64,000 nt of DNA from the NCBI RefSeq assembly GCF_003575965.1, contig NZ_QWJJ01000010.1, positions 62,001 to 126,000 on the forward strand, written 5' to 3'. This DNA comes from Pseudooceanicola sediminis (GTDB lineage: Bacteria; Pseudomonadota; Alphaproteobacteria; Rhodobacterales; Rhodobacteraceae). The notes below the pieces were generated by a model, which was given only the letters and a program-made list of their open reading frames with translations, had not been told where the DNA came from and made no database searches. The position numbers and the translations under genes were made by a program. Below are positions 1 through 64,000 of the stretch, piece after piece. Within the stretch, counting starts at the first letter, position 1. Each line of letters opens with the position of its first letter.

Positions 1-330
1 GCGGCGTCCCGCCGCCCCGCGCCCCTGCGCGGCGGTCTCTCCGGCGGTCCCGGGGCCGTCAGGCGAACAACCGTGGGATGAGCGGCGCGCGCCGGCCCAA
101 ATGCCCCGGATTGCCCTGCGCGCCATAGGACGCAAGGCGCTGAGTGGTCCGGCCTGCAAGAATTCCGGTTCCCAAAAGGCCAAATCCCGTGTATGCGCGC
201 ACAATCTGAGACGTGGTGCGAAGACCCCCGCACCGTGAAGCGAAGGATGATGGGGTCGGCGGCAATGGGGCCGCCATGCAAAACGGAAGACCCGGGAGGG
301 CCCGGGAGTGCTTCCAGTTAGGATACGCTG
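1..330. other. region upstream of pnp, no gene recognised
   Basis: The first 330 bases hold no open frame that I can assign to a family. A 72-codon minus-strand frame covers part of it but resembles nothing I know and lacks a convincing ribosome-binding site. The first 15 bases can fold as a small GC hairpin. In many proteobacteria rpsO lies just upstream of pnp; it is not visible here and may lie beyond the window edge. Confidence 0.5.
285..315 (+). promoter_or_regulatory. hairpin in the pnp leader
   Basis: CCCGGG (291-296), loop AGGG, CCCGGG (301-306) forms a perfect 6-bp stem. It is extended by GGAAG (285-289) pairing with CTTCC (311-315) across a small internal loop. The structure sits directly before the AGGA ribosome-binding site (about 320-323) of pnp. 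In E. coli a leader stem-loop is the RNase III site used for PNPase autoregulation; a similar role here is inferred from position only. Confidence 0.5.
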
Positions 331-2460
331 ATGTTCAACGTTACGACGAAATCGATTCAGTGGGGCGAAGAGACGCTGACACTGGAAACGGGCAAGGTTG
401 CCCGTCAGGCGGATGGCTCGGTCATCGCCACCCTGGGCGAAACTTCGGTCATGGCCAACGTGACTTTCGCCAAGAAACAGAAAGAGGGCCAGGATTTCTT
501 CCCCCTCACTGTGCACTACCAAGAGAAATATTATGCGGCCGGTAAAGTGCCGGGCGGCTTCTTCAAGCGTGAAGCACGCCCCACCGAGAAAGAGACGCTG
601 ACTGCGCGTCTGATCGACCGTCCGATCCGCCCGCTGTTCGTCCCCGGCTTCAAGAACGAAGTTCTGGTGATGTGCACCGTCCTCAGCCACGATCTGGAAA
701 ATGACCCCGATGTCGTTGCCATGATCGCCGCCTCGGCTGCGCTGACGATCTCCGGCGCCCCGTTCATGGGCCCGATCGCCGGCTGCCGCGTTGGTTTTTC
801 CAACGGCGAATACAAGCTGAACCCGAGCGTCGACGACATGCAGGGCCTGCGGGGCAACCCCGAGCAGCGCCTCGACCTGGTTGTCGCCGGCACCAAGGAC
901 GCCGTCATGATGGTCGAGTCCGAGGCCTACGAGCTGAGCGAAGACGAGATGCTCGGCGCCGTCAACTTCGCGCACGAACAGATCCAGCCGGTGATCGACA
1001 TGATCATCGACCTGGCCGAAGATTGCGCGAAAGAGCCCTTCGACTTTACCCCCCCGGATTACTCGGCGCTGTATGACGCCGTGAAAGCCGCCGGCGAAGA
1101 CAAGATGCGCGCCGCCTATGCGATCACCGACAAGCAGGAACGCACGGCTGCCGTCGCGGCCGCCAAGGAAGAGATCAAGGCGACGCTGAACGAAGAGCAG
1201 CTGGCCGACGCCAACCTCGGCCCGGCGCTGAAAAAGCTGGAATCGGGCGTTCTGCGTGGTGATGTCGTGAAAAACGGCCGCCGCATCGATGGCCGCGCCA
1301 CCGATCAGGTCCGCGACATCGTTGCCGAAACCGGTATCCTGCCGCGCACGCACGGTTCGGCCCTGTTCACCCGTGGCGAAACCCAGGGTCTGGTCGTGAC
1401 CACGCTGGGCACCGGCGATGACGAACAGTTCATCGACGCGCTGCACGGCAACTTCAAATCCAACTTCATGCTGCACTACAACTTCCCGCCGTACTCGGTT
1501 GGCGAAGTTGGCCGCGTGGGCTCGCCCGGTCGTCGTGAAATCGGCCACGGCAAACTGGCATGGCGCGCGCTTCAGGCCGTCCTGCCCGCCGGCACCGATT
1601 TCCCCTACACGATCCGCATCGTGTCCGAGATCACCGAATCCAACGGCTCCTCCTCGATGGCGTCGGTCTGCGGCGGTTCGCTGTCGATGATGGATGCAGG
1701 TGTGCCCCTGAAAGCGCCGGTTGCCGGTGTGGCCATGGGCCTGGTCATGGAAGACAACGGCGAATACGCCATCCTGACCGACATCCTGGGCGACGAAGAT
1801 CACCTTGGCGACATGGACTTCAAGGTGGCCGGTACCGAAGCTGGCATCACCTCGTTGCAGATGGACATCAAGGTGCAGGGCATCACCCCCGCGATCATGC
1901 AGAAAGCCCTGGCGCAAGCCAAGGCGGGCCGTCTGCATATCCTTGGCGAGATGAACAAGGCGCTGTCCGGCGTGGGTGAATTCTCGGTCCACGCGCCGCG
2001 CATCGAAACCATGCAGATCCCCACCGACAAGATCCGTGAAGTCATCGGGTCGGGCGGCAAGGTCATCCGTGAAATCGTTGAAACGTCGGGCGCCAAGGTC
2101 GACATCAACGACGACGGCGTGATCAAGATCGCCTCGGCCAACGGTGAAGCCATCCAGAAGGCCTATGACATGATCTATTCGATCGTGGCAGAGCCGGAAG
2201 AAGGCAAGATCTACAAGGGCAAGGTCGTCAAGATCGTCGACTTCGGTGTCTTCGTGAACTTCTTCGGCAAGCGTGACGGCCTCGTGCACGTCAGCCAGAT
2301 CGAGAACCGCCGCCTGAACCACCCCTCCGATGTCCTGAAAGAGGGCCAGGATGTCTGGGTCAAGCTGGTCGGCTTCGATGATCGCGGCAAGGTACGCCTG
2401 TCGATGAAGATGGTCGATCAGACCACCGGCGAAGAAACCGCGGAAGAAGCGACCGAGTAA
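331..2460 (+). CDS. pnp: polyribonucleotide nucleotidyltransferase (PNPase)
   Basis: PNPase is the trimeric phosphorolytic 3'-5' exoribonuclease that degrades mRNA in the cytoplasm, often within the degradosome. The 709-residue product has the full family layout: two RNase PH domains separated by an alpha-helical linker, a KH domain from about residue 560 ([14 protein letters not shown]), and an S1 domain from about residue 626 ([20 protein letters not shown]). The length is normal. An acidic tail ends the protein. The start follows AGGA at a good distance. It is monocistronic here, with a leader hairpin before it and a strong terminator after it. Confidence 0.98.
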
Positions 2461-2485
2461 TCGGCAACACTTCTCTTGAGATCGT

Positions 2486-2516
2486 GTAAGGGGCCGCAAG
2501 GCCCCTTACTTATTGT
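2486..2516 (+). terminator. intrinsic terminator of pnp
   Basis: A perfect 10-bp stem GTAAGGGGCC / GGCCCCTTAC closes a GCAA tetraloop (2496-2499) and is followed by TTATTGT. It starts 26 nt after the pnp stop codon. Confidence 0.85.
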
Positions 2517-2580
2517 AAAAGCCCGTATTAAAAGCGTAACGACGATTTAACTAATCTATCTTGGGGGCCTCAAAGGCAGC

Positions 2581-3660
2581 ATGGTACCGGCCTGGAAATT
2601 GAAGCGTGAACTCAAGCGCATCCCCCTGTCCATCCGCAATTACCTTCAGCATGTCATTGCACCCTGGCGGCGGCGGTATCACGATCTGCGGCGGGCCGAA
2701 AATGTACACGTCTTTCCCGGCGATGTCCCCGCCACCCGCGAATGCGCCGTTGTCCTGATCTATCAACCCGAGGCTTTGCTGGGCTCGCTGTTCCTGACGC
2801 TGGAGCATCTGAAAAGTCGGGGAATTTCCACGGTGCTCGTGGCCAACCACAGCTTTGATCCCGCAGACATCGACCGTCTCGAACCGTTGTGCATGACGAT
2901 GATCGAACGGCCCAATCTGGGATATGATTTCGGAGGCTACCGGGAAGGTATTCTCTGGATTCTGAATAATGTCCCGTCGGTAAACAATCTTTTCGTAATG
3001 AACGATTCGATCTGGTTTCCGACCCTGCCCGATTGCACGCTGATTGAAGAGGCCCGCGCAGCACCCGAGGAAATCTTTGGTCTGTTCATGTACCAGAACC
3101 CGCTCAAGAAACACCGGACGCATATTCAATCCTATTTCTATCGGTTCTCGGGCGATCTGATCAATTCCGCCGACTTTCGCGGTTTCTGGGAAAAATTGCC
3201 GCTGTATCAGAACAAGCGCCTCGTGGTCCGCAGGTTCGAAATCGGCCTCAGCGAATACTTTGTCGCCCGCGGCGCGTCGATCAACGCGGCCTATCGCCCC
3301 GACAGCGTGATCGACGCGCTGTTGACGCTGCCGACCGCGGATTTCCGCACGGTCCTGCGGCTGCACCTGGAAAAACCGGGGCGCGACCACCACCGCCTGA
3401 CATCCCTCCTGGAAGGTGACCTGGACGATCCGGCGTTTCGGGACCGCGCGCGCCGCGTGCTCAGGTCGCAATCCTTCATCACCCGGCTGGTCGATGACCA
3501 TCCGGTTCTGTGCATCCAGACCATGCGCATGCCGATCCTCAAGAAGATCCGTGAGAAAGAGTTCATCCGCCAGCGCGCCATCCTGCGCGAAAGCCCCGAG
3601 ATCCTGTCCGAACTCGATCCCGTCATTCAGCGCGAACTGATCTCCTGGGACAAGGGCTGA
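2581..3660 (+). CDS. RgpF-like rhamnan/polysaccharide synthesis protein
   Basis: The 359-residue product resembles the rhamnan synthesis F (RgpF) family, whose members act in cell-surface polysaccharide assembly. The visible mark is NLGYDFGGYREG near residues 112-123, the family's 'GYDFG' signature. It is followed by NNLFVMNDSIWFP, typical of the glycosyltransferase-like fold. No signal peptide or membrane span is seen, so a cytoplasmic location is inferred. The C-terminal third is basic and rich in isoleucine and arginine. It faces two more polysaccharide genes across an 18-nt gap. The sugar substrate cannot be told from the sequence. Confidence 0.75.
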   Translation: MVPAWKLKRELKRIPLSIRNYLQHVIAPWRRRYHDLRRAENVHVFPGDVPATRECAVVLIYQPEALLGSLFLTLEHLKSRGISTVLVANHSFDPADIDRLEPLCMTMIERPNLGYDFGGYREGILWILNNVPSVNNLFVMNDSIWFPTLPDCTLIEEARAAPEEIFGLFMYQNPLKKHRTHIQSYFYRFSGDLINSADFRGFWEKLPLYQNKRLVVRRFEIGLSEYFVARGASINAAYRPDSVIDALLTLPTADFRTVLRLHLEKPGRDHHRLTSLLEGDLDDPAFRDRARRVLRSQSFITRLVDDHPVLCIQTMRMPILKKIREKEFIRQRAILRESPEILSELDPVIQRELISWDKG

Positions 3661-3678
3661 GGGCAGGCGCGGCCCGAC

Positions 3679-4548
3679 CTACAGCCGCGACAGAACCTTC
3701 GCCGCCACCCGGCGATAGCGCAGCGTCTCCGGCCCACGGCCACGCAGCACGGCCGACAGGGTTGCCGGCTTCCACGGTTTTTTCGGCCCCGTGTAGTGGA
3801 TGATACGTGCGCGGGTGTCGCGCTCTGCCTCGGGCAGCCAGTCCATCTGGCGCACCGCGCGGGCGTGATAGGCGTTGCGCCCCCAGATCGCGTTCCAGCC
3901 CAGCGGCAGGAAATGCGTGCGCCCGGCGAACAGCAGGTTCAGGTAATCCTGATCCGACAACGGGTATTCACTGGCCTGTGCCAGGTCCGTCATCGCCTCT
4001 GCCAGCCCCGGCTCGGCATTGATCGCATCGCAGTCCATCAGCAGCACGCCTGAATTGAAATACTCGACCACCGGGGCGTCCCCCATGACCGAGACGTGAC
4101 CGCGCAACCGCGCGCTGTCCGTGCCCTGCTGACGCACCCTGTCCAGCACCAGGAAATCCCGCACGACGCCCATCAGCGCGCCGTCCAGCGGGCGCGTGAA
4201 CAGCGGCGCGATATCCGCCGCGACCCGCACGTCGCAATCCAGGTAAACCACCCGCCCGCTCACCAGCCCCGGCAGGAACAACCGCGCCATCGCAACCAGA
4301 GAGATCGCCGCGTTGCGCTGCACCGCCCCGGCCAGCATCGCCTCGCTCAGCTCGTGCTGTACCAGCGCCGCGCCCTCCAGCTCGCACAGCCGCGCAAGGC
4401 GCGCCCGATCCGCCTCCGACAGATCCCGCCCCATGAAATGCACCGTGACCGGCACCGAACACTGGCGCGCCGCCGTTCCGATCACCACCAATGCCGCGTC
4501 CAGCATGTTGCGATCCGACGCCAGGGCAATCTGCACCGCCTCAGCCAT
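3679..4548 (-). CDS. glycosyltransferase family 8 protein
   Basis: A 289-residue GT8-type transferase (LgtC/WaaJ relatives), which moves a sugar from a nucleotide donor to a lipooligosaccharide or similar acceptor. The DxD metal-binding motif is D104-C-D106 in VVYLDCDVRV. EYFNSGVLLMD and the later HYTGPKKPWK are the other conserved GT8 blocks, and SDQDYLN fits the family. It overlaps the stop of the KpsS-like gene by 8 nt, so the two are translationally coupled. The acceptor is unknown. Confidence 0.85.
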   Translation of the reverse strand: MAEAVQIALASDRNMLDAALVVIGTAARQCSVPVTVHFMGRDLSEADRARLARLCELEGAALVQHELSEAMLAGAVQRNAAISLVAMARLFLPGLVSGRVVYLDCDVRVAADIAPLFTRPLDGALMGVVRDFLVLDRVRQQGTDSARLRGHVSVMGDAPVVEYFNSGVLLMDCDAINAEPGLAEAMTDLAQASEYPLSDQDYLNLLFAGRTHFLPLGWNAIWGRNAYHARAVRQMDWLPEAERDTRARIIHYTGPKKPWKPATLSAVLRGRGPETLRYRRVAAKVLSRL

Positions 4549-5671
4549 GGGCCGCCCGTTTCAGCTGCGCCGACAGATCCTCCGGCAGGTCGTCATAGCG
4601 CCCGTGCACCAGGTATCGGTTCCACAGGTAGCCGATGAACTGCCGCCGCAAGCGCGGGTCGGGGCGCCAATCGCGCCGCGCCAGCGCCGCGTTCAGCGCG
4701 TCCGCATCCCCGGCGTGCAGCACCAGCCCCTCGATGTTGTAGCAGGCATCGCCCAGCGTGATCACCGGTTTGTCCAGCAACAGCGCCTCGATCCCGACCG
4801 TCGAATTCAGCGTCAGCACCGCCCGCGCCTGCGCGATCATCTCGGACGTCACGTTGCCATTGGCAAAGATGACGCGCGGATGATCCAGCCGCAGCCCGAT
4901 GACGGACCGTTTAAAGCTGGGATGTTCCTTGATCACGAAGGTCTGGTCCGGGTTCGCCTCTGCCGCCGCGATCACCACGTCTAGAAACTGTTCCATGTCC
5001 CGCACCCAGGGCGAATGCAGCGTCACCTGCATGTCCGACGGCACTTGGAAGGGCACAAAGACGAAACCGGGCGTCAGATCGACCGGCGCGAAGGTTCCCT
5101 TCGAGGGGCGGTTGTTCACCGTCGCCGGCAGGCCCCCGGCGGCAAAATCCTCGTCCGTGTCCAGGTAGAACGACGGCGTGCGCGGCACCGAATTGCCGCC
5201 GTTCAGCCCCTTCGCATCGACTTGCAGCGTCGCGGGAAAGAACCCCGCCTCGACAAAGACGCGCGGATGGCCCGCCGTGACCTCTGCCAGCACGGATTCG
5301 GGATAGTTCGAGCCGTTATAGACGATGGCGATACGGTCCGGCTGCACCTCGGCAAACTCGGCCTTCAGCAGCGCCCGCAGCAGGTGCGCCTGCACCCGCT
5401 TGATGGCGCCGTACATGCCGCCGATCACGGGATTGCCGAAAACGCCCGGCAACCGGATACGCTTGCGCGCCAGATTGCCCTCGACCAACGGCGCGATATC
5501 TGCCCGCTCGGCGCGCAGCGCCTGCCACAGCGCGCGGCGGGCATGGGCCGCCCCCCGCAGCGCCGCCAGACGTCGGTAGACATCGAGGCTGCGGGTGGAA
5601 ATCACCTCGACCTCGCCGGCAAGGGCCTCATCGAAATGGCGCACGACGCCGGTGTCGAGTTTTACGAACAT
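4541..5671 (-). CDS. KpsS-like capsule polysaccharide synthesis protein
   Basis: The 376-residue product matches the capsule synthesis/export family (Capsule_synth, KpsS/LipB type), whose better-known members add Kdo to the lipid anchor of capsular polysaccharide. Conserved blocks are FVPFQVPSD (about residue 205), FVIKEHPSF (about 243) and LNSTVGIEALLLDKPVITLG (about 285-305). The open frame runs further upstream, but ATG 5671 is preceded by GGAGAG and the residues before it are not family-like. It is the first gene of a pair with the GT8 gene. Confidence 0.75.
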   Translation of the reverse strand: MFVKLDTGVVRHFDEALAGEVEVISTRSLDVYRRLAALRGAAHARRALWQALRAERADIAPLVEGNLARKRIRLPGVFGNPVIGGMYGAIKRVQAHLLRALLKAEFAEVQPDRIAIVYNGSNYPESVLAEVTAGHPRVFVEAGFFPATLQVDAKGLNGGNSVPRTPSFYLDTDEDFAAGGLPATVNNRPSKGTFAPVDLTPGFVFVPFQVPSDMQVTLHSPWVRDMEQFLDVVIAAAEANPDQTFVIKEHPSFKRSVIGLRLDHPRVIFANGNVTSEMIAQARAVLTLNSTVGIEALLLDKPVITLGDACYNIEGLVLHAGDADALNAALARRDWRPDPRLRRQFIGYLWNRYLVHGRYDDLPEDLSAQLKRAAHG

Positions 5672-5759
5672 CGTTCTCTCCGGTGGGCCATCGCTGGCCC
5701 ACCTCCTTGTGGCTTGCGTCCGTATCCCGGACATCTGGCACCTAGAACGGCGGGGCGCG

Positions 5760-6413
5760 TCAGCCCTTGTCCTTGGCAAACCTCAGATAGGGCAGTTTCT
5801 TGTCGAGGGCACCGTATTTTTCGGTGGCCGCTGCATCATCCAGCGACAGCGCCACGATCACGTCCTGCCCGACCTGCCAGTTCGCAGGCGTGGCAACCGG
5901 CGCGCCATAGGTTTTTTGCAGCCCGTCGAGGGCGCGCAGCACCTCGGCAAAGTTGCGCCCCACCGACATCGGATAGGTCATGCTCAGCTGCAATTTCTTG
6001 TCCGGGCTGATGATGAAGACGCTGCGCACAGTGGCCGAATGCGCCGGGGTGCGGCCATCGGGCAGATAGGCATCGGCGGGCAGCATGTCGAAGGCCTTGC
6101 TGACCTCCAGCCCCTCGTCCGCGATGATCGGAAAGCCCGCGGGCGCCCCGGCAAAGCTCTCGATGTCGTCCTTCCACTTCGTATGCTGCGCGGCGCTGTC
6201 CACGGAAATGCCGATCACCTTGGTGCCGCGCTTTTCCCACTCGGGCGCCAATTGCGCCACGGCGCCGAATTCCGTCGTGCAGACCGGGGTGAAATCCTTC
6301 GGGTGCGAAAACAGGATCGCCCAGCTGTCACCGATCCAGTCGTGAAAGCTGATCGTCCCCTGGTCGGTTTCTGCCGTGAAATCGGGTACAACGTCATTGA
6401 TACGCAAAGCCAT
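5760..6413 (-). CDS. 1-Cys peroxiredoxin (Prx6 family)
   Basis: A 217-residue thiol peroxidase that reduces hydrogen and organic peroxides. The peroxidatic cysteine is C45 in HPKDFTPVCTTEFG. A Prx6-type C-terminal domain follows, with TYPMSVGRNFAEVLRALDGL. No second cysteine stands at the usual resolving position, hence the 1-Cys call. The ribosome-binding site GGAGG lies 5 nt before the ATG. A perfect CtrA-type box lies about 25 nt upstream. The gene stands alone, 88 nt from the KpsS-like start. Confidence 0.95.
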   Translation of the reverse strand: MALRINDVVPDFTAETDQGTISFHDWIGDSWAILFSHPKDFTPVCTTEFGAVAQLAPEWEKRGTKVIGISVDSAAQHTKWKDDIESFAGAPAGFPIIADEGLEVSKAFDMLPADAYLPDGRTPAHSATVRSVFIISPDKKLQLSMTYPMSVGRNFAEVLRALDGLQKTYGAPVATPANWQVGQDVIVALSLDDAAATEKYGALDKKLPYLRFAKDKG

Positions 6414-6768
6414 GATATCCTCCGTCGGTTGATATGGTTAACGCATACTTAAGCCGCCCATCAGGGCTTTGCACCCCCCGTCCACCCGCGATGGTGGGGC
6501 GATAGGAGCGCCCTGTTGCCAACTGTCCGCCCCATCGCAGCCCGCGCACAACGCGGGCCCCACCTCGCCGTTGCCAGACCTGTCTCCGCCCGAAACTCTG
6601 GGCCTGACCCCGGGACCGTCCGGTCGCCGCCACTGTGCACGAACGCACGCCCCTCAGCGCCGCCGCGCAGCTTGCCCTTTACGGCCGGCGGTGCCAAAGT
6701 GACGCCAACAGTGCGAAAAGGCCGCCCGCATTGCGGAATTCGCGCACCCTCACGGTAGGAGCATGACC
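6414..6768. other. divergent intergenic region, peroxiredoxin / aldehyde dehydrogenase
   Basis: Apart from the CtrA-type box at the left end and the AGGAG ribosome-binding site of the aldehyde dehydrogenase (6757-6761), I see no gene or clear promoter. Short frames on both strands have no family resemblance. Confidence 0.5.
6437..6452 (-). promoter_or_regulatory. CtrA-type binding site upstream of peroxiredoxin
   Basis: On the minus strand the sequence reads TTAA-GTATGCG-TTAACC, an exact match to the alphaproteobacterial CtrA consensus TTAA-N7-TTAAC. It lies 24-39 nt upstream of the peroxiredoxin start codon. Function is inferred from the match. Confidence 0.45.
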
Positions 6769-8214
6769 ATGATCGAGAAACGCCAGTTCTACATCAACGG
6801 CACCTGGGTGGACCCGGTGCAACCCCATGACCACAAGGTCATCGATCCCTCGACCGAAGAACCCTGCGCGGTTATCTCGCTCGGTTCCGCCGCCGATGTC
6901 GACGCGGCCGTCGCCGCCGCCAGCGCCGCCTTCCCCGCCTGGATGCGCCGCGACCCTGCCGAACGCATCGCCCTGGTCGAAAAGTTTCTTGAGATCTACA
7001 AGGCGCGCCAAGGCGAAATGGCACAGGCCATCTCGACCGAAATGGGCGCGCCCATCGACATGGCGACCGCCTCGCAATGGGGCGCGGGCTACAGCCACAC
7101 CAAGAACTTCCTGACAGCCGCGAAAACCTTTCAGTTCATCCGCCCGCTCGGCGATCACGCCCCCAACGACCGCATCGTCTACGAAGGCGTCGGCGTCTGC
7201 GCCCTGATCACGCCCTGGAACTGGCCGATGAACCAGATCACGCTCAAGGTCGTCGCGGCCCTGATCGCGGGCTGCACCATGGTGCTGAAACCCTCCGAGG
7301 AAAGCCCCCTCAACGCCCTGCTCTTTGCCGAGATGATGCACGAGGCCGGAATTCCCGCCGGCGTCTTCAACCTGGTCAACGGCGACGGCCCCGGCGTCGG
7401 CACGGCCCTTTCGGGTCACGAGGATGTCGCGATGGTCTCCTTCACCGGCTCGACCCGCGCCGGCATCGCCATTTCGCAGAACGCGGCGAAAACCCTGAAA
7501 AAGGTTCACCTCGAACTCGGGGGCAAGGGCGCGAACGTGATCTTTGCCGATGCCGACGACAAGGCGGTGAAACGGGGCGTGCTGCACATGATGAACAACT
7601 CCGGGCAAAGCTGCAACGCACCGTCGCGGATGCTGGTACAGCGCGAAGTCTACGACGCCGCAGTCGAAACCGCTGCCTCCGTCGCCAGTGCGATCACCGT
7701 TGGGTCCGCGCATGACACAGGGCGCCACATTGGACCGGTGGTCAACGAATCGCAGTTCAACAAGATCCAGGACCTGATCCAGAAAGGTATCGACGAAGGC
7801 GCCCGCCTGGTCGCCGGCGGCACCGGCCGCCCCGAAGGCTTCAACCGAGGCTACTTCGTGCGTCCCACGGTCTTTGCCGATGCCAACAACCAGATGACCA
7901 TCGCCCGCGAGGAAATCTTTGGCCCGGTGCTGACCATGATCCCCTTCGACACCGAGGAAGAAGCGATCGAGATCGCCAACGATACCCCCTACGGATTGAC
8001 CAACTACGTCCAGACACGGGACGCGAAACGTGCCAACCGCATGGCGCTCGCCCTGCGCTCTGGCATGGTCGAGATGAACGGCACTTCTCGCGGGGCTGGT
8101 TCGCCCTTTGGCGGCATGAAAGCATCGGGAAACGGTCGCGAAGGCGGCGTCTGGGGGCTCGAGGACTTCATGGAGGTCAAGGCCGTCTCAGGCTGGGATG
8201 CGGAAATGGCCTGA
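6769..8214 (+). CDS. aldehyde dehydrogenase family protein
   Basis: An NAD(P)-dependent aldehyde dehydrogenase of 481 residues, normal for the family. It carries TPWNWPMNQ in the cofactor site, the general base E249 in HLELGGKG, and the catalytic C282 in NNSGQSCNAPSRM. The C-terminal EEIFGPVLTMIPFDTEEEAI block is also typical. An ATG two codons upstream (6763) is only 1 nt from AGGAG, while ATG 6769 is 7 nt from it; I chose the latter. The substrate cannot be assigned. It is transcribed alone, divergent from the peroxiredoxin. Confidence 0.93.
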   Translation: MIEKRQFYINGTWVDPVQPHDHKVIDPSTEEPCAVISLGSAADVDAAVAAASAAFPAWMRRDPAERIALVEKFLEIYKARQGEMAQAISTEMGAPIDMATASQWGAGYSHTKNFLTAAKTFQFIRPLGDHAPNDRIVYEGVGVCALITPWNWPMNQITLKVVAALIAGCTMVLKPSEESPLNALLFAEMMHEAGIPAGVFNLVNGDGPGVGTALSGHEDVAMVSFTGSTRAGIAISQNAAKTLKKVHLELGGKGANVIFADADDKAVKRGVLHMMNNSGQSCNAPSRMLVQREVYDAAVETAASVASAITVGSAHDTGRHIGPVVNESQFNKIQDLIQKGIDEGARLVAGGTGRPEGFNRGYFVRPTVFADANNQMTIAREEIFGPVLTMIPFDTEEEAIEIANDTPYGLTNYVQTRDAKRANRMALALRSGMVEMNGTSRGAGSPFGGMKASGNGREGGVWGLEDFMEVKAVSGWDAEMA

Positions 8215-8353
8215 AAGCGCGCCCTATTCCTCGATCCCGACGTCACGAAAGCCGCAACCCTGGCAAGGTCCTGAACCCTGCATGACAGACAGCCCCGCAG
8301 GAGAACGGCGGAGCTGTTTTCGCCAGCCTTCGCCGCCCTGCCATCATGCGGGA

Positions 8354-8437
8354 GCCTCCGGCGGGGGTATTTCCGGCCAGATGATGAAGAGCGCGCCGCT
8401 CCCCTGTCATCTGGCTGAAAATACCCCCGGGGGAGGC
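8354..8437. repeat. inverted pair of the TCATCTGGCC repeat
   Basis: Arm 1 (8354-8384) and arm 2 (8407-8437) are 31 nt each and complementary at 27 positions, separated by 22 nt. Each arm carries the element TCATCTGG-CNGAAATACCCC-type core plus a GGAGGC end. The same element recurs at 35792 and 63552. It is followed by a GGGGGC-AGC-GCCCCC hairpin (8454-8468). It lies between two plus-strand genes and could end aldehyde dehydrogenase transcription. Confidence 0.8.
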
Positions 8438-8515
8438 ACGCGGAACGCGGGGCGGGGGCAGCGCCCCCTCCTAGGCTTGCCGAAAGCGCCTGCGCTCTGC
8501 TAGATGCGCAAATGA

Positions 8516-9565
8516 TTGCAAACACCGGGCCTGCCCTTGTCAGAGAATGACTTCATCCCCGTTACGGTGCTCAAGCGCGATGCCTTTTCCGAAACGATAT
8601 CGGGGCATCTTGCGCGTTCGCCCGATCGTCGGCTGGCCTTGCGAAAGCTGGATGCCCTGCCGTTCTGGTCGCGTCCGATCGCGCGTTTTCTGGCCCGGCG
8701 TGAAGTGCGCGGACTGCGCGCGGTGCAAGGGATCGAAGGGTGCCCGGAACTGCTGCGATATGACCGCACCGGTATCCTGCGCGAATGGTCCGAGGGCACG
8801 CCCCTGCACCTGGCGCGCCCGGCCGATGCCGCCTTTTACCGCGATGCGAAGCGACTGCTGCGCGAGATGCGCAGGCGGGGCGTCACCCACAACGACATTG
8901 CCAAGCCGCAGAACTGGCTGTGCCGTCCCGATGGCGGGGCCGCGGTGATCGACTTTCAGCTTGCCTCGGTCCACCGCCTGCGCGGGCCGCTGTTTCGCAC
9001 CATGGCGCGCGAGGATCTGCGGCATCTGCTCAAGCAGAAGCGCGCCTATGCGCCGGATCTGCTGACGCCGTGCGAGCAGACCATGCTGCGCCACAAGGCC
9101 ATTCCGACCCGAATCTGGATGGCCACCGGAAAGCTGCTGTACAATTTCGTCACGCGCCGGCTTCTCGATTGGTCGGATGGCGAAGGCACGGAGGATCGGA
9201 TCGAAAGCGACGGCGCCGAGATCACCCGCATTCTTGCCAACCACCCCCGGGTCAGCACCCATGTGCTGACCAACTTCGCGCTGCCTGGCAAGGGTGTCGG
9301 CCTGTATACCTTTGCCGAGACCGACCTGTCGCAGGAAGAGTTGCGCGCGCTGGTGCCAGAGACGCTGTCGGAGAAGGTGCAGGCGGTCGTCTGTCTGCCG
9401 CGCGGGCCCAGCGGCTCGATCCGCCTTGACGTGCTGTCGCTGGTCGCGGCCAACCGGCTGGACGAGCTGGAGGAGATGCGGCGCGCCGATGCCGCCCTGT
9501 CCGTCGAGCTGGAGCAGATCCTGCCGGGCCGCCAGAACCTGACGGACCGGATCCTGCGCAAGTAG
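8516..9565 (+). CDS. kinase-fold protein with AMP-binding-C-like domain
   Basis: Residues 1 to about 215 look like a small protein-kinase or LPS-kinase fold: H125-N-D127-I-A-K-P-Q-N133 matches the HxD...N catalytic loop, and VID146-F replaces DFG. Residues about 228-315 resemble the C-terminal domain of acyl-CoA/acetyl-CoA synthetases (ESDGAEITRILANHPRVSTH, then LPRGPSGSIRLDVL). In that domain the catalytic lysine of the usual SGK motif is serine. The start is uncertain: the frame opens with TTG after an in-frame stop, and no ATG or clear ribosome-binding site is near. The target is unknown. Similar proteins are called serine/threonine kinases; I keep the name descriptive. Confidence 0.65.
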   Translation: MQTPGLPLSENDFIPVTVLKRDAFSETISGHLARSPDRRLALRKLDALPFWSRPIARFLARREVRGLRAVQGIEGCPELLRYDRTGILREWSEGTPLHLARPADAAFYRDAKRLLREMRRRGVTHNDIAKPQNWLCRPDGGAAVIDFQLASVHRLRGPLFRTMAREDLRHLLKQKRAYAPDLLTPCEQTMLRHKAIPTRIWMATGKLLYNFVTRRLLDWSDGEGTEDRIESDGAEITRILANHPRVSTHVLTNFALPGKGVGLYTFAETDLSQEELRALVPETLSEKVQAVVCLPRGPSGSIRLDVLSLVAANRLDELEEMRRADAALSVELEQILPGRQNLTDRILRK

Positions 9566-10115
9566 AGGGGAGAGCGGAGACCATCAGTTTCCGCGACGAT
9601 CCGTACGCTCAACGTCGCAGTCTCCGATGAAAGGCACCGTCAGACTGGCGCCATCGGTCACCCCGGCAGCGGCGCACGGAGCTTTCTCAGATCACGCTTT
9701 CACCCACTGTCGCGCATCTCCGCGTTTTCATTGGATCGACTGGCGGCAATTCCGCAGGCGTCCCTATCGCCGATCACAATCCTGCGCCTTCGCAGAGGCT
9801 GTTGATCGCCCACGAGGTCAGCCGTTCCGAAATCGCCTTTGCCGCACCAGACGGCAATGACTGGCGCGTTCTCGGCGGCGCGCGAACGGCCGGGGGTCGC
9901 GTCTTGCGGACATGCCTCTGTCTCGCTTGGGGCCGCACTGAGGCAGGTCTTCGGGGCCGGTCTTCGGGGCAGGAAGCGACGGCCGATCACGGGGCGCGGG
10001 TCGAGTGCGCCGCACCGCTCGGAAACCGCTTTGTTACCGCCCGAATACCGACGTGCGGATCAGGCGTTTTCAAGAGGTTAGCCTGCTCTCAGCCGGAAAG
10101 ACCGACATTGCGCCC
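9566..10115. other. 550-bp region without a recognisable gene
   Basis: Several frames of 65-145 codons cross this stretch on both strands, but none resembles a known family and none has a good start. Codon texture differs from the neighbouring genes. It could be a decayed gene or a regulatory spacer; I cannot tell which. Confidence 0.5.
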
Positions 10116-10775
10116 TCAGAACGGGGCCTTGGCGCGGAATTTGTGCCCTGCCCCGCCATCGGGATGCAGCAGCCGCAGCTCTTCCGAGTGCAGCATCAGG
10201 CGCGGATGGTCGCGGGCCGGGCCGGTCGCGTAGAACGGATCGCCCAGGATCGGGTGTCCCATCGCCAGCATATGGACGCGCAGCTGATGCGACCGGCCGG
10301 TATGTGGAAACAGGCGCACGCGCGTCTCTCCCTCGGGGCCAATGGCCCCGTAGCTCTTGACCTTCCAGTCGGTCACGGCGGCGCGGCCATTTTCATGGTC
10401 GATCTTCTGCAGGGGCCGGTTTTCCCAGTCGACGAGGATCGGCAGGTCGACCGTGCCGGTCTTTGGTTCAAGCTTGCCGTAAAGCCTTGCGTAGTAGGTC
10501 TTTTTGATGCGGCGGTGTTCGAATTGCAGGCCCAGGTGACGCTGTGCATGCGGGGTCATGGCAAAGACCATCACGCCGCTGGTGTCGCGATCCAGGCGGT
10601 GCACCAGAAGGGCATTGGGAAAGGCCGCCTGAATGCGGCTCAGCAGGCAATCGGAGAGGTGTTCGCCCTTGCCCGGCACCGACAGCAACCCCGCAGGCTT
10701 GTCCACGATCAGCAGTTCGTGGTCCTCGTGGATCACGCTGAGGGGGACGTCTGGGGGATTGTATTCGCTGGACAT
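10116..10775 (-). CDS. RluA-family pseudouridine synthase
   Basis: A 219-residue RNA pseudouridine synthase that isomerises uridine in rRNA or tRNA. HRLDRDTSG (59-67) holds the catalytic D62, and HTGRSHQLRVHM is the second family motif. There is no N-terminal S4 domain, so it is the short RluA type (tRNA U32 / 23S U746 specificity is possible but not shown). It is the last gene of a minus-strand run of four (thiolase, fRMsr, GFA, this gene), 39 nt after the GFA gene. Confidence 0.9.
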   Translation of the reverse strand: MSSEYNPPDVPLSVIHEDHELLIVDKPAGLLSVPGKGEHLSDCLLSRIQAAFPNALLVHRLDRDTSGVMVFAMTPHAQRHLGLQFEHRRIKKTYYARLYGKLEPKTGTVDLPILVDWENRPLQKIDHENGRAAVTDWKVKSYGAIGPEGETRVRLFPHTGRSHQLRVHMLAMGHPILGDPFYATGPARDHPRLMLHSEELRLLHPDGGAGHKFRAKAPF

Positions 10776-10814
10776 GGGCGGGTGATAAACGCATGCCCGC
10801 CTCGCGTAAATGCC

Positions 10815-11192
10815 TCAGGCGGATTTGGCAGGGCCCGCCTCTATGTCGTAGTAGTCCCCCTTGCTGGCGCAATATATATGCTCAGACGTGGTCAGACCGC
10901 TCCCGCCGTCGATGGTGCCCGACCCGATCGAGGTCGTGCCTTCGCCTTCCATCTGCCAGAAGATGGACGACCCGCAGGTGTTGCAGAATCCCCGCCGGGC
11001 GCGGGGAGAGCTCTGATACCACGTCAGCGTGTCGGCCCGGGTAATCTCAAGATCCGCCGTCGGGACCTGTGTTGCGGACCAGTAGTGACCAGACGTCTTG
11101 CGACACTGCGTGCAATGGCAGGCGATCGAATCGCGGGGCGTGGCCCGGGTCGTCCAGGCGATACCGCCGCACAGGCATGATCCCTTCAGCAT
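10815..11192 (-). CDS. GFA family protein (Gfa-like zinc protein)
   Basis: A 125-residue protein of the glutathione-dependent formaldehyde-activating (GFA/CENP-V) family. The zinc cysteines are visible in GSCLCGGI, CHCTQCRKTSG and FCNTCGSSIF. The true activity of most family members is unknown, so no reaction is claimed. A TTG two codons upstream is possible; ATG 11192 has AGGGA at a better distance. It lies between the fRMsr gene and the pseudouridine synthase on the same strand. Confidence 0.88.
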   Translation of the reverse strand: MLKGSCLCGGIAWTTRATPRDSIACHCTQCRKTSGHYWSATQVPTADLEITRADTLTWYQSSPRARRGFCNTCGSSIFWQMEGEGTTSIGSGTIDGGSGLTTSEHIYCASKGDYYDIEAGPAKSA

Positions 11193-11300
11193 TTCCAAGT
11201 TTTCCCTTTTTTTGCCGGGACTTGCTCACCCGGGTCTGAGCGTTTCGTTATCTGGTGGCCTGGCGCGGCCCCAACGGTCATCGGAGCGCCGCGGCAGCAG

Positions 11301-11756
11301 TCACGGGGCCGTCGTGAAAACCCGTGTCAGGATCTCCTCCAACCGCATGGCATCTTCCTCGGTAAAGGCATCGGGTTGGTCGCTGTCGATATCCAGCACG
11401 CCAATCACCGCCCCGGCCCCGTTGCGCACCGGGATAACCAGTTCGGATCGGGTGCTGCTGGCGCAGGCAATATGCCCGGGAAAGGCATCGACATCCGCCA
11501 CCAGCTGGGTTTGCCCGCTGCGGGCAGCGGCCCCGCAAACACCTTTGTCGAAAGGGATTTTCAGGCACCCATGGCCCCCCTGGTACGGGCCGATCTTCAA
11601 CAGCCCCGGCTCTGTCACCCGGTAGAACCCGGTCCAGTCGAAACGGTCGTCGCTGTGGTGCAGCTCACACGCCAAGGTCGCCATCAGCGCAACGTCATCC
11701 GTCTCGCCTTCGGTCAGCGACGCGATCCTGGCCGCAAGAGAGGTATAGTCAGGCAT
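11301..11756 (-). CDS. free methionine-(R)-sulfoxide reductase (GAF domain)
   Basis: A 151-residue single GAF-domain protein matching fRMsr (MsrC/YebR), which reduces free methionine-R-sulfoxide with thioredoxin. Conserved parts are WTGFYR, GPYQGGHGCLKI (C64), GVCGAA (C74) and FPGHIACAS (C98); these three cysteines correspond to the known redox set. VLDIDSDQPDAF near the end is also characteristic. It follows the thiolase gene by 23 nt, so an operon is likely, though no functional link is obvious. Confidence 0.93.
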   Translation of the reverse strand: MPDYTSLAARIASLTEGETDDVALMATLACELHHSDDRFDWTGFYRVTEPGLLKIGPYQGGHGCLKIPFDKGVCGAAARSGQTQLVADVDAFPGHIACASSTRSELVIPVRNGAGAVIGVLDIDSDQPDAFTEEDAMRLEEILTRVFTTAP

Positions 11757-11779
11757 GTCGGTCCTTTTCCACGCGCGTG

Positions 11780-12952
11780 TCAGGGGCGTTCGATCGCGAT
11801 GGCCGTACCTTCACCGCCGCCGATGCAGATCGCCGCAACTCCCCGTTTCAGATCATGGCGTTCCATTGCATGCAACAGGGTGACGATGATCCGCGCACCA
11901 GAGGCGCCGATCGGGTGGCCCAGGGCACATGCTCCGCCATGAATGTTGACCACGTCCCGGCCCACGCCCAGTTCGCGCATGAACGCCATCGGCACGACGG
12001 CAAAGGCTTCGTTCACCTCCCACAGATCAACATCCGCAACTGACCACCCCAGCCGTTTCAACAGCTTGCGCGCCGCGGGAACCGGTGCGGTGGGAAAATC
12101 CTTCGGCGCCTGTGCGTGGCTGGCATGGCCCATGATGCGTGCCCGCACCGGCAGGTCACGGGCGCGCGCCGCCGCGCGAGACGCCAGGACCAACGCCGCC
12201 GCGCCATCGGAGATTGACGAGGAATTGGCCGCCGTCACCGTACCATCCTTGCGAAAGGCGGGCCTGAGCAGCGGGATCTTTTCCGGCCGTGCATTGCCGG
12301 GTTGTTCGTCCTGAACGACCCTGTCCTCTCCCTTGCGCGACGGAACCACGACCGGCGCGATCTCGGCCTCGAACGCGCCGGCGCCTTGTGCGTCCAGCGC
12401 ATTCGACAATGATTTCAAGGCGTAATCATCCTGTGCCTGGCGGGTGAACTGAAACGCGTCGGCACAGTCCTCGGCAAAGCTGCCCATCAGGCGGCCCCTG
12501 TCATAGGCATCCTCCAGCCCGTCCAGAAACATGTGATCGATCGTGCGGTCATGCCCCAGCCGGGCGCCGCCGCGCATCGCGGGCAACAGGTAGGGCGCAT
12601 TCGTCATGCTCTCCATCCCGCCTGCGATCATGGTCGTCGCATGGCCCAGGGCGATCTGGTCGTGCGCCATCATCGCGGCTTTCATGCCGGAACCGCACAT
12701 CTTGTTCAGCGTCGTGGCTGGCACCTCTTCGCCCAGACCGGCGGCGAACCCTGCCTGACGCGCCGGGGCCTGCCCCTGCCCTGCCGGCAGGACGCAGCCC
12801 ATCAGCACCTCGTCAACGGTTGCGACGCTGGCGGTGCGCAGCGCCGCCGCAATCGCCGTGCCGCCCAGCTGCGCTGCTGGAACACCCGCGAAAACCCCCT
12901 GGAATCCCCCCATTGCCGTGCGGGCCGCGCCCACGATCACAACCTCCTGCAT
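11780..12952 (-). CDS. acetyl-CoA C-acyltransferase (thiolase)
   Basis: A 390-residue thiolase that condenses or cleaves acyl-CoA. The nucleophile C86 lies in LNKMCGSGMKA, and the active-site blocks GGACALGHPIGASG and AICIGGGEG are intact near the C-terminus. The frame extends ten codons upstream, but ATG 12952 is preceded by AGGAGG at 5 nt and starts the family's MQEVVIVGAARTAMG. It leads a four-gene minus-strand run. Whether it works in beta-oxidation or in synthesis of acetoacetyl-CoA cannot be told. Confidence 0.95.
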   Translation of the reverse strand: MQEVVIVGAARTAMGGFQGVFAGVPAAQLGGTAIAAALRTASVATVDEVLMGCVLPAGQGQAPARQAGFAAGLGEEVPATTLNKMCGSGMKAAMMAHDQIALGHATTMIAGGMESMTNAPYLLPAMRGGARLGHDRTIDHMFLDGLEDAYDRGRLMGSFAEDCADAFQFTRQAQDDYALKSLSNALDAQGAGAFEAEIAPVVVPSRKGEDRVVQDEQPGNARPEKIPLLRPAFRKDGTVTAANSSSISDGAAALVLASRAAARARDLPVRARIMGHASHAQAPKDFPTAPVPAARKLLKRLGWSVADVDLWEVNEAFAVVPMAFMRELGVGRDVVNIHGGACALGHPIGASGARIIVTLLHAMERHDLKRGVAAICIGGGEGTAIAIERP

Positions 12953-13061
12953 CGCATCCTCCTGCATGTGCTGACCCTGCATACCGAATGGTAAGGATTA
13001 CCGTCTAGCCTCTGCGACGACCGTCACTCTGGTGACAGCAGATTTGGGGAACTGACGCAGT

Positions 13062-13400
13062 ATGGATCTTTCTTCGCGAATTCAGGACGATGTCATGATC
13101 GTCACGGTCAATGCGCTGCGCATAGATGCCGCCGTCGCCATCCAGTTCAAGGATCACATGCGCGCGATCCTGGATCGTGCACAGGGGCGGGTCGTCCTGG
13201 ACCTTGCCCAGGTTGAATTCGTGGATTCGTCCGGGCTGGGCGCAATCGTTGCCGCCATGAAGCAGATGCGCGACGGGACACGCCTCGAACTCGCGGCGCT
13301 GCAACCCAATGTCGAAAAGGTGTTTCGGTTGACGCGGATGGACACTGTCTTTCCCATTCACGTCGCTGCGGATGCGGCGGTGAACCCTCATGCATCGTGA
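13062..13400 (+). CDS. STAS-domain anti-sigma factor antagonist
   Basis: A 112-residue SpoIIAA/RsbV-type STAS protein. VDSSGLGAIVAAMKQM contains the phosphorylatable serine (S56 or S57). In partner-switch systems the unphosphorylated form binds the anti-sigma kinase and frees a sigma factor or other target. The stop codon overlaps the ribosome-binding site of the kinase gene that follows, so the two are coupled. Confidence 0.92.
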   Translation: MDLSSRIQDDVMIVTVNALRIDAAVAIQFKDHMRAILDRAQGRVVLDLAQVEFVDSSGLGAIVAAMKQMRDGTRLELAALQPNVEKVFRLTRMDTVFPIHVAADAAVNPHAS

Positions 13401-13410
13401 GGCGCAGCGC

Positions 13411-13881
13411 ATGACCTCAGATCAGCCCATCAGCCAGATGCAACGCGACATCCGCATCAGCTTTCCCAGCACGGCGCTGTCCGTGCGCCGGGCGCTCGAA
13501 ACCGTGACCACCAGCCTGGCTGCGCTGTCCCTCGGCCCCGAAGAACTTGGCACGGTTGAGCTGGTCCTGGCCGAGGCGCTGAACAATGTCGTGGAACATG
13601 CCTATGGCGAGGGCGAGCGCGGCTGGATCAGCCTGGAATGCACGCAAAAACCCGACGGGCTGCACTTTACCATCCTTGACGAGGGCAAGCCGATGCCAAA
13701 GGGGATCGTGCCCATGGGCCTGCGCGCGCCCCTTCCATCTGAGCTTGAGGCGCTTCCCGAGGGGGGCTTCGGCTGGTTTCTCATCCAGGACCTGTCGCAC
13801 GACGTGCAGTATTTCCGCACAGGTGACGTCAATACGCTCAGCTTTCGCGTCAATATCGGCGTCGTCGTGCGACCGAACTGA
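13411..13881 (+). CDS. RsbW-type ATP-binding anti-sigma regulatory protein
   Basis: A 156-residue HATPase protein, the cognate kinase partner of the STAS protein upstream. The N box is LAEALNNVVEHAY, the G1 box is LDEGKPM and the G2 box is GGFGWFLIQDL. The frame could start at 13390, which overlaps the STAS gene; ATG 13411 has GAGG at 8 nt and is preferred. No PP2C phosphatase or sigma factor lies next to the pair, so the output is unknown. Confidence 0.9.
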   Translation: MTSDQPISQMQRDIRISFPSTALSVRRALETVTTSLAALSLGPEELGTVELVLAEALNNVVEHAYGEGERGWISLECTQKPDGLHFTILDEGKPMPKGIVPMGLRAPLPSELEALPEGGFGWFLIQDLSHDVQYFRTGDVNTLSFRVNIGVVVRPN

Positions 13882-14220
13882 CAGAAACGGCGCGAGTGGA
13901 TGCCCATGTCTGAGCGCCCTGCGTTGCCCCTGGCCCGTATTGCAAAAATCGCTGGTGCGTCCTGCCATGCGCATTGACTGCAATTTAGTTCAGATCGGAA
14001 ACGTTTGCCCTGAAATCGCCGCTGACCTCTCGCATTCGAACCACGTTCGCCCGCCATGCCTGATCCATAGCTAAAACGGCTATCTCGGCGCCGTGTGAAC
14101 AGCCCCCGCCCGATACACGGCGCCGATGATGCCGCTGCTTCGGCACAAGGGTACCCTCAATGATTACTTGACCTCGTTTCCGCCTCCGCGCAGCCTCTGC
14201 CCGCTAAAGCAGGAGGCTAT
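13882..14220. other. intergenic region before the gamma-glutamyltransferase
   Basis: About 340 bases hold no recognised gene. They contain one strong inverted repeat (separate entry) and a smaller ATAGC...GCTAT pair at 14067-14083. The start of the next gene is preceded by AGGAGG. Confidence 0.5.
14085..14126. promoter_or_regulatory. 12-bp perfect inverted repeat
   Basis: TCGGCGCCGTGT (14085-14096) is the exact reverse complement of ACACGGCGCCGA (14115-14126), with 18 nt between. It lies about 95 nt before the gamma-glutamyltransferase start and 200 nt after the anti-sigma kinase stop. There is no T-run, so it is either an operator, an RNA structure or a weak terminator. Confidence 0.55.
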
Positions 14221-15795
14221 ATGCGCGATTTTCAACTGCCGGGCCGTTCGCCCATCTGGGCCGAGAATGGTATCTGTGCAACTTCGCACCCGATTGCGGC
14301 GCAGGTTGCAATCGACATCCTCAAACGCGGCGGAAATGCGATGGACGCCGCGATTGCGGGCGCAGTCACGCTCGGCGTTTGCGAACCGGCCATGTGCGGG
14401 CTGGCAGGTGATTGTTTCGTGCTGGTCAAACCCGCCGGTTCCGATCAGGTGCTGGGCTTCAACGGATCTGGTGCCGCGCCCGCCGGCGCCGATGCACAAG
14501 GGCTGCGCGATCAGGGCCATAGCAGGATTCCGACCGACAACGCGCAGGCTGTGACGCTTCCCGGCGCGGTTCAGGCGTTCGACGCGATGTCGGCCAAGTG
14601 GGGCAAACTCGGGCTGGCCGACAGCCTCGCCCCGGCGATTCACTATTTCGAAACCGGCGTCCCGGTTCATGCGCGCGTCGCTTTCGACTGGGCGCAATCT
14701 TTTCCCACGCTCGACCACACGGCACGGGCCCATTTCCTGCCCGCGGGTGCACCGCCCAAGCCTGGCACCCGGTTCGCCCTGCCCGCGCAGGCCGAGGTGC
14801 TGCGCCGCATGGCCCGCGACGGCGCCCGCGCCTTTTACGAAGGCGAAGTGGCCGATGACATGCGCGCCGCCTTGCACGCCGCCGGCGGCACCCACACCGC
14901 TGAGGATTTCGCGACGGTCCAAGGCATGCAAACCGCGCCGATCAAAGGCGAATACAAGGGTGCAACCGTGTTCGAGCATCCGCCAAACGGACAGGGTGCA
15001 ACGGCGATCCTGATCCTGAACATCCTGTCGCATTTCGATCTTGCCGGCCTCGACCCCTTCGGCGCCGACCGGGCGCACCTTGAGGCCGAGGCGGCCAAAC
15101 TGGCCTATGACGCCCGTAACCGGCTGATCGCCGATCCGGCACACGCCGATGGCGCGCAGATGCTTGACCCTGCTTTCGCCGCCCAGCTCGCGGCACGTAT
15201 CGACCCGGCGCGTGCCAATGACGTGACCACCGCGCCCGAAGGCCAGCCACATCGCGACACGGTATATATCACCGTCGTCGACAAGGACCGCATGGCAGTC
15301 TCGCTGATCTATTCGGTCTTCATGCCGTTCGGCTCCGGTATCGGCACATCGAAATTCGGCCTGCTGATGCACAATCGGGGCTGCGGCTTTACCCTGACAA
15401 AAGGGCACCCCAACGAACTCGCCCCCGGCAAGCGCCCCATGCACACAATCATCCCCGGAATGCTGGCCGAAGACGGCGTGCCGAACATGCCTTTTGGCGT
15501 GATGGGCGGCCAATATCAGGCCGCTGGCCATGCGCGCTTCGTTACAAATTTACGTGATTTCGGTCTGTCCGCGCAGGAAGCGATCGACGCGCCGCGCTCA
15601 TTCCCCGACGTCGGCCAGCTTCAGGTCGAACGGGGTTACGACGAAACGGTGCGCGCCGACCTTGTCGAACGCGGCCATACCGTCGTTGTGCCGGACGGCC
15701 CGATCGGCGGAGCGCAAGCGATCCGCATTGATCCCAACGGCTTTCTGGAAGCCGGGTCCGACCCGCGCAAGGACGGCTGCGCCATCGGGTACTAG
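14221..15795 (+). CDS. gamma-glutamyltransferase family protein
   Basis: A 524-residue Ntn-hydrolase of the gamma-glutamyltransferase family, which cleaves gamma-glutamyl bonds after self-processing into two chains. The nucleophile is probably T347 in HRDTVYITVVDKD, the start of the small subunit. RGGNAMDAAIAGAVTLGVCEP is the typical N-terminal block. There is no signal peptide, so it looks cytoplasmic, unlike secreted glutathione hydrolases. It has its own AGGAGG site and a terminator 20 nt after its stop. The substrate may be something other than glutathione. Confidence 0.93.
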   Translation: MRDFQLPGRSPIWAENGICATSHPIAAQVAIDILKRGGNAMDAAIAGAVTLGVCEPAMCGLAGDCFVLVKPAGSDQVLGFNGSGAAPAGADAQGLRDQGHSRIPTDNAQAVTLPGAVQAFDAMSAKWGKLGLADSLAPAIHYFETGVPVHARVAFDWAQSFPTLDHTARAHFLPAGAPPKPGTRFALPAQAEVLRRMARDGARAFYEGEVADDMRAALHAAGGTHTAEDFATVQGMQTAPIKGEYKGATVFEHPPNGQGATAILILNILSHFDLAGLDPFGADRAHLEAEAAKLAYDARNRLIADPAHADGAQMLDPAFAAQLAARIDPARANDVTTAPEGQPHRDTVYITVVDKDRMAVSLIYSVFMPFGSGIGTSKFGLLMHNRGCGFTLTKGHPNELAPGKRPMHTIIPGMLAEDGVPNMPFGVMGGQYQAAGHARFVTNLRDFGLSAQEAIDAPRSFPDVGQLQVERGYDETVRADLVERGHTVVVPDGPIGGAQAIRIDPNGFLEAGSDPRKDGCAIGY

Positions 15796-15815
15796 CCACC
15801 CATCTGAAACCGGAA

Positions 15816-15838
15816 AAAGGCCGCCTCGGGCGGCCTTT
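15816..15838. terminator. bidirectional terminator between ggt-like gene and hspQ
   Basis: AAAGGCCGCC / GGCGGCCTTT is a perfect 10-bp stem with a TCG loop, flanked by A-rich and T-rich ends. It lies between the stops of two convergent genes. Confidence 0.85.
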
Positions 15839-15843
15839 CCCAT

Positions 15844-16170
15844 CTAGTTGAGTTGAAAGTGCAGAGGGTAGGAACCGTCTTGGAAGGGGCCAAATAGATC
15901 AGGAATATCAGGATGATCCACCGGCTCGCCCGATATATCCTCGATCAGGTTCTGTTCCGAAACGTAGGCGACGTAATAGCTCTGATCGTTCTCGGCCAAC
16001 AGGTGATAAAAGGGTTGTTCGCGCACGGGGCGACTGTCTTCGGGAATGGCATCATACCATTCCTCGGTGTTGCTGAATTCCGGATCGACGTCAAAGATCA
16101 CACCGCGAAACGGGTGCTTCTTGTGCCGGACGATCTGGCCCAGATGATATTTCGCTTTCGTTGTCAGCAT
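15844..16170 (-). CDS. hspQ: heat shock protein HspQ
   Basis: A 108-residue HspQ (YccV-like, hemimethylated-DNA-binding fold), a Lon protease specificity factor in E. coli. The sequence starts MLTTKAKYHLGQIVRHKKHP, and FRGVIFDVDPEF, PFYHLLAEN and YVAYVSEQNL are the conserved blocks. A much longer open frame continues upstream over the AEC transporter, but only this part is family-like. A second ATG five codons upstream is possible. The extended acidic C-terminus (DHPDIPDLFGPF) is usual in alphaproteobacteria. Confidence 0.93.
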   Translation of the reverse strand: MLTTKAKYHLGQIVRHKKHPFRGVIFDVDPEFSNTEEWYDAIPEDSRPVREQPFYHLLAENDQSYYVAYVSEQNLIEDISGEPVDHPDIPDLFGPFQDGSYPLHFQLN

Positions 16171-16230
16171 CGTCTTGCAGCCCATGGCCCCCACTACTAA
16201 CGTCAAACACCGCAGATTGTCCAACGCCCT

Positions 16231-16259
16231 AATATAATATTCAGGAACCCGAGTGTGAA
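16231..16259 (-). promoter_or_regulatory. possible sigma-70-type promoter of hspQ
   Basis: On the minus strand TTCACA (16259-16254), a 17-nt spacer and TATATT (16236-16231) form a plausible -35/-10 pair, about 60 nt before hspQ. On the plus strand the same AT-rich patch contains TATAAT (16233-16238) just ahead of the AEC transporter, but no matching -35 is seen. This is pattern match only. Confidence 0.3.
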
Positions 16260-17136
16260 CCTCGTCCTTACAGTTCTCGAGATCGTCGCCCCTGTGTTCC
16301 TGCTGGCCAGCATCGGCTTTATCTGGGTCCGCATGGGGGTCGAATACAAGGTCGAATTCGTCACCCGTCTGGCGATGACGCTGTCCGTGCCGTGCCTGAT
16401 CTTTACCGCCCTGATGCGCACCGAAATCGACCCCGCGGCCCTGACGACTCTGTCGCTGGCCGCCGCCGTTGTATACGCCGTTCTGACGGCCGTCACGGCG
16501 ATTGCGCTGCTGGTCTTTCGTCTGGATATGCGGACCTATCTGGCGCCGCTGATCTATGGAAATACCGGCAACCTGGGCCTGCCGCTGGCCATGTTCGCCT
16601 TTGGCGAGGCAGGGCTGGGATATGCCGTGATCGTCTTTGCCGTCATGGCGCTGTGGAATTTCACCTTTGGCATCTGGGTGGTTTCCGGCGGTGGGTCCGT
16701 TGTGCGGGCGCTGCGCGAACCGCTGCTCTGGGGCACGATCCTTGGGGGGATTTTCCTGTGGCAAGGGTGGGAGACACCGAAATTTCTGACCAACACCCTG
16801 GACCTTGTGGGCCAGATCGCCATCCCGATCATGCTGATCACGCTGGGCGTCGCGGTGGCCCGTCTGACACCTGGCCGCATGATGCTGGCGGTAGGCCTCT
16901 CTGCCCTCAAGCTGATCCTGTGCATCGGCATCGCGTGGGGTGTCGGAACCCTGTTTCAGCTTGAGCCGGTGGCGCTGGCAGTGCTGATCCTGCAAATATC
17001 GACGCCGGTCGCCGTCACCTCTTATCTGCTGGCCGAGAAATACGGGGCCGATGCGCAGGCCGTTGCCGGCCTTGTCGTGGCCTCGACATTGATGTCCGTT
17101 GCCGCAATACCCCTGTTGCTGGCTATTCTGCTCTAG
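16255..17136 (+). CDS. AEC family transporter
   Basis: A 293-residue inner-membrane protein of the auxin efflux carrier family, with about ten hydrophobic segments from residue 1 on. Typical blocks are TLSVPCLIFTALM, YGNTGNLGLPLAMFAFGEAG (the NxGN-type substrate region) and IPIMLITLGVAVARL. Relatives export or import organic acids such as malate; the substrate here is unknown. It starts with GTG, with AGGA 8 nt upstream, and diverges from hspQ. Confidence 0.9.
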   Translation: MNLVLTVLEIVAPVFLLASIGFIWVRMGVEYKVEFVTRLAMTLSVPCLIFTALMRTEIDPAALTTLSLAAAVVYAVLTAVTAIALLVFRLDMRTYLAPLIYGNTGNLGLPLAMFAFGEAGLGYAVIVFAVMALWNFTFGIWVVSGGGSVVRALREPLLWGTILGGIFLWQGWETPKFLTNTLDLVGQIAIPIMLITLGVAVARLTPGRMMLAVGLSALKLILCIGIAWGVGTLFQLEPVALAVLILQISTPVAVTSYLLAEKYGADAQAVAGLVVASTLMSVAAIPLLLAILL

Positions 17137-17219
17137 GATCACAGCTTTGTCGGTTTCGCCGTTACACGTCTTCGTGTAGGATATTTGAAAAAATCGAGCA
17201 GAAAAAAAACGAGAGACAT

Positions 17220-17798
17220 ATGGGCAGAAAGCTATTCGCGCTTCTGATCGTGCTGCTTGTCGCATCTTGCGGCAGTCGCGATTCAACGGCGCCGCGCAAT
17301 CTGGATGATGCGTGTTCCATCCTTTCCGAACGTCCGCATTATCGCCGGGCCTTCAGAAAGGTCGAACGCCGCTGGGGCGTTCCGACCAACGTTCTGATGG
17401 CCGTGATGCACCAGGAAAGCAAATTCATCGGCAATGCGCGTACTCCGCACAAGTACATGTTGGGAATCATTCCCATGGGGCGGCAAAGCTCGGCCTATGG
17501 CTACAGCCAGGCACTTGATTCCACTTGGGACGATTACCGGGAACAGACCCGCAGTCGCCGCGCGCGCCGCACGGATATCGACGACGCCGCTGATTTCATG
17601 GGCTGGTACATGGCCGGATCGACCAAGCGGTTGGGCATCCCCCTGACCGACGCGCGCAACCAGTATCTTGCCTATCACGAAGGCAGAACCGGATACCTGC
17701 GCGGCAGCCACAACAACAAGTCCTGGTTGCTGTCAGTGGCGCAACGGGTCGCGGTACGCTCGGCCTTGTATGGCAAGCAACTGCCCTACTGCCGGTAA
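17220..17798 (+). CDS. transglycosylase SLT-domain lipoprotein
   Basis: A 192-residue lipoprotein: the first 17 residues form a signal with lipobox LVASCGS. The mature part is a lytic-transglycosylase SLT domain that cleaves peptidoglycan glycan chains. The catalytic glutamate is in VMHQESKF, followed by SAYGYSQALDSTWDDY and YLAYHEG, all typical. Outer-membrane or periplasmic location follows from the lipobox. An 18-bp terminator follows. Confidence 0.9.
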   Translation: MGRKLFALLIVLLVASCGSRDSTAPRNLDDACSILSERPHYRRAFRKVERRWGVPTNVLMAVMHQESKFIGNARTPHKYMLGIIPMGRQSSAYGYSQALDSTWDDYREQTRSRRARRTDIDDAADFMGWYMAGSTKRLGIPLTDARNQYLAYHEGRTGYLRGSHNNKSWLLSVAQRVAVRSALYGKQLPYCR

Positions 17799-17813
17799 CT
17801 TTACCAGATAACA

Positions 17814-17858
17814 AAAACCCTCGCCCCGCCCAAATCCCATGGGCGGGGCGAGGGTTTT
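17814..17858. terminator. strong bidirectional terminator
   Basis: AAAACCCTCGCCCCGCCC (17814-17831) pairs perfectly over 18 bp with 17841-17858, with a 9-nt loop and T/A runs at both ends. It separates the transglycosylase gene from the convergent lolA. Confidence 0.9.
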
Positions 17859-17863
17859 CTTGT

Positions 17864-18493
17864 TCAGCGGCCGTTGCCGTCGTCGGTCACGCTGTCGTCC
17901 ATGAACAGTGTCGTGGACAGGTTCATTCCGGTGCGCAATTCGCCCAGGGCGATGGTTGTCTGGCTGCCGGAATCGTCGTGCACCACCCATTGACGCAGCT
18001 CGACCGGGTTGTCGGTAAAGACCATCTCGATAAAGCCGTACTCGGGGTGCTCGGGATCCTGGGCGCGCACCACTGTTGACGGGCCCTGCTCGCGGTGATC
18101 GGTCACCATGTTGGCCCGCCCCAGATCCACGTTGGAATCCAGGATGATCGACAGCGGCGTACGGCTCAGCGGATAGGTTTCGGTACTTTCCGTCTTCGGG
18201 TCAAAGATCTTGACTGCACCGGCGCTGGCGATGACGCGGGTGGCCTCGGGCGGATCATATTCGAACCGCATCCGACCGGGTCGCTTGATATAGAGCGTCC
18301 CCGTTGAAACCGAATTGTCACCTGCGATCTGGGTGAACTTTGCCTCGGCAGTCGTCATGCCATTGAGGTACTTTGAAATCGCACTCAGCGAGATCGGGGC
18401 TGCCGTAGCAGGAAGCGCCATGGCGATGACCGTCGCGGTCACGGCGAAGGTCATGGTGGCGGCGGGCGCAACAAGGCGGGTCAATCTGTTCAT
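17864..18493 (-). CDS. lolA: outer-membrane lipoprotein carrier protein LolA
   Basis: A 209-residue periplasmic protein that ferries lipoproteins from LolCDE to the outer membrane. It has a signal peptide (ALPATAAP). The family pattern includes ISKYLNGMTTAEAKFTQ, GTLYIKRPGRMRFEYDPPE and VFTDNPVELRQWVVHDDSG. The frame extends upstream; ATG 18493 gives a normal signal sequence. It follows ftsK on the same strand after a hairpin, as often seen in this group. Confidence 0.93.
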   Translation of the reverse strand: MNRLTRLVAPAATMTFAVTATVIAMALPATAAPISLSAISKYLNGMTTAEAKFTQIAGDNSVSTGTLYIKRPGRMRFEYDPPEATRVIASAGAVKIFDPKTESTETYPLSRTPLSIILDSNVDLGRANMVTDHREQGPSTVVRAQDPEHPEYGFIEMVFTDNPVELRQWVVHDDSGSQTTIALGELRTGMNLSTTLFMDDSVTDDGNGR

Positions 18494-18600
18494 GCGAGTG
18501 ATGTAGTCTCCGGCAGCAATCCATTCCACCACCGAACGATCACAGAGCCGTCACAGTTCCACGCAAACCGGCGAGGCATCGCCGAACGTGACGTCGTGGA

Positions 18601-18641
18601 TGGCGGGGTGGGGTGGCGGGCAAAGGCGCCCCACCCCGCCA
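18601..18641 (-). terminator. hairpin downstream of ftsK
   Basis: TGGCGGGGTGGGG (18601-18613) pairs perfectly with 18629-18641, leaving a 15-nt loop, 5 nt after the ftsK stop. There is no T-run, so it may be a weak or factor-assisted terminator, or an RNA-stabilising structure before lolA. Confidence 0.55.
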
Positions 18642-18646
18642 CATTC

Positions 18647-21600
18647 CTATTGCTCGGGCACCAGAACCTCGCGTTTGCCAACGTGGTTGGCAGACGACAC
18701 GACGCCCTCGTCTTCCATCTGCTCGACCAGGCGCGCCGCCTTGTTGTAACCGATGGCCAGTTTACGCTGGATGTAGGAGGTGGAGCATTTGCGATCCTTG
18801 ATCACGATGCCAACCGCCTGATCATACAGCGCATCTTCGCCGTTCGTATTGCCACCGGTGGACAGGCCCAGAACTGCGTCGATGTCATCCGCCTTGTCGT
18901 CCTCGGGGCCATCGACCACGCCACCGACATAGGACGGCGGGCCATATCCCTTGAGATGGTTGACGATTTCCTCGACTTCTTCGTCAGAAACGAACGGACC
19001 GTGGCACCGGGTGATCTTGGCACCGCCGGCCATGTACAGCATGTCGCCCATGCCCAGCAGCTGCTCGGCACCCATTTCGCCAAGGATGGTGCGGCTGTCG
19101 ATTTTTGACGTCACCTGAAAGGAAATCCGAGTCGGAAAGTTGGCCTTGATCGTCCCGGTAATCACATCGACCGACGGGCGTTGCGTCGCCATGATGAGGT
19201 GAATGCCAGACGCACGCGCCATCTGCGCCAGGCGCTGGATGCAGGCTTCGATTTCCTTGCCCGCGACCATCATCAGGTCAGCCATCTCGTCGACGATAAC
19301 GACGATATAAGGCATCTTCTCGGGCTTGATCTCCTCCGTCTCGAACACCGGGTCGCCGGTGCCGTCGTCAAAGCCGGTCTGCACCGTCCGGCTGAACATT
19401 TCACCCTTGTCGATGGCGTCCTGCACCCGGCCGTTGTAGCCGTCGATATTGCGCACCCCCATCTTGGACATCTTGCGATAGCGGTCCTCCATTTCCGCGA
19501 CGGTCCATTTCAGGGCCACGACGGCCTTTTTAGGATCGGTCACGACGGGGGACAGCAGATGCGGAATACCGTCATAGACGGACAGTTCCAGCATCTTGGG
19601 GTCGATCATGATCAGGCGGCATTCCTCAGGCGTAAGCCGGTAGAGCAGCGACAGGATCATCGTGTTGATAGCGACGGATTTACCCGAACCGGTCGTCCCT
19701 GCGATCAGCAGGTGGGGCATCTTGGCCAGGTTGGCAATCATCGGCTCGCCGCCGATATCCTTGCCGAGCGCCAGCGGCAGTTTCATGTGGGTATCGCCGA
19801 AATCGCGCGCCGACAGGATCTCGCGCAGCACGACCTTTTCGCGCGTCTCGTTCGGCAGTTCGATCCCGATGACAGAACGCCCCGGCACGGTGGACACCCG
19901 CGCCGAAAGGGCCGACATCGAACGTGCGATGTCATCCGCCAGTCCGATCACCCGGCTGGCCTTGAGGCCCGGCGCAGGCTCAAGTTCGTACATGGTAACG
20001 ACAGGACCCGGACGGACCGAGACGATCTCGCCCTTGACGCCGTAATCGTCCAGTACGTTTTCCAACATCCGCGCATTCTCTTCCAGCGCCTCGTCCGAAA
20101 GGTGCAGGCGTTGAATGTTCTCGGGGTTCGTCAGCAGGCTGAGCGGCGGCAGATCATATTGCACCGGCTCGGCTTCCTGAAACGCCAATCCGGGCTGGGC
20201 CTCTTCGCGGGCACGCGACGATGGCTGCACGGGCTTGCGGGGTGTGTGCTGCACCACCTTTTTCGGCTCGGCCACGGGAATGGATACGCGCGGCGCGGCG
20301 GGGGAGGGGGGGGTGCTTTCAGGGGCAAAGGCCTTGGTATGGGAATGGTCGTCGGCAATCCCTGGCTCCGGCGCACCATAATCCTCTCCGAAGGCCGAGG
20401 CTTCGTCATCCAGCCAGGCCTGATCGTCATCGTCATTGCGATAGGCGCCGCGCACCACGCGCGGGCTGGCCGCATTCCGCAGGTCATCCTCCGGCATGGG
20501 ATCGCCATAGCCCGCGTCATCATTCCCGGCATGGGCATCGGCGGCGTGATGGTCGTAGGGCGCGTCGTATGCCGCGCCTGATGCGGCCTCGTAATCGACA
20601 TCATAGTCGTCAAAGGGCTGCTCCGCGGCTTGGTCCAGGTCCACCTCGGACGCCGGGGCGTAGGCTGCAACCCTGTCGTAATCGTCATCTGGATAGGGGT
20701 AGGCGGCGTGGCGCGGATCGGCAGCGCCGACCGCGCGCGGTGCTGCCGCCGGCGACGGGGCAAACGGGCGTGCAGGCTGATGCGCCGAGCTGGAGGTCAG
20801 AGGAGGTTCCGTGCGCGACGATCCTGCACTGCCGCCGGCACCACCGACAACCAGCGGAGCGGGGCGGCGTGGGCGTACCGCCTGGGGCGCGGTCTGTGGC
20901 GCCGGGGGCGTGGACCGGATCACCGGAACCTGGCGGGCGCGCGACCTGACCACATCCGCGATCTTGGCCTTGATACGCTGATCTTCCGGCACGTTGGGAT
21001 CATGACCATGCGGCATGTGCGCAACAGGATCGGCAACCACCAGTTCATCGGGTGGCATTTCAGCCGGATCGGAGCGGCGTTTCAAACCGCTGGACAAACG
21101 CCCCAGCAGACGGGGCCGGGGTTCTGGCTTCGGTTCCGGCACATGCTGATCATAGGCTTGCGCCAGGGCATAATCCCGTTCGTCGTCTTCGTCATAGAGC
21201 GGCATGTCAGGCGACGCCCAGGGGTCTTCCTGCCAATCTTGCTGCACGCTCGGGTCGTCGTAAAAGGCCCCCTGCGACCGCTCCGCGCGCACTGCACGGC
21301 GGCGTTCCAGGTGGTCACGACCGCGCCCCGCCGCATGGGTTGCCGCGCTTCCGGCGACACGCATGGTCCCGGCCGCCCCGCGCCCCAGCACCTTCAGCAC
21401 CATCGCGTAGAAAAGCACGAGGCCGATCACCATCAGGCGGAACATGCGGCGCAGTTCGTACATGGTAAAGCCCAGCACCCACAGCCCCAGCACCGCAGAG
21501 CCGAGCCCAAGACCAACCGCCAGCAAGCGAATCGCGGTATCGATGGGCAACGGCAGCAGGCCCATCAGCGCGCCAAGCGCGGTATCCCCGAACAACCCGC

Positions 21601-22021
21601 CCAACCCAAAGGCGTGCGGCCAGTCGGCACCAGTGTTCAGCGTACCCGCATAGATCGCCACGGCGGCAACGAACACGGGCGCAAAGACCAAACGGCCCAC
21701 CGGCCCTTCTTCTGCGAAATGCAGGCCAAAGCGCAGCCCCCAGACAATGCAAAGCGCGGCAATTGCCCAGCCCCCTGCGCCGATCACCATGATCATCGGG
21801 GCGGCAATCGACGCTCCGAACCGGCCCAGCCAGTTCTGCACCGGCGCGTCGCTGGCCGACATCCACGACGGATCGGCCGGGCTGTAGCTATACAGCAAGG
21901 CGGCGACCATCAGCCCGAAGATCAACAGCAGCAGCCCGATCAGCTCCTTGCCGCGCTTTTCCAGCGCCTCCTGAACGGAGCTGTCGAAAAGCGGGTCGCG
22001 TCCCTTGGTCTGAAATGCCAT
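18647..22021 (-). CDS. ftsK: DNA translocase FtsK
   Basis: A septal DNA pump that clears chromosome arms and activates XerCD recombination at dif. The product is 1124 residues: an N-terminal block of about four membrane spans ([17 protein letters not shown] onward), a very long linker (roughly residues 230-620) rich in Asp, Ala, Pro and Tyr, and a RecA-like motor with Walker A GTTGSGKS at about 775-782. Walker B is [14 protein letters not shown] winged-helix gamma domain ends it ([17 protein letters not shown]). The ribosome-binding site GAGGAGG is strong. The linker makes it longer than many FtsK proteins. Confidence 0.97.
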
Positions 22022-22033
22022 GTCGCCTCCTCG

Positions 22034-23212
22034 TTACTTGTACAGACAGTCGCGCAGGCTCTTCAGCCCGGCCACCATCGCATCTTTTGGGGCCACCATG
22101 GCGACCCGGATATATCCTGCGCCGGGGTTGTCGCCCGCCACATCTCGGCTGAGGTAGGCACCGGGCAACACCCGCACGCCTGTCTCTTGCCACAATTTCA
22201 GCGCCGCGACCTCTCCGTCAGGCACGGGCAGCCAGAGAAAGAACCCTGCCTCCGGCCCCTGATAGCCTGGCACGCCATTCAGAATGGCATCAGCGGCAGC
22301 GTATTTCTCGTTGTAGAGGCGACGGGACTCGATCACGTGATCCTCGTCCGCCCAGACCCGTTCGGACACCCGCTGCAATGGCAGGGGAATCGGCGCACCC
22401 GAATAGGCACGCAATTGCTTCAGACGCCGCAGGCTGCCCGGCCCACCCGCGACGAAGCCCGAACGCAATCCCGGCAAATTGGAACGTTTGGAGAGCGACT
22501 GGAAAATCAGGACCCGCTCAGGGTCGACACCCATGCCAGCGGCCACCTGCAAGGCACCGACCGGCGGCGTGTCGCGATAGACCTCTGAATAGCATTCATC
22601 AGAAAAGACCTGAAAATCATACTTTTCGGCCAGCGCCAGCAGATCACGCAGGTAGCTCTCAGAGGCGACAGCCCCCTGCGGGTTGGTGGGCGAACAGATA
22701 TAGGCCGCCACCGTACGGTTCAGCACATCCTCGGGCAGGCCCGCGTAATCGGGCAGAAAGCCGGTTTCGCGCGTCGCGGGCACAAACACCGGTTCGGCGC
22801 CCACGGAAATCGCGGCGATCATGTAGACTTGGTAGAAGGGATTCGGGATCAGAGCGACCGGGCGCTTGCCACCCTTCTGTTCCGGGCACAGCGCCATACC
22901 GACGTTATAAAGCCCCTCGCGTGTGCCGTTCAGCGGCATGACCTGCGTGTCGGGATCGACCTGCACACCATAGCGGCGATCAATCCAGCCCGCGATGGCC
23001 GAGCGAAGCTCGGGGGTGCCCTCATTCGGGGGGTATTTTGCAAATTCATGCGCAGAGGCGGCCAGCACGTCGGGCACCCAGTCCGGAAACGGGTGCTTGG
23101 GCTCGCCGATGGTCATATGCATCACGTCTCCGCCAGGCTCGTGATGATCGAGCAAGGCGCGCAAACGCGGGAACGCATATTCCGGAAGGTTCGAAAACCG
23201 CTCTGGAAACAT
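22034..23212 (-). CDS. succinyldiaminopimelate aminotransferase-like (DapC type)
   Basis: A 392-residue fold-type I PLP aminotransferase. The N-terminus (FSNLPEYAFPRLRALLDHH, then MTIGEPKHPFPDW) matches the DapC branch that transaminates N-succinyl-L-diaminopimelate precursors for lysine and peptidoglycan. The PLP lysine is in FQSLSKRSNLPGLRSGF. The frame extends 28 codons upstream, but ATG 23212 begins the conserved part. Its position just before ftsK (12-nt gap) suggests co-transcription with cell-division functions. Substrate is inferred from family resemblance. Confidence 0.85.
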   Translation of the reverse strand: MFPERFSNLPEYAFPRLRALLDHHEPGGDVMHMTIGEPKHPFPDWVPDVLAASAHEFAKYPPNEGTPELRSAIAGWIDRRYGVQVDPDTQVMPLNGTREGLYNVGMALCPEQKGGKRPVALIPNPFYQVYMIAAISVGAEPVFVPATRETGFLPDYAGLPEDVLNRTVAAYICSPTNPQGAVASESYLRDLLALAEKYDFQVFSDECYSEVYRDTPPVGALQVAAGMGVDPERVLIFQSLSKRSNLPGLRSGFVAGGPGSLRRLKQLRAYSGAPIPLPLQRVSERVWADEDHVIESRRLYNEKYAAADAILNGVPGYQGPEAGFFLWLPVPDGEVAALKLWQETGVRVLPGAYLSRDVAGDNPGAGYIRVAMVAPKDAMVAGLKSLRDCLYK

Positions 23213-23333
23213 ATGTAAACTGCCTCTGAATACGGGATCGTTTCGCCCCGTTTGACCGTAGACTAGCGCAGAAATGCCCAAGCCGTCCAGTAGCATGGCG
23301 GCGTCATGGCCCGAAAGACACAGCCATGTGGCC

Positions 23334-24677
23334 TCAGGACAATGCGGCCTCGGCCGCGACGGCGACGCGGGCCAGCGCCTCTTCCTGCATCGGCTTGCCC
23401 ATCAGCATGATACCGCAGCTTTTGTGCCCCGTCGGCAGGGTGACGGCGGGCAGATCCATCATGTTGCCAACCCGCGTGTTGCGCAGCGCCAACAGGTTTT
23501 CGGTGACGTAATAATCGGCATCGGTCAGCATCCGCGCAACATCCGGCGGCAGGATCGGCGCGGTCGGGCAGATCACCGCATCGAATCCGCCCATCTGCAC
23601 GTTCCATTCCGCCCGCGCGGCGTACAGTTTTTCCCAGGCAGCGATATAGGTGGGGGCCGAAACCTTGGCGCCCGCCCGGAAACGTTCAAGGATCTGCGGG
23701 AACATCACGTCCGGATTGGCCTCGATCACATCGCCCCAGAGGCCATAAGCCTCTGACGAATAAAGGAACGCCGACAGAGGCGCGGCACGTTCCAACGCGG
23801 CAGAGCGCACTGGCACAAGTTCAGCCCCGGCATCGACCAGGCGCGCTCGCGCACTCTCGAACGCGGCCAGTGGTTCGGGCCGCATATCCTGCATGACTTC
23901 GGTTTCCAGCACCGCGATACGTAGCCCCCGCAGATGCGCGCCGCGCAAATCGGCGGCAGGCCTGCCCTCAAGCGCCGACAGCAGCAGCGTGGCATCCAGC
24001 ACCGAGCGGCAGAGCGGGCCGATTGTGTCGAAGCGCTTGCACAGGGGCTGCACGCCATCGAGGCTGATCCGCCCGGAGGTTGTCTTGAAGCCGACGATGT
24101 CGTTCCAGGCGGCCGGAATCCGCACTGATCCGCCGGTGTCCGACCCGATTGCCGCAGCCGCCAGCCCAAAGGCCACGGATGTCGCCGCGCCCGATGACGA
24201 CCCCCCCGGCGCCAGGGCGGGGTCATTCACATTCGGCGGTGTCGCCGTGACCGGGTTGATGCCAATGCCGGAAAACGCCAGTTCCGACATGTGCGTCTTG
24301 CCCAGACAGACCAGGCCCGCCTGCGTCGCATTGGCCAGGACCCGCGCGTCAGCCTGCGGGATGTGCCCTTTCAGCAAGGCAGAACCTGCCTCGGTCGCCA
24401 CGCCCGCCGAATCGAACAGGTCCTTCCAGCTGACCGGCACGCCGTCCAGCGCGTGGCGTCGCGTGCCGTTTTGCGCGCGTTTCGCCGCCGCGGCAGCTTC
24501 GGCCAGGGCGCGGTCATGCGTCACCCGGGCATAGATCCGGTCGCGGTAGTCATGGCCGTCGATGGCATCCAGGTAAACCCGCGTCAGCCCCACCGGATCG
24601 ATCGCGCCTTGCCCGATGGCTGCCCCCAGATCCGATGCCCGCCAGTTAAGCCAATCCCGATCGCCCATGTTCTGCAT
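23334..24677 (-). CDS. amidase (amidase signature family)
   Basis: A 447-residue amidase-signature hydrolase with the Ser-cisSer-Lys triad: K85 in VSWKDLFD, S160 in APGGSSSG and S184 in SDTGGSVRIPAA. The family hydrolyses amides or acts in GatA; this one is not GatA, since no gatC/gatB is nearby and the C-terminus differs. ATG 24668 (fourth codon) is an equally good start. It begins a minus-strand block with the aminotransferase and ftsK, and diverges from the ubiH-like gene. Confidence 0.9.
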   Translation of the reverse strand: MQNMGDRDWLNWRASDLGAAIGQGAIDPVGLTRVYLDAIDGHDYRDRIYARVTHDRALAEAAAAAKRAQNGTRRHALDGVPVSWKDLFDSAGVATEAGSALLKGHIPQADARVLANATQAGLVCLGKTHMSELAFSGIGINPVTATPPNVNDPALAPGGSSSGAATSVAFGLAAAAIGSDTGGSVRIPAAWNDIVGFKTTSGRISLDGVQPLCKRFDTIGPLCRSVLDATLLLSALEGRPAADLRGAHLRGLRIAVLETEVMQDMRPEPLAAFESARARLVDAGAELVPVRSAALERAAPLSAFLYSSEAYGLWGDVIEANPDVMFPQILERFRAGAKVSAPTYIAAWEKLYAARAEWNVQMGGFDAVICPTAPILPPDVARMLTDADYYVTENLLALRNTRVGNMMDLPAVTLPTGHKSCGIMLMGKPMQEEALARVAVAAEAALS

Positions 24678-24782
24678 CCGCCTGTTGCGCCGGGACCTGG
24701 CCCGCGCCTGTTTCCATTTGACGCGACGCTAGCGCCCGAAAGGCGCATGGACAATCCCGCCCGCCCGCTCATATTGAGGGGC

Positions 24783-25997
24783 ATGGAACATGATAGCGAT
24801 CTTCTCATCGTTGGTGGCGGGCTGAATGGCCCGGCGCTTGCCCTGGCCGCCGCCCGCGCGGGGCTGAGCGCGACCGTGATTGATGCCCTGCCCCTAAGTG
24901 ACCGCAGTCAAAGCGATTTTGATGGCCGTTCCTATTCCCTCGCGCTCGCCTCGGTGCGCCTGTTGCGCGCGCTTGGCGTCTGGGATGCGGTCGCGGACCA
25001 TGCGCAGCCCATGCTCGACATCAAGGTCTCGGATGGGCACGCGGGGCAAGGCGGTGCGCCATTTTTCCTGCACTTCGATCATGCCGAGATCGAGGAAGGC
25101 CCGATGGGGCACATGGTCGAGGATCGCCACCTGCGCCGCGCTCTGCTGGACGCCGTGGCCGACACTCCACTGATCACCCAAATCAGCGGAGAGGCCGTCA
25201 CCGCCCAAGAGATCACGGCGCAATTCGCCCAGGTCACACTTGCATCTGGGCGCGCGCTGAAAGGCCGCGTCCTGATCGGCAGCGATGGACGCAACAGCGG
25301 CACCGCCGCACGCGCCCACATCCAGCGGCGCGGCTGGGGCTATGGGCAGACGGCGCTGGTCTGCGCGATTGCACATGACAAGCTCCACCACGGTGTCGCG
25401 CACCAGTTCTTCATGCCCGCCGGTCCGCTGGCAATCCTGCCGCTCAAGGGCAACCTGTCTTCGATCGTCTGGAGCGAGACGAGCGCCAATGCAGCGACCA
25501 TCCAGGCCTTGACCGATGACGAATACCTTGAGGCCCTGCGACCTCGGTTCGGGGATTTTCTCGGCGGGATTTCCCTTGCCGGGAAACGCTTTACCTATCC
25601 GCTCGGGCTTTCCGTCTGCGCACGTTTCTCGGGGCTGCGGCTGGCGCTTGTAGGCGATGCCGCACACGGAATGCACCCCATCGCGGGTCAGGGTCTGAAT
25701 GCCGGACTGCGCGATGTCGCGGCTTTGGCGCAGGTGCTGAGCGAGGCGCAGATGCGCGGCGAAGACATCGGTGCGCTGGACGTGCTGGACCGCTATCAGG
25801 AATGGCGACGCTTTGATACCGCGACGCTCGCCATGGCGACAGACCTGACGAACCGGCTGTTTTCCAACGATAATCCGCTGCTGCGGCTAGGCCGTGACCT
25901 CGGCCTTGGCGCGGTCGGTGCATTGCCGAAGCTGCGCCGCGGCTTCATCCGCGAGGCCGCCGGGCTGACCGGCGACCTGCCTGAGCTGATGCGCTGA
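24783..25997 (+). CDS. UbiH/UbiF/COQ6-type FAD hydroxylase
   Basis: A 404-residue flavoprotein monooxygenase of the ubiquinone-ring hydroxylase family. It has the FAD dinucleotide motif IVGGGLNGPALALAAARAG at the N-terminus. DGRSYSLALASVRLL and the FAD-ribityl block VGDAAHGMHPIAGQGLNAGL are both diagnostic. Relatives hydroxylate the aromatic ring of ubiquinone at one of three positions; which one is not clear here. The frame is open far upstream; ATG 24783 with GAGGGG fits. Its stop codon abuts that of the convergent Trm112-like gene. Confidence 0.93.
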   Translation: MEHDSDLLIVGGGLNGPALALAAARAGLSATVIDALPLSDRSQSDFDGRSYSLALASVRLLRALGVWDAVADHAQPMLDIKVSDGHAGQGGAPFFLHFDHAEIEEGPMGHMVEDRHLRRALLDAVADTPLITQISGEAVTAQEITAQFAQVTLASGRALKGRVLIGSDGRNSGTAARAHIQRRGWGYGQTALVCAIAHDKLHHGVAHQFFMPAGPLAILPLKGNLSSIVWSETSANAATIQALTDDEYLEALRPRFGDFLGGISLAGKRFTYPLGLSVCARFSGLRLALVGDAAHGMHPIAGQGLNAGLRDVAALAQVLSEAQMRGEDIGALDVLDRYQEWRRFDTATLAMATDLTNRLFSNDNPLLRLGRDLGLGAVGALPKLRRGFIREAAGLTGDLPELMR

Positions 25998-26204
25998 TCA
26001 GTCGGCGGCCTGTAGATCGCGGGCTTCATCCACCAGCATGATGGGGATGCCATTGCGGATCGGAAAGGCCAGGTGCGCGCTGTCCGAAATCAGCTCCTGC
26101 GCCTCGGCGTCATAGCGCAGCGTGGCATGGGTCTGCGGGCAGACCAGCGCCTCCAGCATCCGGCGGTCAAACAGCGGGCCTTGGGCTTCGACGGGGTCCG
26201 TCAT
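25998..26204 (-). CDS. Trm112 family protein
   Basis: A 68-residue Trm112/UPF0434-type small protein. [19 protein letters not shown] and [13 protein letters not shown] are the family blocks; the zinc-ribbon cysteines are reduced, with one visible. In eukaryotes and archaea Trm112 activates methyltransferases; the bacterial role is less clear. It is coupled to the LON-domain gene by an ATGA overlap. Confidence 0.9.
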
Positions 26205-26845
26205 TGGATCATCTCCTGTCCGTCGCCGCCGCGCAGAGCATATTCCAGCAGGGTCACCAGCGTTTCGCGACGGGTTTGCAATGAAGGCGCCTCAAGCAGC
26301 GCCTGTTTTTCTTCGGGTTCGAAATTCAGCAGCATGGACAAGGAGTTGATCAGAAGCTCGTCATCGGCATCCTTGAGCGTATCCCAGTCCGTGGACAGGC
26401 CCTGATCCTCGAAATACCGCGACAGCAGGTCCATGAAGGTGCGACGCGCAAAACCCGGGTCCTGCTCGCTCTCGGCCATGTCGACGTCAAAGCCCTGCCA
26501 GTCGATGCGAAAACGCCGATAGGGGGTGAACCCGGTCACGTCCTCGCCCACGCGAAACCGCGAGATGCCGGTCAAGGTGATCATGTAGCGCCCGTCCTCG
26601 GTTTCCGAAAACTGGGTCAGGCGACCGGCGCAGCCGATCTGCTGCAACCCGGTGCCGGGGCGGCCGGGCACTTCGTTAGGTTGCACCATCCCGATCAGGC
26701 GATGCGGCGTCTTGAGGCAATCCTCGAACATGGCCAGATAGCGCGGTTCGAACAGGTGCAACGGCAACCTTGCCCGCGGCAGCAACAGGGCGCCGGGCAA
26801 GGGAAATACCGGAATGACATCGGGCAGGTCGGCGGGCTTCATCAT
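26201..26845 (-). CDS. LON substrate-binding-domain protein
   Basis: A 214-residue protein made only of the N-terminal domain of Lon protease, without ATPase or protease parts. [20 protein letters not shown] and [13 protein letters not shown] are characteristic. Its role is unknown; binding of misfolded proteins is a guess from the domain. It sits between a thioredoxin-like chaperone gene and Trm112, 42 nt after the former. Start ATG 26845 and the adjacent ATG 26842 are both possible. Confidence 0.92.
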
Positions 26846-26887
26846 GGCAGGGACTCTAGGCCACAAGCCGCGCCGGGAAAGCCCCGA

Positions 26888-27805
26888 TCAAGCGAAAATC
26901 AACGAGCTGAGCTTGCGACGACCGTTCAGGGCAATCGGATCCTGCGGCTTCAGCGCCTCGAAAATCGTGAAAAGCTGAGCCTTTGCAGCACCTTCGTTCC
27001 ATTCACGGTCGCGGCGGAACAGCTCCAGCAGCTGATCGACGGCCTCCTGCACCTGCCCTGCGGCATGCAGCGCGAGCGCGAGGTCAAAGCGCGCCTGGTG
27101 ATCGCTCGGGTCTGCCTCGACGCGGGCGGTGAGCTCGGTCAGGGGTCCGGCGTTGGCGGCCTGCCTGGCCAGCTCGATCTGGGCGTGGGCGGCTTCGAGT
27201 TCGGGTGCCGTCGAGATCTGGGCGGGGGCACCATTCAGGATCGCTTCGGCCTGCTCGACATCCCCGAGAGCGAGGTGCGCACGCACGAGACCAGAGTAGG
27301 CGGCGACGTTTTCAGCGTCTTCCTGAAGGATCGCCTCGAAGGTCTGGGCGGCATCGGCGGCGGCGCCTTCGGCCAGCATTTCTTCTGCGGCTTCAATGGC
27401 TTCGGCCAATCCGTCATCTTCGCCGGGGGCCATCGCGGCAAGCTTTTCAACAAAGGCCTTCACCTCGGAGCCGGGCACGGCCCCCTGAAAGCCATCGACG
27501 GGCTGCCCCTGAAAGAAGGCATAGACCGTCGGGATCGACTGGACACGCATCTGGCCCGCGATCCCCTGGTTTTCATCGACGTTGATCTTGGCCATCAGGA
27601 CCTTGCCGCCCTGGGCGTTCACGGCCTCTTCCAACTGCGGGCCAAGGGTCTTGCAGGGGCCACACCAGGGGGCCCAAAAGTCAACGATGACAGGCACTTG
27701 CTGCGAGGCCTCGACGACCTCCTGCATGAAGTTGGCCTCGTTGACGTCTTTGACATACTTGCCCGCGGGGGCGGGGGTCTTGGTGCCGGTTCCAAGCTCG
27801 ATCAT
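26888..27805 (-). CDS. thioredoxin-TPR protein (CnoX/YbbN-like)
   Basis: A 305-residue protein with an N-terminal thioredoxin domain (active site FWAPWCGPCK, C48 and C51) and a C-terminal helical repeat region from about residue 130. E. coli CnoX has this layout and acts as a holdase linked to GroEL; it lacks the active CxxC, whereas here CGPC is intact, so real redox activity is likely. The frame extends 52 codons upstream into non-coding sequence; MIELGTGTK at 27805 is the likely start. It leads the LON/Trm112 operon. Confidence 0.92.
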   Translation of the reverse strand: MIELGTGTKTPAPAGKYVKDVNEANFMQEVVEASQQVPVIVDFWAPWCGPCKTLGPQLEEAVNAQGGKVLMAKINVDENQGIAGQMRVQSIPTVYAFFQGQPVDGFQGAVPGSEVKAFVEKLAAMAPGEDDGLAEAIEAAEEMLAEGAAADAAQTFEAILQEDAENVAAYSGLVRAHLALGDVEQAEAILNGAPAQISTAPELEAAHAQIELARQAANAGPLTELTARVEADPSDHQARFDLALALHAAGQVQEAVDQLLELFRRDREWNEGAAKAQLFTIFEALKPQDPIALNGRRKLSSLIFA

Positions 27806-28578
27806 GGCGGAACTCCCTTCAGATGCTTGGCCTCTATATGCACCTTGGGGCGCGGTTTTCCAAGATGCCAGAAGGGCGCGGAATGCGGTTCGGTTAACCA
27901 ATCGTGGCGCGCCCGCGGTGCCGGCCCTGTGCAGGCTGGCAAGCGCTTGGGTTAACGGCAAAATCCAGCGTCGGTGTCAAAACGGTATCCGAGCGGTATC
28001 ACGTCGGTATTTGTGCGGTAACCGGGAAGAGGTTAACGGAGCGGGCGGTGGGGGTTTGTTAACGAGATGCCCGTCGCCGGGCAGACCTGCGCGGCGGCGC
28101 CCCTGCCCCGCCAGCCTGCCGGGCAATTGCAGAGGTGTCGCGCCGCGATGCGGATCGACATGGCGGAACAGACGGCCCCGGCGGCGTGGCGCCCTTCGCA
28201 AGGCAGGATGACCGGGCAAGGACCGGACACGGTGGCGTGCAAAGGGCGGCGGGGCGCGGACACTGGCGGCGCCTGCGGGGGCGCAGCGGGCACAGGCGCA
28301 CCATGCAGAGGCGGACATGCAGAGGCGGACAGGCGTGGCCCGAGGGCGAGGGACAGCCCTGCGCCGTCCGCCGTCGCGGCCCCGGCCCCGGCAGGGCCAT
28401 TCCGGCGCAGAGTGATGGGCCAGAGTGATGAGATTACAGGCGGAATTCGGCAGAAGATCGGCCCGCGCGATCATAAGGCGCGCAGGATCAGAACCGCGCC
28501 CCGTGCAAGGCTGCCATACCTTGTGTTTGCGCCTGACGCGCGGCTATCTGGGCCGCAAAGGCCTCAGAAAGGTACCCT
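27806..28578. other. 773-bp intergenic region with phased repeats
   Basis: No convincing gene is seen on either strand. The region holds four GTTAAC sites (27893-28062), the 11-bp CGGTAT array (separate entry), and a 14-bp direct repeat ATGCAGAGGCGGAC twice in tandem (28303-28330). From about 28060 on the plus strand is notably G-rich. Frames of 80-190 codons here have no family resemblance. Confidence 0.6.
27972..28026 (+). repeat. phased array of five 11-bp CGGTAT-type units
   Basis: Units start at 27972, 27983, 27994, 28005 and 28016, exactly 11 bp apart: CGGTGT, CGGTAT, CGGTAT, CGGTAT, CGGTAA, each followed by five variable bases. A second array of the same motif and spacing, on the minus strand, lies at 46278-46321. 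One unit per helical turn suggests side-by-side protein binding. Confidence 0.8.
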
Positions 28579-29997
28579 ATGCGAGACGAACCCCGCGACC
28601 AAGAGCCCGCCACGGCAGCACAAAAGCTGATAGGGGGGCTGCTGGCAGGTGTCGTGGTCTTGGTCATCCTGCGCAGCTGGGTCGACTGGTGGGTGTTCGA
28701 CGCCCTGGCCAATGCCGGGACGGTCGCCGCAATCGCATTGCTGACGCCACAGGTGCGCTGGTCGCGGCAGATCTTTGTCGTGCTGGGGCTGGCGCTGGTG
28801 GCCTATGCCTGGATCGCCGCACCGGACCAGGCGCTGGCGGTTCTGGGACATGCGCTGGAACGGGCCAGCTTTATCCTGGCGTTCTTCTGCGCGCTGGCGA
28901 CGCTGCGCCATACGGCCGAGATTTCGGCGGCGATCACGCGGGCGGCGGTGTTCCTGGCGCAACAGCCCCCGGGGCGGCGCTATTCCGCGCTGGCGCTTGG
29001 CGGACAGACCTTTGCGCTGGTGCTGAACTATGGCTCGATCTCTCTGCTGGGCAGCATGGCGCGCACCAGTGCGGCGCGCGAACCGGACCTTGAGGTGCGC
29101 GCGATCCGCACGCGGCGGATGTTGCAGGCGGTGCATCGCGGGTTTGCCGCCAGCCTGATGTGGTCGCCGCTGAGCTTTGCCATCGTGATTTCGACAACCG
29201 TGGTGCCGGGGGCCAGCTGGGGCGCGATCCTGCTGCCTGCCGTCGGGTCGGCGGCGCTGCTGACCGGCATCGGCTGGGGGCTGGACAAGGCCTACAAGAG
29301 CAAGCTGGCACCGGGGCGGGTGCCGGTGCGCGACCGGTCGCACGACGATCATGCGCGGGTGCTGCTGCCGGTGCTGTGGCTGCTGGGGCTGATCGCGGGG
29401 CCGGTGGCCCTGCTGCATTTCACGACGGGACAGTCTGCGTCGCTGTCGGTGCTGAGCGTGGTGCCGGTGGTGGCCGGGCTGTGGCTGCTGATCGGCGGGC
29501 CGGTCGGGGCGCGCGGGCGGCATCTGGGCGGGCACGTCGGGGCCTTCGTGTTCCGGGAGCTGCCGGCGTTCCGGGGCGAGATCGTGCTGCTGACGATGGC
29601 CGGGTTCCTGGGCAGCGGCGCGGGCGCGTTGCTGGCGCCGGTGGTGGCCGCCAGCGGGCTGGACCTGACGGCGATCCCCGTCTGGGTCTTGCTGCTGCTG
29701 CCGATCTGGCTGATCCCGCTGGGCGGTCAGGTGGGGATGAACCCGATCCTGTTCGTGTCGCTGTTCGGCCCCCTGTTGCCCGCGCCCGAGGTTCTGGGGA
29801 TTTCCCCGACGCCGATGGTGCTGGCGCTGACGGCGGGCTGGGCGCTGTCGGGCGTGACCTCGCCGTTTACCGCGTCGGTGATGCTGATCGCGCGGCTGGG
29901 CGATGTGACGCCCGCCGACGTCAGCCTGCGCTGGAACGGGGCGTTTTCACTGATCTGCGCGCTGGTGCTGTCGGTCTGGGTGCTGCTGCTGGCCTAG
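28579..29997 (+). CDS. polytopic membrane protein, putative permease
   Basis: A 472-residue inner-membrane protein with about ten to twelve hydrophobic spans. The C-terminal half ends GWALSGVTSPFTASVMLIAR, recalling ion-transporter-superfamily (CitMHS/ArsB-like) proteins, but I do not recognise the family. The first 15 residues are charged and cytoplasmic. Base use is odd: the coding strand is G-rich (GTG, CTG, GGG codons), while other plus-strand genes in the window are C-rich. It stands alone, between a long spacer and convergent xth. Confidence 0.7.
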   Translation: MRDEPRDQEPATAAQKLIGGLLAGVVVLVILRSWVDWWVFDALANAGTVAAIALLTPQVRWSRQIFVVLGLALVAYAWIAAPDQALAVLGHALERASFILAFFCALATLRHTAEISAAITRAAVFLAQQPPGRRYSALALGGQTFALVLNYGSISLLGSMARTSAAREPDLEVRAIRTRRMLQAVHRGFAASLMWSPLSFAIVISTTVVPGASWGAILLPAVGSAALLTGIGWGLDKAYKSKLAPGRVPVRDRSHDDHARVLLPVLWLLGLIAGPVALLHFTTGQSASLSVLSVVPVVAGLWLLIGGPVGARGRHLGGHVGAFVFRELPAFRGEIVLLTMAGFLGSGAGALLAPVVAASGLDLTAIPVWVLLLLPIWLIPLGGQVGMNPILFVSLFGPLLPAPEVLGISPTPMVLALTAGWALSGVTSPFTASVMLIARLGDVTPADVSLRWNGAFSLICALVLSVWVLLLA

Positions 29998-30020
29998 GGC
30001 GGCGGCGCGGCCCGGCGCCA

Positions 30021-30060
30021 CCCTGCCCTGCCCTGCCGTGCCCGACCCTGCCCTGCCCGG
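30021..30060. repeat. CCCTG pentamer tract
   Basis: Eight 5-bp units run from 30021 to 30060, five of them exactly CCCTG and the rest one or two bases off. It fills the gap between the membrane-protein gene and the xth stop codon. It is a simple-sequence tract with no known role. Confidence 0.7.
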
Positions 30061-30849
30061 TTACAGGTCGAAGGTGGCGAAGACCGGCGCGTGGTCGGAG
30101 GGTTGTTCCCATCCGCGCACGGCCCGCATGATCGTGCTGGAATGCGCCGCGTTCGAGATATCGGGCGTTGCCCAGACATGATCGAGGCGACGGCCCTTGT
30201 CGGCCGCATCCCAGTCGGGCGACCGGTAGGACCACCAGGAATAGAGATTGCCCTGGGGGATGTCCTGCCGGGTGATGTCGACCCAGGCACCGGCATCCTG
30301 CGCCTGGGCCAGGTGCTCGACCTCGACCGGCGTGTGGCTGACGACGCGCAGCAGCTTCTTGTGATCCCAGACGTCATCCTCGCGCGGGGCGATGTTCAGG
30401 TCGCCCACCAGGATCGCCTTTTCAGGACGCTCGGCATGGAACCAATCACGCATCTCGGTCAGGTAATCGAGCTTTTGGCCGAACTTCTCGTTGATCGCGC
30501 GGTCGGGTTTGTCGCCCCCGGCTGGGACGTAGAAATTGTGGATGACGACGCCGTTTTCCAGACGCCCCGCGATGTGGCGGGCATGGCCCAGGGCCGCGAA
30601 ATCCTGATCACCGACCTCTTCGATCGGCAGTTTCGACAGGATGGCGACGCCGTTATAGCCCTTTTGCCCGCGGGCGATCATGTGGGTGTAGCCAAGCGCG
30701 TGAAAGCGGTCGCGCGGGATCAGGTCGACCGGGCTCTTGCATTCCTGCAGGCAGAGCACGTCGGGCCCGGCGGTTTCCAGCAATTGACACACCAACGCTT
30801 CGCGCAGGCGGACGGAGTTGATGTTCCAGGTGGCGAGGGTAAATGACAT
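30061..30849 (-). CDS. xth: exodeoxyribonuclease III
   Basis: A 262-residue AP endonuclease/exonuclease III of the EEP family, which repairs abasic sites and 3' blocks in DNA. Motifs seen are TWNINSVRLR, LCLQECK (metal-binding Glu), GDLNIAP, and the C-terminal RRLDHVWATP and QPSDHAPVF catalytic blocks. The length is normal. It is transcribed towards the membrane-protein gene and has 326 nt of non-coding sequence ahead of it. Confidence 0.96.
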   Translation of the reverse strand: MSFTLATWNINSVRLREALVCQLLETAGPDVLCLQECKSPVDLIPRDRFHALGYTHMIARGQKGYNGVAILSKLPIEEVGDQDFAALGHARHIAGRLENGVVIHNFYVPAGGDKPDRAINEKFGQKLDYLTEMRDWFHAERPEKAILVGDLNIAPREDDVWDHKKLLRVVSHTPVEVEHLAQAQDAGAWVDITRQDIPQGNLYSWWSYRSPDWDAADKGRRLDHVWATPDISNAAHSSTIMRAVRGWEQPSDHAPVFATFDL

Positions 30850-31175
30850 GTTCTTTCACTTGCCTTGTTCGGATCGCGGAGCTTGGCCTTTCGGGTATCA
30901 TCCGACACCTGACAAGGAAAGCGATCCGTTTCTTGACCGGCCTTGCGCCGAGCCTTGTGCCGCGCCTTGGGCCGGTGGGGCCGCCGGTCTGCGATCGCCT
31001 TCACCACGTCGGAGAGGCGCTGCACAAAACCCCGACGGTCGAGGGCCGGCAGACGGGGCTGGGCGCGGGACGGGCCTGGGTGCGGGGCGGATCTGACCGG
31101 CGGCGGCCGCTAAAAATCTCTCCTTAACGTCCCGGCAAGGGAATGGCGGTATCGCAGATCCTGAAAGGGACGCCG
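30850..31175. other. intergenic region with three 12-bp direct repeats
   Basis: Between divergent xth and the small membrane protein no gene is recognised. Units GCCTTGCGCCGA, GCCTTGTGCCGC and GCCTTGGGCCGG lie in tandem at 30940-30975. No clear -35/-10 pair is seen. Confidence 0.55.
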
Positions 31176-31475
31176 ATGCAGAAAATTGTCATCTTCCTGA
31201 CCATCCTCGTCATGGCCGTGATGGGCCCGGCGGTGATGGTGCTGTCGCTGCCTGCGGCATCGCACGGGCTGGTGCTGGTGCTTGGCCCGCCATGGGCGGA
31301 CCGCGCACGGGCCATCGAGGGTGCGGGCGGGCGTGGCATCGGCCCGGTCACCACCATCGTGGCGTCCCTGGCACAGGCAGACAACCCCGATTTCGGCAGC
31401 CGGATGCGCGCGGCAGGCCCCTTTCTAGTCGTCGACGGTCAGGCCGTCGCCTCTCTTTGCGGAGTCAGCGGATGA
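31176..31475 (+). CDS. small membrane protein coupled to chemoreceptor
   Basis: A 99-residue hypothetical protein. Residues 4-35 are hydrophobic ([20 protein letters not shown]), so it is either a signal-anchored or exported protein; the rest is soluble. I do not recognise the family. The frame opens 11 codons earlier, but ATG 31176 has AAAGGGA 7-8 nt upstream. Its stop overlaps the start of the chemoreceptor gene by 4 nt (ATGA), so the two are translated together and may work together. Confidence 0.65.
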
Positions 31476-33082
31476 CAACCAACAACCTGGATTTCCACGC
31501 AACACGCACCCTGGCGACAGTGCGCATATCGCAGGCGACGCTGGCGCTGGTGCCCCTGTCGCCCGTCGCCGCGATGCTGGCGGGCAATGCCTTTCTGCCC
31601 GTGCTGATCCTTGCGGTGGTGATGGCGGGAATCGGACAATACGGCGCCTATGTCCAGGGGTTTTCGGGGCGCGTTCTGGTCGCTCTGGGGCTGATCGGGC
31701 AGGCCATGGCCTTTACCGCCGCGCTGGCAGGGCACCCCTGGCAACTGGACAGCCACATGTTGTTCTTTGCGCTGCTGGCCATCACCATGGCGATGTCGGA
31801 TGCACGGGTGATCGTAATCGCCGCCGCCGTCATTGCCGTGCACCACCTGTCGCTGGCGGTCATCCTGCCCGGCATGATCTATCCGTCCAGCGACCTGCTG
31901 GTGAACCTGCAACGCACCGCCCTGCATGGCGTGATCGTGGTGATCGAAGCCGCGGTACTGTTCCTGTCCATCCGACAGCGGCACGACCTGGATTCCCGCG
32001 TGGCCCAGGCGGATCGGTCGGCGCGCGAGGCGATGCAGCGCGAACAGCAGAAATCCGAATCGGCCGCAATGGCGCAGGAGGCCGTGGTCAACGGATTGGG
32101 CGCGGCGCTGAAACGCCTGGCCGAACGCGATCTGAGCGTGACCATCGACGCGGAGTTCGACCCGTCGCACGACAAGTTGCGGCAGAATTTCAACGATGCG
32201 ATCCGAGAGCTGCGCGACACCGTTCTACAGGTGGTGCGCAATGCCAGCGCGGTGTCCGAAGATGCCGATGCCATCGCCAATGCTTCCAACAACCTCGCGC
32301 AGCGCACAGAACGCCAGGCCGCGTCCCTGCAGGGTACGGCAACCGCCATTCAGGAAATCAACGCCAATGTCCGCGCCACCGCCAAGGCCGCCCGCAGCGC
32401 CAGTACCGTCGCGGACGAGGCCCAGTCGCAGTCCATCCAATCTGACGAGGTGGTGCAGCGCACCGTCGCCGCCATGGCCGAACTCGAAACCTCGTCATCC
32501 GAAATCTCCAACATCATCAAGGTCATCGACGACATCGCCTTTCAGACAAACCTGCTGGCGCTGAATGCCGGGGTCGAGGCGGCGCGGGCGGGCGAAGCAG
32601 GGCGTGGATTTTCCGTTGTCGCGACCGAGGTGCGGGCGCTCGCCGCGCGGTCCTCGACCTCGGCCAGAGAGATCACGGCGCTGATCTCGGCCTCGGGCGA
32701 GCATGTCAAGAATGGCGTGGCACTGGTCAACGAAACCGGCGAGGCCCTGAAACGGATCGCCGATTCGGTGGCGAATGTCGCCGGGCTGGTGGCGCAGATC
32801 GCCTCCTCCGCCAACGAACAATCCGGTTCGATCGCGCTGATCGACGATACCATGAAGGAACTGGACCAGGTCACGCAGGAAAATGCCGCCATGTTCGAGG
32901 AAACCAACGCCGCCTCGATCGCGCTGAACCGCGAAGCCGAGGAGCTGAGCGCGCTGATGAAGCGGTTCCATACCGGCGCTGGCCGCCCCGCCCCGCGTCA
33001 GGTCCAGGCACCGCGCCAACAGCCCCGGCAGGTCGTGAACAGCGTTCCCACCGCCAGCAGCGATGGCTGGAGCGAATTCTGA
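31472..33082 (+). CDS. methyl-accepting chemotaxis protein
   Basis: A 536-residue chemoreceptor. Residues about 25-175 form a polytopic sensor with six or so membrane spans, including [19 protein letters not shown], instead of a periplasmic domain. A HAMP-like stretch follows ([19 protein letters not shown]). The signalling hairpin is intact, with [20 protein letters not shown] and [15 protein letters not shown], the CheA/CheW contact tip. There is no CheR-binding pentapeptide; the end is Pro/Gln-rich. The start is fixed by the ATGA overlap and a GGAG site. Confidence 0.92.
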
Positions 33083-33205
33083 CCGCCCGGTGCTTTCGGG
33101 CCTGACGCGGAACCAGCAGGCCCCCTCCGGGGCCGCGCCCCTCACCGCGCCCGGGCATAACCCGGCCTCGCAATGCCTGAACGGGGCCCGCACAGGGGCG
33201 CGCAC

Positions 33206-33232
33206 AAAAAAAACCCGGACCAAAGGCCCGGG
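33206..33232 (-). terminator. terminator of the response regulator gene
   Basis: On the minus strand CCGGG-type arms (33228-33232 with 33214-33218) enclose a short loop and are followed by eight Ts (A-run 33206-33213 on the plus strand). It lies about 110 nt after the response regulator stop. Confidence 0.6.
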
Positions 33233-33340
33233 CAAGTCCAACAGGGAGGTGCATATTTAACCCGATATGCGCGGGGTGGTTCCACAGGAACATGCTACTA
33301 GCATACATTCCCCGTAGTCCACTGGTACGTAAGGAAAACC

Positions 33341-34027
33341 TTACGCGACCAGCCGATATCCGCCGCTTTCCGTGACCAGAAGCCGGGCATTCGAGGGATC
33401 AAGCTCAATTTTTTGGCGCAACCTATAGATGTGCGTCTCAAGGGTATGTGTCGTTACGCCTGCATTATATCCCCAGACTTCGTGCAGCAGAACGTCGCGC
33501 GCAACGACCCCGTCGGCCGACCGGTAGAGGTACTTCAGGATGTTGGTTTCCTTTTCGGTCAGACGAATTTTCTTCTCGTCCTCGGTCACCAGGATCTTCA
33601 TTGCCGGGCGAAAACTGTACGGCCCCAGCTGGAACACCGCATCCTCGCTTTGTTCATGTTGGCGCAACTGGGCGCGAATGCGCGCCAGCAGCACGGGAAA
33701 CTTGAACGGCTTGGTGACATAATCGTTGGCCCCGGAATCCAGCCCCAGGATGGTGTCGGCATCCGAATCGTGCCCGGTCAGCATCAGCACCGGGCTCTTG
33801 ACCCCCTGCTTTCGCATCAACCGGCACAATTCGCGCCCATCGGTATCGGGCAGGCCCACGTCCAGGATCACCAGGTCGAACAGGCCTTCCTTGACCTTCT
33901 GCATCGCGCCCGCACCGTTCGACGCCTCGAAGACATCGAAATCCTCGGTCATCACCAATTGCTCGCTCAGCGCCTCGCGCAGGTCATCGTCGTCGTCGAC
34001 CAGCAATATCTTTTTCATCTGTGGCAT
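33341..34027 (-). CDS. OmpR-family response regulator
   Basis: A 228-residue two-component regulator with a receiver domain (acidic cluster DDDDD at 11-15, phospho-acceptor D56 in VILDVGLPD, K in VTKPF). A winged-helix DNA-binding domain follows (RLTEKETNILKYL, HTLETHIYRLRQKIE). No sensor kinase is adjacent, so it is an orphan here. Several upstream ATGs exist; 34027 has GGAGG about 10 nt away. It is close to a conserved Rhodobacterales regulator, but not CtrA itself. Target genes are unknown. Confidence 0.9.
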   Translation of the reverse strand: MPQMKKILLVDDDDDLREALSEQLVMTEDFDVFEASNGAGAMQKVKEGLFDLVILDVGLPDTDGRELCRLMRKQGVKSPVLMLTGHDSDADTILGLDSGANDYVTKPFKFPVLLARIRAQLRQHEQSEDAVFQLGPYSFRPAMKILVTEDEKKIRLTEKETNILKYLYRSADGVVARDVLLHEVWGYNAGVTTHTLETHIYRLRQKIELDPSNARLLVTESGGYRLVA

Positions 34028-34198
34028 CTCGTGGCCCTCCATCCGGCTCTTGTCGCACATGGACGGCGCTCACACCTTCGACAAGATTTGCAACAAAAGC
34101 CTCACGCTCTCGTGTTGCCTGCGCGGGATATGTTTCAAACCCGACACGCAGCCGCTAAGGAGAGATGCCTGTCCCACGCCTGTCCGATGGATGCCGCC

Positions 34199-35290
34199 AT
34201 GTCGCTGACCCCCGAAATCGCAGAACGCATCGCCCGCGCCCGCACCGACCTGCGGATGGGGCTGCCCGTGGTGCTGCTGGACGGCCAGCGCGGCGCCCTC
34301 GTGCTGGCTGCCGAAACGCTCAGCCCGACGCGGCTGGCCGATCTGCTGAACCTGCCGGGCACCCCGGTGCTGGCCATCACCGCCCGCCGCGCCGAAACCC
34401 TCAAGGCGCGCCCCTACGACGGTGACCTGGCGCGCCTGCCCCTGCCCGCCGATGCCAGCCCGGCCTGGGTCCGCGCGCTGGCCGATCCCGCGGATGACCT
34501 GCGCCACCCGATGAAAGGCCCCCTGATCGCCCTGCGCGATGGCCCCGCCGACCTGCACCGGATCGCCCTGAAACTGGCAAAATCGGCGCGCCTGCTGCCC
34601 GCCGCCCTCGTGCTCGACATCGACGCGCCGCGCGAATTCGCCAGCGCCCATCACCTGACCACGCTGCCCGCCGGGGCCACCCATACGCTGCTGGCCAACG
34701 CCAGCCCGATGCACCCGGTGATCTCGGCCCGCCTGCCCATGGTCGCCTCGGACGCCGGGCGCGTGCATATCTTTCGCCCCGAGGACGGCGGAGAAGAACA
34801 CTATGCCATCGAAATCGGCCGCCCCGCCCGCGACAAACCCGTCCTCGCGCGCCTGCACTCGGCCTGTTTCACCGGCGACGTGCTCGGCTCGCTGAAATGC
34901 GATTGCGGTCCGCAACTGCGGGGCGCCCTGGCGCAGATGGGGGCAGAGGGCGCCGGCGTCCTGCTCTATCTCAACCAGGAGGGACGCGGCATCGGCCTCG
35001 CCAACAAGATGCGCGCCTACTCCCTCCAGGATCAGGGCTTCGACACGGTCGAGGCAAACCATCGCCTCGGTTTCGAAGATGACGAACGCGATTTCCGCCT
35101 CGGCGCCGAATTGCTGCAACGCTTGGGCTTCACCCAGGCGCGCCTGCTGACCAACAATCCGAAAAAGATCGACATGCTGCGCAAGAACGGCATCGAGGTT
35201 ACGGAACGCGTCCCCCTGAAGGTCGGCGAAAACGCCCACAACCGCGCCTACCTTGCGACAAAGGCCGCGAAATCCGGGCATCTGCTGTGA
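34199..35290 (+). CDS. ribA: GTP cyclohydrolase II
   Basis: A 363-residue riboflavin-biosynthesis enzyme that turns GTP into the pyrimidine precursor. The catalytic part has the zinc cysteines in HSACFTGDVLGSLKCDCG, plus YLNQEGRGIGLANKMRAY. A 130-residue N-terminal extension is usual in this group. The start is not settled: ATG 34199 and 34187 are in frame but lack a ribosome-binding site, while the good AAGGAG site points to an out-of-frame ATG at 34165. It is followed by an L,D-transpeptidase gene with a GTGA overlap. Confidence 0.93.
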   Translation: MSLTPEIAERIARARTDLRMGLPVVLLDGQRGALVLAAETLSPTRLADLLNLPGTPVLAITARRAETLKARPYDGDLARLPLPADASPAWVRALADPADDLRHPMKGPLIALRDGPADLHRIALKLAKSARLLPAALVLDIDAPREFASAHHLTTLPAGATHTLLANASPMHPVISARLPMVASDAGRVHIFRPEDGGEEHYAIEIGRPARDKPVLARLHSACFTGDVLGSLKCDCGPQLRGALAQMGAEGAGVLLYLNQEGRGIGLANKMRAYSLQDQGFDTVEANHRLGFEDDERDFRLGAELLQRLGFTQARLLTNNPKKIDMLRKNGIEVTERVPLKVGENAHNRAYLATKAAKSGHLL

Positions 35291-35772
35291 TCCTGCGCAT
35301 CACGCCCATGGGCCTGCGCCTCGGCACCACCACCTATCCCTGCAGCATCGGCCGCGGCGGCCTTCGCCCCGACAAGGCCGAAGGCGACGGCGCCACACCC
35401 ACGGGCACACACCGCGTGGCCGACCTCTGGTACCGCGCCGACCGCATCGCCCGCCCCGCGCCCTGGGCCCGCCCGATCGGCCCCGGCGACCTGTGGTGCG
35501 ATGACCCCGACCACCCCGCCTACAACTGTCACACCCGTGCGCCCTTCGCCGCCAGCCACGAACGCCTGCGCCGACCCGACCCGCTCTACGACCTGATCCT
35601 GACGCTGGACTGGAACTGGCCAAGGGCCACGCCGCACAGGGGGTCGGCCATCTTCGTGCATCAATGGCGTCGCCCGCGCTACCCGACCGAGGGCTGCCTG
35701 GCCCTGCGCCGCGACCACCTGCATCGCCTGGCCCGCCGCCTCGTACCCGGCACGCAAATCCGCATCGACTGA
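35287..35772 (+). CDS. L,D-transpeptidase family protein (YkuD)
   Basis: A 161-residue YkuD-domain protein. The catalytic block is SAIFVHQWRRPRYPTEGCLA, with histidine near residue 124 and the nucleophile cysteine near 136. YkuD enzymes form 3-3 peptidoglycan cross-links or attach proteins to the wall. No signal peptide is visible, which is unusual for a cell-wall enzyme but common in this short type (DUF-like YkuD relatives). The GTG start overlaps the ribA stop. Confidence 0.88.
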   Translation: MILRITPMGLRLGTTTYPCSIGRGGLRPDKAEGDGATPTGTHRVADLWYRADRIARPAPWARPIGPGDLWCDDPDHPAYNCHTRAPFAASHERLRRPDPLYDLILTLDWNWPRATPHRGSAIFVHQWRRPRYPTEGCLALRRDHLHRLARRLVPGTQIRID

Positions 35773-35791
35773 CGCCAGGGGGCTTCCCCGG

Positions 35792-35849
35792 TCATCTGGC
35801 CGAAAATACCCCGGGGGAACGCGCCGTCAGGCGCGGGGGGCAGCGCCCC
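35792..35849. repeat. TCATCTGGCC intergenic repeat, composite copy
   Basis: It begins TCATCTGGCCGAAAATACCC (35792-35811) and continues through CGGGGGAA. A GCGCC-gtca-GGCGC hairpin follows (35821-35834), then GGGGC-AGC-GCCCC (35837-35849). The core matches the copies at 8354-8437 and 63552-63583; the GGGGC-AGC-GCCCC tail is shared with the 8.4-kb copy. Confidence 0.8.
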
Positions 35850-35885
35850 ACCTTGACCACCCGGCCCTCTCCACGACCCGCGATT

Positions 35886-36029
35886 TTCGCGCGCACCGCA
35901 CGGCCTCATTTCGCGCGCACCGCACGGCTTCATTTCGCGCGCGTCGCACGGCTTCATTTCGCGCGCGTCGCACGACTTCATTTCGCGCGCTTCGCACGAC
36001 TTCATTTCGCGCGCTTCGCACGACCTCAG
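35886..36029. repeat. six tandem 24-bp units at the 3' end of yggS
   Basis: Units start at 35886, 35910, 35934, 35958, 35982 and 36006. Each reads TTCGCGCGC-N2-CGCACGRC-YTCAT with few changes; the last ends TCAG and contains the yggS stop codon (36026-36028). The real coding end of yggS (36030 on) looks like a further, diverged unit, so the array seems to be copies of the gene's 3' end. Each unit carries TGA in the yggS frame. Confidence 0.9.
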
Positions 36030-36676
36030 CTGTCGCGCGCGCCAAAGATGGCCGAGCCGACGCGCACATGCGTTGCACCGAACCGGATCGCCTTCTCGAA
36101 ATCACCCGACATGCCCATCGACAGGCCCTCAAGGTCATTGCGCGCCGCGATCTTGGCCAACAGCGCGAAATGCAGCGCCGCCTCCTCCTCGACAGGGGGA
36201 ATGCACATCAGGCCGGCCACGGGCAATGACAGCGCCCGGCATTCCGCGACAAAGGCATCGGCGTCGGCCGGCAGCACACCGGCCTTCTGCGGCTCCTCGC
36301 CCGTGTTGATCTGCAGGAACAGCGCCGGGCACCGGCCGATCTCGTCCGCGATGCGGGCGATGGTGCGGGCGATCTTGGGCCGATCGACCGAATGGATGGC
36401 CTCGGCCAGCTCCATCGCCTGACGCACCTTGTTGCTTTGCAGCGGGCCGATGATATGCAGCTCGACCGCGTCAAACGCCTCGCGGAACGCGGGCCATTTG
36501 CCGGCGGCCTCCTGCACGCGATTCTCGCCGAACACCCTCTGGCCCTGCTCCAGCACGTCGCGCACGCGGGCGTCGGGCTGCATCTTGGACACGGCAATCA
36601 GGGTGACACCGGCCGGGTCGCGGCCCGCGTCGTCACAGGCGGATTGAATACGGGTGCGGATCTCGGTCAGGGACAT
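36026..36676 (-). CDS. YggS family PLP homeostasis protein
   Basis: A 216-residue PLP-binding protein (PLPBP/YggS), a TIM-barrel protein that buffers pyridoxal phosphate. The PLP lysine is in LIAVSKMQPDA, and FGENRVQEAAGKW, HIIGPLQSNKVR and GLSMGMSGDFEKAI are the family blocks. The C-terminus is FGARDS. The stop codon lies inside the last unit of a 24-bp tandem array. It is likely monocistronic. Confidence 0.95.
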   Translation of the reverse strand: MSLTEIRTRIQSACDDAGRDPAGVTLIAVSKMQPDARVRDVLEQGQRVFGENRVQEAAGKWPAFREAFDAVELHIIGPLQSNKVRQAMELAEAIHSVDRPKIARTIARIADEIGRCPALFLQINTGEEPQKAGVLPADADAFVAECRALSLPVAGLMCIPPVEEEAALHFALLAKIAARNDLEGLSMGMSGDFEKAIRFGATHVRVGSAIFGARDS

Positions 36677-36732
36677 GGGCGGCCTTGCTGTGCAATCGGG
36701 TCAGGTGGCGCCAAGGAACATCAAACCGGGAC

Positions 36733-36765
36733 AAAAGAAAAGGGCAGGTCAAATGACCTGCCCTT
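36733..36765 (-). terminator. intrinsic terminator of the porin gene
   Basis: AAGGGCAGGTC (36740-36750) pairs with GACCTGCCCTT (36755-36765) over 11 bp, with an AAAT loop. Read on the minus strand it is followed by TTTTCTTTTGT. It lies 24 nt after the porin stop. Confidence 0.88.
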
Positions 36766-36789
36766 CCAATCACATTCACACTTCTGAAA

Positions 36790-37674
36790 TCAGAAGCGGA
36801 AGTTGATGCCGAAGTCTGCTTCGGTGACGTCGCCGATGGTGTAAGCACCACCAACCAGGTTCGCACCGCCGCCCAGGGCGTAGGATGCGTCCAGGCCGAA
36901 GCCGGTGTCTTCCGACGCGTCGTCGTAGGACAGGTAGCCGCCAACTTTGACGCCCGAAGCAACAGCCATGTGGCCTGCCAGGCCGTAGCCTGCGCCTGCG
37001 TCGCCGTTGTCGACGTAGGAAGCGTTGAAATCAACGGTGCCAACGGTGCCGCCGAATGCAACAACCCACTCGGTTGCGTAGGTGTCGCTGTCCTGACCGC
37101 CAACACCGAAGGTGTAGCCGGCGAAGTCGTAGGACACGTAAGCGTCGGTTGCTTCGTCCTGCATGTCATACGACAGGTGAGCGTTCAGGCCGCCCATGGA
37201 GTACAGAACTGCAACGCCGGTGTTCGAAGCGCCGCGCGAAGCGTAGCCCGGGCCGTCCAGGAACGAGGTGAAGTTCTGCAGGCCGATGGTGCCCAGTGCG
37301 AGGTTGGCCATCGAGTCCAGTGCGTAGTCGATGTTGCCAACTTCGAGGGTCAGACCGCCGGAGGTGATGAACATCTGAGCGGCGTTGACGGTCGCAGCTT
37401 CGGTGGTGCGCAGGTAGCCGGCGTCGTCGGCGTCGTTGCCAACTGCGGTTTCTTGCGAACGAATGCGGTATTTGCCGCCGACAACCAGACCGGTGTCGGT
37501 TTCGGTGGTGCCTTCGACGTCCAGTTGGAAACGCTGTTCCAGGAAGGTTTTGTCGTCGGTGCCATTGTCTTCATAGACAACGCCGAAACGGCCGAAGCCG
37601 GACCAGCTGATTTCTGCGGAAGCGGCGCCTGCGGTCATAACCAGCGCGGTCGTCGCGAAGAGAATCTTTTTCAT
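36790..37674 (-). CDS. outer-membrane porin
   Basis: A 294-residue porin: a 20-residue signal peptide (MKKILFATTALVMTAGAASA), then a barrel of alternating aromatic strands ending in phenylalanine (FGINFRF), as needed for outer-membrane insertion. EISWSGFGRFGVVYEDNG is the typical first strand of alphaproteobacterial porins. The gene uses preferred codons throughout, which suggests high expression. GAGGGA precedes the start. It has a long untranslated upstream region and its own terminator. Confidence 0.94.
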   Translation of the reverse strand: MKKILFATTALVMTAGAASAEISWSGFGRFGVVYEDNGTDDKTFLEQRFQLDVEGTTETDTGLVVGGKYRIRSQETAVGNDADDAGYLRTTEAATVNAAQMFITSGGLTLEVGNIDYALDSMANLALGTIGLQNFTSFLDGPGYASRGASNTGVAVLYSMGGLNAHLSYDMQDEATDAYVSYDFAGYTFGVGGQDSDTYATEWVVAFGGTVGTVDFNASYVDNGDAGAGYGLAGHMAVASGVKVGGYLSYDDASEDTGFGLDASYALGGGANLVGGAYTIGDVTEADFGINFRF

Positions 37675-38305
37675 TGTGTTTCCCTCGATTTCTCAGTCTG
37701 CCCCAAAACGGAGCATCCGATTTGGGTATGGCAAGTCTTTCGCTCTTTTCACCTTTCCATTGCAAGCGTACCGCTCCCCCGCTGTGCACACGCACCCCGA
37801 AATGGTGCAAAGCTGCCACAGTCCTTTCGCCGGACCGGGGGATTCTGCCCCCAAATGCACGCGCACACCTGTTGTTTGCAGGGGTCGGGGCACGCCGCCC
37901 GCCCCCCGGCCCCGCCACGCGCCGCTGTGCTCAGACCCAGAGACTCAGGCAAAAGACTCAGGCAAAGGACTCGGAACGGGGAGTCTGGCCGGTGACAGTG
38001 GGCCGTGAGTCTGGCCAGATTCTGACCGGTGTCCCTGCACGTTGAGCGCAGGCCCGCTGCGCCCCGTCGCCAATCCGTGCAGGTGCGCGCAGCAAAGTGC
38101 ACGCAGCAAAGTGCACAACGGTGCGCCCCCTTGTTCACAGCCAGTTTTGGCAGCGTGGCGCAGCGCGGCCGCTGTCGTGCCGCGCCCGTCTGTGGGGGGC
38201 GTCTCGGCGGAGCGATGCAGCCTGCGGCCCTGTTTCAGCAAAGAACCTTGCCCCCTATCGCCCGCTTCGATAGATCGGAGGGGAAGTTTTGAACGGGGCT
38301 AAAGC
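37675..38305. other. 631-bp region upstream of the porin, with repeats
   Basis: No gene is recognised between the divergent porin and DUF3576 genes. The stretch contains AGACTCAGGCAAA twice in tandem (37941-37966), GTGCRCGCAGCAAA twice in tandem (38083-38110), and many TGCAC/GTGCA words. These would suit a long porin promoter or leader region. I see no firm -35/-10 pair. Confidence 0.6.
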
Positions 38306-38803
38306 ATGACGTCTACTCGCGCATTCAGGTTGTCGGCCATCGCAGGTCTTTTCGCGCTCGCTGCCTGCGGGGCCGTGCGTCCTGAGGCCAGCGGAGGGGA
38401 CGGCGATGCGACCGGCCCCAACCCCATCAGTGCCCGCGATCGCACAGCCTATGCCGACAACGGCAAGATCTGGGATATTTTCACGCAAACCGACGATGGC
38501 ACCAAGGTCGCGGTGAACCGCTATCTCTGGAACGCCTCGCTCGAGGTGCTGGATTTCCTGCCGATCCAGTCGGTCGACCCGTTCACCGGCGTCATCTCTA
38601 CCGGCTACGGCACACCGCCGGGCGGCGGGCGGTCGTATCGTGCGACGGTCTACATCTCGGATCCCGCGCTGGAGGCCCGGTCGCTGAACGTGGCGCTGGA
38701 AACCTCGGGCGGACAGGCCGTGGCCGCCGGTACGCAGCGCGCCGTCGAAGACGCGATCCTGACCCGCGCGCGCCAGCTGCGCGTCGCCGACCGCAAGTTC
38801 TAG
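38306..38803 (+). CDS. DUF3576 domain lipoprotein
   Basis: A 165-residue lipoprotein with lipobox ALAACGA near residue 21 and a DUF3576 domain (GKIWDIFTQTDDGTKVAVNR, RYLWNASLEVLDFLPI). Its function is unknown; an envelope role is inferred from the lipobox. In related bacteria it stands before leuS and lptE, as here, though a minus-strand glycosyltransferase gene is inserted between them. Confidence 0.9.
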   Translation: MTSTRAFRLSAIAGLFALAACGAVRPEASGGDGDATGPNPISARDRTAYADNGKIWDIFTQTDDGTKVAVNRYLWNASLEVLDFLPIQSVDPFTGVISTGYGTPPGGGRSYRATVYISDPALEARSLNVALETSGGQAVAAGTQRAVEDAILTRARQLRVADRKF

Positions 38804-38813
38804 ATCACAAGGT

Positions 38814-40091
38814 CTAGACTGAGGGCTGGCGCGGCCCGACCGGCGGCGCCAGTTGCATTTTCGCCAGGGATTCGACCCAGTCGATCTGCCCCGGCAGGCA
38901 CCGGGTTTCCAGATCGTACTGCGCCACGACATGCGCCCGCGCCGCCGCGCCCAGCCGGGCGCGCGCCACGCCATCCCCGGCCAGCGCCGCGATCCGACGC
39001 ACCAGCGCCGCCGCGTCAAAGAAATCGACCAGCCACCCGGTGTCACCGTCGCGCAGCACCTCGCGCACGGGGTCGGTGTCGGATGCGACGATGGCCGCCC
39101 CGCAGGCCATCGCCTCCAGCAGCGACCAGCTGAGCACGAAGGGGTAGGTCAGATAGACGTGCACCGTCGAAATTTGCAGCATCGCGCGGAACTGGTCCTG
39201 CGGAATGCGCCCGGTGAAATGCACCCGCGCCCAATCGCTGTCGCTGATCCGGCCGCGCACCTCGTCGATGAAGATCTGCTTCCACGTCCGGCCCGCCGGG
39301 GGGTGCGCCCCGTAGGACACGCCATCGCCGCCGACGATCAGCACCTGTGCGCCGGGCCGCGCCGCCAACAGTGCCGGCAGCGCCCGCATGAACACGTGAT
39401 AGCCGCGATAGGGTTCGAGGTTGCGATTGACGAAGGTGATCACCTCGTCCCCGCGGCCAAGGGTCCGCCCGTCCGGCAGCGCAAAGACCGCCTCTGCGTC
39501 CGGGCGCAGGGCCTGCGTGTCGATCCCGTCGTGCACCACGCGGATGCGGTCGCGAAACGGCGGCGGAAAGGTATCGGCCTGAAAGGCGGTCGGGCTGAGC
39601 CCCGCCTGCGCGATGTCGAAATGCAGGTGGTTGTTGAGGTTCTTCATGCGGATGCGCAGCGCCTCGGTGCCGCTGTCGTCGCGCCGGAATTCCGGGTCGA
39701 AGCCCAGGTGCGGATAGCCGGGCAGATGATACAGCTCGCAATAGATGCCCATGCGCGCCTCGGGCCAGACGTCGCGCAGGAACATCGATTCGCCCCAGCC
39801 GGGGTGCGCCACGATCACGTCCGGGGCAAAGCCCGCGTCGCGCATCTTGCAGGCGGCGTGATAGCAGGCCTCGGCGCGGGTGACCTTGCTGTCCATGTCG
39901 GTCATCCACGGATGCAGCGCCTGCCCGCCCGTGCGCGCCAACCTATAGGGCAGCACCTGCACCCCGTTCCAGTCCGTCACCTGCGTCACCCGCAGCGTCA
40001 ATGCCTTGACGCTGTGCCCGCGCGCCGCCAGCGCGCCCGCAAGGTGCCTGAACTGGCCGGGGAAATTCTGATGGATGAACAGGATATTCAC
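38814..40091 (-). CDS. GT4-type glycosyltransferase
   Basis: A 425-residue GT-B glycosyltransferase. The N-terminus is NILFIHQNFPGQFRHLAGAL. The donor-binding half has FVNRNLEPYRGYHVFMRALP, LSWSLLEAMACGAAIVASDT and the C-terminal Glu of the EX7E motif. It starts with GTG 40091, preceded by AGGGGA; the upstream extension of the frame is not family-like. It lies on the opposite strand inside an otherwise conserved DUF3576-leuS order, which hints at insertion. Its product is likely a surface glycan. Confidence 0.88.
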   Translation of the reverse strand: MNILFIHQNFPGQFRHLAGALAARGHSVKALTLRVTQVTDWNGVQVLPYRLARTGGQALHPWMTDMDSKVTRAEACYHAACKMRDAGFAPDVIVAHPGWGESMFLRDVWPEARMGIYCELYHLPGYPHLGFDPEFRRDDSGTEALRIRMKNLNNHLHFDIAQAGLSPTAFQADTFPPPFRDRIRVVHDGIDTQALRPDAEAVFALPDGRTLGRGDEVITFVNRNLEPYRGYHVFMRALPALLAARPGAQVLIVGGDGVSYGAHPPAGRTWKQIFIDEVRGRISDSDWARVHFTGRIPQDQFRAMLQISTVHVYLTYPFVLSWSLLEAMACGAAIVASDTDPVREVLRDGDTGWLVDFFDAAALVRRIAALAGDGVARARLGAAARAHVVAQYDLETRCLPGQIDWVESLAKMQLAPPVGPRQPSV

Positions 40092-40265
40092 GGACGGTCC
40101 CCTTCGTCGATTGCGCAGCCTACACAGGCCCATCCCCGCTTGCAAAGCGGCCACAACAGCGAAGTTTCGCTAAATCGCTGGACCCTTGGCGCGCACGGCC
40201 CTATCAACCCGCACCGAAACTAACGTCTAATGAACACCATCCGCACGAGCCGAGAGGGAGCGTCC

Positions 40266-42851
40266 ATGTCGCGCTATTCCGCAGCCGAAATCGAACCGAA
40301 GTGGCAAAAGGCCTGGCAGGACGCCGAGGTCTTCAAGGCGCCCCAGGCGCAGGCCCTTCGCGACAGCGACAAGCCGAAGTACTACGTGCTCGAGATGTTC
40401 CCCTATCCGTCGGGGCGCATCCACATCGGCCACGTGCGCAACTACACCATGGGCGACGTGATCGCGCGCTACAAGCTGTCCACGGGTCATAACGTGCTGC
40501 ACCCCATGGGGTTCGATGCCTTCGGGATGCCGGCGGAAAATGCCGCGATGGCGAATGGCGGCCACCCCAAGGACTGGACATATTCCAACATCGACACGAT
40601 GGTCGAACAGATGAAACCGCTGGGCTTTGGCCTGGACTGGTCGCGCATGTTCGCCACCTGCGATCCCGAATACTATGGCCAGCAGCAGGCGCTGTTCCTC
40701 GATTTCCTCGCAAAGGATCTGGTCTATCGCAAGAACGCAGTGGTCAACTGGGATCCCGTCGACATGACCGTGCTGGCCAACGAACAGGTGGAAAACGGGC
40801 GCGGCTGGCGCTCGGGCGCCGAGGTCGAGCGGCGCGAGTTGACGCAGTGGTTCTTCAAGATCTCCGACCACTCCGAAGAACTGCTGGACGCGCTGGACAC
40901 CCTCGACAACTGGCCCGCCAAGGTCAAGCTGATGCAGGCCAACTGGATAGGCAAGTCGCGCGGACTGCAATTCGCGTTTTCCACCGTCAACGCGCCGGAA
41001 CATTTCGACCGGATCGACGTCTACACGACGCGCCCCGACACGCTGGCCGGGGCCTCCTTTGTCGGCATCTCGCCCGATCACCCGCTGGCGAAAGAGCTTG
41101 AGGCCGGATCGCCCGAGGTTGCCGCCTTCTGCGCCGAGGCACGGCGCGGCGGCACCACCGAGGAAGCCATCGAAAAGGCCGACAAGCTGGGTTTCGACAC
41201 CGGCATTCGCGTGCGTCACCCCTTCGACACTGCATGGGAGCTGCCGGTCTATATCGCCAACTTCATCCTGATGGACTACGGCACCGGCGCGATCTTTGGC
41301 TGCCCGGGTCACGACCAGCGCGACCACGATTTCTGCACCAAGTATGACCTGCCCATCGTCGAGACCTTCGTGCCGCTGGACGGCGAGATCGACATCCAGC
41401 TTGCGCCCTTCGTGCCCGCCAAGACGGAAAAGGTCCGCTATACCCGCCTGATCGCGGGGCAGGAAATCCAGACCGGAGAAGAGGCGGTGAATGCCGCCGT
41501 CGATTTCTGCGAGGCGAACGGCGTCGGTCAGGGCGTGACCAAGTTCCGCCTGCGCGACTGGGGCCTGTCGCGGCAACGCTACTGGGGCTGCCCGATCCCG
41601 GTGGTGCATTGCCCCGCCTGCGGCGTCGTGCCCGAGAAAAAGGAAAACCTGCCGATCGAGCTGCCGTATGACGAAGGCGGCACCCCGATCGATTTCTCCA
41701 TCCCCGGCAACCCGCTGAACCGGCACCCGACCTGGCGCGATTGCGCATGCCCCGCCTGTGGCCAGCCCGCGCAACGCGAAACCGATACGATGGACACCTT
41801 TGTCGACAGTTCGTGGTATTTCGCCCGCTTTACCGCGCCGCGCGCCACCACCCCGACGGACATGACCGAAGCCGCCTACTGGATGAACGTCGACCAGTAT
41901 ATCGGCGGCATCGAACACGCGATTCTGCACCTGCTCTATTCGCGCTTTTTCGCCCGCGCGATGCACATCACCGGCCACCTGCCGGAAACCGCGAAGGAAC
42001 CCTTTGACGCGCTGTTCACCCAAGGCATGGTGACCCACGCGATCTACCAGACCCGCAACGCGGAAGGTCGCCCGGTCTATCACTACCCCGAGGAAGTGAC
42101 GCTGCGCGACGGCAAGGCGTTCCTGGAGGACGGCCGCGAGGTCGAGGTGATCCCCTCGGCCAAGATGTCGAAATCCAAGAACAACGTCGTCGACCCGGTG
42201 CAGATCATCCAGCAGTACGGCGCCGATACCGCGCGCTGGTTCGTCCTGTCCGACAGCCCGCCGGAGCGTGACGTCGAGTGGACTGCCGCAGGGGCCGAGG
42301 CCGCGTCCAAGCACCTTGCCCGCGTCTGGCGCCTGGCCGCCGAACTGGATGGCGACACGCCCGCGAACGACGCCGAGGATACCGCCCTGCTGCGCGAGAT
42401 GCACAAGGCGATCAACGACGTGACGCTGGGCATCGAAAGCTTTGGCTTCAACGCCTCCATCGCGCGGCTCTATGCCTTTACCAACAGCGTGCAGAAATCC
42501 CGGGCGGGGGGCGCGGCGAAACGCATCGCGACCCGCACGCTGGCCCAGCTGATGTCACCGATGACGCCGCACCTGGCCGAAGAAATGTGGCAGATCCTGG
42601 GTGGCGAAGGTCTGGTGGCCCACGCCCCCTGGCCAGTCGCGGACGCGGCGATGCTGGTCGATGACACGGTGACCCTGCCGATCCAGATCAACGGCAAGCG
42701 CCGCGCGGAAATCGACGTCCCCGCCGATATGGACAAGGCAGAGGTTGAAAAACTGGCGCTGGCGCATCACGCTGTGCAAAAGGCGCTGGATGGTGCCACG
42801 CCGAAAAAGGTCATCGTTGTTCCGGGACGGATCGTCAATGTGGTCATCTGA
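40266..42851 (+). CDS. leuS: leucyl-tRNA synthetase
   Basis: An 861-residue class I synthetase that charges tRNA-Leu. The HIGH motif is in [17 protein letters not shown] (about residues 53-56), KMSKS is at about 633-637 ([13 protein letters not shown]), and the CP1 editing domain lies between. GGGAG precedes ATG 40266 at 5 nt; the 12 codons upstream are not conserved. Its last codons overlap lptE by 14 nt, and lptE overlaps holA, giving a leuS-lptE-holA operon. Confidence 0.98.
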
Positions 42852-43365
42852 CCGACGCAGACTGCTGAAACTGCTGGTTGCAGCGCCCGCCACCCTGGCG
42901 GCGCTGTCGGCCTGCGGCTTCACCCCCGCTTATGCCCCCGGCGGCGGGGCCGACCGGCTGCTGAACGTGACCCGGCTGCCCGACCCCGATTCGGGCGACA
43001 GCTATATCCTGGTGCGTGAGCTGGAACAGCGTCTCGGCCGTCCGCAAAGCCCCCTCTACGATCTCGGGCTGAAGCTGAGCGTCAGCGAGGCCGCGCTGGC
43101 GATCACCACCGACGGTACGACGACCCGTTTCAACGTGGTGGGCGATCTCAGCTATACGTTGCGCGACATCGCCTCTGGCACCCAGATCGGGGCCGGACGG
43201 GTCACCAACTTTTCGGGCTACTCGGCGACCGGCACCACCGTCGCCACGCAGGCCGCGCAGCGCGATGCGCACAAACGGCTGGTGATCATGCTGGCCAACA
43301 TGCTGATGCCGCGCCTGATCGCCGATGCTGCCAAGGCGCCGCCCCACCAGACCCTGACCCCATGA
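42838..43365 (+). CDS. lptE: LPS assembly lipoprotein LptE
   Basis: A 175-residue outer-membrane lipoprotein that plugs LptD for LPS export. The lipobox is LAALSACGF near residue 27, and the following [11 protein letters not shown] start is typical of alphaproteobacterial LptE. The start overlaps leuS by 14 nt. The gene's place between leuS and holA supports the call, since sequence conservation in LptE is low. Confidence 0.92.
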
Positions 43366-44390
43366 AGCTCGCCTCGCGCGACATTGCCCGCTATGCCGCC
43401 CGCCCCGAGGCAGACCGCCTTGGCGTGCTGCTGTACGGCCCGGATGCAATGCGGATCTCGCTGCGTCGGCAGGAAATGGTTGCCGCCCTCGTCGGCCCCG
43501 CCGGAGAGGAAGAGATGCGCCTGACCCGGATGCAGGCCGCCGATCTGCGCCGCGACCCCGCCGCACTGATCGACGCCATCAAGGCCCAGAGCTTTTTCCC
43601 CGGTCCGCGCGTGGTTTTCCTGGACGGCGCGACCGAGGTGCAGGCCCCCTATATCCTGCCCGCCGTCGAGGATTGGCAAAAGGGCGACGCCCAGCTGATC
43701 ATCGCCGCCGGCCAGCTGAAAGCCACGTCGAAACTGCGCAAGGCCTTCGAAAGCCACAAGAACGCCTATGCCTGCGGGATCTACGACGATCCCCCCAGCC
43801 GCGAGGAAATCGAAGCGACGCTGAACAAGGCCGGCCTGCGGAAATTGCCCCCCGACAGCCTGCGCGACCTGTCCGCGCTGGCGCTGACGCTGGACCCCGG
43901 CGATTTTCGCCAGACCGTCGACAAGATCGCGCTGTACAAGTTCGGCGATGACACGCCGCTGACAGCGCAGGAAATCACCCTTTGCGCCCCGGCCAGCACC
44001 GAAGCGGACATGGACGACATCCTGCATATCGTGGCCGAGGCCCGCAGCGCCGAGATCGGCCCGATGATGGCCCGCCTTCAGGGGCAGGGCGCGAACGCCA
44101 CGGGCCTGTGCATCGCCGCGATGCGCCATTTTCGCACGCTCTACGCCATCGCCGCCCATCCCGACGGTGCCGGGGCCGGTATCGGCAAACTGCGCCCGCC
44201 GGTGTTCGGCCCCAGACGGGACCGTATGTTGAACCAGGCCCAGGGCTGGGGCGTCAACCGCCTGGAACAGGCGCTCGGGCTGATCACCGATACGGACCTG
44301 ACCCTGCGATCAGCGGGGCGCAGCGCACCCGACATGGCGCTGGTCGAACGGATGCTGATCCGGCTGGCGATGATGGGGCGCACCCGCTAG
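43362..44390 (+). CDS. holA: DNA polymerase III subunit delta
   Basis: A 342-residue clamp-loader subunit that opens the beta clamp. The N-terminal nucleotide-binding-like fold has LGVLLYGPDAMRISLRRQEM, but no Walker lysine, as expected for delta. SFFPGPRVVFLDGATE and LDPGDFRQTVDKIALY follow. It overlaps lptE by 4 nt (ATGA). Confidence 0.95.
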   Translation: MKLASRDIARYAARPEADRLGVLLYGPDAMRISLRRQEMVAALVGPAGEEEMRLTRMQAADLRRDPAALIDAIKAQSFFPGPRVVFLDGATEVQAPYILPAVEDWQKGDAQLIIAAGQLKATSKLRKAFESHKNAYACGIYDDPPSREEIEATLNKAGLRKLPPDSLRDLSALALTLDPGDFRQTVDKIALYKFGDDTPLTAQEITLCAPASTEADMDDILHIVAEARSAEIGPMMARLQGQGANATGLCIAAMRHFRTLYAIAAHPDGAGAGIGKLRPPVFGPRRDRMLNQAQGWGVNRLEQALGLITDTDLTLRSAGRSAPDMALVERMLIRLAMMGRTR

Positions 44391-44464
44391 GCACGTGTTG
44401 CCATGTTTTGCTGGATTTTCCGCCCCGGTTGCGCTGTGCTGCCGCAACCATGGGAGGAAACCAC

Positions 44465-45088
44465 ATGTACAACGTCATCGGCTGTGCCAACAACCGCACC
44501 TTTCGCGTCATCTGGATGCTTGAGGAACTGGGCCAACCCTATCAGCGCACCGACGCGCACCCCCACGATCCGATGCTGCGCGGGCATACGCCGCTGGGCA
44601 AGCTCCCCGTTCTGGTCGACCAGGGGGAATCGCTGACCGACAGCGTCGCGATCATGACCTACCTGTGCGACCGGCACGGCGCGCTGACCGCGCCCGCCGG
44701 CACCATCGCGCGGGCCCGACAGGATGGCATCACCCAGCAGATCGTCGATGAGCTGGAATCGGTGCTCTGGACCTCCACCCGCCATACCTTCATCCTGCCC
44801 GAGGATCAGAGGGTGGCTGCGATCAAGCCGTCGCTGCGTTGGGAATTCCTGCGCAACACCGCCAAGCTGGCCGAACGGATGCAGGGGCCCTACCTGATGG
44901 GCGATGCGATCACCCTGCCCGACCTGCTGGCGGTGCATTGCCTGAACTGGGCCGTCGCCGCGAAATTCCCTGTCGAGGATCCGGCCCTGCTGGACTATGC
45001 CACGCGGCTGCGTCAGCGCGACGCCTACAAGGCCACCCTGGCGTCTGAAAAGGCGATGATGGCGGCGGCAGCTCAGCCAGCCGATTGA
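44465..45088 (+). CDS. glutathione S-transferase family protein
   Basis: A 207-residue GST with an N-terminal thioredoxin fold (NNRTFRVIWMLEELGQPYQR, then GKLPVLVDQGESLTDSVAIM) and an all-helical C-terminal domain. The specific substrate is unknown. GGGAGG lies 7 nt before ATG 44465. Its 3' end overlaps the convergent flavoprotein gene by 16 nt. Confidence 0.92.
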   Translation: MYNVIGCANNRTFRVIWMLEELGQPYQRTDAHPHDPMLRGHTPLGKLPVLVDQGESLTDSVAIMTYLCDRHGALTAPAGTIARARQDGITQQIVDELESVLWTSTRHTFILPEDQRVAAIKPSLRWEFLRNTAKLAERMQGPYLMGDAITLPDLLAVHCLNWAVAAKFPVEDPALLDYATRLRQRDAYKATLASEKAMMAAAAQPAD

Positions 45089-46242
45089 CCATACGCTGCC
45101 GCATGTCGACCCGCCCACAGGCCCGTCGCCATGCAGCCCGTCAAAAGGTAGCCGCCCGTCGGTGCTTCCCAGTCCAGCATTTCTCCGGCGGCAAAGACAC
45201 CGGGGCGCGCCGTCAGCATGAGACCGGCATCCAGCGCATCGGCGCGCAGGCCGCCGGCGCAGGAAATCGCCCGCGCCATGTCCATTGGCCCGCCCAGTGG
45301 CACCGGCAGATCCTTCAGCAGCGCCGCCAGCGCCTGTGGATCGTCGGGCAGGGGGCGGGCACATTCCTGCACCAGCGCCCGCTTCGCCGCATCCAGCCTC
45401 AGCGCCTTTCGCAGGCGGTTCGACAGGCTCTCTCCCGCCTTGCCGCCCGCCAGCCGCGCCGCAACATCCGCCTGCGTATGGTTGGGCAGCAGGTCCAGCC
45501 GCAATGCCACGCCATCGCGCAGCAGATGGGCCAGCGCATAGATCCCGCCGCCCTCGATCCCGTCACGGCTCAGCACGATTTCACCGCGGCTTTCCTCGGC
45601 CCCTGCGCGCAGCACCACCGCCTTGACCGGGGCACCGAAATGCGTCGCCATGTGGTGCGACCAGGCGACATGGAAACCGCAGTTTGCCGGGCGGAACGGG
45701 GCGACCGGCCCGACGTGGCGCACCCAGCCGCCATCGGACCCCAGGCGCGGCCAGCTTGCCCCACCCAGCGCCAGGACGGTCACGTCGGCCGCGACCCGTT
45801 GCAAACCGCCCGGGGTGGCGAACAGCGCGTCGCCACCGTCGGCCCAGCCCTGCCAATCCCAGCGGGTGCGCAGGGCAACGCCCGCCGCGTCCAGCCGCGC
45901 CAGCCAGGCCCGCAGCAGGGGCGACGCCTTCATGCCGACCGGGAACACCCGCCCCGTCGATCCGGCGAAGGTGCTGATGCCCAGCGCCTCGGTCCAGGCG
46001 CGCACCTCGGACGGACCAAAGGCCTGCAACGGCGCGCGCAACCAATCGGCGCGGAATGCCGCGACAAAGGCGTCTCGCGCCTCCTCCTTGGTCAGGTTCA
46101 GCCCGCTCTTGCCCGCCATCAACACCTTGCGGCCCATGGTCGGCATCTTTTCCGCCACGGTCACGGCCAGGCCTGCGGCCGACAGCGCCTCTGCCGACAT
46201 CAGCCCTGCCGGGCCGCCCCCGATCACCAGCGCCTGCCGCAT
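45073..46242 (-). CDS. HI0933/BaiN-like flavoprotein
   Basis: A 389-residue NAD(P)/FAD-dependent oxidoreductase of the HI0933/TIGR03862 type. The FAD motif is LVIGGGPAGLMSAEALSAAG, followed by GRKVLMAGKSGLNLT, which is diagnostic. The end (PGVFAAGEMLDWEAPTGGYL) is also typical. The reaction is unknown. GGGAGG lies 5 nt before ATG 46242. A phased CGGTAT array lies 36-79 nt upstream of the start. Confidence 0.9.
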   Translation of the reverse strand: MRQALVIGGGPAGLMSAEALSAAGLAVTVAEKMPTMGRKVLMAGKSGLNLTKEEARDAFVAAFRADWLRAPLQAFGPSEVRAWTEALGISTFAGSTGRVFPVGMKASPLLRAWLARLDAAGVALRTRWDWQGWADGGDALFATPGGLQRVAADVTVLALGGASWPRLGSDGGWVRHVGPVAPFRPANCGFHVAWSHHMATHFGAPVKAVVLRAGAEESRGEIVLSRDGIEGGGIYALAHLLRDGVALRLDLLPNHTQADVAARLAGGKAGESLSNRLRKALRLDAAKRALVQECARPLPDDPQALAALLKDLPVPLGGPMDMARAISCAGGLRADALDAGLMLTARPGVFAAGEMLDWEAPTGGYLLTGCMATGLWAGRHAAAYGQSAG

Positions 46243-46277
46243 GGTCGCCTCCCCTTCTGTGGCCGCTTCGGCGCGCA

Positions 46278-46321
46278 ATTTTTCACCGTTCGCTTACCGT
46301 CGAGATACCGTCAGGATACCG
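46278..46321 (-). repeat. phased array of four 11-bp CGGTAT-type units
   Basis: Read on the minus strand, CGGTAT (46321-46316), CGGTAT (46310-46305), CGGTAA (46299-46294) and CGGTGA (46288-46283) are exactly 11 bp apart. The same motif and spacing are seen at 27972-28026. It lies just upstream of the flavoprotein gene and downstream of the crotonase gene, both on the minus strand. Confidence 0.8.
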
Positions 46322-46372
46322 ACGTCGAAATTCTGTTATTTCAAAGGCTTGCGTGGTCCGCACCGACATCCC

Positions 46373-46978
46373 TCAGATCATCCGCTTGATCGCCGCGACA
46401 TGGGTCGTCTCGGCGGCCATCACATCCGTCGTCAGCATCAGCGCCGCATCGACCACGTCGCCATCGACAATCCGGTCGATCAGGCCGAACCACAGCGCCT
46501 CCTGTGCCGTTATCCTTTGCCCGCCCATCAGGATCAGCTTGGCGCGGGCCGGACCGACCAGCGCGACCAGCCGCCCCGGGTCCGACGGCTGTGGCAGAAA
46601 GCCGAGCCGCATCACCGGATAGAACAGGCGCGCGTCCGGTACGGCGATCCGCAGGTCACAGGCCAGCGCCATCCCCATCGCGCCCCCCGCCAGCGTGCCG
46701 TTCAGCGCCGCGATGGTCAGGCCCTGCACCGCCGCGACACCCGCCGAAAGACGCTCCCAAAGGGGCGAGACGCCAAGGCCCTTCCGAGCGGCCTCCAGAT
46801 CGGCGCCCGCGCTAAAGACCGCGCCGGTCCCGGTCAGGATAACCGATTGCGCCTTCTGTATCTTTTCAACGATATTGCACAGGGTTTCCAACATCTCCGG
46901 CGTCAGGGAATTGGCCTTTTCGGGGCGGTCGATGGTCACGATCCACTGCCCCGGGGCCCGTTCCTGGTGCCGGATCAC
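46373..46978 (-). CDS. enoyl-CoA hydratase/isomerase family protein
   Basis: A 201-residue crotonase-fold protein, shorter than the usual 255-260, because the C-terminal helices are trimmed. The oxyanion-hole parts VFSAGADLEAA and LNGTLAGGAMGMALACDLRI are present. The two catalytic glutamates of enoyl hydratases are not both evident, so another CoA reaction is possible. It overlaps the SDR gene by 4 nt, so the pair likely acts on the same acyl-CoA path. Confidence 0.85.
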   Translation of the reverse strand: MIRHQERAPGQWIVTIDRPEKANSLTPEMLETLCNIVEKIQKAQSVILTGTGAVFSAGADLEAARKGLGVSPLWERLSAGVAAVQGLTIAALNGTLAGGAMGMALACDLRIAVPDARLFYPVMRLGFLPQPSDPGRLVALVGPARAKLILMGGQRITAQEALWFGLIDRIVDGDVVDAALMLTTDVMAAETTHVAAIKRMI

Positions 46979-47730
46979 CTGCCCAGACCCAGCCGTGCGC
47001 GCAGCGCCTCGTCGCGCAAAGACAGCTCTTCGCCAAGGTGCGCATCGGACGCCGGATCACACATCCACAGCAGCGCACGCGCAGGCCATTCGGCGGGAAT
47101 ATGAGCCTCCCAATCCAGTTCGCTGACCGGGTTGACGCCGCTGGCCTTGATGTCGCGTTGCATCTGCGTCGCCACCGTTCCGGGGCTGAGGCCCATCACC
47201 CGCAGCCCCTTGTCCACGCCCTCCAGGTGCGCCGATTTCGTCAGCATCGCGGCGCCGGCCTTTGACGCGCAATAGGCGCTCCAGCCCTCCAGCGCGTTGT
47301 GCGCCGCGCCCGACGAAACGGTCAGGATGGTGCCGCCCCCGGCGGCCATCATCACCGGCATCGCGGCCCGCATCCCATTGAAAACGCCCTTGATATTGAT
47401 GTCGATGACGTGCCCCCATTCGTCCGGGTCGGCCTCGGCCAGCGGCGCGATGGGCTTCAGGATACCCGCGTTGTTGATCAGCACGTCGAGGCCGCCGAAG
47501 GTCTCGGTGACCATCTTGATCGCGGCCTCGACCTCCCAGTATCGCGACACGTCGCAGGGAATGGCCACCGCCGCCCGGCCGATCTCTCCGGCGAGAGCCG
47601 CGATCTCTTCCTCGCTGCGCGCCAGCAGGGCGACCCTGGCCCCGGCGGCGGCAAAGGTGCGCGCCGCCGCGGCGCCAATGCCCCGGCTGGCGCCCGTGAT
47701 CATCACCGTCTTTCCCGTCAGATCCGTCAT
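46975..47730 (-). CDS. short-chain dehydrogenase/reductase
   Basis: A 251-residue classical SDR with the cofactor motif TGASRGIG, NNAG in VLINNAGILKP, and the catalytic YxxxK in YCASKAG with a preceding serine (VSSGAAHN). The substrate is not assignable. It leads a two-gene operon with the crotonase-fold gene. Confidence 0.93.
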   Translation of the reverse strand: MTDLTGKTVMITGASRGIGAAAARTFAAAGARVALLARSEEEIAALAGEIGRAAVAIPCDVSRYWEVEAAIKMVTETFGGLDVLINNAGILKPIAPLAEADPDEWGHVIDINIKGVFNGMRAAMPVMMAAGGGTILTVSSGAAHNALEGWSAYCASKAGAAMLTKSAHLEGVDKGLRVMGLSPGTVATQMQRDIKASGVNPVSELDWEAHIPAEWPARALLWMCDPASDAHLGEELSLRDEALRARLGLGR

Positions 47731-47967
47731 CTGGAGTCTCTCCTGCCATTTGGCCCGTCACGGGCCTGTCTGTCGGCGCGACCCGTCCGGTGCGCCTTTG
47801 CCCCAGAGGTAGCGAAGCGCCGCACCACGGTCCACCCCGCACCGGCGTATCGCATGCGTTCAGACCGGCGGTTCTGCGCGGTCCGCCCCCACGATGGGCA
47901 ACCCTGCTTGACCGCATCCCCCCTGCCAGCAACACTGTGCCCATCCGCAGGAGGATCCGATTTGTTC

Positions 47968-49419
47968 ATGCGCACACCCCTCGTCATCAGCGGCCTGTTC
48001 CTGGCCCAAGCCTTTGCCACGCCAGCATTTTCCCTTACACCCGAGGAGGTCTGGACCGAATGGAACACCGCGCTGGACGGCTCCGGCATCCATGTCACCG
48101 CCGATGTGGAGCGTCTGGACCAGCAGATGAACATCACGCATCTGACGCTCCGCCTGCCCCCCGATGACGAGGGCGGATCGGCCGAGCTCAGCCTCGGCGG
48201 CATCACGCTGGCGCCGGTGGGGGACGGCACGGTGCGGATAACGCTGGAACCCGACACGCCCTTTGCGCTGACCACCCCCGGCCCGACGCTGCGCGGTCAT
48301 TACGCACAGGCCGGATTCGTCATGACGGCCAGCGGCGCACCGGGCGACACCGACTATGCCTACCGGGCGCAGACGCTGAACCTGCGCATCGATGAAATGT
48401 CCGGCCCCGACGGGGCGGTGCAACAGATGCAGCCCCCCATCACGTTGATCGCCGATGCGCCCTCGGGTCAGGCCAGCCTCGGCACGCGGGACAGGATCAG
48501 CCTGACCCAATCCTCGGCCATCGACAGCCTGCGGGTCTCGGTCCAGCAAACGGACCCCAAGGTCGGTGACCTGTCACTGAACCTGATGGCCAAGACGTTG
48601 AAATCCGACACGGAAAGCTGGATCGACCCGGCCCGCGTCGCCCAGGACGGTCTGCGTGCCGCGCGCCATTATTCCAGTGCGCAAAGCTTTGGCGCGGCTG
48701 ACATGCAGTTCAGTCTGGTCGATGGAAGTGACAGTTTGTACCTGCAATCCGACAGCCAGGGCGGCCAGTCCACCACCACCCTCGATGGCACCGGCCTCAG
48801 CTATGACATGACCGCTTCGCAAACCACGCTGGGGGTGCGCGGCAGCGACATACCCTTTGCGTTGCAGACATCGATCGGTCAGGTGCGCGCTGCCGCCAGT
48901 GGCCCCACCCAGCCGCAGGACAGCCCCCAACCCTTCAGCCTGACCGTCGCACTGGATCAGGTCACCCTGCCCGATATCGCCTGGGCCATCCTGGATGCCA
49001 CCGGCAAGCTGCCACGCGATCCCATTTCGCTGACGCTTGAAATGACAGGCGAGGGGCGCCTGCTGGCCAATGATCAACCGCCGGAAATCACCTCGCTGAA
49101 CGTTGAAAACTTTGACCTGCGCGGACTTGGCGCCCAGATCAGCGCCGACGGCGCGTTCGACGCCGATCCCGCGCAGCGCAGCCGCTTTGGCGCGTATCCC
49201 AAGTTCACCGGCCAGCTCAACGTCCGGGCAAAAGGCGTGATGTCCGTGATCCAGACGCTGACCAGCACCGGCATCCTGCCGCCCAGTGTCGGTTTTTCCT
49301 CGGCGCTTTATGCCGGGATGTTCGCGCGCCAGGTCAACGGCCCCGACGATCTGGCAACGACGCTCAAGGTTACGCCCGACGAAGAGATCATGATCAATGG
49401 GCAGGTTATCTCTCCCTGA
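47968..49419 (+). CDS. DUF2125 domain-containing protein
   Basis: A 483-residue protein with a signal peptide (VISGLFLAQAFATPAFS) and a long beta-rich DUF2125 region, probably periplasmic or membrane-associated. Its function is unknown. A TTG two codons upstream (47962) lies 7 nt from AGGAGG, whereas ATG 47968 is 13 nt away; either may be used. No operon partner is evident. Confidence 0.85.
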   Translation: MRTPLVISGLFLAQAFATPAFSLTPEEVWTEWNTALDGSGIHVTADVERLDQQMNITHLTLRLPPDDEGGSAELSLGGITLAPVGDGTVRITLEPDTPFALTTPGPTLRGHYAQAGFVMTASGAPGDTDYAYRAQTLNLRIDEMSGPDGAVQQMQPPITLIADAPSGQASLGTRDRISLTQSSAIDSLRVSVQQTDPKVGDLSLNLMAKTLKSDTESWIDPARVAQDGLRAARHYSSAQSFGAADMQFSLVDGSDSLYLQSDSQGGQSTTTLDGTGLSYDMTASQTTLGVRGSDIPFALQTSIGQVRAAASGPTQPQDSPQPFSLTVALDQVTLPDIAWAILDATGKLPRDPISLTLEMTGEGRLLANDQPPEITSLNVENFDLRGLGAQISADGAFDADPAQRSRFGAYPKFTGQLNVRAKGVMSVIQTLTSTGILPPSVGFSSALYAGMFARQVNGPDDLATTLKVTPDEEIMINGQVISP

Positions 49420-49517
49420 TCCCGTCGCAGCAGGTGCAATCGCTCCGCGACCCTCAGCCGCCTTGATCCGCTGCCCCCCAGCGGCTAGGTCAGGGGCAGT
49501 CTTCCTTGAGGGTTCCC

Positions 49518-50861
49518 ATGTCGCAATCACTGGCCGATCTCACACATAAGCTGCTGGAGGCCGCGCGCGCGGCCGGGGCCGATGCGGCGGATGCCCTGTC
49601 GCGCCAAGGCAGCTCGCTCTCGATCGACGTGCGCAGCGGCACTCTGGAGCACGCCGAGCGCGCCGAAGGGTTCGAGGCCGGTCTGCGGGTTTTCGTGGGC
49701 AAGCGTCAGGCCTGTGTCTCCGGCTCGGACAGTCGGCCTGAAACTTTCGCGATGATGGCCGAACGCGCCGTTGCCATGGCCCGCGAAGCGCCCGAGGATG
49801 CCCATATCGGCATTGCGGACCCGGATCAGCTCTCGGCACGACGCGACGCCGAAGGGCTTGAGATGTATGACAATTCGCCCGAACCCGACCCGGCCCAATT
49901 GCAGGACGACGCGATGCGTGCCGAGGCCGCGGCCCTTGCCCATGACGGCATCAGCCAGGCCGAAGCCTCGGCCGGTTACGGCGCGAGCGAGATCTACATG
50001 GCCGCGACCAACGGCTTTTCCGGCAATTACAAACGCTCGTCCCGCTCGATTTCCTGCGTCGCGATCGCCGGCACCGGTGCTGCGATGGAACGCGACTATG
50101 ACGGCGATGGACGGGTGTTTCAGGCGGATCTGCGCAGCCCGGACGAGATCGGGGCGCTTGCCGCGGAACGTGCCCTGCAACGCATCGGCGCCACGGCTCC
50201 GAAAACCGGGGCCTATCCGGTATTGTTTGACGAACGCGTCGCGGCCAGCCTGATCGGCCACCTGTGCGGGGCGGTGAACGGGGCGGCAATCGCGCGCGGC
50301 TCGTCCTTCCTCAGCGACCGGCTGGGGCAACAGGTGCTGCCCACCGGCATGTCGCTGATCGAGGACCCGCTGCGCAAACGCGTCGGCAATTCGCGCCCCT
50401 TCGACGCCGAAGGTCTGGCCACCGCGCGCCGCGAAATCGTCTCGGACGGTATCCTGACCGGCTGGACGCTCGACCTCGCCACCGCGCGCAAGCTGGGCAT
50501 GACCTCTACCGCCAATGCCGCGCGCGGTCTGTCGTCGCCACCGTCGCCGTCGAACTGGAACCTGTCGCTGACACAGGGCAGCGCGACCCGCGCCGACCTG
50601 ATCGCTCAGATGGGCACCGGGCTGTTGGTCACGTCGATGATCGGGTCGACCATCAATCCCAACACCGGCGATTATTCCCGTGGCGCGGCCGGTTTCTGGG
50701 TGGAGAACGGCGAAATCATCAGGCCGGTCAACGAATGCACCATCGCGGGCAATTTGCGCGACATGCTGCAACGGCTGATCCCGGCAAACGATGCCAAGAC
50801 ATGGCGCGCCACTGTCGTGCCGTCGCTGCTGGTCGAAGGGATGACGATTGCGGGGTCCTGA
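49518..50861 (+). CDS. TldE/PmbA-like metallopeptidase homologue
   Basis: A 447-residue TldD/PmbA family protein. TldE pairs with TldD to cleave peptides such as microcin B17 precursor and CcdA. The blocks SLSIDVRSGTLEHAERAEGF and VTSMIGSTINPNTGDYSRGA are typical. The HExxxH zinc motif is that of TldD and is absent here, as expected for TldE. No tldD gene is near. GAGGG precedes ATG 49518. It overlaps the next gene by 14 nt. Confidence 0.9.
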   Translation: MSQSLADLTHKLLEAARAAGADAADALSRQGSSLSIDVRSGTLEHAERAEGFEAGLRVFVGKRQACVSGSDSRPETFAMMAERAVAMAREAPEDAHIGIADPDQLSARRDAEGLEMYDNSPEPDPAQLQDDAMRAEAAALAHDGISQAEASAGYGASEIYMAATNGFSGNYKRSSRSISCVAIAGTGAAMERDYDGDGRVFQADLRSPDEIGALAAERALQRIGATAPKTGAYPVLFDERVAASLIGHLCGAVNGAAIARGSSFLSDRLGQQVLPTGMSLIEDPLRKRVGNSRPFDAEGLATARREIVSDGILTGWTLDLATARKLGMTSTANAARGLSSPPSPSNWNLSLTQGSATRADLIAQMGTGLLVTSMIGSTINPNTGDYSRGAAGFWVENGEIIRPVNECTIAGNLRDMLQRLIPANDAKTWRATVVPSLLVEGMTIAGS

Positions 50862-51726
50862 GGCGGGTACAGACGACCTCGATCTGCTGATCGACGCCGC
50901 CCTTGCTTCGGGCGAGATCGCGCGCGGCTTTGCCCAGCGGGGCTATCAGACATGGGAAAAGGCCGACGATCAGGGCCCGGTGACCGAGGCCGACCTGGCC
51001 GTCAACACCATGCTGCACCGCGAACTGGGCGCGGCCCGCCCACATTACGGCTGGCTGTCCGAGGAAAGCCCCGACCACGACGCCCGCCTGTCGCAGGACC
51101 GCGTCTTCATCATCGACCCGATCGACGGCACCCGTGCCTTCGTCAACGGACGCGAGACATGGGCACATTCCCTTGCCGTGGCCACGGGCGGGCGCATCAC
51201 CGCCGCCGTGGTCTATCTGCCGATGAAGGACCGCCTGTACGCCGCCGCCGCAGGGCGCGGCGCCACGCTGAACGGCGTGCCGATCCTGTGCACCGCCCAA
51301 TCGCAGCTGTCCGGCGCCACCGTGCTGGCAGCCCGCCCGAATTTCGATGCCGCGAACTGGCGCCAGACCGTGCCCGATTTCGACCGCGTCTATCGCCCCT
51401 CGCTGGCCTACAGGCTGTCGCTGGTCGGACAGGGGCGCTTTGACGCCATGCTGACCCTGCGCCCCAGCTGGGAATGGGACATTGCCGCCGGTTCGCTGAT
51501 TGTCGAGGAATCCGGTGCCATCGCGTCGGATCGGATCGGTGGCCCGCTGCGGTTCAACAACCCGCGACCGCTGCTGAATGGGGTGATCGCGGCAGGCCCC
51601 GTCTTGCACGAAAAGATGGTCGCCGAACTCGCCCCGCGTCGCCCGCGCAACATCGACGCAGCCCCCCACGGCGCGCCGACAGACAGGCCGCTGGGCGCCC
51701 CCGGCCTGCCGCCCCGGCGCGAATGA
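50848..51726 (+). CDS. inositol-monophosphatase family phosphatase (CysQ-like)
   Basis: A 292-residue Mg-dependent phosphatase. The metal site is formed by WLSEESPDHD, D90-PIDGT in IIDPIDGTRAF, and WEWDIAAGSLI. CysQ members hydrolyse 3'-phosphoadenosine 5'-phosphate; other members act on inositol phosphate or fructose bisphosphate. I would favour CysQ-like. The start is TTG 50848 with GAAGGG 7 nt upstream, inside the end of the TldE gene. A Pro/Arg-rich tail follows the domain. Confidence 0.88.
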   Translation: MRGPEAGTDDLDLLIDAALASGEIARGFAQRGYQTWEKADDQGPVTEADLAVNTMLHRELGAARPHYGWLSEESPDHDARLSQDRVFIIDPIDGTRAFVNGRETWAHSLAVATGGRITAAVVYLPMKDRLYAAAAGRGATLNGVPILCTAQSQLSGATVLAARPNFDAANWRQTVPDFDRVYRPSLAYRLSLVGQGRFDAMLTLRPSWEWDIAAGSLIVEESGAIASDRIGGPLRFNNPRPLLNGVIAAGPVLHEKMVAELAPRRPRNIDAAPHGAPTDRPLGAPGLPPRRE

Positions 51727-51955
51727 CCCACCGCGCGCTCTGCGTCGCTGGTTGTTGAAACCACCGGGACAAGCCTCTGTCGGCCCAGTCACGATCAACG
51801 CTACGATCACCGTCACCATCATCTCGCGGCCCCTGCGCCCGCCCGCGCAAAGCCGCGCGCATTTTCCCCTTCCCCTTGACCCTGCGGCCCAATCTGCGCA
51901 GGTTGCGCAAAGCCATTTCCGCATCTCGCAACCCATCGTGAACAGGAGCCTGACC

Positions 51956-52201
51956 ATGGCGCAACGCCTACACCTCGTCTTCGGAGGAGAGCTCGTCGAT
52001 CCGGCCAAGAACGTCTTTCGCGACGTCGACAACCTGGATATCGTCGGGATGTTTCCCAATTACGCCAGTGCCTTCGACGCCTGGAAGGCCGCCGCGCAAA
52101 AGACCGTGGACAACGCGCACATGCGCTATTTCATCGCCCATATTCACCGCCTGCGCGATGAAGAGGTCGAAGTGTCGACCACCGAGGAACTGGGTCACTG
52201 A
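51956..52201 (+). CDS. DUF4170 domain-containing protein
   Basis: An 81-residue protein of the DUF4170 family: LHLVFGGELVDPAKNVF, then NYASAFDAWKAAAQKTVD. It has no signal or membrane part. Its conserved place is ahead of the WaaA-like and lpxK genes, which hints at a link to lipid A or Kdo metabolism, but its function is unknown. AGGAG lies 7 nt before the start. Confidence 0.88.
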   Translation: MAQRLHLVFGGELVDPAKNVFRDVDNLDIVGMFPNYASAFDAWKAAAQKTVDNAHMRYFIAHIHRLRDEEVEVSTTEELGH

Positions 52202-52207
52202 TCCGTC

Positions 52208-53428
52208 ATGGCGCGCACAGCCGGTTTTGCCGCCTACAAGGCCCTGACCCGTCGTGCTGCGCGCCCGCAGGCGGCAGAGGCCGCACCGCCACGCCCGCGC
52301 GGCGTCCTGATCTGGATTCACTGCCCCCTTGCCGCCCGTCAGAAAGCCGCTGAACAGCTTGCCAATCGCCTGATCGCACAGGACGAAGGCTATACCATCC
52401 TGCTCAGCTTTACCGAGGCCGGCACCCAGCCGCTGCCCGATGACCCGTCGTTGCTGCACAGCACGCTGCCCGACGATGACAGCGCCGCCGTCACCGCCTT
52501 TCTCGATCACTGGCGCCCGGATCTGCTGATCTGGATGACCGGTCACCTGCGGCCGACCCTGCTGAACCAGGCGCGCCGCCAGAACGTGCCGATGCTGCTG
52601 GCCGAAGCCGAGGAGGACGCCTTCGACGAACCGCGGTGGGGCCTGCGCGTGACCCAAAGCCGCCGTCTGCTGGCCGGATTTCACACCGTGCTGGCCAGTT
52701 CGGCCAATACCGCGCGCAAGCTGCAACGCCACGGCGTCGAACAGGCCTTGATCGAGATCACCGGCCCCTTGCAGGAAGGCGGCACGGCACTGACCTGCGA
52801 CGACGCCCTGCGCGATGACCTGGCCGCGGGCCTGGCGGGACGCCCGATCTGGCTGGCGGCGATGGTCCAGCTCGAAGAACTGGAAACGGTGCTCGATGCG
52901 CATCGCCGGGCCTCGCGCCTTGCGCATCGGCTGCTGCTGGTGCTGGTCCCCGCCCGCCCCGAAGATGCCGACAGGATGGCTGAAATCATGGCGCGCGAAG
53001 GCTGGCGCGCCCTCCGCTGGTCCCGCGACGACGCCCCGCGCGAAGAAACCCAGGTGCTGCTGGCCGACGGCTGCGATGAGATGGGCCTGTGGTACCGCCT
53101 GTCGCCGGTCACCTTCATGGCCGGATCGCTGAAACGCGGCATGAAAGGGCATGATCCCTACGCGCCCGCCGCGCTCGGCTCGGCCATCCTCTACGGGCCC
53201 TTCGTGTCGCGCCATATCGCCAGCTATGCGCGTCTGTCCAAGGCGGGCGCGGCCCGGATGATCCGCGATTCCGATGGGCTGCAAAAGGCATTGTCGCGCC
53301 TGATCGCCCCGGATCAGGCCGCCACCATGGCAGCTGCGGCCTGGCAGGTCGCGACCGACGGAGCCGAGGCGACGGATCGCGTGATCGACTGGGCGCGCGC
53401 CGAACTCGACATGGCAGGTACCCGCTGA
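52208..53428 (+). CDS. WaaA-like Kdo-transferase homologue lacking catalytic motif
   Basis: A 406-residue GT-B protein related to 3-deoxy-manno-octulosonic-acid transferase. The C-terminal half matches WaaA ([32 protein letters not shown]). In the N-terminal half the usual HAxSxGE motif with its catalytic glutamate reads [10 protein letters not shown] (36-45), so ordinary Kdo transfer is doubtful. No N-terminal membrane anchor is seen. It lies between DUF4170 and lpxK, whose ATG overlaps its stop, which ties it to lipid A work. Confidence 0.8.
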
Positions 53429-54423
53429 TGCAGACCCCCGGGTTCTGGTTCACCCCGCCCGCGCGCCCCGCCCTGCGCGCCCGCGTCCTCGCGCCGCTCG
53501 GCCACCTCTATGGCCGCGCCACCGCCAGACGCCTTGCCGGGACCACGGGATACGACCCTGGCGTGCCGGTGATCTGCGTCGGAAACCTGAACGCGGGCGG
53601 CACAGGCAAGACTCCAACCGCGATCGACCTGCTGATGCGCCTGACCGCGCGTGGCCTGTCACCTCACTTCATCTCGCGCGGATATGGCGGCACCCTGACC
53701 GGCCCCACCCGCGTCGACCCGACCCGCCACAGTGCCGGACAAACCGGCGACGAACCCCTGCTGCTGGCCGCCTTCGCCCCCGGCTGGATCGCCCGTGATC
53801 GCATCGCAGGCGCCCGAGCAGCGACTGCGGCGGGGGCTGACGTCCTCGTGCTTGACGACGGCTTTCAGGACCCCTCGCTGCTCAAGACCCTCTCACTCGT
53901 GGTGGTCGATGCCGCCCGCGGCTTCGGCAATGGCCGCTGCCTGCCCGCGGGCCCCCTGCGCGAACCCGTCGCCCCCGGCCTCGCCCGCGCCGACCTGCTG
54001 CTCTCGATCGGCGACACCCAGGCCCAGGATACCTTCGCGGCCGCCTGGCAGCACACCATCACGCTGCCGCATCTGACGGGCCGCCTTGCCCCGCTGCAGA
54101 CAGGGATGGACTGGCAGGGCCTGGACGTGCTGGCCTTCGCCGGCATCGCCCACCCGGAAAAGATCTTTGCCACCCTGCGTCAGCTCGGCGCCAATATCCG
54201 CCACGCCGAACCCCTCGCCGACCATCAGCCGCTGACCAATGCCCTTCTGGCCCGCCTGGAACGCGATGCCGCCGCCCTCGGGGCCCAGCTGGTCACCACG
54301 GAAAAGGACGCGGTCCGCCTGCCGCAAGGATTTCGCCAAAAGGTGCTGACAGTGCCGGTGCGCCTGGCGATCGACGACGCCGCGCCCCTCGACGCCGCGC
54401 TGGACCGCCTCTTCCCCGCCTAG
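53428..54423 (+). CDS. lpxK: tetraacyldisaccharide 4'-kinase
   Basis: A 331-residue lipid A kinase that phosphorylates the 4' position of the disaccharide at the inner membrane. The P-loop is [12 protein letters not shown] (51-62), and [12 protein letters not shown] is the second family motif. The N-terminal hydrophobic helix is short. The ATG overlaps the stop of the upstream gene (TGATG), so it is coupled. Confidence 0.96.
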
Positions 54424-54497
54424 ACTTTGCGCCCGATCCCCGGTCTCACCGGCCGACAGATGTGGCCACTCCCTCACCCGACATGACCCGGAATGGC

Positions 54498-54518
54498 AAA
54501 AGGGGCGCGAACGCCCCT
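54498..54518 (-). terminator. terminator of the adenosine kinase gene
   Basis: AGGGGCG (54501-54507) and CGCCCCT (54512-54518) form a 7-bp stem with a CGAA loop. On the minus strand it is followed by TTTT. It lies between two convergent genes. Confidence 0.7.
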
Positions 54519-54568
54519 GATGTTTCCCTGTTCCAAATATCCAGCCTGCGCATCGCGAGCAGCGGGTG

Positions 54569-55555
54569 CTACATCAGACCTTCTGCGGCGAACAGGGCCT
54601 TCAGATCCGCTTCCGGGCGTGCGCCGTAATGGCTGATCACCTCGGCGGCCGCGACACAGCCCATCCGCCCCGATGTCTCGATATCCGCGCCGGTCGCCAA
54701 CCCGTAGAGGAACCCGGACGCGAACAGATCGCCCGCGCCGGTCGCGTCGACCGGCGTGATCGCCCGCACGGGCACCGTCACGCTTTGATCGCCGCGCACG
54801 ATCACCACGTCATGGCCCGAACGGGTGCAGACCACCAGGCCGCTCTCGCTCGCAGCCGTTTCCAGCGCGGCACCCAGGTCGTCGGTTTCGTACAGCGACT
54901 TCCACTCGTGCTCGTTGCCGATGACATAATCCAGCTCCTTCACCAGGCGACGGAAATCGGCCCGATGCCGGTCGACGCAAAACGGATCCGACAGCGCGAT
55001 CCCGGCCATGCCTCCGGCGGAACGCACCAGCCGCGCGGCGGTCTTGAACGCTTCCTTGCCTTTGTCCTTGTCGTACAGGTACCCCTCCAGAAACAGGATC
55101 CGCGCCGAATTGCAGATTTCCTCGGGCACGTCATCAGGGCCGACCTCGGACGAAATGCCGAGGTAGGTGTTCATCGACCGCTCGCCATCCGGGCTGACGA
55201 AGATCATCGAGCGCGAGCTGGGCAACGTGCCACCGGCCACCGGTTCATTGGGAAAATCCGTGCCCCCCGCGCGGGTCTCGGCAGCATAGCTCATGCCGAC
55301 ATCGTCGTCGCTGACCTTGCCGATAAAGGCGGTCTTCAGACCCAGGTTGGCCACCCCGGCCACGGAATTGGCCACCGATCCGCCGGGGATCTGCCGCCGG
55401 CTCTGCATCGCGCCATACAGAACCTCGGCCCGCTCCTGCTCGATCAGCTGCATGATACCCTTTTCGATCCCCATGCTGGACAGAAAGGCATCGTCGTTCT
55501 GGCTGATCACGTCCATCACGGCATTGCCGATTCCGATCACATCATATTTGGTCAT
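54569..55555 (-). CDS. adenosine kinase (PfkB family)
   Basis: A 328-residue ribokinase-fold kinase. The PfkB signatures are GGSVANSVAGVANLG and PVDATGAGDLFASGFLYG (catalytic Asp in the latter). Members of this alphaproteobacterial branch are called adenosine kinase; other sugar or nucleoside substrates are possible. It is coupled to nth by an ATGA overlap. Confidence 0.9.
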   Translation of the reverse strand: MTKYDVIGIGNAVMDVISQNDDAFLSSMGIEKGIMQLIEQERAEVLYGAMQSRRQIPGGSVANSVAGVANLGLKTAFIGKVSDDDVGMSYAAETRAGGTDFPNEPVAGGTLPSSRSMIFVSPDGERSMNTYLGISSEVGPDDVPEEICNSARILFLEGYLYDKDKGKEAFKTAARLVRSAGGMAGIALSDPFCVDRHRADFRRLVKELDYVIGNEHEWKSLYETDDLGAALETAASESGLVVCTRSGHDVVIVRGDQSVTVPVRAITPVDATGAGDLFASGFLYGLATGADIETSGRMGCVAAAEVISHYGARPEADLKALFAAEGLM

Positions 55556-56196
55556 AGGTTCTTGTCCTCGTATTCACACAGATCGCGGATCAGGCAGGCC
55601 GCGCATTTGGGTTTGCGGGCGACGCAGATATAGCGCCCGTGCAATATCATCCAGTGATGAGCATGGCGTTGAAAGTCGACGGGGATATTGTCTTCAATTG
55701 CCCGTTCCACCGCCACCACGTCCTTGCCCGGTGCGATGCCCGACCGGTTGCCAAGGCGAAAGATATGGGTGTCGACCGCTTGCGCCGGATAGTGCCACCA
55801 CATGTTCAGCACGACGTTGGCCGTCTTGCGCCCGACACCGGGCAGGCTCTCCAGCGCGGCGCGCGAATTGGGCACCTCGCCGCCATAGTCGTCAACCAGG
55901 ATCTGCGCCATTCGGATCACGTTCCTGGCCTTGTTCCGAAACAGCCCGATCGTCTTGATATGCTCGATCAGACCCTCTTCGCCAAGCGCCAGCATCTTTT
56001 CCGGCGTGTCGGCAATCGGAAACAGGGCCCGTGTCGCCTTGTTGACCCCGGCATCGGTGGCCTGCGCCGACAGCGCGACCGCCACCAGCAGGGTATAGGC
56101 GTTCACGTGATCCAGTTCGCCCTTGGGCGCTGCCTCGGCGGCCTGGAACCGGGAAAAGATCTCCCGCAGGGTCTGATAGGGAAGTTGTCGGGCCAT
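55552..56196 (-). CDS. nth: endonuclease III
   Basis: A 214-residue DNA glycosylase/AP lyase for oxidised pyrimidines. The helix-hairpin-helix LPGVGRKTANVVL contains the catalytic lysine, VDTHIFRL the catalytic aspartate, and C191-x6-C198-x2-C201-x5-C207 binds the 4Fe-4S cluster. The open frame is longer upstream, but ATG 56196 gives the normal length. It overlaps the adenosine kinase start, so the two form an operon. Confidence 0.96.
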   Translation of the reverse strand: MARQLPYQTLREIFSRFQAAEAAPKGELDHVNAYTLLVAVALSAQATDAGVNKATRALFPIADTPEKMLALGEEGLIEHIKTIGLFRNKARNVIRMAQILVDDYGGEVPNSRAALESLPGVGRKTANVVLNMWWHYPAQAVDTHIFRLGNRSGIAPGKDVVAVERAIEDNIPVDFQRHAHHWMILHGRYICVARKPKCAACLIRDLCEYEDKNL

Positions 56197-56287
56197 CCGC
56201 GTTTTCTGCCCTGAAAGCGCGATTACAACAAGTCCATTTAACCCGGCAGCAACCGCAGCCCCCCATTGTGGTGGCGGAGGTCGCGAC

Positions 56288-56971
56288 ATGCACGATTCAC
56301 ACCCGATTTTACCGCAGTTCTTTCCCAGAAAGGCCCGCAACGCCCCGGCGCAGTCCCGGCAGTTCCCCCCGATTTCGGGCCTGGGGCCGGGCACCATGGT
56401 CCTGACCCTGGACGGAGAGATGCCGGTTGAATGGCTGGCGGCGGGGGATCGCATCCTGACGCGCGATCGGGGATCGCAGCCGATCCTGCACATTGCGCGC
56501 CTGCATCGCACGCCCGAAGATCGCCCCTTGCCGACCCCGATGACCTTTCTGCGCGGCGAAATCGGCCCGCAGGGCGCGCTCAGCGAAAAGGTCCGCGTCG
56601 CCCCCGGCCACCGCGGCCTGATCCGCCGCCCCGAGGTCGCGCTCAGCCTCGGCTCGCAAGAGGCTCTTGCCCGATTTGAGGAGGTGTCGCGGCGCAACCG
56701 CAGCCGCCCTGACCCCAGCATGGGCGGCCTGACCTACCACCTCATCGTGATGGAGCATCACGAGATCATCAATGTCGGCTCTCTCTGGGTGGAAACGACC
56801 GACCCGGCGATGGCCGCGCGCCTGGATCTGCCCCCTGCCGTGCGGCGGGCCACGGCGTTGCTGGAACCGGATGCCCCCACCGCACGGCACTGCCTGTCCC
56901 GGTCGGAGGCACAGCTGATCCGCCAGAAATGCCCGCCGCAGCTGACGCTGCTGGACCTTCTGGCGGCCTGA
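56288..56971 (+). CDS. Hint-domain protein without the N-terminal cysteine
   Basis: A 227-residue protein with a Hedgehog/intein (Hint) domain: GLGPGTMVLTLDGEMPVEWL (31-50), then AAGDRILTRDRGSQ. In self-processing Hint proteins the first residue of this block is cysteine (or serine); here it is glycine at 31, so autocatalysis is unlikely. The domain is common in Rhodobacterales. A histidine-rich EHHEIINVGSLWVET block is kept. The strong GGAGG site fixes the start. Function is unknown. Confidence 0.88.
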   Translation: MHDSHPILPQFFPRKARNAPAQSRQFPPISGLGPGTMVLTLDGEMPVEWLAAGDRILTRDRGSQPILHIARLHRTPEDRPLPTPMTFLRGEIGPQGALSEKVRVAPGHRGLIRRPEVALSLGSQEALARFEEVSRRNRSRPDPSMGGLTYHLIVMEHHEIINVGSLWVETTDPAMAARLDLPPAVRRATALLEPDAPTARHCLSRSEAQLIRQKCPPQLTLLDLLAA

Positions 56972-57073
56972 GCGGCCCCGCCCGCGCTTCCCTGCATCTT
57001 TCCCGCAAGAACCGGGTCGCGCGATGGCGGCGCCGGGCCTATTCTGGACCTGTCCGATCCAGAAAGGCCCGCC

Positions 57074-58093
57074 ATGCCCGACCCCGCCCGCACCCCAACA
57101 GCCGCCCCGCCACCGAACGGGGCCCCCAACCCGTCGCGCGCCTCCACCACCGGGCCGAGACCCGCTGTCGCGCCAGATGCTGGCCCAGATCTTGCCCCCG
57201 ATGCCGCCCCGGAGGCCGCCTCGGAGTCCGGCGCAGATGCCAGTCCGCAGCATGGCTATCACTATGCCCTGATGCGCCGCGCGATGAATCTGATCGACAG
57301 CGCGGAAACCCCGCTAAACCTGTCCGACCTCGCATCGCAAATGGGAATGAGCACGGCACATTTCCAACGCCTGTTCTCGGCCTGGGTCGGGGTCTCGCCC
57401 AAGCGCTACCAACAGTACCTCGCCCTGAACCACGCCCGCGATCTGCTGACACGCCGCCATTCCACCCTGCAAACGGCGCTGGAAACCGGGCTGTCAGGGT
57501 CGGGCCGCCTGCATGACCTGTTCCTGCGATGGGAAGCGATGAGCCCTGGCGAATATGCCCTTGGGGGCGCGGGCCTGACGATCCGCTGGGCCGACATGGC
57601 GACCCCCTTTGGCGCGGCACTGGTCATGGCCACCGAAAAGGGCCTGTGCGGTATCGCCTTCACCGCCGAGACCGGGCGCGACGCCGCCTGGGCCGATATG
57701 ACAGCGCGCTGGCCTGCGGCACAGTACGTCCAGGATGCAGCGCATGTCGCACAACTGGCCGAACCCGCCTTTGCCCGCCGCGGCGAAACCCGGCTTCACA
57801 TGCTCGGCGCGCCGTTTCAGATCAAGGTATGGGAGGCCCTGCTGGCGATTCCCAGCGGCCATGTCAGCACCTATTCCGACCTCGCGCAGGCCGTCGGCAC
57901 CCCCCGTGCCGTGCGCGCCGTCGGCACCGCCGTGGGTCGCAACCCGGTCAGTTTCCTGATCCCCTGCCACCGCGCCATCCGCAAGTCCGGCGGCCTTGGC
58001 GGGTATCACTGGGGCCTGCCGGTGAAACGCGCCATGCTGGCCTGGGAAAGCGCCCGCGACGACGCCGGGTCAGCCCCCGCGACCGGCAGGTAA
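57074..58093 (+). CDS. Ada-like regulator: AraC HTH plus O6-methylguanine methyltransferase
   Basis: A 339-residue fusion. Residues about 1-60 are low-complexity, rich in Pro and Ala. An AraC-type helix-turn-helix follows (LNLSDLASQMGMSTAHFQRL), then a methyltransferase domain with acceptor C298 in FLIPCHRAIRKSGG. The protein repairs O6-alkylguanine by suicide transfer and may regulate genes. The N-terminal zinc domain of E. coli Ada, which senses methylphosphotriesters, is missing. The start may be further in, near residue 60; no ribosome-binding site decides it. Confidence 0.9.
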   Translation: MPDPARTPTAAPPPNGAPNPSRASTTGPRPAVAPDAGPDLAPDAAPEAASESGADASPQHGYHYALMRRAMNLIDSAETPLNLSDLASQMGMSTAHFQRLFSAWVGVSPKRYQQYLALNHARDLLTRRHSTLQTALETGLSGSGRLHDLFLRWEAMSPGEYALGGAGLTIRWADMATPFGAALVMATEKGLCGIAFTAETGRDAAWADMTARWPAAQYVQDAAHVAQLAEPAFARRGETRLHMLGAPFQIKVWEALLAIPSGHVSTYSDLAQAVGTPRAVRAVGTAVGRNPVSFLIPCHRAIRKSGGLGGYHWGLPVKRAMLAWESARDDAGSAPATGR

Positions 58094-58235
58094 ACGCCGG
58101 TCGGAGATTCATTTCACAAAAGCGGAAACCTGCCGAGCTTTCATGCGTTAGTGATTGGGAGCGACGTGGCAATGCGATATGCCATGCGCACGTTTGGGCC
58201 GCGGGAGGCGGTCGAAAAATTTTGAAGAGGCAGCT

Positions 58236-58880
58236 ATGCACCTTATGAAAACGACGACCTTTGCCTTTGCCGGCTCTGCAATGATCCTGCTGTCGGCCTG
58301 TGCCAACCCCAATGACGGCTATCAGAACACCCGCACCGGCGCGGGCACGGGCGCGCTTCTGGGCGCGGCCCTCGGTGCCGTCGTCAGCGAAGACAAGGGC
58401 AAGGGTGCCGCGATCGGTGCCGTTGCCGGTGGCCTGGCAGGTGGTGCCTACGGCTCCATGCTGGACAAGCAGGAAGCGGAACTGCGCAACCAGCTGGGCA
58501 ACAACGTCCAGATCGTCAACACGGGCGACCGCCTGGTCGTGACCATGCCGCAGGACATCCTGTTCGCAACAGACAGCGCCAGCCTGCGCCCCGACCTGAC
58601 GTCGGACCTGCGCACCGTCGCACAGTCGCTGAACCAATATCCGAACACGACCGTTCAGGTGATCGGCCACACCGACAACACCGGTACCGCCGCCTACAAC
58701 CAGGACCTGTCGCAGCGCCGCGCCGCATCGGTGGCCAGCACGCTGATCAACTATGGCGTCTCGGGCGCCCGCGTTCAGGCCTATGGCCGTGGCGAAGATC
58801 AGCCGCGCGCGTCGAACCTGTCGCCGGAAGGTCGCCAGCAGAACCGTCGCGTCGATATCGTGATCCTGCCGAGCGCCTGA
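58236..58880 (+). CDS. OmpA family lipoprotein
   Basis: A 214-residue lipoprotein: signal with lipobox LLSACAN, a glycine-zipper segment (GAGTGALLGAALGAV, GAAIGAVAGGLAGGAYG), and a C-terminal OmpA domain that binds peptidoglycan (VIGHTDNTGTAAYNQDLSQR, then NRRVDIVI). It tethers the outer membrane to the wall. GAGG lies 5 nt before ATG 58236. A terminator follows. Confidence 0.93.
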   Translation: MHLMKTTTFAFAGSAMILLSACANPNDGYQNTRTGAGTGALLGAALGAVVSEDKGKGAAIGAVAGGLAGGAYGSMLDKQEAELRNQLGNNVQIVNTGDRLVVTMPQDILFATDSASLRPDLTSDLRTVAQSLNQYPNTTVQVIGHTDNTGTAAYNQDLSQRRAASVASTLINYGVSGARVQAYGRGEDQPRASNLSPEGRQQNRRVDIVILPSA

Positions 58881-58904
58881 TCCTTCGACGCCCTGCCGAA
58901 TCTG

Positions 58905-58935
58905 AAACGCCCCGCCCGAAAGGACGGGGCGTTTT
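58905..58935. terminator. terminator between ompA-like gene and uraH
   Basis: AAACGCCCCG (58905-58914) pairs with CGGGGCGTTT (58925-58934), with a 10-nt loop and a T-run after it. It lies between convergent genes and could serve both. Confidence 0.88.
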
Positions 58936-58946
58936 CCTTTGCGCGC

Positions 58947-59306
58947 TCAGCTGCCCCGATAGGTCGAAAAGCCGAAGGGCGAAATCAACAGCGGCACGTG
59001 ATAATGGCTGTCCTCGTCGGAAATGCCAAATCGGATCGGCACCACGTCGAGGAACCGCGGCTCCTCCGGCGGTACGCCACAGGCATCCAGATACGCGCCG
59101 GCGTGGAACTCCAGCTCATATTGACCGGCCATGAAATGCGCCGCGGGCAGGATCGGGCTGTCGGTGCGCCCATCCGCATTGGTCGTCATTCGCGCCAGTT
59201 CATCGCGTGCGCCGCCGACAAGGCGGAACAGAACGATCTGCATGTCTGCGGCCGGAACGCCCCGCGCCGTATCAAGAACATGCGTTGTCAGGTAGCCTGT
59301 CGCCAT
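58947..59306 (-). CDS. uraH: 5-hydroxyisourate hydrolase
   Basis: A 119-residue transthyretin-like enzyme that opens 5-hydroxyisourate to OHCU. TTHVLDTARGVPA at the start and FSTYRGS at the end are the family hallmarks, and the histidine in SHYHVPLL fits the active site. ATG 59306 is chosen by family length. It diverges from the fused puuE gene, so the two share a 103-bp promoter region. Confidence 0.95.
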   Translation of the reverse strand: MATGYLTTHVLDTARGVPAADMQIVLFRLVGGARDELARMTTNADGRTDSPILPAAHFMAGQYELEFHAGAYLDACGVPPEEPRFLDVVPIRFGISDEDSHYHVPLLISPFGFSTYRGS

Positions 59307-59409
59307 TCCTGTCCCTTTCCCCAAAATTCGCTTGAAACCCCGTGGCAGCCGTGACGAATATGCGCCGGCCCCCGGGGCCCGCCCCAACGTACAGACGGAG
59401 ACAAAGCAC

Positions 59410-60822
59410 ATGAACCGCTATCCGCGCAACCTGATCGGACACGGCCCCACCCCTCCTGATGCGCAATGGCCCGGCGGCGCCAAGGTCGCGGTCTCCTTCG
59501 TGCTGAACTACGAAGAGGGCGGCGAAAACAATATCCTGCACGGCGATGCTGCCTCCGAGGCGTTCCTGTCCGAGGTCATCGGCGCGGTGCCATGGGAAGG
59601 CAAACGTCACTGGAACATGGAATCCGTCTATGAATACGGCGCCCGCGCAGGCTTCTGGCGGCTGCACCGCCTGTTCACCGGGGCCGATATTCCGCTCACC
59701 GTCTACGGTGTCACCACGGCCCTTGCCCGCAGCCCCGAACAGGTCTGGGCGATGCAGGAAGCAGGCTGGGAGGTCGCGAGCCACGGCCTGAAATGGATCG
59801 AGTACAAGGACGCCCCGGAGGAGGTCGAACGCGCCGACATGATCGAGGCGATCCGCCTGCACAAGGAGCTTACGGGCGAGGCCCCGCAGGGCTGGTACAC
59901 CGGGCGCTGCTCGATGAACACGGTGAAACTCGCCGCTGAATTGGGCATGAAATGGGTCTCCGATACCATTGATGACGACCTGCCCTACTGGCTGACCACG
60001 GACGGCCACCAGACGCTGGTGATCCCCTACACGATGGACGCCAATGACATGCGCTTTGCCGTGCCCGCAGGGTTCGGCGGCCCGGATCAATTCTACGAAC
60101 ACCTGAAAAACACCTTCGACGTGCTGTATGAAGAGGGCGAGGCAGGCAGCCCCAAGATGATGTCGATCGGGATGCACTGCCGCCTGCTGGGGCGTCCCGG
60201 TCGCATCGCCGCGCTTCAGAAATTCGTCGAGTACGCGCAGGCGAAAGGCGACGTCTGGTTCCCCCGCCGCATCGACATCGCAAATCACTGGGCCGCCGTG
60301 CATCCCCCCGTGATCCCTGCCCTGATCCCCAGCCAGATGGATTGCGACGACTTTGTCGCCAGCTTCGGCGGGATCTACGAACATTCGCCCTGGATTGCCG
60401 AGCGCGCGTTCGCGCTGGAGCTTGGCCCCGCCCACGATACCCCCATCGGCGTCTGGAGCGTTCTGGCCCGCGCCTTCCGCTCTGCCAGCCACGCCGAACG
60501 CCTTGGTGTATTGCAGGCGCACCCCGACCTTGCCGGAAAACTGGCCGCCGCCAAACGCCTGACGGCCGAAAGCACCTCGGAACAGGCCAGCGCCGGCCTC
60601 GACTCCCTGACCGATGAGGAGCGCGTGTTCTTTCAGGAAAAGAACACCGCCTATCAGGAAAAATTCGGCTTTCCCTTCATCATCGCCGTCAAGGACACCG
60701 ACAAGGCGGGCATCATCGCCGCCTTCACCGCGCGCCTTGCAAATGACGCCGAGACCGAATTTACCACGGCCTGCGCTCAGGTTGAACGCATTGCCTATCA
60801 CCGATTGAAGGATCTGCTGTGA
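59410..60822 (+). CDS. allantoinase PuuE / OHCU decarboxylase fusion
   Basis: A 470-residue bifunctional enzyme. Residues 1 to about 310 are a polysaccharide-deacetylase-like allantoinase (PuuE): VLNYEEGGENN, EVASHGLKW, SIGMHCRLLGRPGR. Residues about 311-470 are OHCU decarboxylase, with the catalytic histidine in LQAHPDLAGKLA and NTAYQEKFGFPFIIAVKD. It would take OHCU to S-allantoin and on to allantoate. ATG 59410 is supported by GGAGA; the frame upstream is not conserved. It is coupled by GTGA to the next gene. Confidence 0.94.
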   Translation: MNRYPRNLIGHGPTPPDAQWPGGAKVAVSFVLNYEEGGENNILHGDAASEAFLSEVIGAVPWEGKRHWNMESVYEYGARAGFWRLHRLFTGADIPLTVYGVTTALARSPEQVWAMQEAGWEVASHGLKWIEYKDAPEEVERADMIEAIRLHKELTGEAPQGWYTGRCSMNTVKLAAELGMKWVSDTIDDDLPYWLTTDGHQTLVIPYTMDANDMRFAVPAGFGGPDQFYEHLKNTFDVLYEEGEAGSPKMMSIGMHCRLLGRPGRIAALQKFVEYAQAKGDVWFPRRIDIANHWAAVHPPVIPALIPSQMDCDDFVASFGGIYEHSPWIAERAFALELGPAHDTPIGVWSVLARAFRSASHAERLGVLQAHPDLAGKLAAAKRLTAESTSEQASAGLDSLTDEERVFFQEKNTAYQEKFGFPFIIAVKDTDKAGIIAAFTARLANDAETEFTTACAQVERIAYHRLKDLL

Positions 60823-61640
60823 CCCGCAGCTATTACACCCCCCGCGGCGGCCTGCCCGGACAAGGCGAACGCCACTACGATCCCGCCCGCTTTACCACCG
60901 CCTACGCGATCATCCCCGCCGCCTGCATGAGCGATATCGTCACCTCGTTCCTGCCCGGCTGGACCGGTTGCCGCGCCTGGATCATCGCGCGGCCCCTGTC
61001 GGGGTTCGCGGAAACCTTCGCGCAGCTGATCGTCGAACTGGCGCCCGGCGGCGGCAGCACCACCCCCGAACCCGACGCGGGCGCGCAGGGCGTTATCTTC
61101 GTCACCGACGGCACCCTGACCCTGACACTCGACGGCGCGGTGCATCGGCTGACCCCCGGCGGCTATGCCTATCTGCCCCCCGGCGCCGACTGGCAGGTCA
61201 CCAACGACACGGAGGCCACCACCAGCTTTCACTGGGTCCGCAAGCGCTATGTCGCCGCGCCGGGGATCGCGACGCCGACCGCCTTCACCAGCCACGACGA
61301 TGCCCATGACCCCATCCCGATGCCCGGCACCAACGGCACCTGGGCCACGACCCGCTTTGTCGAGCCGAGCGACCTGCGCCACGACATGCACGTCAATATC
61401 GTGACCTTCCTGCCCGGTGGCCGCATCCCCTTTGCCGAAACCCACATCATGGAACACGGCCTCTACGTGCTTGAGGGGCGTGCGCGCTACCTGCTCAACA
61501 CCGACTGGGTCGAGGTGGGCCCCGGCGATTTCATGTGGCTGCGCGCCTTCTGCCCGCAGGCCTGCGAACAGATCGGTGACGCGCCCTTCCGCTACCTGCT
61601 CTACAAAGACGTGAACCGCCACCCGGAGCTGACGCTGTGA
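60819..61640 (+). CDS. (S)-ureidoglycine aminohydrolase (cupin)
   Basis: A 273-residue double-cupin protein matching (S)-ureidoglycine aminohydrolase (AllE/UGHY type), which releases ammonia to give ureidoglycolate. The metal site is in the second cupin, ETHIMEHGLYVLEGRARYLL. GTG start overlaps the upstream stop by 4 nt. Its place between the allantoinase fusion and allA supports the call. Confidence 0.9.
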   Translation: MTRSYYTPRGGLPGQGERHYDPARFTTAYAIIPAACMSDIVTSFLPGWTGCRAWIIARPLSGFAETFAQLIVELAPGGGSTTPEPDAGAQGVIFVTDGTLTLTLDGAVHRLTPGGYAYLPPGADWQVTNDTEATTSFHWVRKRYVAAPGIATPTAFTSHDDAHDPIPMPGTNGTWATTRFVEPSDLRHDMHVNIVTFLPGGRIPFAETHIMEHGLYVLEGRARYLLNTDWVEVGPGDFMWLRAFCPQACEQIGDAPFRYLLYKDVNRHPELTL

Positions 61641-62128
61641 CCCTGCTCCAGATCAGGGCCGAACCGCTGACCGAACAGGCCTTCGCCCCCTTCGGGGATG
61701 TCCTTGCCATCAGCGGCCCGGTGGACAAGGTGATCAATGCCGGCATGTGCGACCGCTACCACGACCGCGCCCGCCTCGATTTCGGGGATCGGGGCCGCGC
61801 CGGCATCTCGATCTTCAAGGCGCAGGCCCGCAGCCTGCCCTACACCTGCGATCTGCTGGAGCGTCACCCCGACGGCTCCCAGGCCTTCATCCCGATGTCG
61901 CAGGCACCCTGGATGGTGATCGTCGCCCCCGACGCGGGCGGCACCCCCGGCGCCCCGCGCGCCTTCCTTCCCGCCCCCGGTCAGGGCGTGAACTTCCTGC
62001 GCGGCATCTGGCACGGAGTGCTGACGCCGCTGGCAGAACCCGGTCTCTTCGCGGTCATCGACCGCATCGGAGACACGACCAACCTACAAGAGCACTTCCT
62101 AGACCGGCCATTTACTGTAACCTCCTGA
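61637..62128 (+). CDS. allA: ureidoglycolate lyase
   Basis: A 163-residue enzyme that splits ureidoglycolate to glyoxylate and urea. LTEQAFAPFGDVL, FLRGIWHGVLTPL and the C-terminal FAVIDRIGD fit the family. GTG 61637 overlaps the stop of the upstream gene by 4 nt. It ends the enzymatic part of the ureide path; an allantoate-hydrolysing enzyme is not in the window. Confidence 0.93.
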   Translation: MTLLQIRAEPLTEQAFAPFGDVLAISGPVDKVINAGMCDRYHDRARLDFGDRGRAGISIFKAQARSLPYTCDLLERHPDGSQAFIPMSQAPWMVIVAPDAGGTPGAPRAFLPAPGQGVNFLRGIWHGVLTPLAEPGLFAVIDRIGDTTNLQEHFLDRPFTVTS

Positions 62129-62180
62129 CCCAGTGCCCCGGCAACAGGGGCGCATCGATAAGATCGAAGGGACAGAAGAT

Positions 62181-63536
62181 ATGGTCGACACATCCATGGG
62201 CACGCCGGACCAACGGCGTGACCCGAACTACACACCACCGCTTGCCAAGGCGATACCCCTCGGAATCCAGCACGTCCTGGCGATGTTCGCCTCCAACGTC
62301 ACACCCGCGATCATCATCGCAGGCGCGGCAGGCTTCGGCTTCGGCTCGGATCAGGGCGCCCTCGGCTTTCCCGACATGGCCTACATGATCCAGATGTCGA
62401 TGCTGTTCGCAGGCGTCGCCACGCTGTTCCAGACCATCGGCTTCGGCCCCGTGGGCGCGCGCCTGCCCATCGTTCAGGGCACCTCCTTCGCCTTCCTGCC
62501 GGTGATGATCCCGGCGGTCGCAGGGCAAGGCACAGCTGGCATGGGCGCGCTGATGACCGGCATCATGATCGGCGGGCTGTTCCACTTCTGCCTCGGCAGC
62601 GTGATCGGCCGCATCCGCTTTGCCCTGCCGCCACTGGTCACCGGCCTGATCGTGCTGATGATCGGCCTCGCGCTGCTGAAAACCGGCATCCAATATGCGG
62701 CAGGCGGCGTCCCCCTTGTCGGCACACCCGAATTCGGCTCGGCCGCAATGTGGATTCCGGCCCTCGTGGTGATCGTGGTGTCCCTCGCCCTCAGCTTCTT
62801 CGCACGCGGCCTGCTCTCGGTCTCCGCCGTCCTCGTCGGCCTGCTGGCAGGCTACGTCGTTGCCCTGCTGATGGGCCAGGTCACCTTCTCGGGCGTCTCC
62901 CGCGCCCCGGTTTTCGACCTGCCCAACCCGCTCATGTGGGGCGTCGGCTTCGACCCCGCGATCATCGTCGGCATGTGCTTCATGGCGGTGATCTCGGCAA
63001 TCGAAACGGTCGGCGACGTCTCCGGCATCACCAAGGGCGGCGCCGGGCGTGAGGCAACGGACACCGAGATCTCCGGCGCCACCTACGCCGACGGCCTCGG
63101 CTCCGCCATCGCCGGTGTCTTCGGCGGCCTGCCCAACACGTCGTTCAGCCAGAACGTCGGCCTGATCTCGATGACAGGGGTGATGAGCCGCCATGTCGTC
63201 ACCATCGGCGCGGTCTTCCTGATCCTCTGCGGCGTGATCCCGAAATTCGGCGCCGTCGTCTCCACCGTGCCGATCAACGTCCTCGGCGGCGGTGTCGTGG
63301 TGATGTTCGGCATGGTCGCCGCCGCAGGCATCAACATGCTGTCGGACGTCGCCTGGAACCGCCGCAACATGGTCATCTTCGCGGTCTCGCTCTCGGTCGG
63401 CTTCGGCCTGCAACTCGAACCGACTGCCCTGCAACACCTGCCGCGCACGCTGCAAATCCTGCTGACCTCGGGCCTGCTGCCCGCCGCGGCCCTCTCGATC
63501 ATCCTCAACCTGCTCCTGCCGGACCACATGGACTGA
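62181..63536 (+). CDS. NCS2-family xanthine/uracil/urate permease
   Basis: A 451-residue nucleobase:cation symporter-2 protein with about 12-14 spans. QGTSFAFLPVMIPAV and NTSFSQNVGLISMTGVMSR are the NAT signature regions. Given the ureide genes beside it, uric acid or xanthine is the likely cargo (inference). ATG 62181 with GAAGGG upstream is the best start; ATG 62196 is possible. A repeat and a strong terminator follow. Confidence 0.93.
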   Translation: MVDTSMGTPDQRRDPNYTPPLAKAIPLGIQHVLAMFASNVTPAIIIAGAAGFGFGSDQGALGFPDMAYMIQMSMLFAGVATLFQTIGFGPVGARLPIVQGTSFAFLPVMIPAVAGQGTAGMGALMTGIMIGGLFHFCLGSVIGRIRFALPPLVTGLIVLMIGLALLKTGIQYAAGGVPLVGTPEFGSAAMWIPALVVIVVSLALSFFARGLLSVSAVLVGLLAGYVVALLMGQVTFSGVSRAPVFDLPNPLMWGVGFDPAIIVGMCFMAVISAIETVGDVSGITKGGAGREATDTEISGATYADGLGSAIAGVFGGLPNTSFSQNVGLISMTGVMSRHVVTIGAVFLILCGVIPKFGAVVSTVPINVLGGGVVVMFGMVAAAGINMLSDVAWNRRNMVIFAVSLSVGFGLQLEPTALQHLPRTLQILLTSGLLPAAALSIILNLLLPDHMD

Positions 63537-63551
63537 GCGCCCCCGGCTCTC

Positions 63552-63583
63552 TCATCTGGCCGGAAATACCCCCCGCCGGAGGC
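63552..63583. repeat. TCATCTGGCC intergenic repeat
   Basis: TCATCTGGCCGGAAATACCC (63552-63571) continues to CCGGAGGC and matches the copies at 8354-8437 and 35792. It lies directly before a terminator, 16 nt after the permease stop. Confidence 0.75.
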
Positions 63584-63611
63584 AAGGGCGCGCCGCAAGG
63601 CGCGCCCTTTT
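63584..63611. terminator. bidirectional terminator, permease / thiolase
   Basis: AAGGGCGCGCC (63584-63594) and GGCGCGCCCTT (63599-63609) form a perfect 11-bp stem on a GCAA loop, with TTTT at the end. It separates convergent genes. Confidence 0.9.
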
Positions 63612-63627
63612 CACGTCTCCAGCCCCC

Positions 63628-64000
63628 TCAGATCCGTTCGATGGCCAGCGCAATCCCCTGCCCGCCGCCGATGCACATGGTGATCAAGGCGCGCCCGCCA
63701 CCCGTGCGCTCCAGCTCGTACAGTGCCTTGACGGTGATGATCGCGCCGGTCGCACCCACCGGGTGCCCCAATGCAATCGCGCCGCCATTCGGGTTCACGC
63801 GGGCCGCGTCCAGCCCCAGCCCGGCGTTCACCGCCAGCGCCTGCGCCGCAAAGGCCTCGTTGGACTCAACGACATCGAAATCCGCCACGCTCAGCCCGGT
63901 GCGCTTCAACAGCGCCTGCACCGCCGGGATCGGCCCGACGCCCATGACCTCGGGGCGCACCCCGGCATGGGCATAGCCCAGCACCCGTGCGCGCGCCACC
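63628..64000 (-). CDS. acetyl-CoA acetyltransferase, C-terminal part (cut by window)
   Basis: The last 124 codons of a thiolase run off the right edge of the window. The active-site blocks [30 protein letters not shown] and [16 protein letters not shown] are intact. The N-terminal catalytic cysteine lies outside. It is a different thiolase from the one at 11780-12952; both keep the GHPxGA motif. Physiological role cannot be told. Confidence 0.93.

Follow-up and report, generated by a model that had tools for sequence, protein, structure and literature searches.

Arrays of 11-bp phased CGGTAT-type units are oriented elements that typically head polar GC-skew domains in Rhodobacterales

In Rhodobacterales, arrays of CGGTAT-type units repeated at 11-bp steps form a family of oriented, mostly intergenic elements, which are orthologous between two species. 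Each array typically heads a polar domain, in which silent sites of the array strand carry more G. We propose, at somewhat less than even confidence, that the arrays are protein-bound, oriented sites from which a directional DNA process starts, and that this process is most likely recombination accompanied by strand-biased conversion.

Results

A five-unit array and its flanking modules

The array lies on the + strand at 27972..28026 of the window, which is the whole stretch of 64,000 nucleotides of Pseudooceanicola sediminis DNA analysed here. Its five units start at 27972 (CGGTGT), 27983 (CGGTAT), 27994 (CGGTAT), 28005 (CGGTAT) and 28016 (CGGTAA), the first and last being core variants. Reading of the sequence confirmed the exact 11-bp phasing and variable linkers that the initial annotation had described, and also the several GTTAAC sites it had placed close by, as four of the five in the window stand at 27893, 27951, 28032 and 28058. 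The array neighbours are a gene for a thioredoxin-TPR protein of 305 aa (26888..27805, − strand) and a membrane-protein-like open frame of 472 aa without Pfam match (28579..29997, + strand), which diverges from the thioredoxin gene.

The left module (27950..27971, + strand) consists of GGTTAAC, a short A-rich stretch and CGT abutting the first unit, and has variant forms in Pseudooceanicola spongiae and in the genus mate G001. The right module (28031..28063, + strand) reads GGTTAACGG[A/G]GCGGGCGGTG.GGGTTTGTT, and is nearly identical in P. spongiae although the preceding units have changed. An additional GTTAAC (GGTTAACC, 27892..27899) is found on the thioredoxin-gene side, where P. spongiae reads GATTAACC.

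In P. spongiae, the orthologous site carries four different units flanked by GTTAAC modules of identical type, and G001 has an array with spacings of 11, 11, 11 and 12 as judged by eye. A close ortholog of the thioredoxin gene occurs in 21 genus genomes, and the array is kept beside it in three of them; a two-unit remnant is possible by eye in another (G019), and no array was seen by eye at the 17 further loci. The initial annotation had made its reading depend on retention in near relatives, where the outcome is mixed: the array is retained in P. spongiae and one more genus mate, with none seen at 18 of the 21 genus loci. It had also required such arrays to exceed shuffled sequence, and they do so by far. 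Across 200 copies of the window shuffled by a first-order Markov model, CGGT repeated every 11 bp occurred 0.04 times per copy with three units and never with four, while the real window contains seven three-unit and four four-unit overlapping matches.

These matches come from the array at 27972 (+) and from two others, 46321 (−) and 10050 (−). The second array (four units, 46284..46321, − strand) lies between two same-strand genes and faces the 27972 array. The third (four units, 10013..10050, − strand) lies 65 bp past the stop codon of an RNA pseudouridylate synthase-domain gene, and has an ortholog array in P. spongiae.

Spread of arrays across genomes

The P. sediminis genome has 200 three-unit CGGTR matches at 11-bp steps, as compared with none for a reversed-pattern control. 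In 464 kb not selected for arrays (positions 1–400,000 of contig C1 plus the window), 13 arrays of at least three units were found, 12 of them outside called genes. The nearest named genome, P. spongiae HQ09 (91% protein identity, roughly 83% DNA identity), has 100 four-unit CGGTR matches (99 distinct), and P. sediminis has 76. Three more genus genomes have 69 (G015), 12 (G017) and 6 (G001), making 5 of 23 with arrays by the strict pattern, and the remaining 18 have no four-unit array by that pattern.

A looser CGGT pattern is found in 26 of the 295 family genomes, although 12 of them have one hit each and some of these hits are chance-like. The strong holders in the family besides P. sediminis are G327 (113), G287 (48), G197 and G262 (22 each), G165 (18), G306 (16) and G314 (12). 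Six of 31 genomes sampled via named loci (31 of 80 loci) match as well: Salinihabitans flavidus with 113, Shimia haliotis with 15, HIMB11 with 4, and the rest with 1 or 2. The strict CGGTAT pattern matched none of 380 Alphaproteobacteria genomes outside the family; the same class draw held five family genomes, of which P. sediminis alone matched.

Three genomes (G221, G191 and G330) have dispersed arrays with another core, TGGC, in a unit of about GCGTMTGGCAT. These came to light because TGGC is CGGT reversed, the control pattern. Incidentally, perfect 11-bp tandem repeats of other kinds also match the patterns (G307:C81:240181 and G260:C32) and are unfit for array counts. No more than a few hundred bases separate several P. 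sediminis arrays from a contig end (G000 C1:134, C2:72, C2:192951, C3:243, C10:502 and C10:144027), as if assemblies perhaps often broke near arrays.

The initial annotation had viewed the array as a local set of protein half-sites on one DNA face. A phased one-face array does fit, but the array is not local, being a member of a dispersed, oriented chromosomal family.

Unit anatomy and turnover between species

Among 56 P. sediminis arrays, the triplet preceding the first unit is mostly CGT (0.89, 0.95 and 0.96). Many of them carry, by eye, one of two classes of left module. Class A reads CTAAGCCCTTGAAAACGC..GATTCGAACGT. Class B reads GGTTAAC..GAAAACGCC.AAATCGCAACGT, with GGTTAACGCAGCG some 15–30 bp past the array. 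A rough script rule left 19 of the 56 unassigned, and put the 27972 array in class A; we read it by eye as class B, because GGTTAAC stands on both its sides.

Comparison by eye of P. sediminis with P. spongiae shows that the CGGTAT core is retained whereas the 5-bp linkers have been rewritten species-wide. This bears on LexA (SOS) boxes, which likewise form an 11-bp direct repeat in alpha-proteobacteria, given as GTTCN7GTTC or GAACN7GAAC in an excerpt of a published study (PMC3091678). Many P. sediminis and P. spongiae units do read GAACGGTATCTGAAC, but their GAAC falls in the variable linker and the kept part is CGGTAT. GAACN7GAAC is not kept: GAAC is missing from most arrays listed for other genera, and its place is taken by CGTC in S. 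flavidus, G015 and G287 (most of the arrays listed) and by CGTC or CGTA in G221. As the arrays are also rare in divergent gaps, it is very improbable that they are LexA boxes.

Array positions were mapped between the two species via blastn matches. All 23 P. spongiae arrays of at least four units with a counterpart P. sediminis sequence have an array there in the same orientation, an agreement helped by the fact that most stretches were chosen for arrays on both sides. The strict caller found 21 of the 23, in the same direction and within 700 bp; the other two are an array with a 12-bp step (C1 380.8–381.0 kb) and an array with one changed unit (C1 from 134). In P. sediminis sequence not selected for arrays (C1 and the window), 8 of 8 are orthologous, 6 of them strictly. 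Reverse mapping gave a P. spongiae counterpart for 21 of 22 arrays. The exception (L068 4995) has no array at the P. spongiae counterpart, possibly by recent gain or loss.

Such retention of positions (23/23 and 21/22 mapped arrays) at roughly 83% DNA identity is hardly expected of a mobile or selfish MITE-like repeat or of a product of tandem slippage, even though the copies are many and dispersed and the 12-bp-step array is present in three ~90-bp tandem copies (C1 380,818–380,998). Linkers differ between units, no long shared sequence was seen, and neither the insertion polymorphism nor the shared ends of MITEs were found. We regard this origin as the least probable of all those considered. 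Another close pair of arrays is located at C4 114,601 and 114,693 (L036).

Genes beside arrays are shared as well. Within 400 bp of arrays, 30 reciprocal-best neighbours were found in P. sediminis and P. spongiae against 6.4 expected, under the same selection of stretches. Between P. sediminis and G221, two array-side genes were near arrays in both against 0.62 expected, which is not significant (p 0.11); both pairs agree in side and direction, whereas the pairs with G287 do not. These comparisons across genera, aimed at the binding protein, gave a few shared loci, which is not a significant number, and did not reveal the protein.

Placement and orientation on the chromosome

Of 149 arrays in five genomes, 10 lie inside a called gene and 4 lack a called neighbour on one side. 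Among the remaining 135, 53 lie between converging genes and only 19 between diverging genes. For comparison, converging genes flank 41 of 245 background gaps of at least 60 bp in P. sediminis and 62 of 445 in P. spongiae (103/690 together), with genes called by our own codon-usage caller trained on the P. sediminis genome, rather than by standard annotation. No clear direction bias was observed among genes farther off (2–6 genes away).

This placement disfavours a promoter or operator reading. A transcriptional role, whether as operators, promoters or terminators, would account for the conserved left modules with TTGA-like boxes and for three or four arrays that precede an intrinsic-terminator-like sequence by eye. 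However, divergent gaps hold few arrays, the distance and orientation of arrays relative to genes vary, and a transcript effect would hardly span 10–30 kb over genes of both directions, making the role improbable.

In P. spongiae, arrays are spaced at a mean of ~44 kb and more evenly than random (CV 0.72; 1 of 5000 random sets as even). The mean gap is 30 kb between diverging neighbour arrays and 53 kb between facing ones, a difference reached in 244 of 20,000 permutations, and the number of orientation runs along the chromosome is like random. With dnaA (3.05 Mb in P. spongiae) assumed to mark the origin and the opposite point at 0.87 Mb, the replication-leading orientation is taken by 55 of 99 arrays in P. 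spongiae, 9 of 20 in G221 and 2 of 12 in G314. In the terminus-side 40% of the P. spongiae chromosome, 26 of 37 arrays are leading. Long runs of mostly same-direction arrays extend over 0–0.92 Mb and 0.995–1.56 Mb there, with a flip near the presumed terminus. That flip, near 0.95 Mb, raised the suspicion of a replication-oriented sign, which the whole-chromosome counts do not support.

Arrays could instead be chromosome-architecture signs, where a loop extruder or DNA translocase is loaded or meets a polar barrier. The excess in converging-gene gaps (53/135 against 103/690), the even spacing and the closer approach of diverging neighbours (30 versus 53 kb) would suit such a role. On the other hand, orientation is not tied to the origin–terminus axis overall (55/99 leading), the run number looks random, and such a role alone would not alter silent-site composition in the way described below. 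We consider it unlikely, ranking after the packaging explanation discussed below.

Polar GC-skew domains

The most telling trait was not visible in the single-array picture of the initial annotation, namely the polar GC-skew domain. Of 146 arrays in five genomes, 142 have positive GC skew downstream when it is read along the array strand, and 4 do not. Among 204 single CGGTATC motifs lying apart from arrays, downstream skew is positive at 103 (46/93 and 57/111). The positive fraction is 49/50 in P. spongiae, 13/13 in P. sediminis C1 1–400,000 plus the window, 39/41 in chosen P. sediminis stretches, 19/20 in G221 (core TGGC), 13/13 in S. flavidus and 9/9 in G287. Arrays with less than 2.5 kb of downstream sequence were left out, so that 50 of 56 were used in P. 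spongiae and 41 of 42 in the chosen stretches. When orientations were flipped 20,000 times, the observed mean was reached 0, 3, 0, 0, 3 and 41 times, respectively.

The step in skew at the array is positive in 39/44 arrays of P. spongiae, 11/13 of P. sediminis C1 plus the window, 30/37 of the chosen stretches, 18/20 of G221, only 8/13 of S. flavidus and 7/9 of G287. At single CGGTATC sites it is positive in 43/108 in P. sediminis and 43/64 in P. spongiae, so nearby arrays or chance supply part of the step in the latter. In P. spongiae, mean GC skew is about 0–0.025 between −10 and −4 kb, reaches +0.09 at the array and then holds at about +0.08 to +0.11 over 9 kb downstream. In P. sediminis, it is 0.01–0.06 upstream (few arrays past 5 kb) and 0.08–0.09 downstream. 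G221 shows an equivalent step, and S. flavidus and G287 show a step too, on a higher baseline.

Silent sites give a finer profile when 127 arrays are pooled. Upstream, skew is 0.048 at −10 kb (47 arrays), 0.006–0.029 from −9 to −4 kb, and then 0.040, 0.073 and 0.108; downstream, it is 0.132 and 0.163, peaks at 0.185 ± 0.012 at +2 to +3 kb, and declines to 0.137, 0.114 and, at +9 kb, 0.092. Thus skew ramps over about 3 kb ahead of the array, without a sharp step at the array. The maximum falls in the same 500-bp bin (+2.5 to +3.0 kb) for P. sediminis, P. spongiae and G221, with a drop past 3 kb, which suggests a local component of about 3–4 kb besides the long one. Along P. sediminis C1, skew follows a saw-tooth course, jumping at arrays and decaying within roughly 20–30 kb, and facing and diverging arrays give N-shaped skew domains. 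An array-free control (200 kb of one genome, G014), in which no four-base core recurs exactly in four units at 11-bp steps, lacks a saw-tooth but nevertheless shows a few strong local skew bins.

In the window, the polar domain of the 27972 array covers 27972..32000 (+ strand) by distance bins. Skew is +0.129 (0–2 kb) and +0.031 (2–4 kb) downstream, and then negative toward the facing 46321 array; upstream, it is +0.020 (0–2 kb), −0.029 (2–4 kb) and −0.049 (4–6 kb). The positive skew spans only about 4 kb here, and the two facing arrays bound an N-shaped domain. The 46321 array has +0.110 downstream, yet also +0.05 to +0.13 upstream, and at the 10050 array skew is −0.003 for 0–2 kb downstream and +0.106 over the following two bins. 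Because individual arrays of the window are noisy, the argument rests on pooled arrays.

A gene-direction artefact was rejected, as the effect holds in intergenic DNA (0.001 to 0.101 in P. spongiae) and at third positions in genes of both strands. At fourfold sites, G is up in 24 of 24 neighbour-context rows; T never rises, C rises in one row only, and A mostly falls. Since G rises in every row while T does not, cytosine deamination was rejected as the cause, and so, on the same rows, was a deaminase or other context-specific mutation. A strand-biased downstream octamer of the KOPS or Chi kind was also sought and rejected; k-mers show mainly G excess, with GAG over CTC, a bias that may come from codon structure.

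Replication and packaging as possible sources of the skew

Unidirectional replication starting at arrays, a bacterial counterpart of skew N-domains, would produce N-shaped domains between facing and diverging arrays, and a fork moving away from the array in the downstream direction would give skew of this sign. Array spacing more regular than random (CV 0.72) would agree. Ordinary replication skew, however, is a separate layer. Skew rises from 0.052 upstream to 0.119 downstream for leading arrays in the terminus half (n = 16) and from 0.025 to 0.107 in the origin half (n = 11); for lagging arrays, it rises from −0.013 to 0.059 (n = 6) and from −0.045 to 0.062 (n = 10), respectively. With a step in leading and lagging arrays alike, the array effect adds to the replication layer. 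T/A skew stays low and irregular: it is about +0.04 immediately upstream, near 0 over the first 4 kb downstream and +0.07 to +0.09 at 5–7 kb. Genes 2–6 away lack clear co-orientation, G+C rises, and a sharp step at the array is absent. Replication starts are thus an unlikely account, placed behind the architectural one.

G+C is higher downstream of arrays than upstream. Third-position identity between P. sediminis and P. spongiae is 0.70–0.73 in the bins from 0 to 7 kb downstream (0.655 at 7–8 kb) against 0.61–0.69 upstream, although this lower downstream divergence may merely reflect conserved genes or the G bias. We favour recombination over replication because of the higher downstream G+C, the lower silent divergence downstream, and the ramp over about 3 kb.

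Arrays might also serve as pac-like packaging starts for gene transfer agents (GTAs) or a phage-like terminase, where a small-terminase ring would sit on the repeats, headful packaging would run downstream, and transfer would skew composition over time. Such packaging is unidirectional. The local skew maximum within about 3 kb is near the ~4 kb load of the Rhodobacter capsulatus particle (from an excerpt of PMC6854486), and other excerpts report GTA and core genes within GC-skew peaks (PMC9836097) and discrete peaks in Dinoroseobacter shibae GTA packaging (PMC11841831). The ramp, however, starts about 3 kb ahead of the array, and PF13547 is present in 7 of 7 genomes searched, array-free G014 included. 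P. sediminis has two matches to this gene-transfer-agent tail family (G000:C45:142221 and G000:C35:256944), perhaps two GTA clusters, and the other six genomes have one each. Plasmid records and the phage collection gave no blastn match to a 47-base query, which is a weak probe. A scan of viral_contigs retrieved eight stretches, of which one (L193) has a Rhodobacterales-type array and the others look like unrelated repeats; a phage origin was rejected. Packaging is unlikely on balance, though the least so of the rival accounts.

Discussion

A sequence-specific protein would occupy adjacent 11-bp units along a single face of the DNA. Such a protein-bound array fits the retained core and changing linkers, the step of one helical turn, and the orthology of the sites between two species. 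The putative nucleoprotein would mark the start of a directional DNA process running downstream for about 10–30 kb. The likeliest such process would be homologous strand exchange with a fixed donor strand, in which biased conversion favours G on the array strand. As a rule, C-containing mismatches escape repair, and together with a fixed donor strand this would yield G gain on the other strand. The chain from skew to recombination is plausible, not proven. RecC family proteins are absent from all 23 genus genomes, and no RecBCD difference separates array-bearing from array-free members of the genus. Since 18 of 23 genus genomes lack arrays by the strict pattern, the process would there be either dispensable or tied to other sites.

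Taken as a whole, and with slightly more reserve than the recombination reading itself, we suggest an as yet undescribed class of up to ~100 oriented, protein-bound, 11-bp-phased arrays, each starting directional DNA exchange. Polar domains, each tens of kilobases long, would thereby partition the chromosome and record the exchange in their base composition, with a lineage-specific code (CGGTAT, TGGCAT) rewritten jointly at the sites in step with the evolving binding protein. That linkers and cores are rewritten in parallel between lineages would mean a binding code evolving at many sites simultaneously. Should the directional process prove to be recombination or DNA transfer, the arrays would be its start sites, and the strand record would make exchange readable from single genomes.

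The initial annotation knew of no described system with this signature, and the literature agrees: judged by titles and abstract openings, no paper on such arrays was found in the open-licence PMC literature.

Several known systems are partly alike. Chi, KOPS and architecture-imparting sequences are short single sites, numerous and replication-oriented. They resemble the arrays as oriented chromosomal signs tied to strand composition; here, however, tens to ~100 phased arrays have no overall replication orientation. KOPS orientation follows the replication arm, more strongly toward the terminus; array orientation does not follow the arm overall, though 26 of 37 P. spongiae arrays are leading in the terminus-side 40%. 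Arrays of 3–5 units, one per ~44 kb in P. spongiae and patchy in the genus, differ from the short single high-density Chi site, which stimulates recombination to one side of itself.

Iteron arrays and parC-type 11-bp repeats usually occupy one plasmid locus and are bound side by side by one protein. They share direct repeats about one helical turn apart, whereas the arrays here are numerous, chromosomal and associated with polar domains. Indirect signs, namely T/A skew, gene co-orientation and the replication layer, argue against replication starting at the arrays as it does at an iteron origin. Human skew N-domains have N-shaped skew between facing borders, and CTCF-like boundaries have oriented border sites. 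Both features recur here, but the arrays are bacterial, with ~44 kb mean spacing and another base signature.

Closest are the strong local GC-skew peaks reported in the same order by Koppenhofer, Tomasch and Lang in 2022 (PMC9836097), whose excerpted text describes G-rich codons and core and GTA genes inside the peaks and doubts deamination as their cause. That text places no sequence element at the peaks, whereas here, in other genomes, arrays head the skew domains. The arrays thereby tie these published, unexplained peaks to a concrete, manipulable DNA element.
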